DNA of 64,000 nucleotides. Source: Modicisalibacter xianhensis. GTDB lineage: Bacteria; Pseudomonadota; Gammaproteobacteria; Pseudomonadales; Halomonadaceae. The DNA lies in NCBI RefSeq assembly GCF_900113605.1, contig NZ_FOPY01000008.1, positions 124,001-188,000 on the forward strand. Reading direction: 5' to 3'. A model generated the notes under the pieces. That model searched no databases. It was not told the DNA's origin and saw only the letters and a list, made by a program, of their open reading frames with translations. This document shows, in pieces, positions 1 to 64,000 of this stretch (position 1 is the stretch's first letter; the number at the start of each line of letters is the position of its first letter). The translations under genes and the position numbers were made by a program.

Positions 1-29
1 TTGTCGTTAAGATCAGTGTGAGGCGCGAA

Positions 30-2201
30 GTGAATCACGCGAGGCGGCACTTTCTTTATCGCATATTCAAGGCTGGAGCAGTCCTTACTGCAGCCCAGCA
101 GGCTTGGGCAGGCAATGTCCTGTCGGGTCAGACAAAGAGTGCCTCTGCCCAAGAGGTACAAACCAACTATCCTGACGATCACCCAAATCACGCGGGGGAT
201 ATTTCTGGCGCGCACGTGCACACCATGACAGGTCGGCAACCACTGCATAAGGCACTCGATGGTCGAGTGGTCAGCGTAGCTACACTCGAAGATCTGCGTG
301 TGCTTCCAACCGATCAAATCGCAGAGGGAACCTTGGTCCGGGTGGCCGGATATCATGCCCCCGGAGATGATGGAGGTGGTCTTTTCACCCTCGTTACCAA
401 GCTTGATGTTCCTCCAGACGATATCATCCATGTCATAGCCGCTGGGAAAAAACTCTGGCGACGCTGTCATCAAGGCTTCTTTACGAGTGCCCAGGCAGGT
501 ATCAAGCGCGATGGCACACGAGAAGACGAAGCCTTGCAAAAAGCGATCAATACCGCCTTCGATCACAAGTTACGCTTTCATCTCTCCCATGGAGCCCACA
601 CGCATGGAGGGATGATTTTAATTCCACATGATGTAGTCATCACAGGCTGTGGCAAGCACGAATCCTACTTTTACAATGACTTTCGAAATGCTGGACAGCG
701 GGGTGTGATAGTGGGTACTTATGGGCCCGCCAACAGTTATATCCCTGCTTATCATCCTGAACATGTATATGGCCTTTCGCATACGGTCAGTAACCGGCTT
801 TATGTAAAAAATTCCCAAGACTTCCAGGTAGGAGACATCATAGGCATAGAGGGCACCCGGCGGGTACGTAATACCAATTTATACTCACCCAATCAGATCA
901 ATGAAGTAGCCTCAGTCCATGAAAAATACATCGTGGCCAGATATTTCATCGACGACGATTACGATGGCGGCAGAGTGATTCGCCTGAACCAGCCAGAGCT
1001 TACGGAGGGAGATACGTTTACCGATGCCACTGGGAGACAGTGGAACCTTCATGTTTCGGTAAATACCCGTATTACCAATGTAGGGTTCCGCCAGAAGGCT
1101 GGCTTTAGATGGCCTGCTGTCAACTTGAGCACCTACAAGACCGTGTTTGACAATTGCTCTTTTGGATCCAAGGAAGGCTACACTGCTGTATCAGGCAATC
1201 CTGTTGCGAGAACAGTCTTCAAAGACTGCGAGTTCTTATACTCTAGAAATGCTTGGGAGTTCGCCTATTACTCCCATGATACAGAAGTCATCAACCCAAC
1301 CATCCTAAGGGTAAAGAGCTCGCCATCCAACGCAGGAGATTACATTTGCCACGCCAACACCTCGGAGGGAGCCAAGCGTATTCATGTCAATGGCGGACAA
1401 CTGAATGATGGTGGACCCAGCGACAAGGACATCACCATGCTACAAACCGGGCCTGAATCCTCAATCCGCAACTTTACGATCACAACGTTTGGAAGGGGCG
1501 TCTGGGGAGATGCCTACGCCACCATGTCCGGCTGCACGATTATGTGGAAGAACGAATTTGGTATCGCCGGATTCAGTCACGGCTATGCCAATGATAATAT
1601 CGTAGTTTCGCAGAAAGGTTCGTCTGGTCACGCCATCCTTGTCGACAGGGGAACGTTCAAGAATAATGTACTGCGTAGTGTTGACGGGTCAAGACGCCAC
1701 TGCGACGTGTTGCAACCAGTTAATCGCCACACATTACGCACAGATGAAGATGGCAATAATACGTTCAAGTCAACGCCTGTATACTATAGCAGTTACTCGA
1801 ATAGCCTGCCGGCCGTGAACGGGCGCGCAACGATCGGCTTGCTCGAGCTTGCAGAGGGAACTATTGAGCAAGATAGTATCATTTCCTATGAAATGATGAT
1901 TGAAATACCTAACTCTGCCCACATAGATTTTCTTTTGAATGGTCAATCGCTACATACCATTCATGAAAATAACAGGGTCATTGGCATACACGGTAAAATT
2001 GTCTTTGCATCGGGGAAGGGAATGGATAACAAGCATTGCCGCCTTTTCCTGACATCCTCGACAGGGCAATACCATGCCTTGCCCCTCAACGCTGGCGTAG
2101 CATGGCCAGATGTAAAGAATTTCGAGATCCAGGTGTTCGGACTTCGGGAATCGCAATCGATTCGTCGCCATTACATAAGGATGGAGCGTAATTTTTCTTA
2201 G
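30..2201 (+). CDS. Secreted right-handed beta-helix (pectate-lyase-like) protein
   Basis: The product is about 723 residues. The N-terminus has a twin-arginine motif (RRHFL) followed by a short hydrophobic stretch ending AWA, so Tat export is plausible. Residues around 105-120 hold a GYHAPGDDGGG-type motif that precedes beta-helix domains in pectate-lyase-3-like proteins and phage tail spikes. The rest has the turn-rich, Asn/Gly/Val-rich texture of a parallel beta-helix. GTG at 30 is chosen because GAGG lies 6 nt upstream; GTG at 18 is also in frame, and the frame stays open to the window edge, so the real start could lie outside. The export signal argues against a virion tail spike and for a secreted polysaccharide-active protein, but no catalytic residues were identified. 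Base composition is AT-richer than the core genes, suggesting transfer. Confidence 0.75.
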   Translation: MNHARRHFLYRIFKAGAVLTAAQQAWAGNVLSGQTKSASAQEVQTNYPDDHPNHAGDISGAHVHTMTGRQPLHKALDGRVVSVATLEDLRVLPTDQIAEGTLVRVAGYHAPGDDGGGLFTLVTKLDVPPDDIIHVIAAGKKLWRRCHQGFFTSAQAGIKRDGTREDEALQKAINTAFDHKLRFHLSHGAHTHGGMILIPHDVVITGCGKHESYFYNDFRNAGQRGVIVGTYGPANSYIPAYHPEHVYGLSHTVSNRLYVKNSQDFQVGDIIGIEGTRRVRNTNLYSPNQINEVASVHEKYIVARYFIDDDYDGGRVIRLNQPELTEGDTFTDATGRQWNLHVSVNTRITNVGFRQKAGFRWPAVNLSTYKTVFDNCSFGSKEGYTAVSGNPVARTVFKDCEFLYSRNAWEFAYYSHDTEVINPTILRVKSSPSNAGDYICHANTSEGAKRIHVNGGQLNDGGPSDKDITMLQTGPESSIRNFTITTFGRGVWGDAYATMSGCTIMWKNEFGIAGFSHGYANDNIVVSQKGSSGHAILVDRGTFKNNVLRSVDGSRRHCDVLQPVNRHTLRTDEDGNNTFKSTPVYYSSYSNSLPAVNGRATIGLLELAEGTIEQDSIISYEMMIEIPNSAHIDFLLNGQSLHTIHENNRVIGIHGKIVFASGKGMDNKHCRLFLTSSTGQYHALPLNAGVAWPDVKNFEIQVFGLRESQSIRRHYIRMERNFS

Positions 2202-2221
2202 TAGCTATATTGATACTTTAA

Positions 2222-2515
2222 TTAGAAAACCTTGAACACATGATAAGGCACAAGGTGCACCGAATAAAAGAAAGATCCCACCCATACTTCATTGAGTATA
2301 TCGGCACTGTTGTCATTCTCGCCACGAACAACAAATTCAAGCGGCTCGGGCACCTGCTCATCGGGCTTTTGGACGACAATTAGAATACGCCCATTGGCAG
2401 GATTAAATAGCATGCCGCAGACTTTTGCGCCCATGACAGAGTCTATGATGATCGACTTGCCAAGCATATCGGTATCGAAGTCAATGCTGTATGTAACTAC
2501 CGACCCTGTATCCAT
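2222..2515 (-). CDS. Small hypothetical protein resembling DUF7352 (phage-associated)
   Basis: This is about 97 residues from ATG at 2515, which has GGGA roughly 8 nt upstream. A longer in-frame reading from 2614 would add a hydrophobic, poorly convincing N-terminus. The pattern is a short beta-rich protein with a central GAKVCGMLF-like strand, a charged middle and a C-terminal VGSFFYSVHLVPYHVFKVF-like end. This resembles small DUF7352-type proteins often found in phages, where the C-terminus typically reads as a strand ending in HVFE. The assignment rests on pattern memory only and no function is known. It is the only minus-strand reading here that looks protein-like; the overlapping plus-strand reading has low-complexity Ser/Thr composition. 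Confidence 0.45.
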   Translation of the reverse strand: MDTGSVVTYSIDFDTDMLGKSIIIDSVMGAKVCGMLFNPANGRILIVVQKPDEQVPEPLEFVVRGENDNSADILNEVWVGSFFYSVHLVPYHVFKVF

Positions 2516-2819
2516 GATTTTTTCCCAGGCAGCACGGCAAGTTAATAATAATCCAAAATTGAGCAAGCACAAGGGCAACGTCGAGAGGGCGATAGGTTCC
2601 CAAGCTTTCCACACTGCTTACTGGGGCCTGCCACCTGCATGTATACAAGAGACGTTTTGTAATTCAAAAAGTATCCATAAGGTTAATCTTGGTATCTTTA
2701 TAATAATTAATCTTGCTAATATTGAATTTTAGCAACACATGGCTCATCAGACTGAAATGTACAGTGCATATTTTGCTTGACAGTGGTCAATGTTCCTTAT
2801 GGCCTGATAGCTATATTCG
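2516..2819. other. AT-rich gene-free stretch between two divergent small genes
   Basis: No convincing coding frame was seen. The stretch is markedly AT-rich around 2650-2735. A perfect TTGACA hexamer lies at 2777-2782, with TATGGC at 2798-2803 (15 nt spacing, shorter than ideal), so a weak promoter for the zinc-ribbon gene starting near 2820 is possible. Nothing else is recognised. Confidence 0.3.
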
Positions 2820-3101
2820 ATGGTAACTTTGCAAGAGATGTTGCTTATGCTGAACATATCCAGATCGGTTCAGTGCCCCCATTGCCATTACCAAAACCGA
2901 TGGAAAGGCAACCCTGGCGGTCATGAAGTGCTGTATTGTCGTCATTGTGAAGCCACCCTTTGCACATATGATGAATATATACGCCAGATGGTGCGCCACG
3001 AAGTGGCAAGGATAATGGTCCAGTACACCGATCCCGACTCCGACAGTCAACTGGAACTACTTAAGCGTGTGCTATGCGATGAAGCTGAAAAGTACAAATA
3101 G
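2820..3101 (+). CDS. Small zinc-ribbon protein of unknown function
   Basis: This is up to 93 residues. It contains two CxxC knuckles, CPHC at about residues 19-22 and CRHC at about 40-43, separated by some 17 residues. That is the layout of a zinc ribbon of the kind used for nucleic-acid or protein contacts. The C-terminal half is predicted helical and charged. The start is uncertain: ATG at 2820 has no strong ribosome-binding site, and internal ATG codons at 2838 and 2847 would keep both knuckles. It sits among accessory genes beside tRNA-Ser. No family is recognised. Confidence 0.55.
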   Translation: MVTLQEMLLMLNISRSVQCPHCHYQNRWKGNPGGHEVLYCRHCEATLCTYDEYIRQMVRHEVARIMVQYTDPDSDSQLELLKRVLCDEAEKYK

Positions 3102-3158
3102 CTGCACTGGCTTGGCTCGCATGTTCTTTGACAATAGATAGCCTCTACTGAAGAACCT

Positions 3159-3362
3159 TCAGATGAAGGCACGCAATGCCATGACGCGCTCTTGCCTGTT
3201 CAACTCATCTGCGCGGGCTTCTGCTCGCGAATAAGACTCAAACGTCTCAGGTAGCAAGCTTCGGGTGATGCCCTTGATCTCGACGAGAACCGACCAGCGG
3301 TGCGTTGCTACCCTCGAATCGGCACGGTTCGCGATGAGCGCAGGATGGTATTTCTTGTTCAA
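3159..3362 (-). CDS. Small hypothetical protein (possibly truncated)
   Basis: This is 67 residues from a TTG codon at 3362. The only internal Met is near the C-terminus, so either TTG is used or this is the 3' end of a longer gene that has lost its start. The sequence has ordinary protein texture: a RWSVLVEIKG strand, then a charged helix around SRAEARADELN. That pattern is seen in short phage or island proteins of unknown function. It is the last coding feature before the tRNA-Ser gene. Confidence 0.4.
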   Translation of the reverse strand: MNKKYHPALIANRADSRVATHRWSVLVEIKGITRSLLPETFESYSRAEARADELNRQERVMALRAFI

Positions 3363-3546
3363 GCTTGGGGCCCTTTTGGTTGGCCAAGCTAGGTTAGCAG
3401 CAATTCCAAAGGGTTAGAGTCAGATTAGCGAGCAGAAAAAGCATTAGTTTTCAAACTCACACCTAGACCAGCGGTAGCCACGAGGTTTTCCCGGGCGCAT
3501 ACTTAGGAACATGAGCGTAAGGAGGACGGGATATATTCCAGTCATG

Positions 3547-3586
3547 AAAAAACCCGTCCAAGCCACTAGCGGCGTTCGAACGGGTT
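3547..3586 (-). terminator. Rho-independent terminator of tRNA-Ser
   Basis: On the minus strand an AACCCGTT arm (3579-3586) pairs with a GACGGGTT-type arm ending in six T residues (3547-3552). It lies about 50 nt past the 3' end of the tRNA-Ser gene. Confidence 0.75.
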
Positions 3587-3633
3587 CTGGGACAGATGCC
3601 CACAGGGACATCAATCGATGATGTTTGGGTGAG

Positions 3634-3723
3634 TGGCGGAGGGACAGGGATTCGAACCCTGGAAGGGCGTTAACCCTTGCCGGTTTTCAAGACCGGTGCA
3701 TTCAACCGCTCTGCCATCCCTCC
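3634..3723 (-). tRNA. tRNA-Ser (anticodon TGA)
   Basis: This 90-nt type II tRNA includes an encoded CCA (3634-3636). The acceptor arm GGAGGGA pairs with TCCCTCC. The anticodon stem CCGGT/ACCGG encloses loop CTTGAAA with anticodon TGA (complement at 3687-3689). A long variable arm (AAGGGTTAACGCCCTT) is typical of serine tRNAs, and the T arm contains GGTTCGAATCC. A tRNA-Ser upstream of yccA-tusDCBE is, from memory, also seen in pseudomonads. Its 3' end faces the accessory DNA at 1-3400, the usual orientation for integration at a tRNA. Confidence 0.97.
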
Positions 3724-3738
3724 GGCTCACGGCGTTGT

Positions 3739-3766
3739 ATACTACCAACATTTGAGTATTCGTCAA
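3739..3766 (-). promoter_or_regulatory. Sigma70-type promoter of tRNA-Ser
   Basis: On the minus strand TTGACG (3761-3766) is followed after 16 nt by TAGTAT (3739-3744). A GC-rich discriminator and the tRNA 5' end come 15 nt later. The GC-rich discriminator is typical of stringently controlled stable-RNA promoters. Confidence 0.7.
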
Positions 3767-3892
3767 GAGGGCGTTGGCAATCAGTGGCTTAATACCTTGT
3801 CCAAGCATCGTGTCACGGAGCAGAAAAGGGTGGCGAAGACCGGCTAATCCGGCCAGCCTGTAAAGGCACCTAAGGAACCAAAGGAGATCACC

Positions 3893-4195
3893 ATGTCAGG
3901 AAACACCGTACGGGTGCCCATAGAGCAAGCCAAGGAACTCCAGTTGGCAGATATCCATATCATCGGTGCGGTAGGGCGTCATGATGACGATCATCGCTAT
4001 GTGGAACTGATGAGCGATCTGCAGCACCTGCCGATAACGGCCTCTAGTGACGCGCACAACAAGGAAGGATCACCCAATCTGCTGCTGGTTGAAGTCGATG
4101 ACCCCAATGATTCGGAGTGTCTACGTTCGGCAGTGGAAGCGTTATCGAAACTCGAGACCTTCGAGCAGCACCGTCATCATTTCAAGCAGTTCTAG
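3893..4195 (+). CDS. Conserved-looking hypothetical protein, 100 aa
   Basis: This is 100 residues with a strong ribosome-binding site (AAGGAGATCACC directly before ATG). It is soluble, with no signal peptide or membrane segment, and rich in His and Asp (HDDDHRY near residue 30; EQHRHHFKQF at the C-terminus). The family is not recognised. It stands alone between the tRNA-Ser promoter region and a terminator at 4221-4250, so it is probably monocistronic. Confidence 0.75.
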   Translation: MSGNTVRVPIEQAKELQLADIHIIGAVGRHDDDHRYVELMSDLQHLPITASSDAHNKEGSPNLLLVEVDDPNDSECLRSAVEALSKLETFEQHRHHFKQF

Positions 4196-4220
4196 GCCCG
4201 GTTTCTATCGGTTGGAAAGG

Positions 4221-4250
4221 GGAGCCCCTACCAAGACGGGGCTTCCTTTT
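4221..4250 (+). terminator. Rho-independent terminator after the 100-aa gene
   Basis: GGAGCCCC pairs with GGGGCTTCC (one bulge) across a 9-nt loop, and is followed by TTTT. Confidence 0.75.
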
Positions 4251-4345
4251 GGCATGCATGTTTGTGCGCTTTGGCCGCTTGCACAGGGAACCCGAAGCCG
4301 GCATTCTTGATCTAACGCTAGCAACCATACAAGGGAGCCTGATCA

Positions 4346-5011
4346 ATGGCCTACCAGTCACATGTGACCGAGCGTCAGACGCAAGCGGTCAGTACCAACA
4401 AGGTATTGCGCAACACTTATATGCTGCTGGCGATGACCTTGCTGTTCTCGGCAGTCACCGCAGGCGCAGCCATGGCCATGGGTATCGGCCAGATGAACAT
4501 CTTCGTGTTCTTCATTGGTGCCTACGGTCTGATGTTCCTGGTGCATAAGACAGCAAACTCAGCGGCTGGCTTGCTGGCAGCGTTTGCCTTTACTGGCTTT
4601 ATGGGCTTCACCTTGGGGCCAATACTGAGCCTGTACCTTTCTATACCTAATGGCGCGCAGTTGGTCATGACGGCACTGGCCATGACCGGAGCCACCTTTG
4701 TGGGTCTTTCCGCCGTGGCGCTGCTGACTCGCAAGGACTTCAGCTTCCTTGGCAACTTCCTGCTCGCCGGGGCCATCGTTCTGATACTCGCCATGGTCGT
4801 GGCAATGCTCTTTGACATTGCAGCGTTGGCCTTGGCGGTTTCCGCCGGTTTCGTGCTGTTCTCCTCGGCGGTGATTCTCTACCAGACCAGTGAGATCGTG
4901 CACCGGGCCGGTGAAACCAACTATATCCTGGCGACCATCACGCTTTACGTGTCGATCTACAACCTCTTCGTCAGCCTGCTTTCCCTGCTCGGCGTGATGA
5001 GTGACGACTGA
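4346..5011 (+). CDS. yccA: YccA / Bax-inhibitor-1 family membrane protein
   Basis: This 221-residue protein has about seven hydrophobic segments starting near residue 26, the BI-1/YccA fold. In E. coli, YccA is an inner-membrane substrate and modulator of the FtsH protease; the same role is inferred here. The start ATG is preceded by GGGAG. The gene has its own terminator (5041-5074) and lies immediately upstream of tusDCBE, as I recall for pseudomonads. The length matches the family. Confidence 0.9.
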   Translation: MAYQSHVTERQTQAVSTNKVLRNTYMLLAMTLLFSAVTAGAAMAMGIGQMNIFVFFIGAYGLMFLVHKTANSAAGLLAAFAFTGFMGFTLGPILSLYLSIPNGAQLVMTALAMTGATFVGLSAVALLTRKDFSFLGNFLLAGAIVLILAMVVAMLFDIAALALAVSAGFVLFSSAVILYQTSEIVHRAGETNYILATITLYVSIYNLFVSLLSLLGVMSDD

Positions 5012-5040
5012 GCGACCCTATCCGGTCAGCTTTGAACGAG

Positions 5041-5074
5041 ACCCCGTCCTCACGGACGGGGTTCTGTGTTTTTA
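5041..5074 (+). terminator. Rho-independent terminator after yccA
   Basis: ACCCCGTCC (5041-5049) pairs perfectly with GGACGGGGT (5054-5062) around a 4-nt loop and is followed by TCTGTGTTTTT. It separates yccA from tusD. Confidence 0.8.
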
Positions 5075-5096
5075 CACAGCAAAGGATGGCATCGAC

Positions 5097-5489
5097 ATGA
5101 AATACGCATTACTGGTGCAGGGTGCCCCCTATAGTCAGCAAGCCTCGCATTCTGCGTTGCGTTTTGCGAGCGCCCTAATTGCCCGGGGACATACTCTCGG
5201 CACGGTCTTTTTCTATCATGACGGTGTTTATAATGCGTCTCGCTTGGCAACTCCGCCCCAGGACGAACCCAACCTGGTAGAGGCCTGGCGTCGGTTGCAC
5301 CAGGAGCAGGGCACATCGCTGCTGGTATGCATTGCAGCCGCGTTGCGGCGCGGCATCATCGATGAGCGCGAAGCGCGACGTCACGGCAAGGAGGGCCACG
5401 CTGTCGAATCGCCTTTCGAGCTGACCGGGCTAGGGCAACTGATCGACGTCCATACCACTCATGATCGGCTGGTAACATTCTCTCCTTAG
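5097..5489 (+). CDS. tusD: Sulfurtransferase subunit TusD
   Basis: This is 130 residues. TusD takes persulfide sulfur from TusA within the TusBCD complex and passes it to TusE, on the way to 2-thiolation of wobble uridine in tRNAs by MnmA. Cys78, in the LLVC motif, matches the catalytic Cys78 of E. coli TusD. ATG at 5097 is chosen over the longer in-frame reading from 5001 because the family begins with MKYALLVQG. The longer reading would also run through the yccA terminator. It is the first gene of tusDCBE. Confidence 0.93.
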   Translation: MKYALLVQGAPYSQQASHSALRFASALIARGHTLGTVFFYHDGVYNASRLATPPQDEPNLVEAWRRLHQEQGTSLLVCIAAALRRGIIDEREARRHGKEGHAVESPFELTGLGQLIDVHTTHDRLVTFSP

Positions 5490-5503
5490 TGTGAAATATA
5501 GAC

Positions 5504-5875
5504 ATGAGCGATACGACGGACTCCGCCATGCTGGTCATGCTACGCCACTCACCACATGGCAGCAGTTGGCTGCGCGAAGGACTGGACGTAGCCCTGGTAG
5601 GTGCTGCCTTGGGCAGGAAGGTCCACGTGCTCTTTCTCGGTGACGGCGTGCAGGCCTTGATCGCGGGCCAGACCAGTGGTCCGCTCGGCCAGAAGGGCAC
5701 ACATCCGACCCTTGATATGCTTGAGATGTACGATATCGACACCTTGCTCGTCGATGGCGAATCCTTGGCACAGCGAGGGCTGACGATCGACGACTTGCAG
5801 CTTCCAGTTAGCCTGGTCGATGCTGCGTCGCTGCCTCGTGTCCTGGCTGAACATTCGCCGATATACAGCTTTTAA
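5504..5875 (+). CDS. tusC: Sulfur relay subunit TusC (DsrF-like)
   Basis: This 123-residue DsrE/F-like fold protein is the non-catalytic TusC partner in the TusBCD heterohexamer. The internal motif VHVLFLGDGVQAL and the C-terminal region match TusC/DsrF organisation. It lies 14 nt after tusD and 19 nt before the likely tusB start. Confidence 0.9.
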   Translation: MSDTTDSAMLVMLRHSPHGSSWLREGLDVALVGAALGRKVHVLFLGDGVQALIAGQTSGPLGQKGTHPTLDMLEMYDIDTLLVDGESLAQRGLTIDDLQLPVSLVDAASLPRVLAEHSPIYSF

Positions 5876-5894
5876 CCTCGATAAGGATGCGTGT

Positions 5895-6185
5895 GTGTTG
5901 CTGCATATACTGAACCGCTCGCCGGCTTCCAGTCGTGTCCCGTTCGATGCACTGCGTGCCATGGGCGACAATGACCGGCTGTTACTCTTGGAGGATGGCG
6001 TCTATGGCGCGGTGGCTCCTCTTGCCGAGACATTCGCATCCATTCGTGGACGGATCTTCGTGCTGAAAGAAGATCTGGTTTCACGCGGACTGGAACACAG
6101 ACAAGCCGAGACCATGGAGCTTGTCGACATGCAAGGCTTCGTCGCCCTGACGGAGCAGGCAACACAAACGGTGAGCTGGTATTGA
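5895..6185 (+). CDS. tusB: Sulfur relay subunit TusB (DsrH-like)
   Basis: This is 96 residues, the TusB/DsrH member of the relay. GTG at 5895 is chosen because the family starts directly at an LHILNRSP-like motif and AAGGA lies 7 nt upstream. A TTG three bases on is possible, and an ATG at 5820 would overlap tusC by 56 bp. The stop TGA overlaps the tusE ATG (TGATG), implying translational coupling. Confidence 0.88.
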   Translation: MLLHILNRSPASSRVPFDALRAMGDNDRLLLLEDGVYGAVAPLAETFASIRGRIFVLKEDLVSRGLEHRQAETMELVDMQGFVALTEQATQTVSWY

Positions 6186-6538
6186 TGAGTGCACGGACAT
6201 CTGACAAGTGCGTGACTGTCGAAGGCCGGGATATTGCCCTTGACCCCGAAGGCTATCTGATTGACATGGACGAGTGGACTCCCGGTGTTGCAATAGCGCT
6301 CGCTGCTCAGGAGGGACGCCTTCTCACCGAGGAGCATTGGGAGGTCATCGAGGTACTGCGTGACTTCTATCGTCGTTACGAAATGGCACCGGCCATGCGT
6401 CCGCTGGTCAAGGCCGTAGGGCAGACGCTGGGAGCGGAAAAAGGCAAGTCTCTCCATCTCATGAAGCTCTTTCCCGAGAGCCCGGCCAAGGTAGCTGCCC
6501 GCCTCGCAGGCCTACCGAAACCCACCAATTGCCTCTGA
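6185..6538 (+). CDS. tusE: Sulfur carrier TusE (DsrC family)
   Basis: This is 117 residues. TusE receives sulfur from TusD and interacts with MnmA for tRNA 2-thiouridine formation. The penultimate Cys in the C-terminal PKPTNCL arm is the conserved sulfur-carrying residue of TusE/DsrC. The second conserved DsrC cysteine, needed in dissimilatory sulfur oxidation, is not evident, which supports a TusE role. ATG at 6185 overlaps the tusB stop by one base. Confidence 0.92.
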   Translation: MSARTSDKCVTVEGRDIALDPEGYLIDMDEWTPGVAIALAAQEGRLLTEEHWEVIEVLRDFYRRYEMAPAMRPLVKAVGQTLGAEKGKSLHLMKLFPESPAKVAARLAGLPKPTNCL

Positions 6539-6544
6539 GGTAAA

Positions 6545-7093
6545 GTGAATTTTCTTGCACATGCCTTGCTGGCCAGGAAGGGAAGCGATGATTTCCTGTA
6601 CGGCAATCTGATTGCCGATGGAGTGAAGGGCAGTGATTTGAGTGGCTGGCCCGATGAGGTCGGGTATGGCATTCGTCATCACCGGCGAGTCGATGCCGTG
6701 GTCGATGCCCACCCCGATGTCGTAGCTGCTCGTGCCAGGGCGCCACGTGATGGCAGGCGGTTCGCCGGGGTCGCTCTGGACATGGTCTGGGATCATTTCA
6801 TTGCCCGTGACCTTGATGACGACAGCATCATCGAGCGTGCCTATCATGTGCTACGAAACCGCCAGGCACCGGCTCGCCTGGGCAGCATGATCCCGGCGAT
6901 GGTCTCTCAGGACTGGCTCAGAGGCTATGCCGACTTCGACTTTACCTGCAGGGCCGTGGCCGGGCTAGGCCGCCGCCTTAGCGGCCCCAACCGTCTCGCA
7001 GCACTGGTTCCGTGGCTGGAAGGTGATTATGAGTTGCTGGAAAACGACTTCCAGCGCTTGTGGCCCGACATTCGCGCCCGGCTGGGCCGGTAA
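6545..7093 (+). CDS. acpH: ACP phosphodiesterase (AcpH family)
   Basis: This 182-residue protein hydrolyses the 4'-phosphopantetheine arm from acyl carrier protein. The N-terminus MNFLAHALLA, the GNLIADGVKG motif, and the His/Asp residues around IRHHRRVDAVVDAHPD and MVWDHF match the AcpH (HD-like) family. The start is GTG at 6545, with GAGG overlapping the tusE stop, so translation is probably coupled to tusE. It ends one nucleotide from the convergent moeA. Confidence 0.9.
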   Translation: MNFLAHALLARKGSDDFLYGNLIADGVKGSDLSGWPDEVGYGIRHHRRVDAVVDAHPDVVAARARAPRDGRRFAGVALDMVWDHFIARDLDDDSIIERAYHVLRNRQAPARLGSMIPAMVSQDWLRGYADFDFTCRAVAGLGRRLSGPNRLAALVPWLEGDYELLENDFQRLWPDIRARLGR

Positions 7094-7094
7094 A

Positions 7095-8321
7095 TCACTT
7101 CTCCACAAGCCACAGGCACTCCAGGCTATCGCCTTCGCAGACCTCGGTAAACGGCGGCACGATGGCCAGGGCATCAGCATCGATGCAGGATGACAGCACC
7201 GCAGAATTTTGATCGGCAAAAGCATGAGCAGTAATCTTGTCCGGCGTGAAATCCAGTCTGACGCGCATGTAATGGCGTCGTCCCTGGGTGCGTGTCGCGA
7301 AACCGGCTCGGGCATACATGCGTGGCAATGCCTGTAACGATGGGCAATCGAGCAGTTGACCCATCAAGGGACGAACAAACAGCCAGGCGCCAACGTAGCT
7401 TGATACCGGATTACCAGGTAGCCCAACGAACCGGACCTGGCCATGGCCGTCCTCGCGAGGCAGGCGACCCAGGGCCAAAGGCTTCCCCGGACGCATTGCC
7501 AAACGCCAGAGATCCAGTGTGCCGAGCGCTTCGAGTGCCTGCTTGACGTGATCCTCCTCACCGACGCTGACACCACCGGTAGTAATTACAATGTCGGCCT
7601 TGCCGGCCGCTTGACGAAGCTTGTCACAGGTCGCTTCGTAACGGTCGGGGACAGATTCGGCCATGATGACCTCGGCACCGAAACGCTCCAGCAGGCGGCG
7701 CAGCATGGGACGATTGGAGTTGTAGATCTGTCCCGGTGCCAGCGGCTTGCCCGGGTCGACGATTTCGTCGCCAGTGAAGAGCAGGGCGACCCGGGGACGA
7801 CAGCGCACGTTGACCTCGGTGATCCCTTGGCCAGCAAGGTGGCCGAGGGATGCCGCCTCGAGACGTGTCCCCGCCTTCAGCAAGACCGTCCCTGAGGCAA
7901 CGTCACGCCCCCGAGATCGAATGTTACTGCCCAGAGAAAGAGTCTTGGGAAAATGGATCCCTTCGGCAGTTTCCTGAACATCCTCCTGCATGACAACACA
8001 GTCGGCACCAGGAGGGATCTCGCTGCCGGTAAAAATCCGGGCGCAGCTATTGGAAGCCAGAGGCGAGGGTGGCACGCCAGCGACGACTCGCTGAGTGATG
8101 GGCAGTGTTCTACCTGCATCACTGCAGCGCAGGGCATAGCCATCCATTGCACTGTTATCCGCAGGAGGAACGTCCTGCCGGGCAATTACCGCCTGGGAAA
8201 GTACCCGGCCACCGGCTCGCTCGATGGCGACTGGCTCGTCGGGAAGCGCCTCGACGCCATCGAGCAAGGCAGCCAGCGCTGACTCAACGCTTTGCAACCC
8301 GTTGGCTACAGGTTCAGCCAT
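7095..8321 (-). CDS. moeA: Molybdopterin molybdenumtransferase MoeA
   Basis: This 408-residue enzyme inserts molybdate into adenylylated molybdopterin. Visible landmarks are DNSAMDGYA near residue 55, the TTGGVSVGEEDHVK loop near 235 and GLPGNPVSS near 290. ATG at 8321 overlaps the end of moaB by 8 bp. The longer in-frame reading to 8570 overlaps moaB heavily and is rejected. It is the last gene of XRE-cupin / DUF1244 / moaB / moeA. Confidence 0.95.
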   Translation of the reverse strand: MAEPVANGLQSVESALAALLDGVEALPDEPVAIERAGGRVLSQAVIARQDVPPADNSAMDGYALRCSDAGRTLPITQRVVAGVPPSPLASNSCARIFTGSEIPPGADCVVMQEDVQETAEGIHFPKTLSLGSNIRSRGRDVASGTVLLKAGTRLEAASLGHLAGQGITEVNVRCRPRVALLFTGDEIVDPGKPLAPGQIYNSNRPMLRRLLERFGAEVIMAESVPDRYEATCDKLRQAAGKADIVITTGGVSVGEEDHVKQALEALGTLDLWRLAMRPGKPLALGRLPREDGHGQVRFVGLPGNPVSSYVGAWLFVRPLMGQLLDCPSLQALPRMYARAGFATRTQGRRHYMRVRLDFTPDKITAHAFADQNSAVLSSCIDADALAIVPPFTEVCEGDSLECLWLVEK

Positions 8322-8844
8322 GGGTACCTCGACCGGGAATGACCAGGTTGGCATAGTTGCATGGCGTGTGGCGGCTATCCAATTGTTCGCGGAGGATGCC
8401 ATTCCAGGCCGTGCGGCACGCCCCGGTGGAGCCCGGCAGGCAAAAGACCACCGTGGCATTGGCCAATCCGCCCAGGCAGCGGCTCTGTATTGTCGAACTG
8501 CCGATTTCTTGCCAGGAAAGATGGCGAAACAGCTCGCCGAAGCCTTCGATCGTCTTGTCCAAGAGCACACTGACGGCTTCTGGCGTGGAATCGCGTCCAG
8601 TGAAGCCCGTACCTCCAGTGGTCAACACCACCTGAACCGAGGGATCGGCGATCCACCCCGCCACCACGGCGCGAATGCGATACACATCGTCGACGACGAT
8701 CCGTTTGTCTGCGAGCCGGTGGCCAGCGGCCGCGAGGCTCTCGACCAGCGCCTGGCCTGAACGATCGGTGTCTTCCGTCCGGGTATCGGAAACGGTCAGT
8801 ACCGCAACGTTCAACGGAACGAATGCGCTACGTTCCTCGCTCAT
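8314..8844 (-). CDS. moaB: Molybdenum cofactor biosynthesis protein B (MoaB/MogA-like)
   Basis: This 176-residue MoCF-biosynthesis-domain protein acts in molybdopterin adenylylation or related steps. The substrate-binding loop TTGGTGFTGRDSTPEA is intact near residues 75-90. Start ATG at 8844 overlaps the TGA of the DUF1244 gene (ATGA), implying coupling; a longer reading to 8925 lies inside that gene and is rejected. Confidence 0.93.
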   Translation of the reverse strand: MSEERSAFVPLNVAVLTVSDTRTEDTDRSGQALVESLAAAGHRLADKRIVVDDVYRIRAVVAGWIADPSVQVVLTTGGTGFTGRDSTPEAVSVLLDKTIEGFGELFRHLSWQEIGSSTIQSRCLGGLANATVVFCLPGSTGACRTAWNGILREQLDSRHTPCNYANLVIPGRGTHG

Positions 8845-9155
8845 GACTGCTCCTTGGCCTTCTGGCGTGCTTCCAGGGCCTCGAGTTGATCCGGCGTCGC
8901 CGGCTGCTGGTACTTGTCCTTCCACTCGCTGTAGGGCATGCCGTATACATATTCCCGGGCGGTTTCGTAGTCGAGTTCGGCTCCACGCTCATGAGCAGCG
9001 GAAACCAGCCACTTGGACAGGCAATTGCGGCAGAAATCCGCCAGGATCATGAGGTCGATATTCTGGACGTCCTTGTTGGCATCCAGGTGTTGAAGCAGTC
9101 GGCGAAAGGCGGCGGCTTCCAATTCGGTGCGAGTCGCATCGTCCATTTGCTGCAT
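8841..9155 (-). CDS. DUF1244 family protein
   Basis: This is 104 residues of small acidic helical protein with a conserved FCRNCLSKW segment and a YGMPYSEWK motif, characteristic of DUF1244. The function is unknown. ATG at 9155 has AGGAG 8 nt upstream. It overlaps moaB by 4 bp, so it is translationally coupled to molybdenum cofactor genes; that suggests but does not prove a related role. Confidence 0.85.
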   Translation of the reverse strand: MQQMDDATRTELEAAAFRRLLQHLDANKDVQNIDLMILADFCRNCLSKWLVSAAHERGAELDYETAREYVYGMPYSEWKDKYQQPATPDQLEALEARQKAKEQS

Positions 9156-9198
9156 GACAGGGTCTCCTGGGTCAAGTTGGGCAGAGTTTGCGATCCAC

Positions 9199-9831
9199 TC
9201 AGTTTGCTTCACCACGCGTGCATACGGAAAGCACGATGGCGTCGGCAATGCTCGTGGATACCAAGGCATGCCCCATATCGCTATCGAAGTAGATACTGTC
9301 ACCTTGCTCGAGTTCAAGCGGCTCATAAAATTCGGTATAGAGTCGGATGGTGCCGTCAAGCACGATAAGAAACTCTTCCCCATCGTGGCGCACCCACTCG
9401 GAAAACTCATCGAAGCTGCGAGCCCGGACAATGGTCTTGAAGGGGATCATGCGCTTTTGCGCCAGTTGCCAGGACAGTAGCTCATGCTCGTAGGTTGGCG
9501 TCGGGTGCTGCTGGCCCTCGCCGGATCGAGTCAGGTCGCGGCGTCCCGACGTCCGGGATTGCAGCTTGGGTGGGCTGAGCAGTTGCGGAAGATCGATACC
9601 CAGCCCGCTGATCAGCTTCTGTACCGCAGCGAAGGTCGGGGAAATCTGGTCATTCTCGATCTTGGATAGCGTGGAACGCGCCAGTCCGGTACGCCGGCTG
9701 ACGTCCTCCAGCGTCCACTGATTGGCCAGGCGAATCTGCTTTAGCCTCTCACCCAGCCGCAGCGGCTCCACGAATGGCTTGCGGCCCGAGGCGATACGGA
9801 GCGCCGCAGCTTGATCGGTGTTGGCTGACAT
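9199..9831 (-). CDS. XRE-family regulator with C-terminal cupin domain
   Basis: This 210-residue protein has an N-terminal helix-turn-helix (about residues 25-80, with GLARSTLSKIEN in the recognition region) and a C-terminal cupin (about 130-205). The layout is that of PuuR/SutR-like transcription factors, whose cupin may sense a small molecule. It lies 43 nt upstream of the DUF1244-moaB-moeA genes on the same strand. It may control them or itself, but no operator could be assigned. Confidence 0.88.
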   Translation of the reverse strand: MSANTDQAAALRIASGRKPFVEPLRLGERLKQIRLANQWTLEDVSRRTGLARSTLSKIENDQISPTFAAVQKLISGLGIDLPQLLSPPKLQSRTSGRRDLTRSGEGQQHPTPTYEHELLSWQLAQKRMIPFKTIVRARSFDEFSEWVRHDGEEFLIVLDGTIRLYTEFYEPLELEQGDSIYFDSDMGHALVSTSIADAIVLSVCTRGEAN

Positions 9832-9924
9832 GTTGGTTCACTATAGGAAATAAAGTTTCCTCGATCCTACCACAGCCGCTACTGGCCGGGGGCGGCTATC
9901 CGACATGCACTTTATACGTGAGCG

Positions 9925-10878
9925 TCAAATGACTTTCTTTTCTTCCTGAACGAAAGGCTGGCCGAGCAGGGCCTGAACATGCGCAGTTGCACATCTACCC
10001 AGGGCGTCCAGGTCATAGCCGCCTTCAAGTACCGACACCAGGCGGTTACCGGCGTAGATTCGCGCCACATCCATGGCCAGCGTGGTAATCCAATGAAAAT
10101 CCTCGTCCTCAAGACATAGGTCGGCCATCGGGTCGGATCGGTGGGCATCAAAGCCGGCCGACACGAGGATCAGTTCGGGCTGGTGAGCCTGAAGAGCGGG
10201 TAGCCAGTCCCGCTCGATCGCCTGTCGAAATCCACGGCTATCCGTGCCTGCATCCAGCGGAGTACAGACCACATTCTCGGCCTCGGGGCGCAAGTAGCGC
10301 CAAGGGTAAAAGGGATATTGATAACTGGTGCAAATCAGCACGTCCGGGTCATTGGCAAAGATATCGATCGTGCCGTTGCACTGGTGTACGTCGAAGTCGA
10401 GGATGGCCAGGCGCTTCACCCCATGCCTGGCTCGCGCATGAGCGGCGCCCACGGCCACGTTATTGTAGAAGCAGAATCCCATGGCCTCGGCGGCCTCGGC
10501 ATGATGCCCCGGCGGGCGCACGGCACAGAACACATTGTCGGCCTGATGCCGGTAGACCTGGTCGACACCGCGCACCACGGCCCCCGCTGCAAGACGGGCC
10601 ACCTCGAGACTGTGCGGATTCATAAACGTGTCGTTATCGAGATTGATCAGGCCATGCTCGGGAACGCACTTGACGAGTGAAATCAGATGTCGCTGCGGGT
10701 GTACGCGAGCCAGTTGCTCATCGCTGGCCGGTCGTGCTTCCGACTGCATCGTCTGCTGGAGGATACCGGCCAGTGCCATGCGCTTGCGAATGGCTTCCAG
10801 GCGTAGGGGGCTTTCCGGATGCTCCGGCCCCATGTGGTGCAGGTCACAATGGGGGTGCGTAAGAAAGGATGTGATCAT
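9925..10878 (-). CDS. HDAC-like (AcuC/deacetylase superfamily) amidohydrolase
   Basis: This 317-residue histone-deacetylase-superfamily protein removes acyl groups from lysines, polyamines or small amides. Landmarks are RPPGHHAEA (catalytic His pair), the zinc-ligand motif DFDVHQCNG, SAGFDAHRSDP and LEGGYD carrying the catalytic Tyr region. The second His of the usual DVHHGNG is Gln here, but the ligand Asp and His remain. ATG at 10878 has GGAG upstream; the longer reading to 10899 is rejected. It is divergent from a lysine acetyltransferase gene 106 nt away. Confidence 0.9.
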   Translation of the reverse strand: MITSFLTHPHCDLHHMGPEHPESPLRLEAIRKRMALAGILQQTMQSEARPASDEQLARVHPQRHLISLVKCVPEHGLINLDNDTFMNPHSLEVARLAAGAVVRGVDQVYRHQADNVFCAVRPPGHHAEAAEAMGFCFYNNVAVGAAHARARHGVKRLAILDFDVHQCNGTIDIFANDPDVLICTSYQYPFYPWRYLRPEAENVVCTPLDAGTDSRGFRQAIERDWLPALQAHQPELILVSAGFDAHRSDPMADLCLEDEDFHWITTLAMDVARIYAGNRLVSVLEGGYDLDALGRCATAHVQALLGQPFVQEEKKVI

Positions 10879-10984
10879 GGCGGCTCTCCGGAACGACAAG
10901 CTGCGACATTAATTGCGCCCATTGCTTGCATGACAGTGGCAATAAGTCGTACACAGGGGATGACGATGAGCAAGGAGTCAGGTT

Positions 10985-13732
10985 GTGGGCACGCGTTTTC
11001 TACGCCATTTCTTCGAACCGAGAACACTCGCTGTCATCGGAGCTTCCGAAAAACCTCACTCCATGGGCGGTTTAGTCATCCGTAACCTGGAGGATAGCGG
11101 GTTTCCCGGCACCATCTGGGCAATCAATCCGAAAGGCTATGGCAAGGTATACGGCAGGCCTTGCGTCAAGCGCGTAGCCGATCTGCCCGAAGTGCCTGAC
11201 CTGGCCATTGTCTGTTCGCCGGTAGCAACGGTACCCAAGCTGATCCAGCAACTGGGCCGCTTTGGTGTTCGGGCCGCGATGGTACTTTCCGGGGGGTCCT
11301 ACCTGAATGACCATACGGATGACGGCAGCTCGATCCGGGAACAGATGCTGGCGGCAGCCCGTCGCTCGGGTATTCGTGTGCTGGGACCGGAGTGCCTGGG
11401 GCTGGTGGTGCCGGGGCGCAGGCTCAATGCAACCTATGCCAGCCAGCCGGTCAAGCAGGGACGGGTCGCTTATCTCGGCCAGTCAGGGATGCTCGGCAAT
11501 GCCATGATCGACTGGGCGGCAGGCCGGGGCATAGGTTTTTCGCACCTGGTGACGCTGGGCGACAGTATCGATGTGATGCTTCCCGATCTGATCGACTACA
11601 TCAATCAGTTCTCGCCGACCCAGGCAATCCTGCTGCATCTGGAAAGAATCTACGACTCCCAGCACTTCATGACGGCACTGCGCGACGCGTCGCGTAACCG
11701 ACTCGTCCTGGCCATCAAGAGCGGTCGTACTCCCCAATCCGAACTCTCCCATGCGCCACCGACACCGGGCGTTGCCAATCGTGATGTCATTGTCGATGCC
11801 GCCTTGGCCCGTGCCGGGGTAGTGCGGGTGGACAACTCCGACGAGCTGTTCGACGCGCTGGAAACCCTATCGCGCATGAAGCCGCTTCGCGGCGACCGGC
11901 TGGCCATCGTCTCCAATGGCCTGGGCCCGGCTTTGCTGGCCATCGACAAGCTGATCACGGCAGGAGGCAAGCTGGCGGAATTTACCGACCAGACCCGGCA
12001 GGCACTGGTGGATGGCGATTTTGACGTGAGCCTGCCCGGGCGCAACCCGGTCGATCTGGGCGGCAATGCGACCCCGGAGCGCTTCGTCGAGGCGCTGGAA
12101 ATCGTCGCCGGCGACCCTGGCGTCGACAGTGTGCTGGTCGTGCATGCGCCGACGCGCATGGCACCCTCGAAGACCACCGCGGAAGCGGTCATTGCCAACC
12201 GCAAGCGCTTCAAACGCAACCTATTGACCAGTTGGATGGGGCTCGAGGAAGCCTTGTCGGCACGCCACGAATGCAATCTGGCCGGTATTCCTACCTATAT
12301 CTCACCGGAAAAAGCCGTCAAGGCCTTCATGCACATGGTGGATTACCAGCGAGTTCAGGCCCTGCTTCAGGAAACGCCGCCCAGTTTGCCATTTGCCACG
12401 ACGCCAGAAATCCGGGCCCGCTGCCACCGTTTGATCGAGGCCGCCAAGCAGCGCGGCCGAGACCAGATGACTCACGAAGAAACCGGGCAGGTACTTGAGG
12501 CCTACGGCATCCCCACGGCACCAAGCTGCTACGTCTTTTCAGCCGAAGAAGGCGCAGCGCGCGCCGTGGAATTTGAAGGTCGCATGGCGCTGAAGGTAGT
12601 GCATGAACATAACTGTGTGCCATACCGGTACCGCAAGCATCCGCACAAGCTTTCTTCAGGCCTGCTGCAAGATCTCGATACGCCTGAGCAGGTCGCGGAT
12701 GGGGTGCGCCAGTTGGGCGACAAGGTGCGCGAGAAGTTCCCTGACAGCCGCATCTACAGCTATTGCCTGCAGGCCATGCAACGCGGCAAGCATTCCATGC
12801 AGCTATGCGCCGGCATTACGCGAGACCCGATTTTCGGACCCGTCATCGTCTTCGGTATCGGTGGCTACAAGGTCAACGTACTTGCCGACCGGCATGTGGC
12901 TCTCCCCCCGTTGAACATGACGCTTGCCAACGACCTGATATCGCATACCCACGCAGCCAAGCTGATTCTCGAGCATTCGCGCCATCCCGAACGGGACATT
13001 GACCGCCTGTGCCAGTTGCTGGTCAAGCTGTCACAGATCGCCTCCGACCTGCCCGAGCTCAAGGGATTGGAGATCAACCCGCTGCTGCTCAATCGTGACG
13101 GGCTGGTGGCCGTCGATTTCGCCATGGACCTGGGCACGCCGGCTCGGCATGCCATCATGCCGTACCCAGAAGAGTTGCGTGAATGGCTGGTGTTGAAAAA
13201 CGGCATGCAAGTCGAGATCCGCCCCATTCGAGGCGAGGATGCCCCTCTCATTACCGGTTTTCATTCCCAGCTCTCCGAGGAGAGCATTCGCTTCCGCTAC
13301 TTCCATAACAAGGCCGACCTGACCAAGCGCGACCTGTCGATACTGTCCCAGATCAACTACGACCGGCAGATGGCGTTCATCGCCGAGCATGTGCGTACCG
13401 ATGGCAGCAAGGAAATGCTGGGCGTCGTCAGGGTCTGGAATGATCCGGACAACATTCGTACCGAGTTTTCCATCATCATTCGTGACGATCTGCAGGGGCA
13501 GGGGTTGGGCAGCGTACTGATGAACAAGATGATCCGGTACTGCAAGGGGGTCGGTACGCTGGAAATGGTCGGCAAGATCATGGTCGATAACCATCCGATG
13601 CGTGCATTGATGAAGCATCTCGGCTTTACCGTGCACTACAACATGGAAGAGCAGGTCGTCGACGCCGTGCTTCGTCTCAATGAACCTACCAGCGAATGGC
13701 AGCGACACCGCCTGGAAAACCAGCCCTATTGA
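10985..13732 (+). CDS. Pat-type protein lysine acetyltransferase (acyl-CoA synthetase-like + GNAT)
   Basis: This is 915 residues. Domains in order are CoA-binding Rossmann (about 5-130), succinyl-CoA-synthetase-like (about 150-460), ATP-grasp (about 485-700) and C-terminal GNAT acetyltransferase (about 735-890, with GQGLGSVLMNKM acetyl-CoA loop). This is the PatZ/YfiQ architecture, which acetylates and inactivates acetyl-CoA synthetase and other proteins in enterics. GTG at 10985 is chosen because AAGGAG lies upstream and the CoA-binding domain begins directly after it. It is divergent from an HDAC-like deacetylase. Confidence 0.92.
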   Translation: MGTRFLRHFFEPRTLAVIGASEKPHSMGGLVIRNLEDSGFPGTIWAINPKGYGKVYGRPCVKRVADLPEVPDLAIVCSPVATVPKLIQQLGRFGVRAAMVLSGGSYLNDHTDDGSSIREQMLAAARRSGIRVLGPECLGLVVPGRRLNATYASQPVKQGRVAYLGQSGMLGNAMIDWAAGRGIGFSHLVTLGDSIDVMLPDLIDYINQFSPTQAILLHLERIYDSQHFMTALRDASRNRLVLAIKSGRTPQSELSHAPPTPGVANRDVIVDAALARAGVVRVDNSDELFDALETLSRMKPLRGDRLAIVSNGLGPALLAIDKLITAGGKLAEFTDQTRQALVDGDFDVSLPGRNPVDLGGNATPERFVEALEIVAGDPGVDSVLVVHAPTRMAPSKTTAEAVIANRKRFKRNLLTSWMGLEEALSARHECNLAGIPTYISPEKAVKAFMHMVDYQRVQALLQETPPSLPFATTPEIRARCHRLIEAAKQRGRDQMTHEETGQVLEAYGIPTAPSCYVFSAEEGAARAVEFEGRMALKVVHEHNCVPYRYRKHPHKLSSGLLQDLDTPEQVADGVRQLGDKVREKFPDSRIYSYCLQAMQRGKHSMQLCAGITRDPIFGPVIVFGIGGYKVNVLADRHVALPPLNMTLANDLISHTHAAKLILEHSRHPERDIDRLCQLLVKLSQIASDLPELKGLEINPLLLNRDGLVAVDFAMDLGTPARHAIMPYPEELREWLVLKNGMQVEIRPIRGEDAPLITGFHSQLSEESIRFRYFHNKADLTKRDLSILSQINYDRQMAFIAEHVRTDGSKEMLGVVRVWNDPDNIRTEFSIIIRDDLQGQGLGSVLMNKMIRYCKGVGTLEMVGKIMVDNHPMRALMKHLGFTVHYNMEEQVVDAVLRLNEPTSEWQRHRLENQPY

Positions 13733-14053
13733 TTACCGCGAATCAATCGGCACAGGACGTAAGCCAGTAGGCGCGAGCGGACGCCTCACGGTGTCCGAGA
13801 TGCCACTCCCATCCCCTTGCTGAAAAAAGGGCAATCGGGCTGTAACGCTCATGGTTGCTGGCTCCGGTTTTTGAACCGTTGATCAATCATCAGGTTTTCT
13901 GATTTGCCCACTTTTCAATAACTACGTATGATATAAACCCATAACGATTTCTTATCGTCGCGGCAATTCAGCATCTCACTGCGCTATGAATTGCTCCAGA
14001 CACGAGCCAGACGCGCCGCGACAGGAACCGATGGGTAACATACGGACAAGCCG
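13733..14053. other. Intergenic region upstream of proVWX
   Basis: This 321-bp stretch has no convincing gene. It holds a weak GC hairpin (AGGCG/CGCCT, 13769-13786) that could end the acetyltransferase transcript, and the promoter described at 13904-13932. The 3' part, from about 13880 to 13960, is AT-rich relative to the flanks, as expected for a regulated promoter. Confidence 0.5.
13904..13932 (+). promoter_or_regulatory. Sigma70-type promoter for proVWX
   Basis: TTGCCC (13904-13909) is followed after exactly 17 nt by TATGAT (13927-13932). The likely transcription start is near 13940, giving a leader of about 115 nt before proV. Osmotic control is inferred from the genes, not from the sequence. 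Confidence 0.6.
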
Positions 14054-15259
14054 ATGAGCGACAATACACAACAGACCAAGATTCAGGTGCGCGGCCTGAG
14101 CAAGGTCTTCGGCAACCAGCCGAAGAAGGCGCTCGAGCTGCGTGACCAGGGGCTCAAGCGCCCCGAGATTCTCGAAAAGACCGGCCAGACACTCGGCCTC
14201 TCGAACATCACCTTCGATGTCAAGGAAGGTGAGCTTCTCGTTATCATGGGCCTGTCAGGCTCCGGCAAGTCGACGTTGATCCGCTGCCTCAATCGGCTAA
14301 TCGAGCCGACCGAGGGCGATATCATCATTGATGGCGAAAACATCCCCAAGCTCAGCGACAAGGAATTGCTGGAATGCCGTCGCCGGCATTTCTCCATGGT
14401 GTTTCAGCATTTCGCCCTGTTTCCCCACCGCAGCGTACAGCTCAATGCCGAATACGGCTTGGAAATTCGCGGCATCGACAAGGCCGAGCGCGCCCAGAAA
14501 GCCCGCGCGGCCCTCAAGCAGGTCGGCCTGGAAGGATGGGAGGATGCCTTCCCTAGCCAGCTCTCGGGAGGCATGCAACAGCGCGTTGGCCTGGCACGGG
14601 CGCTTGCCAACGACTCGACCGTCCTGTTGATGGACGAGGCGTTCTCGGCCCTCGATCCGCTGATCCGCAAGGACATGCAGCAGGAGCTTCTCGAACTCCA
14701 GCATCGCATGAAAAAGACCACCATCTTCATTACGCATGACCTGGATGAAGCCCTCAATATCGGTGATCGCATCATTCTGCTCAAGGATGGCGAGGTCGTT
14801 CAGATCGGCACGCCGGAAGAGATATTGACCCAGCCCGCCGATGAGTACGTTGCTCGATTCATCGAGGGTGTGGACATGTCTCGCGTACTGACCGCTCGTC
14901 ACGCCATGCGTCCGGTAAGGGCAACGGCAAGGATCGATGACGGTCCGCGCACCGTCCTTCACAAGCTCAGCGAGAACGGCCTTGACTCCATTTACGTGAC
15001 CAGTCGCGAGCGCAAGCTGGTCGGGTTGATCGAAGCCGATGTCGCCAACCGCGCGGCTCGCGACGGCAAGGGCAGCCTCGAAGGGCTGCTCAGTGACGAC
15101 TTCCCGCGTGTCGGTCCCGATGAGCCATTGCACAACCTGTTTGCAATGTTCAACGAGAAAAGTTTCCCCATTGCCGTCGTCGACGATGAGCAGCGCTTGC
15201 TCGGCGTCGTGGTCAAAGGGGCCGTACTGGCGGAACTGGCTGAAGCAGGAGAACAATGA
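14054..15259 (+). CDS. proV: Glycine betaine/proline ABC transporter ATPase ProV
   Basis: This 401-residue ATPase drives a betaine/proline-betaine importer. Walker [10 protein letters not shown] lies near residue 66, signature LSGGMQQR near 174 and Walker [14 protein letters not shown] near 195. The C-terminus (about 285-395) carries the paired CBS region that in OpuA/ProV proteins senses ionic strength. The length matches E. coli ProV (400 residues). It overlaps proW by 4 bp. Confidence 0.95.
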
Positions 15260-16101
15260 TGGCGATCGACATCCCTCGCATTCCGCTTGGCGACTGGATC
15301 GAAGGCGGGCTCGACTTTCTGACCTCGGAATACTCGATGGTTACGCGCGGCATTTCGCGCTTCACGCAGACCGGTATCAATGCCCTCAACGACGGGTTGA
15401 TGTGGATGCCGGCTTGGGCACTCATGGCCTTGATCGGCCTGCTGTGCTGGCGACTGTCGGGTATTCGCCTGGCCATCGGTGCAGTACTCGGTCTCGTACT
15501 GATCTGGAATCTGGGGCTTTGGGATCCGATGATCGAGTCGTTGACCCTGGTTGTCATCGCCACGTTCGTCGCGGTCCTCATCGCCTTGCCACTCGGTATA
15601 TTCGCGGCACTGTCAGACCGGTTCTATAGCATGATCATGCCGATACTGGATTTCATGCAGACCATGCCGGCCTTCGTTTATCTGATTCCGGCCATCCCGT
15701 TCTTCGGCATCGGTTCGGTATCTGCCATTTTCGCTACCGTGATCTTTTCCATGCCTCCGGCGATCCGCTTCACGACGCTGGGTATTCGCCAGGTGCCCAA
15801 GGACCTGGTCGAAGCTGCGGATGCCTTCGGCTCGACGCGTGGCCAGAAACTGATCAAGGTGCAGTTGCCGCTCTCGTTGCCCACCATCATGGCAGGGATC
15901 AACCAAACCATCATGCTGGCTCTGTCGATGGTCGTCATTGCCGCAATGATCGGGGCGGACGGGCTGGGCAACGAAGTCTGGAAAGCCATTCAGCGCTTGC
16001 GTCCCGGCGACGGGTTCGAAGCCGGTATTGCCGTGGTTATCCTGGCAATGATCCTGGACCGCCTGACCCAGGCGCTTCGCAACACCAAGAAAGCTAAATA
16101 A
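15256..16101 (+). CDS. proW: Glycine betaine/proline ABC transporter permease ProW
   Basis: This 281-residue inner-membrane permease has the binding-protein-dependent transport fold. An EAADAFGSTRGQKLIKVQLPL coupling-helix segment near residues 190-210 contacts ProV. Its start overlaps the end of proV (ATGA-type overlap). It is shorter at the N-terminus than E. coli ProW, as in many non-enteric homologues. Confidence 0.95.
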   Translation: MMAIDIPRIPLGDWIEGGLDFLTSEYSMVTRGISRFTQTGINALNDGLMWMPAWALMALIGLLCWRLSGIRLAIGAVLGLVLIWNLGLWDPMIESLTLVVIATFVAVLIALPLGIFAALSDRFYSMIMPILDFMQTMPAFVYLIPAIPFFGIGSVSAIFATVIFSMPPAIRFTTLGIRQVPKDLVEAADAFGSTRGQKLIKVQLPLSLPTIMAGINQTIMLALSMVVIAAMIGADGLGNEVWKAIQRLRPGDGFEAGIAVVILAMILDRLTQALRNTKKAK

Positions 16102-16116
16102 CAACGCCTGTCAGAC

Positions 16117-16136
16117 CCGGCCCGTCAGCGGGCCGG
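16117..16136 (+). repeat. GC-rich hairpin between proW and proX
   Basis: CCGGCCCG (16117-16124) pairs with CGGGCCGG (16129-16136) around a TCAG loop. There is no T-run, so it is more likely an RNA-stabilising or processing hairpin than a full terminator. Such hairpins often permit higher output of the downstream binding protein. Confidence 0.6.
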
Positions 16137-16201
16137 TATATGCAAGTGACCACTGGTCCGTGGGCCGGTAAGTCGTCCAAATCATCCAGAAGGGGAAAGT
16201 G

Positions 16202-17077
16202 ATGAAAACGATAAACACACTGTCTCGCGCCGTTCGCTATGGCTCCGTGCTGATGATAGCCGGTATCGGTTTTGCCGCTGGCACGGTCCAGGCGCAGGAC
16301 AAGGGAACGGTCGAACTGGCGTATGTCGAATGGGCCTCTGAAGTGGCCTCGACTAATGTGGTACGCGCCGTCCTCGAGCAGATGGGATATGAAGTCGACA
16401 TGTCCTCGCTGTCCGCGGCTGCCATGTGGCAGGCGGTGGCTTATGGTGATGCTGATGCCATGGTAGCCGCGTGGCTGCCGACAACCCACGAAAATTATTA
16501 TGAGCAAACCAAGGAGCAGGTCGTCGATCTGGGCGCCAACCTGGAAGGAACCAAGCTTGGCCTTGTGGTACCCGCTTACACCGACATCACTTCCATCGAC
16601 CAGTTGGACGATAAGGCCGATGCGATCAATGGTGAGATTGTCGGTATCGATCCCGGCGCCGGCCTGATGGGCCTGACCGAGGATGTCATCGAAGAATACG
16701 GTCTTGGCGATATCCAACTGCAATCAGGTAGCGGCGCGACCATGACAGCGGCGCTACAAGCAGCGATCAACAATCAAGAAGACATCGTTGTGACCGGCTG
16801 GACACCACATTGGATGTTTGCCCGCTGGGATCTGAAATATCTCGAAGACCCCAAGAACGTCTATGGTGGTGCGGAAGAGATCCATACCATCGTGCGGCAA
16901 GGATTAAAAGAAGACATGCCGGAAGTGCATGCCTTGTTGGACAATTTTTCCTGGACGCCCGAGCAGATGGGTGAAGTCATGCTGATGAACCAGGAAGAGG
17001 GCAGCGATCCTTACGAAAATGCCAAGCAGTGGGTAGAAGAAAATCCGGATATCGTATCCGAGTGGATGGGAAAGTAA
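16202..17077 (+). CDS. proX: Glycine betaine-binding periplasmic protein ProX/OpuAC
   Basis: This 291-residue protein has a Sec signal peptide (positively charged start, hydrophobic core VLMIAGIGFAAG, cleavage after VQA). The mature part matches OpuAC-type binding proteins, with conserved tryptophans (WASE, WLPT, WTPHWMF) likely forming the aromatic cage for the quaternary ammonium group. ATG at 16202 follows GGGGAAAG; a GTG three bases earlier is also in frame. A terminator follows at 17100-17124. Confidence 0.95.
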   Translation: MKTINTLSRAVRYGSVLMIAGIGFAAGTVQAQDKGTVELAYVEWASEVASTNVVRAVLEQMGYEVDMSSLSAAAMWQAVAYGDADAMVAAWLPTTHENYYEQTKEQVVDLGANLEGTKLGLVVPAYTDITSIDQLDDKADAINGEIVGIDPGAGLMGLTEDVIEEYGLGDIQLQSGSGATMTAALQAAINNQEDIVVTGWTPHWMFARWDLKYLEDPKNVYGGAEEIHTIVRQGLKEDMPEVHALLDNFSWTPEQMGEVMLMNQEEGSDPYENAKQWVEENPDIVSEWMGK

Positions 17078-17099
17078 TCTAGCCTGCTGGACCAGAGAG

Positions 17100-17124
17100 C
17101 GCCCGACCGCATGGTCGGGCGTTT
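17100..17124 (+). terminator. Terminator of proVWX
   Basis: CGCCCGACC pairs perfectly with GGTCGGGCG around a 4-nt loop and is followed by TTT. It sits 22 nt after proX, before the convergent pdxH. Confidence 0.75.
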
Positions 17125-17137
17125 GCATGCATGACCC

Positions 17138-17782
17138 TCAGGGAGCCAGTCGCACCTTCATCCAGCCATGGCCCTCATGGCGACTGTAACGCAGTCGATC
17201 GTGCAAGCGATCCTCCTGGCCCTGCCAGAATTCGACGACCGATGGCTCGATGCGATATCCCCCCCAATGGTTGGGGCGCTTGACCGGTTGACCATCATAG
17301 ACCTGCTCGAAACGATGCTTGCGCTCTTCCAGCCAGGTGCGATCGGGAATCTCCACACTCTGCTGCGAAATCCAGGCACTTAGCTGGCTATTGCGCGGGC
17401 GGCTGAAGAAGTAGGCATCCGATGCCTCACGACCAACCTGCGTCACCTTGCCTTCGATACGCACTTGGCGCTGCACGGTGGGCCACCAGAAGACCAGGGC
17501 GGCATGAGGCACATTGGCCAGTTCACTACCTTTATGGCTCTGGTAGTTGGTATAGAACACGAACCCCTCATCATCGATGCCCTTGAGCAGCACGATACGG
17601 GCATGCGGCAAGCCTTGGCTATCGACCGTAGCCAGCGTCATCGCATTGGCGTCGTAGGGCTCGTTTTCCAGGGCGAGTGCCAGCCAGTCCTGAAACAGCG
17701 GAAGCGGGGTGTCGGGCGACGTCGTCGTATCCAGATGGTTTCCCGTATAGTTGCGTCGGACATCGGCAATATCGCGAATCAT
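17138..17782 (-). CDS. pdxH: Pyridoxamine/pyridoxine 5'-phosphate oxidase
   Basis: This 214-residue FMN enzyme makes pyridoxal 5'-phosphate. Family landmarks are RIVLLKG, FYTNYQSHKG, the central SRPRNSQLSAWIS segment and the C-terminal RIEPSVVEFWQG...RLHDR region. ATG at 17782 with AGGAG upstream gives the usual length; the frame extends upstream to 17836 but that part does not look like PdxH. Confidence 0.95.
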   Translation of the reverse strand: MIRDIADVRRNYTGNHLDTTTSPDTPLPLFQDWLALALENEPYDANAMTLATVDSQGLPHARIVLLKGIDDEGFVFYTNYQSHKGSELANVPHAALVFWWPTVQRQVRIEGKVTQVGREASDAYFFSRPRNSQLSAWISQQSVEIPDRTWLEERKHRFEQVYDGQPVKRPNHWGGYRIEPSVVEFWQGQEDRLHDRLRYSRHEGHGWMKVRLAP

Positions 17783-17854
17783 GGCGCTCTCCTGATATTT
17801 TCCTTTCATCTTCGCCGCTGACGGCCCTGGGCTCAAGATGATTGTATGCTTGGC

Positions 17855-18208
17855 TCACCCTGGCATGAACCAACCCAACTGGATCATGGCCATGTAGAGC
17901 CCGGTGCCGCCGATGATCGACAACAAGGCGTTGCGACGCCACAGGTGCAACATGGCTACAGTGACGGAGGCAAGGAGCAGCGGCAAGCCGTTTTCGCCTC
18001 CGTTCAGGCTTCCCTCCGCCAACGGTCGGAAGTGGCGCAACGCATAAAGCACCAGTATCAGCATGACCGCCGGAGGCAGGTAGCGCCCGAGATGAAGAAT
18101 CAATGGGTGCTCGGCATGCCGTGACAGTGCCACAAAAGGCAATACACGTGTCGCAAATGTCGCCAGGGCACAAACGGCAATGATCAATATCAGCATAGCG
18201 TGACTCAT
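17855..18208 (-). CDS. azlD: AzlD family branched-chain amino acid exporter subunit
   Basis: This is 117 residues of small hydrophobic protein with three to four membrane segments and an early TFATRVLPF motif typical of AzlD. With AzlC it forms a branched-chain amino acid (or related) exporter of the LIV-E type. Its start overlaps the azlC stop by 4 bp. Confidence 0.9.
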   Translation of the reverse strand: MSHAMLILIIAVCALATFATRVLPFVALSRHAEHPLILHLGRYLPPAVMLILVLYALRHFRPLAEGSLNGGENGLPLLLASVTVAMLHLWRRNALLSIIGGTGLYMAMIQLGWFMPG

Positions 18209-18945
18209 GCCTTGCCCTCCTGACCTCGATCAATCCACAGGTAATGCGCGAATAGCACCAGGCTGGTAGCGGCGATAGCCCCTAATAGCAAGTGTCGGTC
18301 AGGTAGCAGGACAATGGCACCGACTCCGACGATCAGTGCCACGAGAAAAGGCAGGGCCTCGCGCAACCGCCGTGCCTGCTCCAGGGTCAGTACGATGAAC
18401 AGGGCCGTGAGTGCGAACTCGATGCCACGGCTGTCGAACTCCAGCGTAGCGCCTGCCAGTGCACCGGCGAGAGTGCCAAGCACCCACCACAGATGGTTCA
18501 ATACACTGATACGCCACGCTGCTGCATGGTCATGACGCTCAAGATTCATGCGTTGCTGGCTGGTGAGCAGGGAATACGTCTCGTCGGTCAGGGCGAAGAT
18601 CAAGTAAGGCTTGCGCCAGCCTGCACCCTGAAAGCGCTTGAGCAGTGACAGCCCATAGAACAGATGACGAGAGTTGAGCATGAACGTGGCAACGGCAATC
18701 TCGACCAGGCCCGCATGATTGGCCAGCAACGTGACAGCAAGAAACTGTCCTGCCCCCGCATAGATGAACAACGACATAAGCAGGGATCCCCACCAGGGAT
18801 GGCCCAACTGCATGAAAAGAATGCCAAACGCTGCCCCCAGAGGAAGGTACCCGAACATGACAGGGACAGTTTGTAGCATGGCGTTGCGCCAATCGCTCAC
18901 ACGTAAAGACACAAGCGGATTCCTGTTAGCCTGGTAATCGCTCAT
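18205..18945 (-). CDS. azlC: AzlC family branched-chain amino acid permease
   Basis: This 246-residue membrane protein has the AzlC landmarks PLGAAFGI, YAGAGQFLAV and LNSRHLFYGLS, and about seven segments. ATG at 18945 is chosen; an in-frame reading to 19053 would overlap the preceding permease gene. It is coupled to azlD and lies 59 nt downstream of the permease gene on the same strand. Confidence 0.9.
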   Translation of the reverse strand: MSDYQANRNPLVSLRVSDWRNAMLQTVPVMFGYLPLGAAFGILFMQLGHPWWGSLLMSLFIYAGAGQFLAVTLLANHAGLVEIAVATFMLNSRHLFYGLSLLKRFQGAGWRKPYLIFALTDETYSLLTSQQRMNLERHDHAAAWRISVLNHLWWVLGTLAGALAGATLEFDSRGIEFALTALFIVLTLEQARRLREALPFLVALIVGVGAIVLLPDRHLLLGAIAATSLVLFAHYLWIDRGQEGKA

Positions 18946-19004
18946 GATATACGAACATGAGTGATTACTGGCATTTGACAGGAACTTCATCGGTCCCAGG
19001 CAGC

Positions 19005-20260
19005 TCAGGTCAGCCAATTGTGCGCAGCAAAGACCACTCCACAGAGCAACCAACCAATCAACGCATACGGAAGGTTCCAGCGCATGATGTCCTTGGCTTT
19101 CACACCATAACGTACGCTCAGTGCCAGGTTGCTGCCTGATAATGGGCTGCTACCGGTGCCCAGCGCCCAGCCCATCAGAAACATCATGCCCAACAATGTC
19201 GGGTCGGGTGACAATGGCGACAGCAGTGGTGCGAGCGTCGTGACACCAACCAGCGGATGAATGCCGACGAACGCCAGCGCCACGATAAGGCCCAGCAAGA
19301 GCCAGGCATGCCATTCACCAAACCGGGAAAAGGGCAGGTCAGGACCGCCCGGCCAGCTTGCCAGCATGGCGGCCAATCCACTGGATAGCACACCGGCAGC
19401 CAGAAACAGGGCAAATTGCGGAGCCAACCGGGGCAAACCCTCGTTGCATTGATCGCGTAGACGACTCAGCCGGTCGTTGCCCGGCATCAGGAGAATGGCA
19501 AAAAGGGGCGAGATGATGCTGATAATCAGGGGAATCGATAACCCTGGCCACCAGTGATGAATCAGGACCACTGACACGGCGAGCGTGCAGGGCAGAACCA
19601 AGGCATTCACCTGGAGGGGGAAGCCGATAAAGTCGCCCCCGACACGATAGGCATCCATGGCGACCAGGCCCAGAAGCAGGAAGGCGGCAGCCAGCCCCCA
19701 TGGCAGCAACGTCAGGAAATCGAGTCCGGGCGCGTAGGTCAGCGCCACCCCCATAGCAACGAAGAAAGGCGACCATGCTGCCGCAGCGGGGAAGGCGCGT
19801 CCCAGCACGATCATCTGCTGCCTGTCGAGTTGGCCACGACGCTGCATCCGATCGCCGAACAGAAAAAGCGCCGACATATTGATGACGGCCCCGAAGAGAT
19901 GAACGCCGAACAGCGTTCCCAGCAGGCTACCTTGTTGCCGTCGGGAGGAGGAGACAGAGGTATCGGAAGGGGTGGCTAGCGAGAGGAAACTGATTCCGGC
20001 AAACATCATCAGCAAGGTTTGATTGATCACCAGGGCGGAGAGCAGTGAATGGGGCGTATCATGAAAAAGCGCCACTACCCAGAACCCTACGCCTGCGCCC
20101 CCCAGCAGCAGGGCCTGTCGCCTTGAGGTACGTGGCAACTGCCGCCCGAGACGCAAAGTGGCAAACCAGCTCAAGGCGGCGGCGGGCCATATCGGCCAGT
20201 TCAGCAGGCTGCTGGCAACACTCAGCACCAGCATGGAAAGGATCAGTGCGCTCGAATACC

Positions 20261-20264
<4 letters not shown>
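19005..20264 (-). CDS. Multi-spanning membrane protein, putative transporter of unknown substrate
   Basis: This 419-residue, very hydrophobic protein has about ten to twelve membrane segments. A C-terminal GTGSSPLSGSNLALS stretch is reminiscent of substrate-binding hairpins in ion-transporter-superfamily carriers, but I do not recognise the family with certainty. It overlaps the DUF2069 gene by 4 bp, so it belongs to the arsC-wrbA-DUF2069 run and may be co-regulated with azlCD. The substrate is unknown. Confidence 0.75.
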
Positions 20265-21650
<1,386 letters not shown>

Positions 21651-21853
21651 CCACCTATGTCCTTAATTGGAATGACATCAGGGAAACTATCGTTGTATCA
21701 GACGATTGCGATCATTCTAAGCCGATACGACGGCACTCCACAACGCAACGGTTGTCTTACCGACTGGCGTGGCGACACGGCCGCTCGGCCTTGAGGGGTT
21801 CAGGATTGCCTCTGATAGTATGTAGTACTTGTCCATCTGCGGGAGGGCGTTGC

Positions 21854-22450
21854 ATGAACCGCTGCCTTGAACAGGATCTCGATTTTCGCAGCCTGATGGG
21901 AGACGAGGTCAGACCACTATCCAAGGGCCACGACAAAGCCGATGTCGAAACGACGCCCCGTTCGCCCAGTGAAGCGCAACTGGCCCGTAGAGCCAGTGCA
22001 GAAGAGGACGCGTCAACAAGCAATTTTCTCAGTGACGAATTCGTCGACCTGTTGCCTGAGCATGACCCCATCGAGTTTCGGCGCAACGGCATACAGACTG
22101 GGGTCCTCGAGCGACTGCGGCAGGGTGGTTATGCTCCCGAAGCACGTTTACACCTGCTTAAACAGCCTGTCCGCACCTGCCGAAGCGAACTGTTTACCTT
22201 CATTCAGGATGCTATTGCCCACGACCTGCGTTGCCTGCTCATCGTGCATGGCCGTGGCAAGGCCGTGGACAGCCATGCCAATGTTGTCCGCTCCTACGTG
22301 GCCAAATGGCTGTCCCAGTTCGAGGAAGTCCAGGCCTACTCCTCGGCCCAGCCCGCACATGGCGGAATCGGCGCGACTTATGTCATGCTGCGTAAGTCGG
22401 AGCGGGCCAGGGCGCGTAACCGTGAGCGCCAGCAAAAGCGGCGCGGTTGA
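21854..22450 (+). CDS. Smr-domain protein (putative nuclease)
   Basis: This is 198 residues. The charged N-terminus is followed by a C-terminal Smr domain (about 105-185) with the LRCLLIVHGRGKA motif, the hallmark HGxG loop. It resembles the stand-alone SmrA/YdaL-type endonucleases. ATG at 21854 has GGGAGGG upstream; the frame is open further upstream but that part overlaps arsC in antisense. It is divergent from arsC. Confidence 0.9.
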   Translation: MNRCLEQDLDFRSLMGDEVRPLSKGHDKADVETTPRSPSEAQLARRASAEEDASTSNFLSDEFVDLLPEHDPIEFRRNGIQTGVLERLRQGGYAPEARLHLLKQPVRTCRSELFTFIQDAIAHDLRCLLIVHGRGKAVDSHANVVRSYVAKWLSQFEEVQAYSSAQPAHGGIGATYVMLRKSERARARNRERQQKRRG

Positions 22451-22459
22451 CCCATAACG

Positions 22460-22493
22460 CGACAGCGCCGCCCAATGGGCGGCGCTGTCGTTT
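22460..22493 (+). terminator. Terminator after the Smr gene
   Basis: A perfect 14-bp stem, CGACAGCGCCGCCC with its complement, encloses a short loop (ATG in the centre) and is followed by TTT. It lies between the convergent smr-like and DUF934 genes and may serve both. Confidence 0.8.
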
Positions 22494-22533
22494 GTGGGAC
22501 TAGAGATCAAGGGCCAGTCTGATCAAATGCCAG

Positions 22534-23040
22534 TCAGCTCGTTTCACGCAGCCGACGCTCGAACATCGCCTCCCTGACGTCCACCCCGGGCTGGTAGCTG
22601 ACGCTGAACGCCCCAAGCGCACGCAAGGCATCGTCAAGATGCTGGTCTTCGCGCAGCGCCAAGGCATCGAAGCCACAGCGCGTCATGTAGAACAGCTGGT
22701 CGACCAGCACATCGCCGATTGCCCGGATCTCACCCTTGAAGCCATAACGCTCGCGCAACAACCGAGCCAGGGTGTAACCACGCCCATCGGTGAAGGCGGG
22801 AAAGTCGACGGCAACCAAGGGTGCCTTGGCAAGCTCCTCGGCAAGTGCCGGGGTCAGCTCCGTATCGCTAGGCAGCCACGGAGCCAGACCGTCATCATTG
22901 TCGTGCTCTTGCCATAACCTCAAGGGAACGATGGCCGGACGCTCGTCGGGAAGACTTTCCTCGTCGCGACACAGGCTCCAGGTATCACGTTCGGGCTGGC
23001 CCAACTTGATCAGCGTGGTTTCCGGTTGGCCGTTATGCAT
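22534..23040 (-). CDS. DUF934 family protein, sulfite reduction partner
   Basis: This 168-residue protein belongs to DUF934, which regularly accompanies single-subunit nitrite/sulfite reductases in proteobacteria and is thought to assist sulfite reduction. The conserved VDFPAFTDGRGYTLARLLRER segment lies in the centre. ATG at 23040 overlaps the reductase gene by 8 bp, implying coupling. Confidence 0.9.
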   Translation of the reverse strand: MHNGQPETTLIKLGQPERDTWSLCRDEESLPDERPAIVPLRLWQEHDNDDGLAPWLPSDTELTPALAEELAKAPLVAVDFPAFTDGRGYTLARLLRERYGFKGEIRAIGDVLVDQLFYMTRCGFDALALREDQHLDDALRALGAFSVSYQPGVDVREAMFERRLRETS

Positions 23041-24685
23041 ACACCCGCTCCTTGAAAGGCTTGATGCCGATACGACGGTAAGTGTCGAGGAAGCGTTCAT
23101 CTTCGTGACGCTGCTCGACGTATACCTGAAGCACCTTGTCGATGACGGCCGGCACATCCTCGCGGTAGAAGGAGGGGCCGAGGATCTTGCCGAGCGAAGC
23201 ATCGTCACGCGAGTTGCCACCCAGCGAGACCTGATAATATTCTTCGCCTTTCTTGTCGACACCAAGAATGCCGATATTGCCGACGTGGTGATGGCCGCAG
23301 GCGTTCATGCAACCGGAGATATTGAGGTCCAGCGGGCCGAGATCGTAGAGGTAATCCAAGTCGTCAAAGCGCTCCTGGATAGCCTGGGCGATGGGAATCG
23401 ACACGGCGTTGGCCAGGGCGCAGTAATCGCCGCCGGGGCAGCAGATGATGTCGCTGAGCGTGCCCACCGTGGGATTGGCCATACCCAGGTCCTGAAGCTT
23501 TTGCCACAACGCTTCGATCTCGTCCACGGGCACGTCGGAGAGCACCAGGTTCTGTTCATGCGTCACGCGCATTTCGCCGAAGCTGAATACGTCCGCCAGA
23601 TCGGCAATGGCATCCATCTGATCGGCCGTGACGTCGCCGGGGGCATGTTCTCTGCGTTTGAGCGAGAGCGTCACTGCCTTGTAGCCAGGCACGACGTGAT
23701 CGGTCACGTTATTGGTGACGAAGCGGGCGAATCCACGATCGTTCTGGCGCAGCTGCTCATAGGCTGCGATCGCAGCGTCGCTGACCTGGCGACGCTCAGG
23801 TTCGGGGAAGTGCGCGCGCGCTGCGTCGACAGCCGCCTGGGTCAGGGTCTGCGGTCCATCCTTGAGGTGGGCCCACTCTTCCTCGACACGACGGCGATAC
23901 TCCTCGATACCCAGTGCCTTGACGAGTATCTTGATACGCGCCTTGAACTTGTTATCGCGGCGACCGAACTGGTTGTAAACGCGGACGCAGGCCTCGAGGT
24001 AGGTCAGCAGATGCTGCCATGGCAGGTCCTCGCGAACTACATCGCCGACCATCGGTGTACGGCCCAGACCACCGCCGGCCAGCACGCGAGCGCGCAGCTC
24101 ACCCTTGTCGTTGTGCCATAGGCGCACCCCGATGTCGTGCACCTGAATCGCGGCGCGGTCGTGCTCCGCCCCGGTGACGGCAATCTTGAACTTGCGCGGC
24201 AGGTAGGCAAACTCGGGGTGCAGGGTCGACCACTGGCGAATCAGTTCGCACCAAGGGCGTGGATCTTCTACCTCATCCTTGGCGATACCGGCAAACTGGT
24301 CGCTCGTGGTATTGCGGATACAGTTGCCACTGGTCTGGATGGCATGCATCTGCACCTTAGCCAACTCCGCCAGGATATCGGGCACATCCTCGAGCTTCGG
24401 CCAGTTCAATTGCAGGTTCTGGCGGGTCGTGAAATGGCCATAACCCCGATCGTAACGTCGCGTGATGTCTGCCAATGTCCGCAATTGCCCACTGGACAGC
24501 ATGCCATAGGGGATGGCAATGCGCAGCATGGGGGCATGCCGCTGGATATACAGGCCGTTTTGCAAACGCAGGGGGCGGAACTCATCCTCACCCAACCGTC
24601 CCGCCAGATAGCGATCCATCTGGTCACGAAATTGGGCGACGCGTTCGTCTACGAGCGTCTGGTCGTAGGTGTCGTACCGATACAT
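23033..24685 (-). CDS. Nitrite/sulfite reductase hemoprotein (CysI-like)
   Basis: This 550-residue enzyme reduces sulfite to sulfide with siroheme and a [4Fe-4S] cluster. Cluster ligands are visible in CCPGGDYC (about 415) and SGCMNACGHH (about 455). The N-terminal ferredoxin-like half includes GHFTTRQNLQL. The partner DUF934 gene and the metH/tus context favour assimilatory sulfite over nitrite reduction. Two dyad sequences lie just upstream. Confidence 0.93.
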   Translation of the reverse strand: MYRYDTYDQTLVDERVAQFRDQMDRYLAGRLGEDEFRPLRLQNGLYIQRHAPMLRIAIPYGMLSSGQLRTLADITRRYDRGYGHFTTRQNLQLNWPKLEDVPDILAELAKVQMHAIQTSGNCIRNTTSDQFAGIAKDEVEDPRPWCELIRQWSTLHPEFAYLPRKFKIAVTGAEHDRAAIQVHDIGVRLWHNDKGELRARVLAGGGLGRTPMVGDVVREDLPWQHLLTYLEACVRVYNQFGRRDNKFKARIKILVKALGIEEYRRRVEEEWAHLKDGPQTLTQAAVDAARAHFPEPERRQVSDAAIAAYEQLRQNDRGFARFVTNNVTDHVVPGYKAVTLSLKRREHAPGDVTADQMDAIADLADVFSFGEMRVTHEQNLVLSDVPVDEIEALWQKLQDLGMANPTVGTLSDIICCPGGDYCALANAVSIPIAQAIQERFDDLDYLYDLGPLDLNISGCMNACGHHHVGNIGILGVDKKGEEYYQVSLGGNSRDDASLGKILGPSFYREDVPAVIDKVLQVYVEQRHEDERFLDTYRRIGIKPFKERVYA

Positions 24686-24719
24686 ACAGGCGTGTCCTGC
24701 TAGTCAGGGCGAAATGGGA

Positions 24720-24737
24720 TCTGTGCCGTGGCACAGA
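24720..24737. promoter_or_regulatory. Perfect palindrome in the sulfite reductase leader
   Basis: TCTGTGCC and GGCACAGA form perfect 8-bp arms separated by GT, centred about 43 nt upstream of the reductase start. It could be a repressor operator or an RNA hairpin in the 5' leader. The binding protein is unknown. Confidence 0.45.
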
Positions 24738-24753
24738 CCATACTCCGTTTCTT

Positions 24754-24772
24754 TTATTCTATGAAAGAATAA
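24754..24772. promoter_or_regulatory. AT-rich inverted repeat upstream of sulfite reductase
   Basis: TTATTCT and AGAATAA are 7-bp arms around a 5-nt spacer, within the AT-rich part of the 290-bp gap between the reductase and the MATE gene. This is the likeliest promoter area. A LysR-type activator such as CysB is a plausible but unproven partner. Confidence 0.35.
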
Positions 24773-24976
24773 ATAGGCATAGTTTTTAACATTACCGTTA
24801 TTACAGCACGAGCAGCCCAGAACTGGCTTGGCACGTTCATCTGAATAGCCGGTAGGGCACGGTCTCGGGGAGTCGAGCCGGAGCAATCTTCAATGATAAC
24901 GAATGACAGGAATGACAGGTAGTTCATTGATAAGCACGCGACTGCCAGGCAGAAGCGGTCGAGCGAGAGCATCACG

Positions 24977-26302
24977 CTAGATGCTCACCATCTGCCAGCG
25001 GCGACGTTGCCAGATGAGCACGAACCATAGCGAATTCAGGCAACGGTAACCGAGCTGGACCCACCAGACTCCGACCAGGCCATGCTCCTGTACCACCCCC
25101 ACCCACCAGGCCAAGGGCAGGAAAATCAGCCACTGCGAACACAGGGTAACCGCCATGACCGTACGATTGGCGCCTGCTCCCAGCAACGCCTGGCCCAAAA
25201 CGATTGCGGCGGCATCCAGCACGATCATGATGGCGGTCAGGCGCAGCGGTAACCGTCCCATGGCAATGAGATCGGCATTGTGAAGAAAGAACGCAAGTAT
25301 GGCATCGGGAAACAGCACCATCGGCATGGCCAGCAGGGCCAGGCAAGCCCACGCGACATGAACCACGTCCCACCCCCAGCGATGTGCATCGTCCGGTGTC
25401 TCCCTGCCCAGGGCCTGGCCTACCAGGCTCATTGCCGCGAGTCCCAGTCCGACACCGGGAAGGATCATCAGCAACGATAGATTGACCAGCACATGGCCAA
25501 CCGCCACGCTCGCGGTACCAATCATTCCAAGAATCCAGAACAGTACGGCGTAGCCTCCCGCAAACCATACCTGTTGCGTCGAATGCGGAATTGCCAGGCG
25601 CAGCGTGGCAAGCAACTCCTTGCGCGGTGGCCACGGCCGGGTAGCGCTGTCGGACTTCAGGTGAAGGCGGCTATAGCAGCCCCACAGCGCCAACCCACAG
25701 AACAGGGCGACGGCAGTGCCTGCTCCCGCCCCGGCAGCGCCCATCCGGGGCAGGCCGATGCCATAGATCAACGCGACACTGGCAACCACATTGATGACGT
25801 GCATGGCCAGAATAATGCGCAGGTATATACCGGTCTGCTGAATGCCATTCCAGAAGCCCCGGAAGCAGAAGATCATCGCGACCGGCAACAGCGCCGTCAC
25901 TCGCCAGCGAAAATACTCGACGGCAACCGCCTGCACCTCGGCCTGCTGAGTGATCAGCCCCAGCAGGCGAGGCGCCTGCCACAAGCAAAGCGCTGTAAGG
26001 GGCAACGCCACGAGTAGTGCAATCAGCAAGCCTGCGTGCAGGGCAATTGCACGTTCCGCCAGGTTGTCCTCACCGTGACGGCGGGCGGTCTGGGCCTGTA
26101 CGCTGGAAGACAAGCCGAACAGCAGGGCGGTCACCAGGAATATGGCATAACCGCCAATACCCACCCCCGCCAGAGCGACTTCGCCCAGCGTGCCGACCAA
26201 TGCCGCATCGATCAGGTTGATCAGGCTTTGCGAGAGCATGGCGCCGATGATCGGTAGCGCCAGCTTGAGGATGATCTGACTGCGAGAGCTTTCCGGCAGC
26301 AT
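24977..26302 (-). CDS. MATE family multidrug/toxic compound exporter
   Basis: This 441-residue protein has twelve predicted membrane segments in two similar halves. The N-terminal ALPIIGAMLSQSLINLIDAALVGTLG motif region is typical of MATE (DinF/NorM-like) cation-coupled exporters. The substrate cannot be told from sequence. It follows metH on the same strand, separated by a hairpin. Confidence 0.9.
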   Translation of the reverse strand: MLPESSRSQIILKLALPIIGAMLSQSLINLIDAALVGTLGEVALAGVGIGGYAIFLVTALLFGLSSSVQAQTARRHGEDNLAERAIALHAGLLIALLVALPLTALCLWQAPRLLGLITQQAEVQAVAVEYFRWRVTALLPVAMIFCFRGFWNGIQQTGIYLRIILAMHVINVVASVALIYGIGLPRMGAAGAGAGTAVALFCGLALWGCYSRLHLKSDSATRPWPPRKELLATLRLAIPHSTQQVWFAGGYAVLFWILGMIGTASVAVGHVLVNLSLLMILPGVGLGLAAMSLVGQALGRETPDDAHRWGWDVVHVAWACLALLAMPMVLFPDAILAFFLHNADLIAMGRLPLRLTAIMIVLDAAAIVLGQALLGAGANRTVMAVTLCSQWLIFLPLAWWVGVVQEHGLVGVWWVQLGYRCLNSLWFVLIWQRRRWQMVSI

Positions 26303-26318
26303 GAATGTTCTCGAATGG

Positions 26319-26340
26319 TTGGCCCGCTCAAGCGGGCCAA
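26319..26340 (-). terminator. Hairpin between metH and the MATE gene
   Basis: TTGGCCCGCT (26319-26328) and AGCGGGCCAA (26331-26340) form a perfect 10-bp stem about 65 nt past the metH stop. The T-run is poor, so termination may be partial. Confidence 0.55.
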
Positions 26341-26405
26341 CTGACAGGAACGGCTAACGAGGGCAGGTGCCGTAACTTGCTGGACGAGCACGCATCGTGC
26401 CGAGC

Positions 26406-29400
26406 CTAGGCGTCCGGATCGTAGGACAGCACCGGTGACAGCCAGCGCTCAAGTTCCGTGACGCTCATTCGCTTGCGACCGGCCAGCACATCGACCTGAT
26501 CACGTGTGATCTTGCCGGTCGAGAAGTACTTCGACTGCGGATGCGAGAAATACCAGCCCGAAACTGCGGCAGCAGGCCACATGGCAAAGCTGTCGGTCAG
26601 CGTCATTCCCGCGTTGTCTTCGGCCTGCAGCATCCTGAACAGGGCGGCTTTCTCGGTATGGTCGGGGCAGGCCGGATACCCCGGGGCCGGGCGGATCCCT
26701 TGATATTTCTCGGCAATCAGTTCGGTATTGTCGAGGGCTTCGTCGGGCACATAGCCCCAGTATTCCTTGCGCACCCGCTCGTGCATCCGCTCGGCGAAGG
26801 CTTCCGCCAGCCGGTCGGCCAGCGCCTTGACCATGATGGCGTTGTAGTCGTCGCCGGCTTCCTCGTAGCGCTTGGCGAGTTCATCTGCACCATGGCCGGT
26901 GGTCACCGCGAAAGCGCCGACCCAATCCGCTTTCCCACTTGCCTTGGGTGCAACGAAGTCGGCCAGGCTGTAACAGATGCCGTCACGGTTCTTGGTGGTC
27001 TGCTGTCGGATGTGGTTCAGACGCTCCATGACCGTTTCGCGGCTGTTGTCGGCATATACCTCGATGACATCGTCATCGACGCTGTTGGCCGGCCACATAC
27101 CGATGACCCCACGTGCGGTAATGTGCTTCTCGTCGATCAGCTTGCGCAGCATGACCTGCGCATCGTCGAACAGGTTGCGCGCTGCCTCGCCGACCACCTC
27201 GTCCTCGAGGATCTTGGGGTACTTGCCGGCCAGTTGCCAGCTCATGAAGAAAGGCGTCCAGTCGATGCGCTCGAGGAGCTCCTCGAGATCGTAATCGTCG
27301 AATACCTTGAGGCCGGTGAAGGCGGGGGCCGGGGGCGTATAGTCGTCCCAGCCCGGGTCGAAGCGCCTCTCACGCGCCTCGGCATAGCTCAGGTCGGCGG
27401 CCTTGGGCCGGCGCCTGGCGTTGCGCTCGCGCACTTTCACGTACTCGTCGCGAATCTCGGCGGTATATGCCTCCTTGAGACCGGGTGACAGCAAGCGACC
27501 TGCCACACCGACGGCACGCGAGGCATCGGTGACATAAATCACGGGATGTTCGTACTGCGGCTCGATCTTGACGGCCGTGTGCGCCTTGGACGTGGTGGCA
27601 CCGCCAATCAACAGGGGAACATCGAACCCTTGACGCTGCATCTCCTTGGCGACGTGGACCATCTCGTCCAGTGACGGCGTGATCAGCCCTGACAGGCCGA
27701 TAATGTCGGCCTGCTGCTCACGGGCTGTCTGGAGAATCTTTTCCGCCGGCACCATGACGCCAAGATCGATGACCTCATAGTTGTTGCACTGCAGGACCAC
27801 ACCGACGATGTTCTTCCCGATATCATGAACATCACCCTTGACGGTCGCCATGACGATCTTTCCCTTGGCCTGGGAGTCTTCACTCTTCTCGGCCTCGATA
27901 TAGGGAATCAGGTACGCCACGGCCTGTTTCATGACACGTGCCGATTTGACGACCTGGGGCAGGAACATCTTGCCGGCTCCGAACAGATCGCCGACCACGT
28001 TCATGCCATCCATCAGTGGCCCTTCGATGACCTCGATGGGGCGCACGGCACGTTGGCGGGCCTCTTCGGTATCTTCCTCGATATAACTGGTCACGCCTTT
28101 GACCAGGGCATGCTCGATACGCTTTTCGACCGGCCAACTGCGCCACTCGAGGTCTTCCTTCCTGGCGCCGCCACTACCGTCGCCCTTGTACCGCTCGGCC
28201 AGATCGAGCAGGCGCTCGGTGGCGTCGTCTCGCCGGTTGAGCACCACGTCCTCGACCGCGTCGCGCAATTCAGCAGGCAGGTCGTCATAGACGGCCAACT
28301 GGCCGGCGTTGACGATTCCCATGGTCAGGCCGGCCTTGATAGCGTGGTAGAGAAATACCGAGTGGATTGCCTCGCGCACCGTGTTGTTGCCACGAAAAGA
28401 GAACGACACGTTGGATACGCCACCGGAGACCATGGCATGCGGAAGATGTTCGCGGATCCAGCGGGTCGCCTCGATGAAGTCGACGGCGTAGTTGTTGTGC
28501 TCATCGATACCAGTGGCGATGGCAAAGATGTTCGGGTCGAAGATGATATCTTCGGCGGGAAAGCCGATCTCGTCGACCAGCAGACGGTAGGCGCGTTCGC
28601 AGATTTCGGTCTTGCGGGCAAAAGTGTCGGCCTGACCGGCTTCGTCGAAGGCCATCACCACCACGGCAGCACCGAAGCGACGGCAGGCCAGGGCCTGCTC
28701 GCGGAATGCCTCCTCGCCCTCCTTGAGAGAAATCGAGTTGACGACCGCCTTGCCCTGGATGCATTTCAGGCCAGCCTCGAGAATCTCCCACTTCGACGAG
28801 TCGACCATGATAGGCACGCGGGAAATGTCCGGCTCCGACGCCACGAGGTTGAGGAAGTGGACCATCGCCTCCTGGGAGTCGAGCATCCCCTCGTCCATGT
28901 TGATGTCGATCACCTGGGCGCCGTTCTCGACCTGCTCGAGAGCCACCTCCAGCGCCGTGGTGAAATCCTCTTCCTTGATCAGACGCTTGAAGCGCGCGGA
29001 ACCCGTCACGTTGGTACGTTCGCCGACGTTGACGAATAACGAATCGGCCTCGATGTTGAACGGTTCCAGGCCGGACAAACGACACGCGCGCGGTCGCTCG
29101 GGCACCTGACGAGGAGCGACGCCATCGACGGCATCGCGAATCGCGGCAATGTGTTCAGGTGTGGTACCGCAGCAACCGCCAATGATGTTGAACAGCCCGC
29201 TTTGGGCAAATTCGCCAACGATCGCCGCCATTTCGTCGGGGCTTTGATCGTACTCCCCGAACTCGTTGGGCAGTCCCGCGTTGGGGTGGGCCGAAACGAA
29301 AGTGTCAGCCTTGGCCGACAACTCCTCGAGATAAGGACGCAACTCTTCGGCGCCAAGGGCGCAGTTCAGGCCGATTGACATCGGCTGGGCGTGGCGAACG

Positions 29401-30134
29401 GAGTTCCAGAAGGCTTCGGTGGTCTGACCGGACAGCGTTCGTCCCGAGGCATCGGTAATCGTGCCGGAGATCATCACCGGCAGACGCTGGCCACGGTCGG
29501 CAAAAAGCTCTTCCAGCGCATAGATGGCCGCCTTGGCATTCAGCGTATCGAAGATAGTTTCGATCAGAATGACGTCGGCGCCACCCTCGATCAGTGCATC
29601 GGCCGCTTCATAGTAATTTTCGCGCAGTGCATCGAAGGTAACGTTGCGCTTGGCCGGGTCGTTGACATCGGGTGAGAGGGAGGCCGTGCGGCTGGTCGGG
29701 CCTAGCACGCCGGCAACGTAGCGGGGCACGCCGGTCTCTTCGGCGACGTTGTCGCATACTTGCCGTGCCAGACGCGCCGATTCCCGGTTGAGTTCGACGA
29801 CCAGGCTTTCCATGCCGTAATCGGCCTGTGACAGGCGCGTACTGTTGAAGGTGTTGGTCTCGATGATGTCCGCACCGGCAAGCAGATAATCGCGATGAAT
29901 CCGGCGCACCAGGTCCGGCTGGGTCAGTGCCAGCAGGTCATTGTTGCCCTGAAGCTGCGAGGGCCAGTCGCTGAAACGCTCGCCACGGAATTCCTCTTCG
30001 CTCAGCCTGGCATTCTGAAGCATGGTTCCCATGCCGCCATCGAGAATTATGATCCGGCGGGCGAGCGACTCCTTGAGAGTGGCGGGCAGGGGAATGCGCT
30101 TCAGCGAAGCGGGAAGTTGCGTGTCAACAGCCAT
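26406..30134 (-). CDS. metH: Cobalamin-dependent methionine synthase
   Basis: This 1242-residue enzyme transfers a methyl group from methyltetrahydrofolate through cobalamin to homocysteine. Domains in order: homocysteine-binding (about 25-345, zinc cysteines in GLNCALGAE and GGCCGTTP), pterin-binding (about 370-630), B12 cap and Rossmann (about 660-910, DVHDIGKN with the axial His), and reactivation domain (about 920-1242, [12 protein letters not shown]). The length matches E. coli MetH (1227). No cobalamin riboswitch was seen in the 225-nt leader. It is divergent from nfuA. Confidence 0.97.
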
Positions 30135-30305
30135 GGTCAGCGATCATCTCCAGCGACTAGTCGGTTTGGCTCAGGCACATTTCCGAGGCATCGGAACGGC
30201 TTCCGGGGCCCTGCGGGGGCCAGCCTGTTTGCGGGTAATGCTACCAGAAAAGCGCCTGGAACGGGGCAGCCCCAAGAAAGACCGAGTATTTAGGTCAGGA
30301 TTGAG

Positions 30306-30334
30306 TTGTCGAGGGTTTTTTCTTACCATATCTC
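30306..30334 (+). promoter_or_regulatory. Candidate promoter of nfuA
   Basis: TTGTCG (30306-30311) and TATCTC (30329-30334) are 17 nt apart, 25 nt before the nfuA ATG. An overlapping alternative is TTGAGT (30301-30306) with TACCAT (30324-30329), also 17 nt apart. Confidence 0.45.
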
Positions 30335-30359
30335 CAAACGTTCCTGACGAGCCGAGTTC

Positions 30360-30947
30360 ATGAGCCAGACTATCCAGATCACCGACAGTGCCCAGGATTA
30401 CCTCGCGGAGCTGCTGGCCAAGCAGAATGTCGAGGGTATCGCCGTACGCATCTTCATCACCCAGCCAGGCACGCCATATGCGGAAACCTGCCTGGCCTAC
30501 TGCCGCCCGGGTGAGGAAGAACCCAGCGACGAGAAGCTGCAGCTGGAAAAGATCAACGTCTTTCTCGACAAGCACAGCCTGCCGTTTCTCGACGAGGCGG
30601 TCGTCGATTTCAATGCCGACCGCATGGGCGGGCAGCTCACCATCAAGGCACCCAATGCCAAGATGCCCAAGGTCAATGCCGACAGCCCGCTGGAAGATCG
30701 CGTCAATTACGTGCTGTACAGCGAGATCAACCCCGGCCTGGCAGCGCATGGTGGCGAGATCAAGCTTATCCAGGTTGCAGAAGAGAATATTGCTGTGCTG
30801 GCATTCGGCGGGGGCTGCCAAGGCTGTGCCGCCGTCGACCTGACGCTCAAGGAAGGTGTCGAGAAAACCTTGCTCGAGCGAATTCCCGAGCTCAAGGGTA
30901 TTCGCGACGTGACCGACCACACCGATACAACTAACGCCTACTACTAA
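30360..30947 (+). CDS. nfuA: Fe-S biogenesis protein NfuA
   Basis: This 195-residue Fe-S carrier has an N-terminal degenerate A-type domain and a C-terminal Nfu domain, with the cluster-binding pair Cys153/Cys156 in GGGCQGC. It delivers [4Fe-4S] clusters to apo-proteins, notably under oxidative stress. Unlike many degenerate A-type domains it retains Cys44 and Cys48. It is divergent from metH and has its own promoter candidate. Confidence 0.95.
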
Positions 30948-30969
30948 GTACCGCCTCATTTTGCCGAGA

Positions 30970-31003
30970 ACGACGTGGGCCGCCCTTGGGCGGCCCACGT
31001 CGT
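30970..31003. terminator. Long perfect hairpin between convergent nfuA and KfrA-like genes
   Basis: A 16-bp perfect stem (30970-30985 with 30988-31003) surrounds TT. There is no T-run on either side, but the position between two convergent stops suggests a shared transcription barrier. Confidence 0.6.
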
Positions 31004-31028
31004 AGAGACAACAGCTCGCGGCAAGAGC

Positions 31029-31994
31029 TCAACAGACGAATGGAGGCAACGGGGCCTTGGCCAGCCGAGCCTCGGTATCGCGCAATCGCTCGCGAACCTG
31101 AGCTAACGTATCGTCCTTTTCCGTGACGACTTCTTCCAAGCGCTCGCGCCTGAGCGTTTCCTCGCGCAACGTGTCCTTGGCCTGCTGCAGTTTCCACTCC
31201 GTCTCGCGATGCGAAGCCTGGGCCTCACTGAGCTCACGCCGTGCCTGCTGAAGGCGATGATCGACTTCGCCGACGCGCTTCTCCATGATCTCGAGGCGCT
31301 GGTTAAGCTGCTTTTCCGCTGCCTGGCGCTCTTGCCGCGCGTTATCGAGCAATGTCATGAGCCTGGCCTCGGCCGCTTCGTGGCGTTGCTCCTCCTGGCT
31401 CAACTGGGCACGAAACTCCTCATTCTTGCGCGATAGGGCAGCCTGATATTCAACCCCTTGGCGTTCATTCTCCGCCTGCAGGCGCTGCAACTGCTCCTCG
31501 CTCTGCTTGATCTGACGTTCATGCTGGGACTCACGCTGCGATGCACTTTCGCACTGGGCTTCCAGTCGGGCGATCCTCGCACTGTAATCCTCTAGGCGCT
31601 CCTGGGCCTGACGCAGCTGTTCACCAAGCACCGTTTCACGCTGTCGTGCGTCCTCGGCATCCCTGCGCGCCTGCTCGGATCGCGATTCGGCATCCTCAAC
31701 GCGTTTGTCGGCTTCCTGCCGGTAATGCGCCAACCCTTCGGCAGCACTTTCCTGGGCTTGTTGCCAGAGCGCTTGAACCAGGGTTTCTACCGACTCGGGA
31801 ATCGCCTGCAGGGGCGGCTGGTCACGATTCTCCTCACGCTGCAGACGCCATTCTCGAAAGTGCTCGTTGATCGTCGTGAAGCTACCCGTCCCAAGCACTT
31901 CCCGGATTTTCTGTACGCTGGGTGCCTCGCCTTGCTGGAGCAACCTGTCGATTGCTCGTCTTACGTCGTCGTATTGCACGCCGCTGCGCGCCAT
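31029..31994 (-). CDS. KfrA-like DNA-binding coiled-coil protein
   Basis: This 321-residue protein has an N-terminal KfrA-type winged-helix region (about residues 1-90, with APSVQKIREVLGTGSFTTINEHFREW). It is followed by a long Glu/Gln/Arg-rich coiled coil (about 100-310). Plasmid KfrA is a DNA-binding autorepressor with an alpha-helical tail. ATG at 31994 with GGAG upstream is chosen over a reading to 32045. It is divergent from a tyrosine recombinase; the gap contains repeats that could be its operators. Confidence 0.85.
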   Translation of the reverse strand: MARSGVQYDDVRRAIDRLLQQGEAPSVQKIREVLGTGSFTTINEHFREWRLQREENRDQPPLQAIPESVETLVQALWQQAQESAAEGLAHYRQEADKRVEDAESRSEQARRDAEDARQRETVLGEQLRQAQERLEDYSARIARLEAQCESASQRESQHERQIKQSEEQLQRLQAENERQGVEYQAALSRKNEEFRAQLSQEEQRHEAAEARLMTLLDNARQERQAAEKQLNQRLEIMEKRVGEVDHRLQQARRELSEAQASHRETEWKLQQAKDTLREETLRRERLEEVVTEKDDTLAQVRERLRDTEARLAKAPLPPFVC

Positions 31995-32097
31995 GTGGTT
32001 CTCCTCGGGACGGTTCCCGCCGCTATCAGCCTTAAATGCCGCCATTTTCGGCGATTACTGGAGCTTAGCCTAGCTTTGGCATAAATAGAATAATGCT

Positions 32098-32120
32098 TTT
32101 TACGTATTACAGTTTTACGT
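32098..32120. repeat. Direct repeats in the KfrA-like/recombinase intergenic region
   Basis: TTTTACGT occurs at 32098-32105 and again at 32113-32120, with 15 nt between repeat starts, in a short AT-rich stretch. The spacing is about one and a half helical turns. It may be an operator for the KfrA-like protein or a recombinase accessory site. Confidence 0.45.
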
Positions 32121-32152
32121 TACGATAACTAGGTAAATATTCATGATTACGC

Positions 32153-32173
32153 GGCTTATCTTGAATATAAGCC
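32153..32173. repeat. Inverted repeat upstream of the recombinase gene
   Basis: GGCTTAT (32153-32159) and ATAAGCC (32167-32173) are perfect 7-bp arms with a 7-nt spacer. This geometry resembles a tyrosine-recombinase core site (two arms around a 6-8 nt crossover) as well as an operator. It lies about 52 nt before the recombinase start. Confidence 0.5.
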
Positions 32174-32224
32174 TGTTACGCTCGACAATGAGCCCAGCCA
32201 TTTAACGAGTCGGAAAGAAGCGGG

Positions 32225-33430
32225 ATGAATCACCCACCAGACGCCAGCCCCCCGAACTTGGCGCTCTTTGAGCGAGAAGCGGCAGAAGAAGGGAAGGGCA
32301 GGCTGGCGTCGGCACGGCCACCCATGGCTCGGATACCGGCAACCAGCGATATCGAGGCTATTGGACAGTGGCTGACCGAATACGCCGCCAGCCCACAAAC
32401 GGTACGTGCCTATCGCAAGGAGGCAGAGCGCCTGATGCTGTGGCTGGGCGACAACGGGCTCGCTTTGCATGAGGTCGATCGCCGTAGACTGGAAGCGTAT
32501 GAAGCCTTTCTCGCCGACCCGTGCCCTGCAGAGCGCTGGATTGGTCCGCCCAAGCCGCGCTCTCATCCCCAATGGCGTCCTTTCCGGGGCCCGCTGTCCG
32601 CTGCCAGCCGGCGGCAGAGCCTGGTCATCCTTCAAGGCCTCTTTGCCTGGCTGAGCGAAGCAGGCTGGGTGAGTCACAATCCCTTTCGCCTGATGCGCGA
32701 CAAGCGGCGGCGCATGGACAACCGCCAGACACATATCGAGCGCTACCTGGAACGGCCGATGTGGGACTGGCTCTGGCAGTGGCTCAATCGCCCTCTAGAT
32801 GAAACGTGCAGCGAGCGGCAGCGACTAGCCTGGCACCGGCGACGCTTCGTGTTCGGCTTCGGTTATCTGCTGGCACCCCGTATCGCCGAAATGTCCCAAG
32901 CACGCATGAACGACTTTACGTATCGGGAAGGTCGATGGTGGTGGAATGTCATTGGCAAGGGCAGCAAGCAAGCCAGAATCCCCGTCCCGCCGGACATGCT
33001 TACGCTGCTCGAGGAGTGGCGGCAGGCACGGCAACTGAGCGCATTACCGGACCTGGATGATGAGCGCCCCTTGCTCTGCCGATTGAACGGCAGGACGGGC
33101 GTGACGGACAACCAATTGTATCGCCTGATCAAGGAAGCCTTTCGAGAGGCTTCGAGCGCTCTGGCCCATCAAGAAACCGGGCAAGGGGGCCCTGGGACCT
33201 CTGCCATGGCACGCCAACTGGCCAAGGCGTCCCCGCATTGGCTACGCCATACCGCCATCACCCACCAGGCTCAGGCTGGGGTCGAGTTACGCTACCTGGC
33301 CATGACTGCCCGTCACGAACGGCTGGATACCACAGCGCGCTATCTACATGCCGAAGCCGAAGAGTGGCAGCGCCAGGTGGCCGCGCACCGCCTCGAGATT
33401 CCAGCAGGGGGCGGACGCCGGCAAGAGTGA
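32225..33430 (+). CDS. Tyrosine-type site-specific recombinase (solitary integrase)
   Basis: This is 401 residues. The core-binding domain (about 43-160) is followed by the catalytic domain (about 190-385). The catalytic set is visible: Arg219 (APRIAE), Lys in GKGSK (about 245-248), His338 and Arg341 (HWLRH), His364 (ARHERLD) and nucleophile Tyr373 (RYLH). No tRNA, direct-repeat boundary, excisionase or cargo genes flank it. It is therefore not an obvious island integrase and may serve a resident chromosomal function with the divergent KfrA-like protein. Confidence 0.92.
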   Translation: MNHPPDASPPNLALFEREAAEEGKGRLASARPPMARIPATSDIEAIGQWLTEYAASPQTVRAYRKEAERLMLWLGDNGLALHEVDRRRLEAYEAFLADPCPAERWIGPPKPRSHPQWRPFRGPLSAASRRQSLVILQGLFAWLSEAGWVSHNPFRLMRDKRRRMDNRQTHIERYLERPMWDWLWQWLNRPLDETCSERQRLAWHRRRFVFGFGYLLAPRIAEMSQARMNDFTYREGRWWWNVIGKGSKQARIPVPPDMLTLLEEWRQARQLSALPDLDDERPLLCRLNGRTGVTDNQLYRLIKEAFREASSALAHQETGQGGPGTSAMARQLAKASPHWLRHTAITHQAQAGVELRYLAMTARHERLDTTARYLHAEAEEWQRQVAAHRLEIPAGGGRRQE

Positions 33431-33512
33431 ACCGTTATACTGAGGGAAACCCAAAGCTCGTCCGAGTTGCAGATGCTTGAAAGTGGCACTCGGCCAACCG
33501 CAAGGAGATTTC

Positions 33513-33929
33513 ATGAGCGCACAAGACGCCCAGGCCGAGCTGATCGAGGAGTTCAGCCTTTTCGATAACTGGATGGACCGTTATCAGTACATCATCGACA
33601 TGGGCAAGCAACTGCCGGCATTCCCCGAGGAACTGAAAACGCCGGAGACCAAGATTCAGGGCTGCCAGTCGAATGTATGGATGCACCATGAACGCCAGGG
33701 CGATAACGTGCATTTCCAGGCCACTTCCGACGCTGCCATCGTGTCGGGCCTGATTGCCGTACTGATGCGGATCTACAACGATCGAAGCCCCGAAGAAATC
33801 GTCGATACGCCACCAAGCTTTCTGGAAGAGCTGGGCCTGGACAAGCACCTATCACCGACACGCTCCAATGGCCTGCATGCCATGTTGCAGCGGATCTATA
33901 GCGTCGCCGAACAGGAAACCGCGGAGTAG
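33513..33929 (+). CDS. sufE: SufE-family sulfur acceptor
   Basis: This 138-residue protein accepts persulfide sulfur from a SufS/CsdA-type cysteine desulfurase. Catalytic Cys51 in GCQSNVW matches Cys51 of E. coli SufE. ATG at 33513 has AAGGAG upstream; the longer reading to 33477 is rejected. No sufS or csdA is adjacent, so the partner desulfurase must be elsewhere and CsdE is an alternative name. Confidence 0.93.
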   Translation: MSAQDAQAELIEEFSLFDNWMDRYQYIIDMGKQLPAFPEELKTPETKIQGCQSNVWMHHERQGDNVHFQATSDAAIVSGLIAVLMRIYNDRSPEEIVDTPPSFLEELGLDKHLSPTRSNGLHAMLQRIYSVAEQETAE

Positions 33930-33941
33930 CGATGGGGCAGG

Positions 33942-34214
33942 TCAGTGCGGACGATGCCGATCGCCCGCACTGTCGGCATGACAGCAGTATGGCGGCACAG
34001 GGTCGACACCGCCCGGATGCCAGGGATGGCACTTGAGGATACGTTTCAATGCCAGCCAGCCACCACGAGCCGGGCCATGCTCACGTACTGCCTCGACGGC
34101 ATAATGGGAACAGCTAGGCCAGAAGCGGCAACGGGGTCCCAGCAGGGGGCTGAGACCATACTGGTACAAGCGGACCAGGCCGATGAAAAGGGCGCTGACG
34201 ATACGCTTAAACAT
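33942..34214 (-). CDS. yidD: Membrane protein insertion efficiency factor YidD
   Basis: This is 90 residues. The YidD signature is complete: an amphipathic N-terminus with [14 protein letters not shown], then [11 protein letters not shown] and [19 protein letters not shown]. It assists YidC-dependent insertion. It normally sits in the rpmH-rnpA-yidC region, so placement after zur-hisI is unusual. ATG at 34214 follows the hisI stop by 3 nt. Confidence 0.92.
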
Positions 34215-34217
34215 CAC

Positions 34218-34661
34218 TCACCGCTTGCCGGAGTACAGTTCCGACGGAGAAATCATGGGTTCGCTGTCAACCGTGGCCTGCTCGGCATCCAGCGCGACAT
34301 AAAAACAACTGCGCCGCCCCGTGTGACATGCCGGACCGGTCTGATCGACGCTCAATAACAGCGTGTCGCCATCACAGTCCAGGCGCGCCTGTTTCAAGTG
34401 CTGCTCCTGGCCGGAGGATTCGCCCTTGCGCCACAGCTTACCTCGTGATCGCGACCAGTAGCATACACGCCCGGTATCCAGTGTCTCCTGCAACGATGCA
34501 CGGTTCATCCATGCCATCATCAGGACTTCACCGGTGTCATGCTGTTGAGCGATGGCAGGAATCAGGCCGCCTTCGTTCCAGCGTATGGAATCGAAAATTT
34601 CCATCAGCGGACGGCGCGTGCCGGACGAGGCATTTTCCAGGGACTTGAACAGTTCACTCAT
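34218..34661 (-). CDS. hisI: Phosphoribosyl-AMP cyclohydrolase (stand-alone HisI)
   Basis: This 147-residue enzyme carries out the third step of histidine synthesis and needs zinc and magnesium. CYWSRSRGKLWRKGESSG and the metal-binding DCDGD plus ACHTGRRSC motifs are intact. ATG at 34661 overlaps zur by 8 bp; ATG at 34604 would give a more typical length but lacks a ribosome-binding site. Co-transcription with zur suggests a zinc-linked copy. The other his genes are not in the window. Confidence 0.9.
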   Translation of the reverse strand: MSELFKSLENASSGTRRPLMEIFDSIRWNEGGLIPAIAQQHDTGEVLMMAWMNRASLQETLDTGRVCYWSRSRGKLWRKGESSGQEQHLKQARLDCDGDTLLLSVDQTGPACHTGRRSCFYVALDAEQATVDSEPMISPSELYSGKR

Positions 34662-35130
34662 GCTGGCTCTCGGTGAGGGAGGGTTCTCGGACGCGACCGC
34701 GGCAGGTATCGCAGCTACCCAACAACTCGATGGTCTGGCGGTCGACCCGGAAGCCCAGGGCCTGGGCTCGCTGGCTGAGTTGCGTGTTGACGTCGTCAAG
34801 GTGGAGTTCCTCGACCCGGCCACAATGACGACAGATGAGCAACTGGAAACCGTGCGTATGCTCAGGGCAGGGACAGGCCACATAGGCATTGAGAGACTCG
34901 ATGCGATGCACCAGGCCCTGCTCGATCAGGAAGTCGAGCGCGCGATAGACCGTTGGTGGTCTGGCCGAGGCATGTTCACTGGTCAAGTGATCGAGCAACT
35001 CGTAGGCCTTGAGCCCTCCGGGTGAGGATGCGATCAGCTCCAGGACCCGGCGGCGTATCGGGGTAAACCGCACACCACGTTGCTGGCATTGGCGCTCGGC
35101 CTGCTGTATCAGAAGTCGGATATCCGGCAT
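34654..35130 (-). CDS. zur: Zinc uptake regulator Zur (Fur family)
   Basis: This is 158 residues. The N-terminal winged helix (FTPIRRRVLELI, TVYRALDFLIEQGLV) is followed by a dimerisation domain. Cysteines in CRHCG and CDTC form the structural zinc site, and HTHGF belongs to the regulatory site. That pattern points to Zur rather than Fur. It heads zur-hisI-yidD. No clear Zur box was found upstream. Confidence 0.9.
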   Translation of the reverse strand: MPDIRLLIQQAERQCQQRGVRFTPIRRRVLELIASSPGGLKAYELLDHLTSEHASARPPTVYRALDFLIEQGLVHRIESLNAYVACPCPEHTHGFQLLICRHCGRVEELHLDDVNTQLSQRAQALGFRVDRQTIELLGSCDTCRGRVREPSLTESQHE

Positions 35131-35208
35131 TCGGTTCGATCGCTTGGCGAAAAGGGCATTTTACGCGCCTAGCCGCCTGACGGCCAGGAAGGCACTTCGA
35201 GGCAGGAC

Positions 35209-36171
35209 CTAGGACACCGCCTGCAGCTCGCCGCGCCGGGCGAAATGATGCCTGGCGAATGCAACACGCGCCTCCACATTGGCGCCATCGGGCTGTTTCT
35301 CGATGAGGTCGAGGCGTGGCCGAAGCCCTTCGCCGTTGGTCATCTGGATCGCCAGCCCCGGTCGCGCATTCAACTCCAGCAGCATGGGTCCATGGTTCCG
35401 GTCAAGCACCATGTCAGTGCCCAGATAGCCCAGTCCGGTCATTTCGTAGCAACTGGCAGCCAACTTGAGCAGCACTTCCCAGTCTGGGATACGCAGACTG
35501 GCAAGCTCGTGCCCGGTGTCCGGATGATCCATGCGCGGTCGGTCGAACTGAACCCCACGCAACGCCGTACCGGTAGCGATGTCGAGCCCCACGCCAACCG
35601 CTCCCTGATGGAGGTTGGCCTTGCCATCCGAGGCGGCTGTGGACAGGCGCATCATGGCCATTACCGGGTATCCCTTGAACACGATGACCCGAATATCCGG
35701 CACGCCTTCATAGGTATACTCGGCAAGGAATTCGTCAAAGGAAATCAATGTCTCCACCAGAGCGATATCCGTGGCCCCGCCCAGCGAATAAAGCCCCGAC
35801 AGGATATTCGATACGTGACGCTCAAGGTCCTCACGCTGCAGCCGGTGGCCGCTGGGCTTGACGTACCCCTCGGCATCCTGGTGCTCGATGACCAGAATGC
35901 CCTTGCCGCCACTGCCCTTGGCCGGCTTGATGGCGAACCCGCCATGGCCAGTAACCATGTCCGCTATATGCTTGACGTCGAACTGGGTCGTCACGGTGCC
36001 GATAAGGTCCGGCGTCGTGATGCCGAAGCGCTTGGCCAACAGCTTGGTTTTCAGCTTGTCATCGACCAGCGGAAACAGGTGACGACTGTTGTAGCGGCTG
36101 ATGTAGCGGATGTTCCGCCGGTTCATGCCGATAATGCCCTTGGCTTTGAGTCGACCGGGACTGGCCCACAT
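35209..36171 (-). CDS. RimK-type ATP-grasp ligase (alpha-L-glutamate ligase-like)
   Basis: This 320-residue ATP-grasp enzyme belongs to the group annotated as alpha-L-glutamate ligase-like protein. Landmarks are LVDDKLKTKLLAKRFGI near residue 35, the nucleotide loop AIKPAKGSGGKGI near 80 and the metal-binding LLELNARPGL near 268. It should form an amide bond between an amino acid and a carboxylate, but the substrate is unknown. It is the last gene of a three-gene set with a transglutaminase-like membrane protein (4 nt gap) and a lipoprotein protease. Confidence 0.88.
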   Translation of the reverse strand: MWASPGRLKAKGIIGMNRRNIRYISRYNSRHLFPLVDDKLKTKLLAKRFGITTPDLIGTVTTQFDVKHIADMVTGHGGFAIKPAKGSGGKGILVIEHQDAEGYVKPSGHRLQREDLERHVSNILSGLYSLGGATDIALVETLISFDEFLAEYTYEGVPDIRVIVFKGYPVMAMMRLSTAASDGKANLHQGAVGVGLDIATGTALRGVQFDRPRMDHPDTGHELASLRIPDWEVLLKLAASCYEMTGLGYLGTDMVLDRNHGPMLLELNARPGLAIQMTNGEGLRPRLDLIEKQPDGANVEARVAFARHHFARRGELQAVS

Positions 36172-36175
36172 GATC

Positions 36176-37684
36176 TCAATCCTCCGTAATCGGCTTGAAA
36201 CGACGCAACTCGAGCAGACGATAGCCCGTGTAGTTGCCCAGCAGCAGGATGAAGGCCATCAGGATCAACTGAATGCCCAGGAAGTTGAACGTGACATGGC
36301 GTATCCAGGGGTTGTTCATCGCCAGATAGGCCAGGACCGCCGTCAACAGGCTGCCGCCGCCCTGGATCAGCACTTCCTTGGGACCTTCCTCTTCCCACAG
36401 GATCGACATGCGCTCAATGGTCCAGCTGAGAATGATCATCGGGAAGAAGGTAATGGTCAGGCCGGCATTGAGGCCCATCCGATAAGCCACGACGGAAAAC
36501 AGCGAAATGATCGCGATAACCGTGATTATCACTGCCGACACGCGCGCCACCAGCAGCAGATTGAGGTGCGACAGGTAGCTGCGTATCACCAGGCCAACCG
36601 CGACCACCAGCAGGAATCCGACCAGACCGGTAAACAGCGAGGTCTGAATGAAGGCCAGGGCGATCAAGACTGGCATGAACGTGCCTGATGTCTTGATCCC
36701 GACCAGCACACGCAGCAGCACGACGACCAGGGCGCCGATGGGAATCAGCAAGATGGTCTTGAACAGGGACTGCTCTTCGAGAGGCAGGCTGTGGATCGAG
36801 AAGTTGAGCAGCGTATTGTTCATCAACTGATTGCGCACGGCCACGGCCGCCGGCTCATTGTGCTTGAGCATCGAGAAGCTGACCCGCGAGTTGGTGCCGC
36901 CCTGAACCTCGAGCACGGGCTGTCCGCTGGCCTCCCACAGCAACAGGTTATCGGGCCGACCCTGCTCGCCGGTGGCCGGATTAAGGATTACCCAGTCGCC
37001 TTCGTCGTCGAAGACCTGTAGCCAGGAAGACAATGCCTGGCGGCGGCGACCGTCCTCGAGCATCAGCCCATCGACCTCACGCGCGGCGATACCGGCCTGA
37101 TTGAGCAGGCGCACGAGCAGGGAAGAGCGGTCGAAGCGATTCAACAGCAGGCGAGCATTTTCATCCTGGCGATCACCACTGAGATCCTGGATCAGCTCAC
37201 GGGCGAAGGTGAAAGCGTCCGCCGACTGCTGATGCGCCCGGCCGATGAGGCCCTCGGCGGCAGTGTCGAAAGGGCGTTCCCAAGTGATGTCCTGCGGTAT
37301 GGAGGGCGGCTGGACGGTCGGTGATTCGGCATCGGGAGCAACCAGCAACTGTACGGAATAGTAGAGCTGCTGGTTTCCGGTCGCTTCGCGAATGGCCCAC
37401 TGTGCTCGTCGACCGCTGTCATCATCCAGGAAGGACAAGCCATAACCGGAAGAGGCGGTATTTTCGGTCAGAACACGAAAATTCTCCTGATGCGAGGGAA
37501 GGGCCAGGTTGACCTTGACCGGCTCGCCATTGGCAAAGAAATTCACCTGCGCTTCGACTTCCCAGACTTCGCGCTGCTCACCCGGTGTCCAGGGCACGTC
37601 GAACTCGACGTGGCGATATACGGTCATGACGATACCGGTCAGCATCAGAACGCCGACCAGCAGGTAGAAGGGGATACGTGACAT
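36176..37684 (-). CDS. Inactive transglutaminase-like protein with C-terminal 7TM region
   Basis: This is 502 residues. One N-terminal membrane segment (about 4-22) is followed by a large periplasmic transglutaminase-like domain (about 30-310) and a C-terminal block of about seven membrane segments (about 325-495). This architecture is annotated as an inactive transglutaminase fused to 7TM. In the cassette it would link a periplasmic sensing or binding domain to the cytoplasmic ligase. It lies 14 nt after the protease gene. Confidence 0.87.
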   Translation of the reverse strand: MSRIPFYLLVGVLMLTGIVMTVYRHVEFDVPWTPGEQREVWEVEAQVNFFANGEPVKVNLALPSHQENFRVLTENTASSGYGLSFLDDDSGRRAQWAIREATGNQQLYYSVQLLVAPDAESPTVQPPSIPQDITWERPFDTAAEGLIGRAHQQSADAFTFARELIQDLSGDRQDENARLLLNRFDRSSLLVRLLNQAGIAAREVDGLMLEDGRRRQALSSWLQVFDDEGDWVILNPATGEQGRPDNLLLWEASGQPVLEVQGGTNSRVSFSMLKHNEPAAVAVRNQLMNNTLLNFSIHSLPLEEQSLFKTILLIPIGALVVVLLRVLVGIKTSGTFMPVLIALAFIQTSLFTGLVGFLLVVAVGLVIRSYLSHLNLLLVARVSAVIITVIAIISLFSVVAYRMGLNAGLTITFFPMIILSWTIERMSILWEEEGPKEVLIQGGGSLLTAVLAYLAMNNPWIRHVTFNFLGIQLILMAFILLLGNYTGYRLLELRRFKPITED

Positions 37685-37698
37685 GAATCGAAAGGTCC

Positions 37699-38550
37699 TT
37701 ACTCGTCTTCGTCGTCGTCGATACGGTCGCCAGCTTCATCCTCGGCCGCCATCTCGGCGGGCTCACCCCCGGGATATTCCGGACGCTCGTGGAGATAGGA
37801 CTGGGCCACGTCGATCAGTGCGATATCCATCATGAATCGCCGACCGAGAAGGACGGGATAATCCAGGTGGGTACGGTCATTGAGCGTGAATTCGACGTTC
37901 TGCTTGATCGGTCCCAGTTCCATCAGCAAGCTGATGACCGGCCGGCTCTCCTCACCGGAGGCCTGGATGATTCGGACGCGCCGCACGACCTCGGCTTCAA
38001 CCCACTTGTCGCGTGCGCCATCGATAGCCACGGCATCTTCATCGAGTGCCAGCTTGAAGCGCACCCAGTCTTCGCCTTCACGTTCGAACTCGGTAATCTC
38101 GCGGGCCGACAGGGATGCCGTGTTGGCGCCGGAGTCGATGCGTGCCTTGAGGTAGGTACCGATATTGGGAAACCCGACCCACTCGGTTCGCCCCAGCAAC
38201 GTCTTGTTCTCCAGAGCATCGATATCGCTGCTGGGGCATTCAGGCATCACGACGTTGGAATCGCTTTGGAGCGTCTCGACATCGGCACGCAACGCCCTGA
38301 CCAGACTGCCAATCTCACGGACATCGGCACCGACCCGCTCGAGCCGATCCTGCTGTCCCTGCCGGCTGGCCTCCTGGACCTGGCAAGCGTTGGCCAAGGT
38401 CGATTCGAGGTCTCCGATTCGATCATCGAAACTTGCTCTGGTCAGTAAATGATCCAGCCGGTCTTTTTCGTCGGATTGAGGCTGTAGGGCACAGCCACCC
38501 AAGAGCAACAGACCGGCAGAGGCAGCCAGCAGCTCGCGTCGAATCGGCAT
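37699..38550 (-). CDS. Lipoprotein retropepsin-like protease (RimB/ATP-dependent zinc protease family)
   Basis: This is 283 residues. A signal peptide with lipobox LLGGC puts the acylated Cys at 20. A short coiled coil (about 25-100) precedes a retropepsin-like domain (about 115-260) with Asp139 in the IDSGANTAS motif, the D-S/T-G signature of aspartic proteases. Databases name this family an ATP-dependent zinc protease, which the motif does not support. ATG at 38550 is preceded by AAGGA; an ATG at 38556 is too close to it. It is the first gene of the ligase cassette. Confidence 0.87.
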   Translation of the reverse strand: MPIRRELLAASAGLLLLGGCALQPQSDEKDRLDHLLTRASFDDRIGDLESTLANACQVQEASRQGQQDRLERVGADVREIGSLVRALRADVETLQSDSNVVMPECPSSDIDALENKTLLGRTEWVGFPNIGTYLKARIDSGANTASLSAREITEFEREGEDWVRFKLALDEDAVAIDGARDKWVEAEVVRRVRIIQASGEESRPVISLLMELGPIKQNVEFTLNDRTHLDYPVLLGRRFMMDIALIDVAQSYLHERPEYPGGEPAEMAAEDEAGDRIDDDEDE

Positions 38551-38661
38551 GATCATTAATCCTTTGTAACAGCCATAGGTCCCACAACAGCGCGATAGTA
38601 AAGGAATCGGTAGTGCACGGTCCATGCGGACGCGACGAATCGCGCCCGCACTTAGACAGGA

Positions 38662-41600
38662 TCAGGCGGAAGAGTTCACCGCAGCGGCATCCCGGACGGC
38701 ATTGTGATCGCGCGCCAGCAGGATGTAGAACGCGGGCAGGACGAACAAGGTCAGCAGCGTGCCGATACCCAGGCCGGCGGCGATCGTCAGCCCGATATCA
38801 AAGCGGCTGACTGCCCCTGCACCAGTGGCAAACAGCAGCGGGACCATGGCCACGATCAGCGCCACCGAGGTCATGATGATCGGACGCAGGCGGATAGCGG
38901 CCGCCTCGATCACGGCATCGCGCTTGTTGAGGCCACGATCGTGCTGCAGCAGGTTGGCAAACTCGACGATCAGGATACCGTTCTTGGCAACCACACCGAT
39001 CAGGGTGATCAACCCGACCTGGGTATAGATGTTCACCGTAGAGATGCCAAGCGTGATGAACACCATGGCCCCCGCTACCGACATGGGCACCGATACCAGG
39101 ATGATGATTGGGTCGCGCCAGCTTTCGAACTGGGCAGCCAATACCAGATAGATGACGATCAGCGACAGGAAGAATGTCAGTACCAAGGCACTGCCTTGCT
39201 CCATGAGCTGACGGGACGATCCCTGGTAGTCGACGGAGTAGCTGGCCGGCAGGGTGTCGGCAGCCGCCTGGTTGAGCCAGGTAAGTGCATCGCCGAGCGC
39301 CACCCCCGGGCGCGGCACCCCTTCGAGAATCAGTGCATTGAGCTGCTGGAACTGGGTCCGCTTGGAAGGCTCGACGCTGCGCTCGAAGCTGACCAGGCTG
39401 CTTAGTGGTACCTGTTCGCCGGAATCGGCCTCGATGTAATAGTTGTCGATCATCGAGGCATCGAGGCGGTACTGCTGGTCGACCTGAGGTATCACCTTGT
39501 AACTGCGCCCATCCATGCTGAAGCGGTTGACGAAGCCTTCACCGAGCATGGTCGACAGCGCCTGACCCACATCGGCCATGGTCAACCCCAGATCGGCGAC
39601 GCGATCACGATCGACTCGAATGTCGGTGACTGGCCGATCCAGGTCGATGGACTTGCGCAGAAACGCGAAGTTGCCACTGGCCATGGCCTTGCCTAACAAT
39701 TCGTCTGCAGCGGCATTCAGTTCCTCGAAACTGTTGCCGGTGGTCAACACGAACTGGACGGGCAGGCCGCCACTGGAACCGGGCAGGGAAGGGCGCGGGA
39801 AGGCGGCGGTCTGCAGCCCCGTCACCTGGGAAAGCGCTGCCTGTACATTGGGCAGGACGGTCATCTGGGAAATGTCCCGCTCGCTCCAGGGCAGCATCTT
39901 GAACCCACCGAATACGGTATCGGCGCTCATGCCGCCCAAGATCATGAAGGTCTCATTGTAGCCTTCGACCTGCTCGACATTACTCTGGATAGCGTTGGAG
40001 TAGCGCTTGAGATAATCGAGCGTGGCGGTCTGCGGAGCCGTGCCCTGGAAGAAGATGATGCCTTGGTCTTCCGTCGGCGCCAGTTCGTTCTGGCTGGTCA
40101 CGAACATGAAGTAGATCGACGCCAGCACGACAACCGCAAACACCACCGGTACGGAGACCGTCTGCACGACACCCGACAGGGCCGAGCGGTAGCCATTGGC
40201 AAGACGGTTGAAGCTGTTCTCCACCAGGCGCTCGAAGCGTGAAGCATTGCCATGGGGTTTCAACACCTTGCCCGACAGCATGGGCGAGAGTGTCAGGGCA
40301 ATGATGCCCGACACGACCACGGCCCCGGCCAGGGTAAAGGCGAATTCGGTGAACAAGGAGCCGACCAGGCCACCCATGAAGCCAATCGGCGCATAGACGG
40401 CGACCAGCGTCGTGGTCATGGCGATGATTGGCGTTGCCATCTCACGGGCACCGTTGAGCGCTGCCTCGAAGCGGCTTTCGCCTTCCTCGATGTGCCGGTG
40501 AACGTTTTCGACAATGATGATGGCATCGTCGACCACAAGACCGATGGCGAGCACCATGGACAAGAGCGTCAACAGGTTCAGCGAGAACCCCAGCATGAGC
40601 ATGACGAAGGCACCGCCGATCAGTGACAGCGGCACGGCAACGGCCGGCACCAGGGCAGCGCGAAACGACCCAAGGGTCAGGAAGATGACGACCAGCACGA
40701 TGATCAGGGCTTCGAGCAGCGTCTTAATGACCTCGTTGATGGAATCCTCGATGAATTCGGAGGCATCGTAAGGCAAGACGACGTTCAGGCCGGCCGGCAA
40801 CTGGTTGCGGATTTCCGGCAATGTCTCACGCACGGCGCGAGCCACGTCCAGGGGATTGGCCCCGGGAGCCTGCTCGATCGCCATGAAGCTGGCCGGGGTA
40901 CCCTTGTACCAGGCAGTGCTGTCGTAGCTTTCCGCGCCCAGGTCGGTTCGGGCGATGTCACGCAGCCGAACCAAGTTGCCATCGTCATTACGGACCACCA
41001 TGTCGGCGAACTGCTCGGGATCGCTGACGTCGGTATTGGTGGTCAGGTTGATGGCCACGTATTCACTACGCGTCTTGCCGACACCGGCCTGGTAATTGTT
41101 GTTCTGCAGGACAGCGACGACGTCCTGCGGCGTGACGTTGAGTGCTGCCATGCGCTGAGGGTCTAGCCAGACCCGCATGGCGAAACTCTGGCCATAGATA
41201 CGCGCCTTGGCCACCCCCGGCAGGGCCTGCAGCTTGGGCTGGACGACACGTGTCAGGTAATCGGTGATCTGGGGGACCGGCATCTGCTCGGAATAGAAGG
41301 CCAGATACATCAAGGCGGTCGAATCGCCAGTACTCGACTCGATCACAGGGCTTTCTGCGGCTTCGGGCAGCACGCTACGCTGGCTCGCCACCTTGGCCTG
41401 GATTTCGGCGAGCGCAGCATTGGCATCGTAGTTGAGCTCCATGTGGACTTCGATGGTCGACGAGCCCTGAATGCTTTCCGAAGTAATGAAATCGATGCCG
41501 TTGGCCTCGGCAATCGCCTGCTGCAGCGGAGTCGTGACAAACCCTTGGACCAGCTCCGAGCTGGCCCCGGGGTAGGCAGTGCTTACGGTAATGACGGTAC

Positions 41601-41724
41601 TTTCGAGCTGAGGATACTGGCGGATCTCCATATCCATGGCCGAGCGCAGGCCCATGAGCAAAATCAATAGGCTGACGACCGTCGCCAGTACCGGGCGGCG
41701 CACGAAAATATCGGTGAATTTCAT
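38662..41724 (-). CDS. RND efflux transporter permease (HAE1 class)
   Basis: This 1020-residue pump has twelve membrane segments and two large periplasmic loops. The proton-relay aspartates are present in GLVVDDAIIIVENV (about residue 400). It resembles MexF/MdtB-like HAE1 transporters that export drugs or small molecules. The start overlaps the adaptor stop by one base. No TolC/OprM homologue is encoded nearby, so an outer-membrane channel must come from elsewhere. Confidence 0.94.
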   Translation of the reverse strand: MKFTDIFVRRPVLATVVSLLILLMGLRSAMDMEIRQYPQLESTVITVSTAYPGASSELVQGFVTTPLQQAIAEANGIDFITSESIQGSSTIEVHMELNYDANAALAEIQAKVASQRSVLPEAAESPVIESSTGDSTALMYLAFYSEQMPVPQITDYLTRVVQPKLQALPGVAKARIYGQSFAMRVWLDPQRMAALNVTPQDVVAVLQNNNYQAGVGKTRSEYVAINLTTNTDVSDPEQFADMVVRNDDGNLVRLRDIARTDLGAESYDSTAWYKGTPASFMAIEQAPGANPLDVARAVRETLPEIRNQLPAGLNVVLPYDASEFIEDSINEVIKTLLEALIIVLVVIFLTLGSFRAALVPAVAVPLSLIGGAFVMLMLGFSLNLLTLLSMVLAIGLVVDDAIIIVENVHRHIEEGESRFEAALNGAREMATPIIAMTTTLVAVYAPIGFMGGLVGSLFTEFAFTLAGAVVVSGIIALTLSPMLSGKVLKPHGNASRFERLVENSFNRLANGYRSALSGVVQTVSVPVVFAVVVLASIYFMFVTSQNELAPTEDQGIIFFQGTAPQTATLDYLKRYSNAIQSNVEQVEGYNETFMILGGMSADTVFGGFKMLPWSERDISQMTVLPNVQAALSQVTGLQTAAFPRPSLPGSSGGLPVQFVLTTGNSFEELNAAADELLGKAMASGNFAFLRKSIDLDRPVTDIRVDRDRVADLGLTMADVGQALSTMLGEGFVNRFSMDGRSYKVIPQVDQQYRLDASMIDNYYIEADSGEQVPLSSLVSFERSVEPSKRTQFQQLNALILEGVPRPGVALGDALTWLNQAAADTLPASYSVDYQGSSRQLMEQGSALVLTFFLSLIVIYLVLAAQFESWRDPIIILVSVPMSVAGAMVFITLGISTVNIYTQVGLITLIGVVAKNGILIVEFANLLQHDRGLNKRDAVIEAAAIRLRPIIMTSVALIVAMVPLLFATGAGAVSRFDIGLTIAAGLGIGTLLTLFVLPAFYILLARDHNAVRDAAAVNSSA

Positions 41725-42881
41725 CAGCCTGCTGCCTCCTCGCCAGGAGTCGTCGCGCTGTCATCGTCAGCCCGCTCTTGAGAATCGTCACTGGTCGTCT
41801 CGCCATCACCGTTCGCAAGTGACACCGGCTGGCCGTCGCGCAGGCGCAACTGACCAACGGCCACGACACGATCGCCAGCCTGCAACCCCTCGACGATTTC
41901 GACCTGATCGCCGCGAGTCCGGCCGGTCGTCACCTGGGTTCGCTTGGCAGTCAGCTGATCCTGATCATTCGGGGTGACCAGAAACACATAATCGCCATAC
42001 GTGTTGAAGGCCAGGGCAGTGCGGGGCAGGGTAAGCACGCGCTCAGCCTCGGACGCCAGCGTGCGGACGTCGGCAAACATGCCGGGGCGCAGTTTCTGGT
42101 CAGGATTGACCAACTTGGCCCGGACATCCAGCGTTCGACTGCTCTCGTCGACGGCCGGTGCAACGGCCTCGATCTCGCCGGCAAACACTTCCTCAGGAAA
42201 CGCGGCAACCCGGACTTCGACGTTGCGGCCCGCCTGGACGCTGCCTAGCTGCTTCTCGGGAACGCTGTAATCGACGTAGATTGGATCGAGCATATTGAGG
42301 TCGACGATAGGTGTCCCGACGGCGATATATTCCCCGAAATCGACCTGCCGCAGCCCAACGACACCATCGAACGGAGCACGAATCGTTTTCTTGTCGAGCT
42401 GGGCACGCTGCTGAGCGACATCGGCGCGTGCTGCCTGGTAGTTGGCACGGGCCTCGTCATACTGGGATTGGGAAATGGCGTTGCGCGGCAACAGATCCGA
42501 GTAGCGACGGAACGTCTCGTTGGTCAGCCTGGCTTGTGCCTCGAGAGCCGCGAGCGCGGCCTGATCGACGCTATCGTCAAGCCTGACGAGAATGTCCCCC
42601 TTGCTGACACGCTGACCGGATTCGAAGTCGATCTCGCTGACGACACCGGCCACTTCGTTGGAAACCGCCACGCCGTTGATGGCACGCATTGAGCCAACCG
42701 ATTTCAGCTCAGCCCGCCAGCTGTCCGTCGTGAGTTGCACCGTCTCGACCGGCACAGGGGGCTGCGGCTGTGACTGTTGCGCCGCCATTTCCTGCATCTT
42801 GAGGTATTTCCAGCCAAAGATGCCGCCCAGCACCAGAGCTAGCAGGATCAGTATCACGATCAAGCGGACAACAATTTTCAT
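41724..42881 (-). CDS. RND efflux periplasmic adaptor (membrane fusion protein)
   Basis: This 385-residue protein has an N-terminal membrane anchor (about 6-24), a lipoyl/hairpin region (about 70-180), a beta-barrel and a membrane-proximal domain. The C-terminus is a short acidic, Ser/Thr/Glu-rich tail. It connects the permease to an outer-membrane channel. The family length is normal. It is the first gene of the pump operon, with a dyad element far upstream (43011-43052). Confidence 0.92.
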   Translation of the reverse strand: MKIVVRLIVILILLALVLGGIFGWKYLKMQEMAAQQSQPQPPVPVETVQLTTDSWRAELKSVGSMRAINGVAVSNEVAGVVSEIDFESGQRVSKGDILVRLDDSVDQAALAALEAQARLTNETFRRYSDLLPRNAISQSQYDEARANYQAARADVAQQRAQLDKKTIRAPFDGVVGLRQVDFGEYIAVGTPIVDLNMLDPIYVDYSVPEKQLGSVQAGRNVEVRVAAFPEEVFAGEIEAVAPAVDESSRTLDVRAKLVNPDQKLRPGMFADVRTLASEAERVLTLPRTALAFNTYGDYVFLVTPNDQDQLTAKRTQVTTGRTRGDQVEIVEGLQAGDRVVAVGQLRLRDGQPVSLANGDGETTSDDSQERADDDSATTPGEEAAG

Positions 42882-43010
42882 GCCTGAAGACCCCAGCAGA
42901 GTGTTCGTTATGGTCCCGACGGAAGAAAATCCTGGGGAGAAGATTAGATAAGCTGCTTATGATGCGGGTAACGCTCGCGAATGACCAGAGCCGGACACAA
43001 CAAAGCGAAA

Positions 43011-43052
43011 CATGGACTTCATTTAACATAATATATATTATGCGAAGCCATG
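43011..43052. promoter_or_regulatory. Nested inverted repeat upstream of the RND operon
   Basis: The core is a perfect 16-bp AT palindrome (43027-43042, CATAATATATATTATG). It is flanked by outer arms CATGGACTTC (43011-43020) and GAAGCCATG (43044-43052), which are complementary except for one extra A. It lies about 130-170 nt upstream of the adaptor start and is a plausible operator of a TetR- or MarR-type repressor, though no regulator gene is nearby. Confidence 0.5.
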
Positions 43053-43201
43053 GATAAGGCATCACAGTGGGCCTGGAACCCAGATGATTTCAGCATGCAT
43101 TAATGCAGATCGGGACTAGCGGGAACGGTTTCTGGCTCAAGAAATGGATTACACGTGCATCGACCACTCGTACGTGCTCAAGGCCCGTTACTCTATAGCG
43201 A

Positions 43202-43303
43202 ATGCTGCTGCATCAGTGCCTGCGCCCCGACAACGTACTGGTCAATGCCCACAGCACCGACGAAAACACCCGCCAGAATTACCGACGGGTGCAAGCACGA
43301 TAA
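43202..43303 (+). pseudogene. Short coding remnant or small ORF, 33 aa
   Basis: The reading starts at ATG 43202 and ends TAA at 43303. Its texture (LRPDNVLVNAHSTDENTR) looks like the C-terminus of a real protein, but an in-frame stop lies two codons upstream and there is no ribosome-binding site. It could be the tail of a decayed gene. The family is not recognised. Confidence 0.25.
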
Positions 43304-43334
43304 TGTAGCTATGAAACGGGCGTCTGGCTCGCTA

Positions 43335-43724
43335 TCACTCGGCCGGCGCGTAGGACCCATCCGGACGATGGTCTTCCTTGCCCGTCAAGGCCGGAGTGAA
43401 GACACAGGCAAGTACCATGGTCTTGGAGGCACGGAGCAAATGCTCGTCGTGCTGGTCGAGAATATAGATATCGCCCGGCTTGATTGGCCAGATCTTGCCA
43501 TCGGCCAGTGTCTCGACCTCACCCTCGCCCTCGATGCAGTACACCGACTCGAAGTGATGCTTGTAGTGGATATGCGTCTCGGTACCTTCGAAGATACGCG
43601 TGATGTGGAAGGAGTAACCGCCGCCATCGTCGGCCAGCAACAGGCGTGTGCTATCCCAGGTGCCCTTGGTCGCCGTGACCATGCGATCTGTCTTGCGTGC
43701 TTCCTCGAGATTACGAACGATCAT
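43335..43724 (-). CDS. ectC: L-ectoine synthase EctC
   Basis: This 129-residue cupin cyclises N-gamma-acetyl-2,4-diaminobutyrate to ectoine. The N-terminus [14 protein letters not shown], the [20 protein letters not shown] cupin motif and the iron-binding residues around it are intact. ATG at 43724 has AAGGAA upstream. It is separated from ectB by 88 nt containing a stable hairpin, so it may be processed or controlled separately. Confidence 0.97.
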
Positions 43725-43765
43725 GTTGATTTCCTTGACTAGCGTGACACGTGTCTGCACCAAAT

Positions 43766-43788
43766 AGCCGGCCCCTCGTGGACCGGCT
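43766..43788 (-). repeat. Intercistronic hairpin between ectB and ectC
   Basis: On the minus strand AGCCGGTCC pairs with GGGCCGGCT (nine pairs, one G-U) around an ACGAG loop, followed by ATTT. It is 41 nt before ectC. It may be a partial terminator, an RNA-processing or stabilising element. Confidence 0.6.
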
Positions 43789-43812
43789 TGTCTACTTAAG
43801 CGTAGCTGATGT

Positions 43813-45153
<1,341 letters not shown>

Positions 45154-45732
45154 TCAGATACGCGCGGGGTCGAAGGGACCGATACGCACCAGGTTTTCGG
45201 GATCGTGTTCGCCACCGAGTTGGTCGGTAGAGAAATATTCCCGGCTGTTGAGAGGAGCTTGCCAACGGTCGGCAAGCCGCTTGAAGAGTCCCCATGACGC
45301 CTGGTTATCGGGCGTAATGGTAGTTTCGAGGTGGCGAACGTTGGCCATTTCCGGACGCCGCATCACGGCTTCGACGAGGCGGCGCGCCAAACCGGTGCCG
45401 CGGGCTTTCTCGCCAACGGCTACCTGCCACAGGAAGTAAGTGTCCGGTGCATTGCGCTTGGGATAGCCCGACACGAAACCAACGATCTCGCCTTCTTCGT
45501 TGGTGGCCACGGCACAACTGTCACGGAACTGGGTCGCCAGCAGTAAATAAGCGTAGGCGGAATTGACGTCGAGCGGAGGACAGGATTTGACCAGCTCAAA
45601 TATGCCCCACCCATCATCCGTCGTCGGTTTGCGGATGAACAATGGTGTATGAGCATGCCCCACTACGGCATCTGCGACACTAGGCTTAGCCAGATCGGCC
45701 GAGGGAGTGAAGGCTTGGGTCGTTGTGTTCAT
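45154..45732 (-). CDS. ectA: Diaminobutyrate acetyltransferase EctA
   Basis: This 192-residue GNAT enzyme acetylates 2,4-diaminobutyrate at the gamma position. The N-terminus MNTTTQAFTPSADLAKPSVADAVVG and most of the chain resemble H. elongata EctA from memory. The acetyl-CoA loop is QVAVGEKARGTGLARRLVEA. ATG at 45732 is chosen over ATG at 45765 because of that match. It is the first gene of the ectoine operon. Confidence 0.97.
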   Translation of the reverse strand: MNTTTQAFTPSADLAKPSVADAVVGHAHTPLFIRKPTTDDGWGIFELVKSCPPLDVNSAYAYLLLATQFRDSCAVATNEEGEIVGFVSGYPKRNAPDTYFLWQVAVGEKARGTGLARRLVEAVMRRPEMANVRHLETTITPDNQASWGLFKRLADRWQAPLNSREYFSTDQLGGEHDPENLVRIGPFDPARI

Positions 45733-45764
45733 GGTTACCGTTCGCTGTTGCGAATTTGCGATCA

Positions 45765-45793
45765 ACTATAACAGGCACTTAGGCATAAATCAA
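45765..45793 (-). promoter_or_regulatory. ectA: Proximal sigma70-type promoter of ectABC
   Basis: On the minus strand TTGATT (complement at 45788-45793) is followed after 17 nt by TATAGT (complement at 45765-45770), about 33 nt before the ectA ATG. Confidence 0.65.
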
Positions 45794-45819
45794 AAGCCAG
45801 GTTATTGTTGAGCCACATC

Positions 45820-45825
45820 ATTATA
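45820..45825 (-). promoter_or_regulatory. Second, distal -10 element upstream of ectA
   Basis: A perfect TATAAT on the minus strand lies 88 nt upstream of ectA. The -35 side is weak (CCTGAC at 16 nt), which would suit a sigma38 or activator-assisted promoter. Tandem promoters are known for H. elongata ectA; the correspondence here is inferred. Confidence 0.45.
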
Positions 45826-45898
45826 AGTAACCGTTATGTTAGTCAGGTTTCCCCAAGTATCAGTTTAGGCCACATCTCATATTTCGCCGCACAAACGA

Positions 45899-45922
45899 CG
45901 AGGCCGCCTTTCGGCGGCCTCG
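45899..45922 (-). terminator. Terminator of gor
   Basis: CGAGGCCGCC and GGCGGCCTCG form a perfect 10-bp stem around a 4-nt loop. On the minus strand it is followed by TCGTTTGT. It lies 24 nt after the gor stop and also insulates ectA from gor transcription. Confidence 0.7.
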
Positions 45923-45945
45923 TAGGGAACCCGGGAGCGGACGAA

Positions 45946-47307
45946 TCAGGTCCGGCTCGGGGTACGCATGGTCACGAACTCTTCCGCCCCCGTGGGGTGG
46001 ATACCGACTGTGGCATCGAAATCGGCCTTGGTCAGCCCGGCGCGAACGGCAATGGCAATGCCTTGGATCACTTCGCCGGCCTCTTCGCCCACCATGTGCG
46101 CACCCAATACCCGATCACTGGCATCGTCGACGACCAGCTTCATCAGGCAGCGCTCGTCACTCCCTGACAGGGTATGCTTCATCGGCCGGAAATCGGCAGT
46201 ATAGATACGTACCGCCTCGTACTGGGCGCGCGCTTCCTCTTCGCTCAACCCCACCGTGCCAATATTGGGGTGACAGAAAACTGCCGTCGCGATGTTCTGG
46301 TAGTTCAGCGGGCACGCAGGCGCATCACTGAAGTGCTGCTGAACCATGTGCATGGCCTCGGCCAGTGCCACCGGCGTCAGTTCGGGCCCGCCAGTGACAT
46401 CACCCAGTGCCAGGATCGAAGGCACGGACGTTTCGTAGCGATCGTTGACCTTCAACGTGCCGTTGGGATTGAGTGCGATATCGAACTGGTCGAGCCCTAG
46501 GCCCTGAAGGTGCGGGCGACGACCGGTTGCGGCGAGAACGGCATCGACCTCGAGGGTCTCGCCATTGGTAAGCATGACCTTGAGACCGCCCTCGACCTTT
46601 TCGATGCTCTCGATCGTCGTCTCGAAGTGCAGGTTGACGCCCTTCTTGGCCATTTCGTCGCGGGTGAACTCGCGCACTTCATGATCGAAGCCACGCAGGA
46701 ACAGTTCGCCGCGATAGATCAGGTGGGACTCGCTACCCAGGCCATTGAAGATGCTGGCGAACTCGACGGCGATATAGCCACCGCCCAGCACCAGGAAGCG
46801 CTTCGGAAACGTCTCGAGGTCGAAGACCTGATTGGAGTTGAGGGCATATTCATTGCCCGGAAAGTCTGGAATCCAGGGCCAGCCGCCCACGGCAACCAGG
46901 ATCTTCTCGGCCCGGATCGTTTCGCCGTTTACCTCGACGGCATGTTCGTCGACGATGCGTGCACGGCCATTGATCAAATTGACGTTGGCATTCTCCAGCA
47001 AGCGGCCGTAAATGCCATTAAGGCGCTTGATTTCCTCGATCTTGTTGTCGCGTAGCGTGGCCCAGTCAAAACGTGGCGCCTCGGATAGCGTCCAGCCAAA
47101 GCCGGCGCTGTCTTCGAAGGCCTCGTGAAAGTGAGCCGCATAGGAATAGAGTTTCTTCGGGACACAGCCGACATTGACACAGGTACCGCCAAGATAACGG
47201 TCTTCGGCGACGGCAACACGTGCCCCGGTAGCCGCCGCAGTGCGTGCGGCGCGCACGCCCCCGGAACCGGCACCGATGACGAAAAGATCGTAATCGTACT
47301 CAGCCAC
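45946..47307 (-). CDS. gor: Glutathione-disulfide reductase
   Basis: This 453-residue FAD enzyme reduces oxidised glutathione with NADPH. It has an N-terminal FAD-binding GAGSGG motif, redox-active Cys pair in [16 protein letters not shown](P)-binding GGGYIAVE, and the C-terminal HPTGAEE active-site loop. The length matches E. coli Gor (450). It lies between the ectABC promoter region and a divergent carbonic anhydrase gene. Confidence 0.95.
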
Positions 47308-47443
47308 TAGATTGCTCTCCTGTCTTTGGTTGCGGCGATGATACCAGTCATACCGCTGACTCGGGAGGGTCAGGCAGTTGACCCTGGCTTTACCGAAAGG
47401 TAAAAGTCCATGAACGACAATGCTCTATCGTGAGGCTTGCCCT

Positions 47444-48097
47444 GTGAATGACATCGAGAAGCTACTCGAGCAGAACCGCGCCTGGTCCGAGGCCGTCAAT
47501 CAGCGTGACCCGGATTTCTTTGCCCGCCTGTCCCGGCAACAGAATCCCGACTATCTCTGGATCGGCTGTTCGGATAGCCGTGTTCCCGCGAACCAGATAA
47601 TCGATCTGCCGCCCGGGGAAGTGTTCGTCCACCGCAACGTGGCCAACATTCTTCACCACAATGACATGAATGCCCTGTCTGTGGTCCAGTTCGCCGTCGA
47701 CGTTCTCAAGGTCAAGCACATCATGATCGTCGGGCATTATGGCTGTGGGGGTGTGCGTGCCGCGATCACCGGCACCGAGTGCGGTATCGTCGACTACTGG
47801 CTGCACTCGATCCGTGAGCTTTACAGCCGTCATCGCCAGGAATTAGGCGACCTGCCGCTCGATGATCAGGTCGACCGCATGTGCGAGCTCAACGTCAAGA
47901 GCCAGGTAGCCACCCTGGCACAAACCAAGATCATCCAGCGCGCCTGGCTTCGCGACCAGCCCGTGTCTATCCATGGCTGGGTCTACGGGTTGAGCGATGG
48001 ACGTGTCAATGATCTCGAATGTACGATCGAGGGTTTGGATCAGGTACCCCAGCTTTATCGTGTCGATCGCCTGGACCCCGTTCCGCCCAAGGATTGA
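47444..48097 (+). CDS. can: Beta-class carbonic anhydrase
   Basis: This 217-residue zinc enzyme interconverts CO2 and bicarbonate. Ligand motifs are GCSDSRVP (Cys and Asp-Arg dyad) and GHYGCGGV (His and Cys), typical of type II (Can/YadF) forms. The start is GTG at 47444, preceded by TGAGG. ATG at 47420 would add eight residues. It is divergent from gor. Confidence 0.92.
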   Translation: MNDIEKLLEQNRAWSEAVNQRDPDFFARLSRQQNPDYLWIGCSDSRVPANQIIDLPPGEVFVHRNVANILHHNDMNALSVVQFAVDVLKVKHIMIVGHYGCGGVRAAITGTECGIVDYWLHSIRELYSRHRQELGDLPLDDQVDRMCELNVKSQVATLAQTKIIQRAWLRDQPVSIHGWVYGLSDGRVNDLECTIEGLDQVPQLYRVDRLDPVPPKD

Positions 48098-48231
48098 GCC
48101 ACTCTCCCCGTCCTTTCCTCATCGCCCTGGCTATGCCGGGGCGATTGATGTTAGGGCACTCCGCTCTACCCTCCTGCTCTAGCGTCATGCCTACTCATAC
48201 GCCATACGAATGACATCACTCGGTTTTTCGA

Positions 48232-48260
48232 TTGTTCCGCGTATCGACACTCTCTATGGT
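48232..48260 (+). promoter_or_regulatory. Candidate promoter of the dipeptide transporter operon
   Basis: TTGTTC (48232-48237) and TATGGT (48255-48260) are separated by 17 nt, about 45 nt upstream of the binding-protein ATG. Confidence 0.5.
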
Positions 48261-48310
48261 GAAGTGGGACCTTAAGGGTCATAAAACCAACAATCACTTC
48301 GGGCTAACAC

Positions 48311-49885
48311 ATGACGTTCAAGAAAACCCTGCTCGCCTCCTTGGTTGGCGCCACCCTGAGCTTGCCTCTGGCTGCCATTGCCCAGACCGATGACGTCACC
48401 CTCCGCGTCGCCTACGATGCCGATCCGGTATCACTGGATATTCACGAACAGCTCTCAGGCGGCATGCTGCAACTGTCCCACCTGACTTTCGACCCGCTGG
48501 TGCGCTGGACCCAGGACTTCGAATTCGAGCCGCGCCTGGCCACCGATTGGGAACAGGTCGATGACACAACCATGCGCATGACACTGCGTGACGGGGTCAC
48601 GTTTCACAGCGGCAACCCCTTCACCGCCAAGGACGTAGTCTGGACGGTGGAGCGCCTCAAGCGCAGTCCCGACTTCAAGGCCATCTTCGACCCGGTGGCC
48701 AGCGTTACCGCCGTCGACGACCAGACAGTCGAGTTCAAGACCAAGAAGCCCTATCCGCTGCTGCTGAACCTCGCAACGTACATCTTCCCGATGGATAGCG
48801 AGTTCTATTCCGGAACGACCGGCGCCGGCAAGGACAAGAGCGAGATCGTCAAGAACGGCAACTCCTGGGCTTCCACCAATGTCTCCGGCACCGGTCCTTT
48901 CAAGGTCACCCAACGCCAGCAGGGCGTGAAGGTCGAGTTCGAGCGCTTCGAGGATTATTGGGACGAGAACTCACCCGGCAATGTCGACCATATCGTGTTG
49001 ACCCCGATCAGCGAGAACGCCACACGCGTTGCCGCCCTGCTTTCAGGCGACGTCGACTTCATCGCCCCGGTGCCCCCTAACGACCTCGAGCGCGTCCGTG
49101 CCGACGAGGACGTCAAGCTGGTTACCATGTCCGGCACACGCATCATCCTGCTGCACATGAACCAGGACCGCGTCGAGGCGTTCAAGGATCCACGGGTGCG
49201 CCAGGCTTTCGCCTATGCCGTCAATCAGGAAGCGATTGCCGACCGGCTGATGAAAGGCTTCGCCACGCCGGCCGCCCAACTTTCACCGGAAGGTTACCAG
49301 GGACACAACCCGAATCTCGAACCTCGCTACGACCTCGAGAAGGCCAAGCAGTTGATGAAGGAAGCCGGCTATGAAGATGGCTTCAGCATCTCCATGATGG
49401 CGCCCAACAACCGTTACGTGAACGATGCCCAGATTGCCCAGGCCGTGGCAGCCATGCTGGCGCGCATTAACGTGAAGGTTGACCTCAAGACATTGCCAAA
49501 GGCCCAGTACTGGCCCGAGTACGATGCCCGTGCCGCCGACTTGATGCTGATCGGCTGGCATTCGGACACCGAGGATTCGGCCAACTTCTATCAGTACCTG
49601 ACCGAGTGCCCCGATCCGGATACCGGCGCTGGCCAATACAATGCCGGCATGTACTGCAATCCCGAGATCGACAAGATCGTCGCCGAAGCCAACCTGGAAA
49701 CGGACCGTGAAAAGCGCAGCCAGATGCTTCAGTCAGTGGAAAAGGCGCTCTACGATGATGCCGCCTTTGTCCCGCTGCACTGGCAGGACCTGGCCTGGGC
49801 AGCCCAGGATGAAGTTCAGATCGAGCCTGTGCTCAACGTCATGAATTTCCCGTATCTGGGTGATGTCGTCGTGACGCAGGAATAA
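48311..49885 (+). CDS. dppA: Peptide ABC transporter substrate-binding protein (DppA-like)
   Basis: This 524-residue SBP of the family-5 (DppA/OppA) type has a Sec signal peptide ending AIA-QT. It contains the typical LRDGVTFHSGNPFTAKDVVWT segment near residue 100 and a VRQAFAYAVNQEAI region near 300. It captures di- or oligopeptides in the periplasm. Two hairpins follow before the permease genes, which would raise its output relative to them. The substrate is inferred from the family. Confidence 0.92.
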   Translation: MTFKKTLLASLVGATLSLPLAAIAQTDDVTLRVAYDADPVSLDIHEQLSGGMLQLSHLTFDPLVRWTQDFEFEPRLATDWEQVDDTTMRMTLRDGVTFHSGNPFTAKDVVWTVERLKRSPDFKAIFDPVASVTAVDDQTVEFKTKKPYPLLLNLATYIFPMDSEFYSGTTGAGKDKSEIVKNGNSWASTNVSGTGPFKVTQRQQGVKVEFERFEDYWDENSPGNVDHIVLTPISENATRVAALLSGDVDFIAPVPPNDLERVRADEDVKLVTMSGTRIILLHMNQDRVEAFKDPRVRQAFAYAVNQEAIADRLMKGFATPAAQLSPEGYQGHNPNLEPRYDLEKAKQLMKEAGYEDGFSISMMAPNNRYVNDAQIAQAVAAMLARINVKVDLKTLPKAQYWPEYDARAADLMLIGWHSDTEDSANFYQYLTECPDPDTGAGQYNAGMYCNPEIDKIVAEANLETDREKRSQMLQSVEKALYDDAAFVPLHWQDLAWAAQDEVQIEPVLNVMNFPYLGDVVVTQE

Positions 49886-49895
49886 CTGGCCCCTA

Positions 49896-49922
49896 GCCGT
49901 TCACCCTGACAAGGTGAACGGC
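49896..49922 (+). terminator. First hairpin after dppA
   Basis: GCCGTTCACC and GGTGAACGGC form a perfect 10-bp stem with a 7-nt loop, 10 nt past the dppA stop. There is no T-run. It probably stabilises the dppA mRNA. Confidence 0.6.
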
Positions 49923-49942
49923 CCTCCTCCATCATCAGGAAA

Positions 49943-49977
49943 CCCCTCGGCGACCAGCATCCTGCCGAGGGGCCTTT
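49943..49977 (+). terminator. Second hairpin after dppA (attenuator-like)
   Basis: CCCCTCGGC and GCCGAGGGG form a perfect 9-bp stem followed by CCTTT. It lies 26 nt before the first permease start and may partly terminate transcription. Confidence 0.6.
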
Positions 49978-50002
49978 CGTGCCAAGACAGGACCCGCAAT
50001 CC

Positions 50003-51052
50003 ATGATTGCCTTTCTGATCAAGCGCCTGTTTCACGCCTTGTTGGTGATGTTCGTCATCAGCGTGATCAGTTTCGCCATCCAGGACAACCTGGGCGACCC
50101 GATCCAGCAGATGGTCGGCCAGTCGGTTCCCGAGAGCGAGCGTGCCGCCCTGCGCGAGGAACTCGGCCTGAACGATCCGTTCCTGGTGCAATACCTGCGC
50201 TTTGCCAAGAATGCGGTGCAGTTCGACTTCGGCTATTCGTATTTTTTCAACGAGCCGACCACCGATGTCATCCTGCGGCACTTGCCCGCCACCCTCGAGC
50301 TCGTGGCAGCCGCGACATTCCTTATCGTTACGCTATCCGTGCCCATCGGGGTCTATAGCGCCATCAAGCCGCGCTCTCCGCTGTCCCGGCTGTTCATGGG
50401 TGTGTCGATCGTCGGCATCTCGATCCCGGTTTTTCTGACCGCCATCGTGCTTATCCAGATATTCTCGATCGGCATCAGCGTCACGCCGTTTCCGGAAACC
50501 ACGGGTTGGGGCAGTTGGCTCAATGGGCTGCTCTCTACCGAAGGGGGGATGCCGGCCTATGGCCGCGGCAACGACCTGACCCATGTGGTCGGCACCTGGT
50601 ATACCAATTTCGCGTCCTGGGACAGCCTGACCTACCTGGTACTGCCGGCAATCTCGCTGGCCTCGATCATGCTACCGCTGTTCATCCGCCTGATCCGTGC
50701 CGAAATGCTCGAGGTGCTGCAATCGGACTACGTTAAGTTCGCCAAGGCCAAGGGCATCAGCATGCGCCGCATTTACTTCCTGCATGCACTCAAGAACACC
50801 ATGCTGCCGGTCATTACCGTCGGGGGCGTGCAAATCGGTACGCTGGTCGCCTTTACCATCCTTACCGAGACGGTGTTCCAATGGCCCGGCATGGGCCTGA
50901 TGTTCCTCGATGCGATCGAGCGCTCCGATATACCGCTGATCATCACCTACCTGATGGTGGTCGGCCTGATCTTCGTGATTACCAATACTCTGGTGGATCT
51001 GATCTACGGACTAGTCAACCCCACGGTCAAACTGACAGGCAAGCCCGCATGA
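50003..51052 (+). CDS. dppB: Dipeptide ABC transporter permease (DppB-like)
   Basis: This 349-residue membrane permease has an N-terminal segment at MIAFLIKRLF, about six further segments and the coupling EMLEVLQSDYVKFAKAKGIS region near 235. ATG at 50003 is chosen over an in-frame ATG at 49979 because the family begins with a single MIxFLxKR start. It overlaps the DppC-like gene by 4 bp. Confidence 0.93.
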   Translation: MIAFLIKRLFHALLVMFVISVISFAIQDNLGDPIQQMVGQSVPESERAALREELGLNDPFLVQYLRFAKNAVQFDFGYSYFFNEPTTDVILRHLPATLELVAAATFLIVTLSVPIGVYSAIKPRSPLSRLFMGVSIVGISIPVFLTAIVLIQIFSIGISVTPFPETTGWGSWLNGLLSTEGGMPAYGRGNDLTHVVGTWYTNFASWDSLTYLVLPAISLASIMLPLFIRLIRAEMLEVLQSDYVKFAKAKGISMRRIYFLHALKNTMLPVITVGGVQIGTLVAFTILTETVFQWPGMGLMFLDAIERSDIPLIITYLMVVGLIFVITNTLVDLIYGLVNPTVKLTGKPA

Positions 51053-51990
51053 CGACGATAACAATACCCGTGCCCTCGCGCTGGGCGCGCTTCCGTGACT
51101 CGTATCTGCTGTACAGTTTCAAGCGAGACCTGATCGCCCAGGTCTGCCTGCTGGTGTTTGTGGCCATGGTTGCAGCCGCCATTCTGGCACCATGGCTCGC
51201 CCCCATGAACCCGTATGACCTGGCACAGATCGATATTCTCAGCTCTGAGCTGCCACCTTTCTGGATCGAAGGCAGCGACCCGCTGTATCTGCTCGGCACC
51301 GATGCCCAAGGGCGCGACTTGCTGTCGACCATCCTTTATGGGGCACGCGTCTCGCTGATCATCGGTTTCGGGGCGGTCATCCTGCAGGCACTGATCGGCG
51401 TCTCGTTCGGCCTGCTGGCCGGTTATCTCGGCGGGCGTGTCGATGCCTTCCTGATGCGTCTGGCAGACATCCAGTTATCATTTTCCACCCTGATGGTCGC
51501 GATCATCGTCGGGGCAGTATTCAAGGCCACCTTCGGTGGAGAGACTTTCAGCGAATACGCAGTGATTCTGCTGGTACTGATCATCGGCCTGGCCGAGTGG
51601 CCCCAGTATGCGCGCACGGTTCGCGCCTCGGTGCTCGCCGAGCGCAGCAAGGAATATGTCGACGCAGCCCGAGTGATGGGCTTTCGCGCCAAGCGCATCA
51701 TGTTCCGCCATATCCTGCCCAACACGCTGTCGCCGATCTTCGTCATTTCCACCGTGCAGGTCGCCAATGCCATCATCTCGGAAGCGGCCCTGTCGTTCCT
51801 CGGACTGGGCATGCCGGAAACGCAGCCTTCCCTGGGCTCGCTGATCAAGTCCGGCTTCGATTACATCCAGTCCGGCTCATGGTGGATCACATTGATTCCC
51901 GGCACGGTGCTGGTCGTTCTGGTACTGGTGATCAACCTGCTGGGCGACTGGTTGCGCGACGTCATGAACCCGCGTCTCTACAAGGGCTGA
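51049..51990 (+). CDS. dppC: Dipeptide ABC transporter permease (DppC-like)
   Basis: This 313-residue permease is of the DppC/OppC type, with LGTDAQGRDLLSTILYGARVS near residue 85 and the coupling EYVDAARVMGFRAKRIMFRHILPN near 205. ATG at 51049 overlaps the DppB stop; the longer frame to 50881 runs inside DppB and is rejected. Confidence 0.93.
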   Translation: MTTITIPVPSRWARFRDSYLLYSFKRDLIAQVCLLVFVAMVAAAILAPWLAPMNPYDLAQIDILSSELPPFWIEGSDPLYLLGTDAQGRDLLSTILYGARVSLIIGFGAVILQALIGVSFGLLAGYLGGRVDAFLMRLADIQLSFSTLMVAIIVGAVFKATFGGETFSEYAVILLVLIIGLAEWPQYARTVRASVLAERSKEYVDAARVMGFRAKRIMFRHILPNTLSPIFVISTVQVANAIISEAALSFLGLGMPETQPSLGSLIKSGFDYIQSGSWWITLIPGTVLVVLVLVINLLGDWLRDVMNPRLYKG

Positions 51991-51994
51991 ATGC

Positions 51995-53032
51995 ATGGCA
52001 CTTCTCGAAGTCAACAATCTCGACGTGCGTTTCGCACTGCGCCAGGGCGAAGTCCGTGCCCTGCGTGACGTCAGCTTTACGCTCGACCGGGGCGAGCGCC
52101 TGGGTATCGTGGGGGAATCGGGGGCCGGCAAGTCGGTGGCTGCCTTCACCATCCTCAACCTGATCACCAAGCCGGGCTATATTGCCGGCGGCAGCATCCG
52201 CTTCGATGGCCAGGAACTGACGACCCTGAAGCCCAAGGCACTGCAGAAGATTCGTGGCAACAAGATCTCGATGATCTTCCAGGACCCGATGATGACGCTC
52301 AACCCCGTGCTGACCATCGGCGATCAGATGGTCGAGTGCCTCAAGGCACACCGCCGCATCGGCAGCCGGGAAGCACGCAACGTTGCCCTGAATAAGCTTC
52401 GCCAGGTCTACATCCCGTCCCCCGAGAAGCGGCTCGACCAGTATCCGCACGAGTTGTCGGGCGGCATGCGTCAGCGCATCATCATAGCCATCGCGTTGCT
52501 GCTCGATCCGGATATCATCGTCGCCGACGAGCCGACCACGGCGCTCGACGTGACCATCCAGGCCGAGATCATGACGTTGCTGCTCGAACTCTGCGAAAAG
52601 CACAATGTGGCATTGATCCTGATCACCCATGACCTGGGCGTGGTCAGCCAGGTCACTCAACGCACCTTGGTCATGTATGCCGGACGTGTCATCGAGCAAG
52701 GTCCGACCCGGGAAATCATCAACGATGCCCAGCATCCCTACACCCAGGGGCTGATCAACGCTCTGCCACAGATGGCGACGCCCGGCCATCGTCTCAACCA
52801 GATTCCTGGGGCCATGCCATCATTGGCCAACATACCTCCCGGCTGTGCCTTTCATCCTCGCTGCAGCTTTTCGAAGGATGACGCAGGCAACCTGCGCCGC
52901 GATTGCCGCGAACAGGTGCCTGGTTTCGTCACATCGGGCAATTGTCGCGTTGCCTGCCATATGGTGCGCGACCTGGTCGATAGCGAACCGCGCGATAATG
53001 GACGGTCCAAGACATCCCAGGAGGTTTCATGA
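51995..53032 (+). CDS. dppD: Dipeptide ABC transporter ATPase (DppD-like)
   Basis: This 345-residue ATPase has Walker A GESGAGKS near 38, LSGGMRQR near 154 and Walker B VADEPTTALDV near 175. The C-terminal oligopeptide_ABC extension contains the clustered cysteines near PPGCAFHPRC. In some DppD homologues such a cluster binds Fe-S. It overlaps dppF by 4 bp. Confidence 0.92.
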   Translation: MALLEVNNLDVRFALRQGEVRALRDVSFTLDRGERLGIVGESGAGKSVAAFTILNLITKPGYIAGGSIRFDGQELTTLKPKALQKIRGNKISMIFQDPMMTLNPVLTIGDQMVECLKAHRRIGSREARNVALNKLRQVYIPSPEKRLDQYPHELSGGMRQRIIIAIALLLDPDIIVADEPTTALDVTIQAEIMTLLLELCEKHNVALILITHDLGVVSQVTQRTLVMYAGRVIEQGPTREIINDAQHPYTQGLINALPQMATPGHRLNQIPGAMPSLANIPPGCAFHPRCSFSKDDAGNLRRDCREQVPGFVTSGNCRVACHMVRDLVDSEPRDNGRSKTSQEVS

Positions 53033-54093
53033 GCCAGGCCGTTTCACAAGCCTCCGAGGCAGTTGTGCGACCCACGTCACAAACCAAGCTGGTCGAGATT
53101 CGCGGTCTCGAGAAACGCTTTTCCCTATCGGGAGACTTTCTCGATCAACTGCGCTTCGAGCGCGGCAAGCTGGTACGACGCCAGAACTATGTGCATGCCA
53201 TCAATGGTGTCGACATTGACGTTCAGCGCGGCGAGGCGCTCTGCGTGGTCGGCGAGTCCGGCTGCGGCAAGTCCACCGTGGCACGCATGGTCATGGGACT
53301 GCTGTCGCCATCGGGCGGCGAGATCCATTACGACGGCCAACGCATCGATCACCTTAGCCCGCGCCAATTGCTGCCGTATCGGCGACGCATGCAAATGATC
53401 TTCCAGAATCCCTATGCCTCGCTGAACCCGCGCATGACCATTCAGCAGACGCTGGAAGAGCCGCTGCGTTTCCATCACCCCGACTGGAGCCGCGAGCGCG
53501 TCCGCCAGCAGGTCACCGAGGTGATGGAGTCGGTGGGGATCGATCCCGACTGGGGCAAGCGCTTCGGGCACGAGTTTTCCGGTGGCCAACGTCAGCGTAT
53601 CGCCATTGCCCGCGCCCTGGTGGTCGATCCGGAATTCATCGTGGCTGACGAACCGATTTCGGCACTGGACGTATCGATCCAGGCGCAGGTCCTGAATCTG
53701 TTGATGGATGCCCAGCGCGATCGCCAACTGACCTATCTGTTCATCACTCATGACCTGGCCGTCGTCGAACATTTTGGCTCGCGTGTCGTGGTCATGTACC
53801 TGGGTCGGGTATGTGAAATCGCAGCAACGTCACAACTGTTCGCCAAGCCACAGCACCCCTATACCCAGGCGCTACTTTCGGCCATTCCGCGTCTGGAGGA
53901 TGACCGACCCGACCATATCCGCCTGTCGGGTGAAGTGCCCACGCCGGTCAACCTGCCCTCGGGCTGCGTGTTCCATGGCCGTTGCCCACATGCCAACGAG
54001 CGTTGCCGCCAGGAAGTGCCCGAACTGATCGTGGCCGATGGCGGAACCCGTGTCGCCTGTCATGCCGTCGAGGAAGGTCGGATCACGGCATGA
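53029..54093 (+). CDS. dppF: Dipeptide ABC transporter ATPase (DppF-like)
   Basis: This 354-residue ATPase is the second nucleotide-binding subunit. Walker A GESGCGKST lies near 82, FSGGQRQR near 184 and Walker B VADEPISALDV near 207. The C-terminus repeats the PSGCVFHGRC-type cysteine cluster. It pairs with DppD. Confidence 0.92.
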   Translation: MSQAVSQASEAVVRPTSQTKLVEIRGLEKRFSLSGDFLDQLRFERGKLVRRQNYVHAINGVDIDVQRGEALCVVGESGCGKSTVARMVMGLLSPSGGEIHYDGQRIDHLSPRQLLPYRRRMQMIFQNPYASLNPRMTIQQTLEEPLRFHHPDWSRERVRQQVTEVMESVGIDPDWGKRFGHEFSGGQRQRIAIARALVVDPEFIVADEPISALDVSIQAQVLNLLMDAQRDRQLTYLFITHDLAVVEHFGSRVVVMYLGRVCEIAATSQLFAKPQHPYTQALLSAIPRLEDDRPDHIRLSGEVPTPVNLPSGCVFHGRCPHANERCRQEVPELIVADGGTRVACHAVEEGRITA

Positions 54094-54161
54094 ATCACGG
54101 TGCAAACACGATAGCGTTACCTTGTGCGACCACCGTCACACAGGGAGGCTTGGAGTAGGCG

Positions 54162-55073
54162 ATGGAGATTCGCTGGCTGGAAGACTTCATTGCCTTGGCC
54201 AAGACGCGTCATTTCTCGCGCGCCGCCGATGCGCAGAACGTGACTCAGCCAACCTTCTCACGGCGCATCAAGCTGCTCGAGGAAGAGATGGGGCTGACGC
54301 TGGTCAACCGGCAGACCTTGCCATTGTCGCTGACCCCGGCAGGTGAGGAATTCCTGCTCCTGTGCGAGCACGTGACCGAACGAGTGCGCCTGACACGCGA
54401 ACGCCTGCACCAGATTGCGGATAACCAGGCCCGGCGTATCGTCATAGCCGCACCGCAGAGCGTATTGTCCTATGTACTTCCAGACTGGCTTGCCCGACAC
54501 GACTTGCAGGAGCGTGTCGAACCCTACCTGCGAGCCACCAGCTGGCTTCTGCTCGACTACTTTCACGCCCTGGAGCGTGACGAGTGCGATCTCGCCTTCT
54601 GCTACTGGCCGCAAGGGCGTTGTCCGCTGGCGCTGGATCTGTCTGCCTACGAACACCTGTGCATCGACACCGAAACACTGATCCCCGTCAGTGCCCCGGA
54701 CGAAAATGGCAGGCCCCGGTATGCCCTGCCAGGCCAGCGACGCCAACCGTTACCCTACATTGCCTATCATCCGCGCGGCCTGTTGCACGCCGTGCTCGAG
54801 GCAAGACTCGCGCAGGCCTCGCAGGAAGTGCATTTGATGAAACTCAACGAGAACGTGCAGACGGCCAACATCAAGGAGCTCGTCACGCAGGGTTACGGTA
54901 TCGGCTGGCTGCCGTTACGCACAGCGCAGCGCTCGCTGGCCTCTGGTGAACTCGTGCATGCTGGCGATGAACGCTGGAACGTACCTCTTGAGTTGCGTCT
55001 TTATCGTTACCGCGAACATCGGCATCCAGGCCTCGATGACCTCTGGCAGCAACTTCAGGAGACCGTGACATGA
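54162..55073 (+). CDS. LysR-family transcriptional regulator
   Basis: This 303-residue regulator has an N-terminal winged HTH (about 1-60, MEIRWLEDFIALAKTRHFSRAA) and a C-terminal effector-binding domain. It is co-directional with the dpp genes (68 nt gap) and overlaps pepQ by 4 bp. It may therefore control peptide uptake and prolidase, or be one polycistron with pepQ. The effector is unknown. Confidence 0.9.
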   Translation: MEIRWLEDFIALAKTRHFSRAADAQNVTQPTFSRRIKLLEEEMGLTLVNRQTLPLSLTPAGEEFLLLCEHVTERVRLTRERLHQIADNQARRIVIAAPQSVLSYVLPDWLARHDLQERVEPYLRATSWLLLDYFHALERDECDLAFCYWPQGRCPLALDLSAYEHLCIDTETLIPVSAPDENGRPRYALPGQRRQPLPYIAYHPRGLLHAVLEARLAQASQEVHLMKLNENVQTANIKELVTQGYGIGWLPLRTAQRSLASGELVHAGDERWNVPLELRLYRYREHRHPGLDDLWQQLQETVT

Positions 55074-56383
55074 GCGATAATTGCCCGACGGCGCAGTTGA
55101 ATCACCTGGACTGGTTAACAAGCGCTTACCAGAGAGTGGCCGAAGCGCAGGGCTATGAAGGGTTCCTGCTCTATAGTGGCGAGCCTCGCTGCCATCATGC
55201 CGATGACCAGGCAGCAACCTTCCGGACCTATGCACATTTCCTGCATTGGGTGCCAATGCCCGGTTTAAGCCACAGTTGGCTTTATATTCGTCCCGGCACC
55301 AAGCCGACACTGTACCTGCATGCGCCGGCCGACTTCTGGCATTTGCCCCCCGAGTTGCCAGACGCGCCATGGACCACTCGATTCGATATCCGTCCCACAG
55401 CCGAAACGGCGCCTCCCCGCCCCCCTCGTGGCCGGCTGGCAGTCCTTGGCGACGTGCCTGCCGGTATTGCCGAGCGACTGGGCGGCGAACTGAATCCCCC
55501 CCACCTGCTACGCGCACTCGATGAATTGCGGGTGAAGAAGACCCCCTATGAAGTCGACTGCATTCGTGAAGCCAATCGCCTTGCCCTGGCCGGGCACCAA
55601 GCGGCTCGCGACGCTTTCAACGCCGGCACAACGGAGCTCGACATCCAACTGGCTTTTCTGGGCGCCAGTCGGCAACGGGAGTCCGACGTTCCCTATCAGA
55701 ATATCATTGGCCTCAACCGGCATGCCGGCGTTCTGCATTATCAGCACTACAACGTGCACCCACCAGCCAGTTACTCAAGCCTGCTGGTCGATGCCGGACG
55801 CAGTGTCGCCGGATATGCCGCCGACATTACCCGCACCTGGGCGGGCAACGATGCCGACCCGCAATTCAGTGCGCTGATCCACTCCATGAACGTCATGCAA
55901 CAACGCCTGATCGAGGCCATTCGTCCCGGTGTATCGTTCATCGCCCTGCATCAGCACATGCATCAGGCGCTCGGCACGCTGCTGATTGAGCACGGCCTGA
56001 TTCACTGTAGCGAAGAGGCTGCCGTCGAATCCGGCATTACACGTGCATTCTGTCCGCATGGACTTGGCCATCTGCTTGGCCTGCAGGTACACGATGTGGG
56101 GGGACGTATGACACCTGACGGTCAACCGCTTCCTGCACCGCAGGGCGACCCTGCGCTGCGGCTGACGCGTGAACTCGAAGCCGACATGGTCGTCACGGTG
56201 GAACCTGGCCTGTATTTCATTCCCATGCTGCTCGAGCCTCTGAGAGACAGTACTGCCGGGGCTCACATCGACTGGATGAAAGTGGATACCCTTGCCAGCC
56301 ATGGGGGGATACGCATCGAAGATAACGTTCTGGTGACTAAAGAGGACCAGGAAAATTTGACGCGCGTCCAGATGACATCCTAA
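55070..56383 (+). CDS. pepQ: Xaa-Pro dipeptidase (prolidase), M24 family
   Basis: This 437-residue metallopeptidase releases proline from Xaa-Pro dipeptides. Metal ligands are visible in LLVDAGR, ADITRTW, HGLGHLLGLQVHD, VTVEPGLYF and IRIEDNVL. The length is close to E. coli PepQ (443). Coupling to the LysR regulator downstream of a peptide importer suggests joint peptide use and possibly proline supply. Confidence 0.93.
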   Translation: MSDNCPTAQLNHLDWLTSAYQRVAEAQGYEGFLLYSGEPRCHHADDQAATFRTYAHFLHWVPMPGLSHSWLYIRPGTKPTLYLHAPADFWHLPPELPDAPWTTRFDIRPTAETAPPRPPRGRLAVLGDVPAGIAERLGGELNPPHLLRALDELRVKKTPYEVDCIREANRLALAGHQAARDAFNAGTTELDIQLAFLGASRQRESDVPYQNIIGLNRHAGVLHYQHYNVHPPASYSSLLVDAGRSVAGYAADITRTWAGNDADPQFSALIHSMNVMQQRLIEAIRPGVSFIALHQHMHQALGTLLIEHGLIHCSEEAAVESGITRAFCPHGLGHLLGLQVHDVGGRMTPDGQPLPAPQGDPALRLTRELEADMVVTVEPGLYFIPMLLEPLRDSTAGAHIDWMKVDTLASHGGIRIEDNVLVTKEDQENLTRVQMTS

Positions 56384-56454
56384 GTCGCCTTTTGGCTACT
56401 TGTCAGTCGGACCGGGAGCGATATGCTGATAAGGAGATTCGCAGCGAGGTCCGC

Positions 56455-57477
56455 ATGACACGCATCGTTCCCGCAGACTTCCGGCCCGCCAAGGGGCTGA
56501 GCAACCGTCATGTCCAGACCCTGTTGCCACGTCTGCGCCCCCTGACGGCGCTCGAGCGCGATACCGAAATACTCAATCTTCCCGATGGCGATTTCGTCGA
56601 GCTAGCTTGGGCACGCCCGGCTCCCCTCCAGAATGACGCTCCAGTGTTCGTGCTGTTTCACGGACTGGAGGGAGGGTTCGACTCGCCTTACGCGAGAGAT
56701 ATCATGGCCTCTGCCAGCGCCTTGGGATGGCGCACGGTAATGATGCACTTTCGGGGCTGCGGTCGAGCCCCCAATCGTTTGCCCCGAGCGTATCACTCGG
56801 GGGATACCGCGGATGCCTACTGGTTCATCGCCCATCTCGCGCGGCGTTATCCCAGGGCAATCAAGGTGGCGGCAGGCGTTTCCCTGGGTGGCAACATGCT
56901 GCTCAAGCTGGTTGCCGAACAAGGCGGCGATGGCCTGGATCTGGCCGGCGCCATCGCCATCAGTGCCCCCCTCGATCTCGCTGCCTGTGCCGACGCGCTG
57001 AATCATGGTTTCTCCCGCCACTATCAGCGCTACCTGCTGAAGTCACTCAAGCTGAAGGTCATCGCCAAGATGGCTACCGAGCCTCTACCCATCGGCCTCT
57101 CCTCGTACCAACTCGGCCGGCTGGACAGTTTCTGGGCCTACGACAATGAAGTGACGGCCCCGCTGCATGGCTTCAGTTCAGCCAGTGATTACTACCGGCG
57201 CGCCTCTGCCGGTCGCCTGCTGGGGGATATCGAATTGCCAACCCTGATCCTGCACGCTGCCGACGACCCCTTCATGCCGGGCGACCTGTTCGAACGCCTG
57301 CCGAGACCCAGCGATGCCGTCCGTGTCGAGATTGCCAGCCACGGCGGCCATGTCGGCTTCATCGAGTCGCACCGCGGCCGCCTCCGATCTTGGCTGGCGC
57401 AGCGGGTATGTCATCAGTTGCAGGACTGGAGCAGTGTGCCACGCCATTTGCAGGTCATGACGAACCGACCGAGCTGA
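56455..57477 (+). CDS. YheT-type alpha/beta hydrolase
   Basis: This 340-residue alpha/beta-hydrolase of the YheT/ABHD1-3 family has nucleophile Ser in AGVSLGGN, Asp in LHAADDPF and His in SHGGHVGF, so the triad is complete. The physiological substrate is unknown. ATG at 56455 with GAGG upstream is chosen over 56392. Its 3' end overlaps the convergent msrA by 23 bp. Confidence 0.9.
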
Positions 57478-58105
57478 GCTGGCAAGTCACGCCGGTACCC
57501 CGCAGGCCACAGTAACCGCCGGGATTCTTGGCCAGGTATTGCTGGTGATATTCTTCAGCGTAAAAGAACGTGTCGAGCGGAGCGATCTCGGTGGTGACCT
57601 TGCCCTTGCCTGCCTCGCTCAATGCCTGCTGATAGCGATCGCGACTGGCTTCAACCTCCCGAAGCTGTTCTTCGTTGGTAGTGTAGATCGCCGAACGATA
57701 CTGGCTACCGATATCGTTGCCCTGGCGCATGCCCTGGGTCGGATCGTGAGACTCCCAGAAAACTTGCAGAATACGCTCGAGAGCGATTTCAGCAGGATCA
57801 TAAATCACACGTACCACTTCGGTGTGGCCGGTTCGCCCCGTGCAAGTCTCTTCGTATGACGGATTGGGGGTGAAGCCTCCGGCATACCCCACTGCCGTCA
57901 CGTATACGCCTGGTAATTGCCAGAACAGGCGTTCGGCGCCCCAGAAACACCCCAGCCCCAGAACGATCTCCTCACAGCCGGGCGGGAAAGGCGGTATCAT
58001 CGAGTTGCCGTTGACGAGGTGCTGGCCGGAGATTCGCATCGACTCTGCACGTCCCGGCAAGGCTTCTTCAGCCGACGGCATACGCTGTTTGTCACGTGAC
58101 CACAT
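57455..58105 (-). CDS. msrA: Peptide methionine sulfoxide reductase MsrA
   Basis: This 216-residue enzyme reduces methionine-S-sulfoxide. The catalytic [13 protein letters not shown] and C-terminal resolving cysteines ([12 protein letters not shown]) are intact. An N-terminal extension makes it E. coli-like in length (212). ATG at 58105 follows GAGGAG. Its start lies close to a convergently disrupted ychJ on the other strand. Confidence 0.93.
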
Positions 58106-58119
58106 GGAGTCGTCTCCTC

Positions 58120-58596
58120 TTGGTTCAGAATGATAATTCCCGATCTTGCCCCTGTGGCAGCCATGAAGCCTACGCCCAGTGCTGTCAGCCGGTACATCTT
58201 GCACCTTCTCGCGCTGTCGTGCCTGAAGCACTGATGCGCGCCCGCTTCACCGCCTTCGCGCTGGGCATGACCGAGGTGCTGCTAGCCACCTGGGCGCCCG
58301 AGACCCGGCCACCTCGACATGCCCTTGAAGGCGCACAACCTCGCTGGCTTCGGTTGGATATCGAGGCCAGCGAGGCCCAACCGCCAGAAGGATGGGTCCG
58401 TTTCCAAGCCCTGGGCCGGTAGGATGGCCGCTTCTTCACGCTGCAGGAAACCAGCCGCTTTCGCTTCGACGAAGCGGCACACCAATGGTTCTATGTCGAT
58501 GGCGACGCCCAGTGGCGTTCACTACCGACCGGTCGCAATACTTCCTGCCCATGCGACAGCGGCCTCAAGGCGAAGCGTTGCTGCGCCCGAGACTGA
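58120..58596 (+). pseudogene. ychJ: YchJ family SEC-C protein interrupted by an in-frame amber codon
   Basis: Together the frame encodes about 158 residues. The N-terminal SEC-C zinc motif is [14 protein letters not shown] and the C-terminal one is SCPCDSGLKAKRCC, the YchJ arrangement. A single TAG at 58420-58422 splits it; the downstream part continues in frame with the family-typical SRFRFDEAAHQWFYVDGD region. The start is uncertain: TTG at 58120 or GTG at 58096, both near the msrA start. The 3' end overlaps tamB by 32 bp. Confidence 0.7.
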
Positions 58597-61500
58597 AGGT
58601 ATAGATCAGATCCACGGCCTGGGCCGCACCGGAAACCGCCTCGACATAGAGGTTCTGAAACAGCTTGTAGCGCAGCGTCAGTTGAGCGATCGGTGAGAAT
58701 ATTCCCACGCCATAGCTGACTTTCAGGTCGTCGAAGAGGTAGCCGCTGACGACGACCTGGCTCTCTTCCCCGCTGCCCGCAGTATCCAGACTCAAGTCCT
58801 CGACCCCGAAGACCTGTCCCAACTGGCCCACAGCGCCGCCAGTACGCGACAGCGACAGCCCGATCAAGGCCGAGGTCAGTGCGCCATCGTTGCCGGCGTC
58901 CTCCGGTGCCCGACCACGCAGCAGATAGGACAGCGCCCGGCTCTCGTCCATGGCAGGCTCGGAGAAGATGGACAGGTTGGGCTGTGAGGCTGGCCCTGTC
59001 ACACGCAAGCCGGCAATCACATCATCTTCGGTGGTCTCGGGGTTGCGAATCGCCTCGAACTGCAGGCGCGGCTGCGATGCCGGTCCGCTGAACAGCACCT
59101 GGCCACGGCGAATGATCAGGTCCTGACCGAAGGCCTGGTAGCGACCGTCGATCAGGTTGACTTCGCCAAACAGTTGAACCGGGCCGTTACTCTGGCGCAC
59201 CTGCAAATCGCCCTGCAATTCTGCAGCCAGACCATAAGCCTCAAGCTGCACGTCGGGCCCCAGCGACACATCGACCGCCACATCGAGACTCATGCCGGCC
59301 TCCTGCAAGGCCTGCGCCGTCGCTTCATCGGCGCCTTCCGTCGCCTCTTGAAGTGCTTGACGTGCCGCTTCACGAGCTCGCTGTTCGTCTTCGCGGGTGA
59401 TAATCACCTCATCCGAGCTCGGCGCCACAGCGGAAGGAGGTGACTCTGATTTGGCCACGGTCAGCCGGGCCCAGGGTACCTGGACATCGCCGCGAATACG
59501 CAGCAACTCAGGCGTCGCCTGGATGTCCAGGTCTGGTGCGACACGCAAGCGCCCGAACTCTGGCATTTCGACCAGCAGCGGCGACTCGGTACCTTCGATC
59601 CCAAGGTCGGCCACCCATTCGCCGGGCGCTGGCCAGCGGGCCTGGCCTTGCAGTTCCAGGCGCCCCTCATCAGCAGCCACGAAGCCGTCGAGCGTGGCGT
59701 TGTCACCCAGAAGCTGGATATCCAGGCGACCGTCACGAATGGCCACAGGGATATCCTCGCCACTCACTCGCAAGTCACCCAACTGCAGATTGCCATTGAG
59801 GCGGGGATCGGTGAGCGTGCCGCCCAGACCGACTTGCCCCTCCAACGTCCCTTCCAACTGTTCCAGGCCGGTGGTCAACCGCCGATAGGGAGCCAGCCGA
59901 ATATCATCCAATGTGACGCTGCCTCCCAGTCGAGCATTGCCGGTAGGATCATTGATCGTGGCATCCACCGCCAGTTCGCCGGCCCCGGCTAGCGTCAGGG
60001 TCGATTCGATATTGGCACTTGCAGGCGTAGCGTTCAGTTGTAAGGAGAGGCGCGAATCAGGGAGCGACCAGGGCTGCCCGTAGGCGTCTTCACCGCTCAA
60101 TGCCAACCGGCTTTGCAGATCCGCCTGAGCCGACCAGCGCCCACCGCTGGACCAGGCCAGATTGATGCGACCATTGCTTTCCCCCTCGGCTCGCCAGGCG
60201 TCGGGAAGCGCAGCATTCACTATATCCATGGGAAAGTCGCGCAGCGCCAGGTCGACACTACCACGCTCAGCAGACGCCTGAAGCGGCTCCACGGCGCAGA
60301 GACGGCCTCCTTGCTGGCGCACCAAACAGAAAGGCTCAGCCGTGACTCGCCCTTCCGGGAGATAAACGGTAAACCCTGTCGCTTCGGCAAGTCGCAGGTC
60401 CGCCTGTTCGGTATCGACTGCCAGCGACGTCAGGCGCCCCTGATAGCGGGTGCGCTCCGCATTCAGCCCGCCTGTCATGGCCAAAGACGCCCTGGACAGC
60501 GGCATCGTCTCGGCGGCATCGACAACCAGCTCGAGCTGATGCCGGGATAGGCGGCCATCCAGATCGAGGTCGACGTGCTCGATACGTTGCCCACCCGCCT
60601 CGATGCCATAGGCATCCATCGCTACGTCGAGACGCGGATCTTCCAGGCCGGCCGTCTCGGCATCCAGGCGCAGGCGATCGAGCCGGTTCTCGGCATAGCG
60701 AAGATTGTTGCCCGACAGCGTGAGGTCCAGTTGAGGTGCCTCGAGCGTTCCCGCCACGGCAAAACGTCCTTGGGCACTTCCTCCCAGTTGGGGAAGGATC
60801 GTTCCCAGTGCCGGCGCATTCAACTCGCCATTGAAGTCCATCGTTTCGGCGAGACTGCCCTGTGCCGTCAGACGATTTTCGCCCTGACGCAGCCGCAACC
60901 GCTCCACTTGCCAGCGCATCTCGCTGTTGCCGCTGAGCTGTGCCTCCAGCGATAACGGTCGCTCCTGCAGCGTCCCCTCGATGTCGAGCTGGGGCACCGT
61001 CAATTGCCAGCCTTCCTGCGCTTCGCGCATGGCGAAATGAAGTTCGGCATCGCCGCTCAAGCGGCCCTGGACGGCGTCGGTCAGGGCATCGAGTGAAAAA
61101 CGGTCCAGGTTCACGCTGGCATCGACTTCAAGCTGAGGCGACCAGCGCACGGCTCCGCGACTGATCAAGGCTACGCTGTCGGCTGAGACAGCCAGTGGGG
61201 CCCAGGCAAACCGCTGCATGTCGCCTTCGCCGGTCATCGCCAGGCTGATCTCCTCCGGTAGCTCCCCTCCGGAGACCGCGGCTGACAATGCTGTGCGGTA
61301 GCTAGCCAGATCGCCGTCGGCACGCAACGTGAGATTTTCCACGACATACGGTGCTTGAGCCTGGCTGTGGAGCTGAGTACTGTCTTCTGCTGGACTGGCG
61401 CCTGTCGCTACTTCGATAGCGGCATTGAGTCCAGCTGGCTCGACACGTGTCTTTTCGAGAGGCCATTGCACCCGATCCGCTTCGAGCAGGACATTGAACG

Positions 61501-62689
61501 GTAACGTTGGAGCCAGCACATCGGCCTGTGCCTGTAAAGAAGCGGCGACAGGCCCGCTTGCCTCGATACCCACCGACAGATCGCCCAGGCTGCCATCGAG
61601 CGTCAGGGATAGCGTTTCACCTGCCAGCGGCTCGCGATGCACGACGGCATTCAGTTCGGAGCTTAGAGGATAAGCGTCCTGCAGGCTTACGCGCGCACTT
61701 AGTTCGGCATCAGCATCGGAAGACGTCACAGCCAGACTGTGCAAACGAATGTCGTGACCTTCGCCTTCCAGGCTGAGCGCGAGCCTGTCGATGACATGAC
61801 GCTCAGGACCATCGACAATGAAGTTATCGACGACGAGGCTGGGTACCCTGACGGTCATTGGCAGAGAGATATCAGGCAGATCGATCGGTTCGCGCTCGAC
61901 AAATGACGTCGCGTCAGAGGCTTGCTGTGTCTCGCCACTGTCGTCTTGAACGCCTTGTTCTATCGGCGCGGTGACAGCGATTGCTCCGTCGATGGCATCC
62001 GCAGTCAAAAATGTTGCCTGCGCTCCGCTGTCACTATCGGATTCCCCGTTATCGGCTGCTGGCGACTCAGGCATGGCCAGGCGCTGGCCGGGCGATTCAG
62101 GCAGAACGAGCCTGCCGTCGCTCAGCCGTGTCGGTAACAAGGTGAAGGTATCGCCTGAAACTCGTGCACCCGATGTGAAGTGCTGCAAAGCAAGATAAGT
62201 GCCATCGGCCAAGCGAACGTCGACATCACGCAACTCCAGAGCGCGCAATTCGACAGGAAAGGGCACGGCGATGGAAGGCATGCCACTTCCGGTCTCTTCC
62301 TGGGGCGACGCTTCCTGCGTTGGCGAATCGGCTTCGCGAAGCTTCACGTCGACATCCGCTAGTTGCAAGGCGTCGAGACACAGCTTTCCATCAAGCAGGC
62401 AATCCTCTGCCCACGCCAAGTGCAGCCGACCGATCCGGATAGTTGCTGGTCCAGCTGTAATATCCAGCCCCTGTAGGGTCAGATCGTCAAGAGGTGCACC
62501 ACTGACATCCTCGACTGAAAAGAAGCCTTGCTTCTCGCCTTGGCTCACGAGCCACGACGTACCCCACGGGGACAAGGCAAGGCCCAACAGGAACAGGACC
62601 AGCCCAACCAACCATAAGGGAAACCAGATCAGCAACCGCAGTAGAATGGTAATCAAAACTCGGGACCTATGGCGAAATGCAGACGCCAC
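58565..62689 (-). CDS. tamB: Translocation and assembly module protein TamB
   Basis: This 1374-residue protein has an N-terminal membrane anchor (about 13-40), a very long beta-taco region and the C-terminal DUF490 domain (about 1040-1374, ending near LGRSNASP). TamB spans the periplasm and with TamA supports autotransporter assembly and anterograde phospholipid transport. GTG at 62689 is chosen because AGGAGG lies 5 nt upstream; it overlaps tamA by 37 bp. Confidence 0.93.
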   Translation of the reverse strand: MASAFRHRSRVLITILLRLLIWFPLWLVGLVLFLLGLALSPWGTSWLVSQGEKQGFFSVEDVSGAPLDDLTLQGLDITAGPATIRIGRLHLAWAEDCLLDGKLCLDALQLADVDVKLREADSPTQEASPQEETGSGMPSIAVPFPVELRALELRDVDVRLADGTYLALQHFTSGARVSGDTFTLLPTRLSDGRLVLPESPGQRLAMPESPAADNGESDSDSGAQATFLTADAIDGAIAVTAPIEQGVQDDSGETQQASDATSFVEREPIDLPDISLPMTVRVPSLVVDNFIVDGPERHVIDRLALSLEGEGHDIRLHSLAVTSSDADAELSARVSLQDAYPLSSELNAVVHREPLAGETLSLTLDGSLGDLSVGIEASGPVAASLQAQADVLAPTLPFNVLLEADRVQWPLEKTRVEPAGLNAAIEVATGASPAEDSTQLHSQAQAPYVVENLTLRADGDLASYRTALSAAVSGGELPEEISLAMTGEGDMQRFAWAPLAVSADSVALISRGAVRWSPQLEVDASVNLDRFSLDALTDAVQGRLSGDAELHFAMREAQEGWQLTVPQLDIEGTLQERPLSLEAQLSGNSEMRWQVERLRLRQGENRLTAQGSLAETMDFNGELNAPALGTILPQLGGSAQGRFAVAGTLEAPQLDLTLSGNNLRYAENRLDRLRLDAETAGLEDPRLDVAMDAYGIEAGGQRIEHVDLDLDGRLSRHQLELVVDAAETMPLSRASLAMTGGLNAERTRYQGRLTSLAVDTEQADLRLAEATGFTVYLPEGRVTAEPFCLVRQQGGRLCAVEPLQASAERGSVDLALRDFPMDIVNAALPDAWRAEGESNGRINLAWSSGGRWSAQADLQSRLALSGEDAYGQPWSLPDSRLSLQLNATPASANIESTLTLAGAGELAVDATINDPTGNARLGGSVTLDDIRLAPYRRLTTGLEQLEGTLEGQVGLGGTLTDPRLNGNLQLGDLRVSGEDIPVAIRDGRLDIQLLGDNATLDGFVAADEGRLELQGQARWPAPGEWVADLGIEGTESPLLVEMPEFGRLRVAPDLDIQATPELLRIRGDVQVPWARLTVAKSESPPSAVAPSSDEVIITREDEQRAREAARQALQEATEGADEATAQALQEAGMSLDVAVDVSLGPDVQLEAYGLAAELQGDLQVRQSNGPVQLFGEVNLIDGRYQAFGQDLIIRRGQVLFSGPASQPRLQFEAIRNPETTEDDVIAGLRVTGPASQPNLSIFSEPAMDESRALSYLLRGRAPEDAGNDGALTSALIGLSLSRTGGAVGQLGQVFGVEDLSLDTAGSGEESQVVVSGYLFDDLKVSYGVGIFSPIAQLTLRYKLFQNLYVEAVSGAAQAVDLIYTFSLGRSNASP

Positions 62690-64000
62690 GAATCCTCCTC
62701 ATTGTCGAAGGGATGAGCGATGTCAAACCGAACCGGCCCGACAGGAGACACCCAGCGGACACCCAGACCAGCCCCGGTAGCCAACTCGTCCGGCCACCAC
62801 GAGTTGAACGCATTGCCCGTATCGACAAATGCAGCACCCCACCAATCGCCAGTAATCCGGCGCTGGGCTTCGAGGCTGGCAGTCAACAGGTGTTGACCAC
62901 CCAGCAGCTCGCCATCCTCGTTTTCGGGCGCCAGGCTCTCGTAGCTGTAGCCCCTTACGCTCTGATCGCCGCCCGCAAAGAAGCGCAGCGACGGAGGAAT
63001 CTTGTCGAAGTCATCGGTGTGCATCGCACCGATACTGGTGCGACCAACGAAGCGAGTATCCTCGCCCAGCATGCGGATCCATTGGGAATCCAGCGTGGCG
63101 CGCAAGAACGAGGCATCTGATCCCCAGATATCACTCGATGCCGCCAGGGAGAGACGCTGCCTGTCACCCCAGGATGGAAAACGCGGATTGCGTGTACGCA
63201 CCCGAGCCCAACTGATCCCGGGATACATCAGCAACACCTGGTCTTCCTGATCCGCCTGGGTAAAATCCTCATATGTCGTTCGGAAATACAGCCGCTGCGT
63301 CCAGCCATTCTCGAACAGCCACCGACGTGCGACCTCGACAGAGGCCTCCAGGCTCTGGGTATCCTCGTTGTCCTCGTTCTTCAGTCCGTAGGTCAACTCG
63401 TAGCTGTCCGTCAATGGATTGGCCAGCGGAATGGTGTAAGTTCCACTGAAATACTGCTCGGGGGCAGAAAGGTAAAGTTCATGACTTAAACTGTCGCCAT
63501 CTTCATTCAGCCAAGGTTGCTCCCAGGAAAACTGGGTGCGGGGGCCGACATCGGTGGCATAGCCGATCCCGACCTCGAACTGATGCCGATCGGCAGGGAT
63601 CAGGTTCACGTCGACCGGCACTCGTGGTGGCCGCTCGCGTCCCAGGCGATTTGCGGCATTGACGGCACTGGCCGATAATAGGGGCGAGTCATCCAGCACG
63701 CCCCCCCCACTAGCGGTTCCGGTATCGACGGCCTCCCACCAGCCTCGATGCGCCTGGATAAGAGCGTCCGCCGGCCCTTGAAGGCGCGGGCGTACGCTGA
63801 CACTTCGAAACCAGCCGGTTTCACCAAGACGCTGACTATAGACGGCCAACGAGCCAGCCAGGTAAGGATCGCCTGAATCGAAAGGCATCATGTTACGCAG
63901 CCGGCTCTCTTCTATCTGGCTGCCATCGAAACGGACATTGCCAAAGACATAACGCTCGCCGCTATCGAGTGTCAGGTAAATGCGCGCACTCTCTTCCCAT
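62653..64000 (-). CDS. tamA: Outer-membrane assembly protein TamA (3' part, runs off the window)
   Basis: At least 448 C-terminal residues are visible; the 5' end lies beyond position 64000. The visible part starts in the third POTRA domain (VFGNVRFDGS, LRNMMPFDSGDPY) and continues into the Omp85 beta-barrel, with FFAGGDQSVRGYSYESL (the VRGY signature) and the C-terminal GPVRFDIAHPF strand region. It partners TamB and is translationally overlapped with it. Confidence 0.92.
   Translation of the reverse strand, partial: WEESARIYLTLDSGERYVFGNVRFDGSQIEESRLRNMMPFDSGDPYLAGSLAVYSQRLGETGWFRSVSVRPRLQGPADALIQAHRGWWEAVDTGTASGGGVLDDSPLLSASAVNAANRLGRERPPRVPVDVNLIPADRHQFEVGIGYATDVGPRTQFSWEQPWLNEDGDSLSHELYLSAPEQYFSGTYTIPLANPLTDSYELTYGLKNEDNEDTQSLEASVEVARRWLFENGWTQRLYFRTTYEDFTQADQEDQVLLMYPGISWARVRTRNPRFPSWGDRQRLSLAASSDIWGSDASFLRATLDSQWIRMLGEDTRFVGRTSIGAMHTDDFDKIPPSLRFFAGGDQSVRGYSYESLAPENEDGELLGGQHLLTASLEAQRRITGDWWGAAFVDTGNAFNSWWPDELATGAGLGVRWVSPVGPVRFDIAHPFDNEEDSWRLHFAIGPEF

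Follow-up and report, generated by a model that had tools for sequence, protein, structure and literature searches.

Gene neighbourhoods combining an ATP-grasp enzyme, an inactive transglutaminase-seven-helix (7TM) membrane protein and a retropepsin were reportedly first predicted by Iyer and co-workers in 2009, as amidoligase operons. The rloA-rloB-rloC operon was described in Pseudomonas aeruginosa (RloA PA14_41690, RloB PA14_41710, RloC PA14_41730) by Lormand et al. (2025, mBio, PMC12239564), together with crystal structures of RloA and RloA2; their structural work also covered P. fluorescens. In that study, Pseudomonas RloA forms dimers, carries a signal peptide and, as a retropepsin, cuts polyglutamate and glutamate-rich sequences in vitro; a cysteine pair is given as conserved, not as required, in periplasmic RloA orthologues. 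The P. aeruginosa operon, a cell-envelope stress system, affects low-salt growth, biofilm and resistance to wall antibiotics. A mutant without all three RloA proteins does not grow in salt-free medium, and deletion of rloB or rloC rescues its low-salt growth (PMC12239564). In Shewanella vesiculosa, disruption of an inactive transglutaminase/seven-helix gene raised vesicle output 1.9-fold (PMC12096838), and PA1766, PA1767 and PA1768 are listed among the suppressors recovered for a flagellar mutant (PMC7314104).

The window, i.e., the whole 64,000-nucleotide stretch of DNA from the halophile Modicisalibacter xianhensis that was analyzed, contained an rlo operon of a divergent kind. Its genes lie on the minus strand in the order rloA (38550-37699; 283 aa, a predicted lipoprotein retropepsin with PF05618), rloB (37684-36176; 502 aa, an inner-membrane protein with PF14400 and PF14402) and rloC (36171-35209; 320 aa, a RimK-related ATP-grasp enzyme with PF14397 and PF08443). 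The gaps were 14 nt between rloA and rloB and 4 nt between rloB and rloC, as an earlier sequence-only reading had it, and the three families named there were recovered by Pfam and NCBIfam models. Pfam scores were 125.8 bits for RloA (PF05618), 190.9 and 369.6 bits for RloB (PF14400 and PF14402), and 312.9 and 35.7 bits for RloC (PF14397 and the RimK family PF08443). Among NCBIfam models, RloC matched TIGR02291, “alpha-L-glutamate ligase-like protein,” with 448 bits (cut-off 314), RloB scored 369 bits with the RloB model NF052267, below its cut-off of 900, and RloA remained below every cut-off (RloA3, 112/210; RloA2, 106/250; RloA, 88/280 bits). The closest named RloB, from Modicisalibacter luteus, was 95% identical, among the best 80 of 585 matches and in a set from which records very near the window genome may be excluded. 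Identity was 36% with the RloB of locus L036, whose RloA resembles that of P. fluorescens by eye; given this value and the score below the NCBIfam cut-off, function is transferred here across a long branch. No sigma-70-like site was found as a promoter of the operon, and a terminator was dropped as a candidate because two terminator-like sites compared with 2.1 in shuffles.

The operon had been put forward as an under-described system, a claim overtaken by its publication in 2025 (PMC12239564). What is added here is a tethered form of RloA, which, judging from its sequence, the window operon probably encodes. No description of this form was found in the open-licence literature. The words “lipoprotein,” “lipobox” and “coiled” are absent from the text of Lormand et al. 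(2025; PMC12239564), and literature on retropepsins, lipoproteins and the periplasm yielded, within open-licence sources, only work on a Rickettsia autotransporter peptidase.

The export signal of the window RloA was of the lipoprotein type (by pattern and reading), with the previously noted lipobox, LLGGC, ending at Cys20. The structure model (mean pLDDT 87.6) had one unbroken helix from residue 38 to 96, with block-mean pLDDT values of 93-95 across residues 41-90, corresponding to a stalk of ∼9 nm (59 × 0.15). The protease domain (∼115-257) was C-terminal to this helix and carried the D[ST]GA retropepsin active site; IDSG begins at residue 138, which places the catalytic Asp at 139, in line with the earlier assignment. 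In a fold search, the nearest solved chains were 9g59 (RloA2), 9g58 (RloA) and 2pma. By counting along the 9g58 alignment, R137, R190, R203 and R226 were matched to the Pseudomonas polyglutamate-contact residues K46, R92, R114 and R137, and these positions were Lys or Arg in 86, 87, 87 and 86 of the 88 RloA from the RloB group to which the window belongs. The window RloA had no cysteine after the catalytic Asp and thus lacked the disulfide pair of periplasmic RloA orthologues. Under the sorting rule of Escherichia coli, lipoproteins reach the outer membrane when the residue after the lipid-bearing Cys is other than Asp. Across 87 rows of the window group, that residue was A, V, T, S, I, P or N and never Asp, which fits outer-membrane sorting. 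From its sequence, RloA of this group is predicted to be anchored in the outer membrane by its lipid and to carry a helical stalk of ∼9 nm; this stalk may form a coiled coil, may stand in the outer membrane and may reach the peptidoglycan. A longer flap was seen by eye in Pseudomonas-like sequences only and was dropped as a group difference.

Two architectures of RloA were distinguished. The window group comprised 88 loci, eight from an even sample of the class (window included) and 80 selected by similarity, the latter, the best 80 of 585 matches, being skewed towards the group of the window and labeled as its members by set membership before tree placement. A lipobox occurred in 87 of the 88 RloA, the exception being L167 (Tolumonas), and the cysteine pair in none; the lipobox pattern allows proline, as in L083, L134, L147, L148, L149 and L162. 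Between the lipid-bearing Cys and the catalytic Asp were 100-148 residues (median 117). The other operonic RloA (n = 38) were soluble, 36 with the cysteine pair and none with a lipobox. In the even class sample alone, eight RloA, the window's among them, combined a lipobox with absence of the pair, whereas 36 were soluble with the pair and two were soluble without it. The window group spans halomonads, Vibrio, Aeromonas, Shewanella, Oceanospirillum and Methylophaga. In a 136-row tree of every RloB frame of at least 350 aa, which used no RloA data and had a midpoint root only, all 88 fell on one side of a single branch (SH-aLRT 100), and a midpoint-rooted tree of 101 RloB rows, with the odd-numbered loci L093-L161 left out, agreed with this split. 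The tree of the RloA protease domain (75 rows, keeping every third locus of L093-L172) likewise placed the 35 group rows on one side of a branch with support of 97/98.

RloB begins with an N-terminal helix, followed by a transglutaminase fold (∼38-278), predicted to be periplasmic, and a 7TM domain (∼302-485); its model had a mean pLDDT of 78.4 and a pTM of 0.57. In a fold search, residues 38-278 aligned over 215 residues (Z 13.3) with 3isr, a putative cysteine protease. No convincing relative of the 7TM part emerged from that search: the RNF chain 8ahx_A (129 residues aligned) reached Z 6.9 and numerous AcrB-type chains Z 5-6.6, values in the tool's range for a common arrangement. The window RloB contained no cysteine and lacked the catalytic residues of transglutaminases, and in the columns that it occupies cysteine was found in at most 8 of 135 aligned RloB per column. 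By its residues, the domain is of an inactive kind; the architecture given in the sequence-only reading, a transglutaminase-like domain with about seven membrane helices, was right, with the correction that this domain is inactive. Residues 213-216 were R, R, R and Q in 88, 88, 86 and 88 of the 88 window-group rows, vs. 3, 13, 3 and 0 of the 37 other RloA-bearing rows; RloA architecture and RloB sequence thus change in parallel. Docking of an acidic RloA tail on RRRQ was considered and dropped, such a tail being seen in halomonads but not in the Vibrio rows shown.

In RloC, the residues aligned with K100, K141, R189, D248, E260 and N262 of the RimK from the same genome were invariant in all 128 sequences of the alignment (fragments dropped). 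We take these RimK residues to be ATP and metal ligands, and RloC therefore appears to be a RimK-related ATP-grasp enzyme with its ATP and metal residues intact. Met16 is a possible alternative start.

The window operon thus has in common with the P. aeruginosa operon its gene order and core domain architectures, the retropepsin fold, four basic polyglutamate-contact residues and an export signal on the protease. It differs in an RloA that is predicted to be lipidated, has a ∼100-residue stalk and lacks the disulfide cysteines, and in an RloB that bears the RRRQ motif and is as distant from the Pseudomonas-like (by eye) protein of L036 as given above. The rlo orthologues of V. cholerae are placed under VxrB in PMC12239564; V. 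cholerae was outside our sample, and the sampled Vibrio loci fell in the window's RloB group with the lipoprotein form. RimB-RimK likewise pairs a retropepsin with an ATP-grasp ligase and has the catalytic residues in common with the window proteins, a kinship noted before and upheld here, whereas its protease has no export signal and no membrane protein accompanies it.

In the even class sample (274 genomes), PF14402 was matched in 57 genomes, including the window's own. Among 57 regions from the other genomes, a custom profile confirmed RloB in 56, one weak match being unconfirmed. The order rloA-rloB-rloC on one strand was found at 43 of these 56 RloB loci, and two further loci were cut by a contig end. 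This arrangement is not due to chance, and the co-occurrence of the three families, on which the earlier reading had staked its case, was borne out. The window genome itself had three PF05618 genes: the operonic rloA, a solo copy (C19:331834) that has the cysteine pair and a signal-like N-terminus, and RimB, which adjoins RimK on another contig (C19:255041). Within the window's family (61 genomes), RloB was present in 42. With operonic copies separated by hand via their distance to RloB, and with a fifth match in G301, which has internal stops, left out, a non-operonic RloA-like gene occurred in 31 of the 42 genomes with RloB vs. 1 of the 19 without it (Fisher p = 5e-7, kinship ignored), and that single gene, in G300, was divergent and had no cysteine pair. 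RimB was found in all 42 genomes with RloB and in 17 of the 19 others; in G310, a member of the window's genus, RloB was absent and RimB alone was kept.

The class sample also included 75 genomes with PF05618 but without PF14402. For 38 of them, represented by one gene each from the best-scoring matches listed, 35 genes had neither a signal peptide nor the cysteine pair, and 30 of these 35 adjoined RimK; the remaining three were fused RimB-RimK frames whose N-termini had no signal peptide by eye. Applied to 127 RloA-matching frames, the signal-peptide heuristic recovered 120; the seven that it missed included one RimB-like frame. Among the genomes examined, secreted retropepsins were therefore nearly confined to those with RloB, kinship ignored. 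This near-exclusive link suggests a shared job, its object being either the RloB-RloC product or RloB itself. A strict rule tying RloA to RloB is argued against by several loci without an intact secreted RloA. Two loci of the main group, L055 (G120) and L069 (G167), had RloB-RloC with no adjacent rloA and only a RimB-like PF05618 gene in the genome. A divergent group of RloB-RloC pairs had no adjacent RloA, and its genomes G071 and G197 had no PF05618 match at all. In L071, DPGV replaced D[ST]GA in the only PF05618 protein of genome G179, and the RloA of L168 had DDEA in the catalytic motif.

We consider it somewhat probable that, in this rlo operon, RloC and RloB make or export a glutamate-rich product, which RloA trims in the periplasm. 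RloC would use ATP to add glutamates to a cytoplasmic acceptor, and RloB would carry the product to the periplasmic face or present it there, with its dead transglutaminase fold serving to bind instead of to cut. RloA would then trim the product at that face, and untrimmed product would harm the envelope. The periplasm-to-cytoplasm pathway of the sequence-only reading survives in part, a joint pathway of ligase, membrane protein and protease being backed by the Pseudomonas genetics in PMC12239564. The solo soluble, secreted RloA elsewhere in the window genome is likely a backup.

An alternative, which we regard as unlikely, is that the target of RloA is RloB itself: RloA would cleave or restrain the periplasmic part of RloB, RloC would be the cytoplasmic partner of RloB, no glutamate product would be exported, and unrestrained RloB would be toxic. 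Suppression of RloA loss by loss of rloB or rloC (PMC12239564) fits this reading too, as do the charged 7TM residues that are invariant, the conserved C-terminal tail of RloB, and the RRRQ change that accompanies the change in RloA architecture. The window RloB offers one run of three glutamates, at 431-433, yet no run in the protein is longer than three, which speaks against this reading. Against it also stand the divergent RloB-RloC pairs in genomes without any PF05618 gene, and the finding that changes of the glutamate-contact residues of RloA impair polyglutamate cleavage as well as complementation (PMC12239564).

Less probable still is that RloC makes free polyglutamate as an osmolyte or store, which RloB moves to the periplasm and RloA recycles. 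Free polyglutamate was named as a possible product by the mBio authors, and the hypo-osmotic growth defect is partly relieved by sucrose; nevertheless, the phenotypes include cell shape and sensitivity to wall antibiotics, which the authors tie to peptidoglycan (PMC12239564), and the 7TM model of RloB resembled no transporter convincingly (best Z 6.9), a weak argument against this reading. That rlo is a second RimK/RimB ribosome-modification system is very improbable despite the homology of its protease and ligase to RimB and RimK, as a RimB-RimK pair is already present on a different contig of the genome, the RloA protein has an export signal, and rimB deletion had no genetic interaction with the RloA mutants in Pseudomonas (PMC12239564).

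Under the favored reading, trimming of an exported glutamate-rich product, an RloA predicted to sit on an outer-membrane stalk of ∼9 nm implies that trimming in the window's group would occur at a fixed distance from the outer membrane, perhaps close to the peptidoglycan. More speculatively, and with little confidence, we suggest that in this gammaproteobacterial group a stalked, outer-membrane-anchored RloA polices a glutamate-based modification of the wall or of another envelope polymer at a set periplasmic depth, with the RRRQ motif of RloB matched to it. If true, this would be a new, ruler-type quality control of periplasmic polyglutamylation. The tethered RloA, if real, would confine the substrate to the reach of the stalk from the outer membrane, and would make harmless halophiles available as test hosts.

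Neighboring genes were also considered as parts of the system. RND efflux genes were matched upstream of rloA in L093, L096 and L098 and downstream of rloC in L037, with no further match in the loci searched, which extend only ∼3.5 kb upstream of rloA, and were set aside as a local association. The zur gene was found downstream in 33 loci of the halomonad family and otherwise only in L081, and was set aside as local synteny.

In the comparison locus L072, the RloB profile and the RloC profile matched a single open frame of 853 aa (2931-5489), which is probably a fusion of the membrane protein and the ATP-grasp enzyme. In L302, L310, and L324, single open frames held both RimB-like and RimK-like sequence, which suggests protease–ligase fusion proteins.

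Divergent RloB–RloC pairs, forming a group of their own, had no adjoining RloA (L047, L052, L075, and L092). No match to PF05618, the retropepsin family, was found in two of these genomes (G071 and G197); therefore, a relative of the rlo system lacking the protease seems to exist. Elsewhere, the catalytic motif of the operonic RloA, usually D[ST]GA, was changed to DPGV in L071 and to DDEA in L168, and these two proteins are possibly dead proteases. The genome of L071 had no PF05618 match other than this RloA. In two further genomes, the RloA match adjoining RloB was split into two pieces within one open frame (G328, contig C109, 42149-42643; G294, contig C1, 1664685-1665155), suggesting an insertion inside the protease domain.

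In the window, genes for an RND efflux permease and adaptor (38662-42881) lie on the same strand as rloA and end 111 nt before it; RND matches were also present upstream of rloA in L093, L096, and L098. The operon is followed by genes for a Zur-like regulator, hisI, and yidD, with sufE on the opposite strand (33477-35130), a block found again in loci of the halomonad family. Beyond it (31029-33430) are a minus-strand gene for a protein with long coiled-coil-like stretches, presumably resembling KfrA, and an adjoining plus-strand frame, which we take to resemble a tyrosine recombinase.
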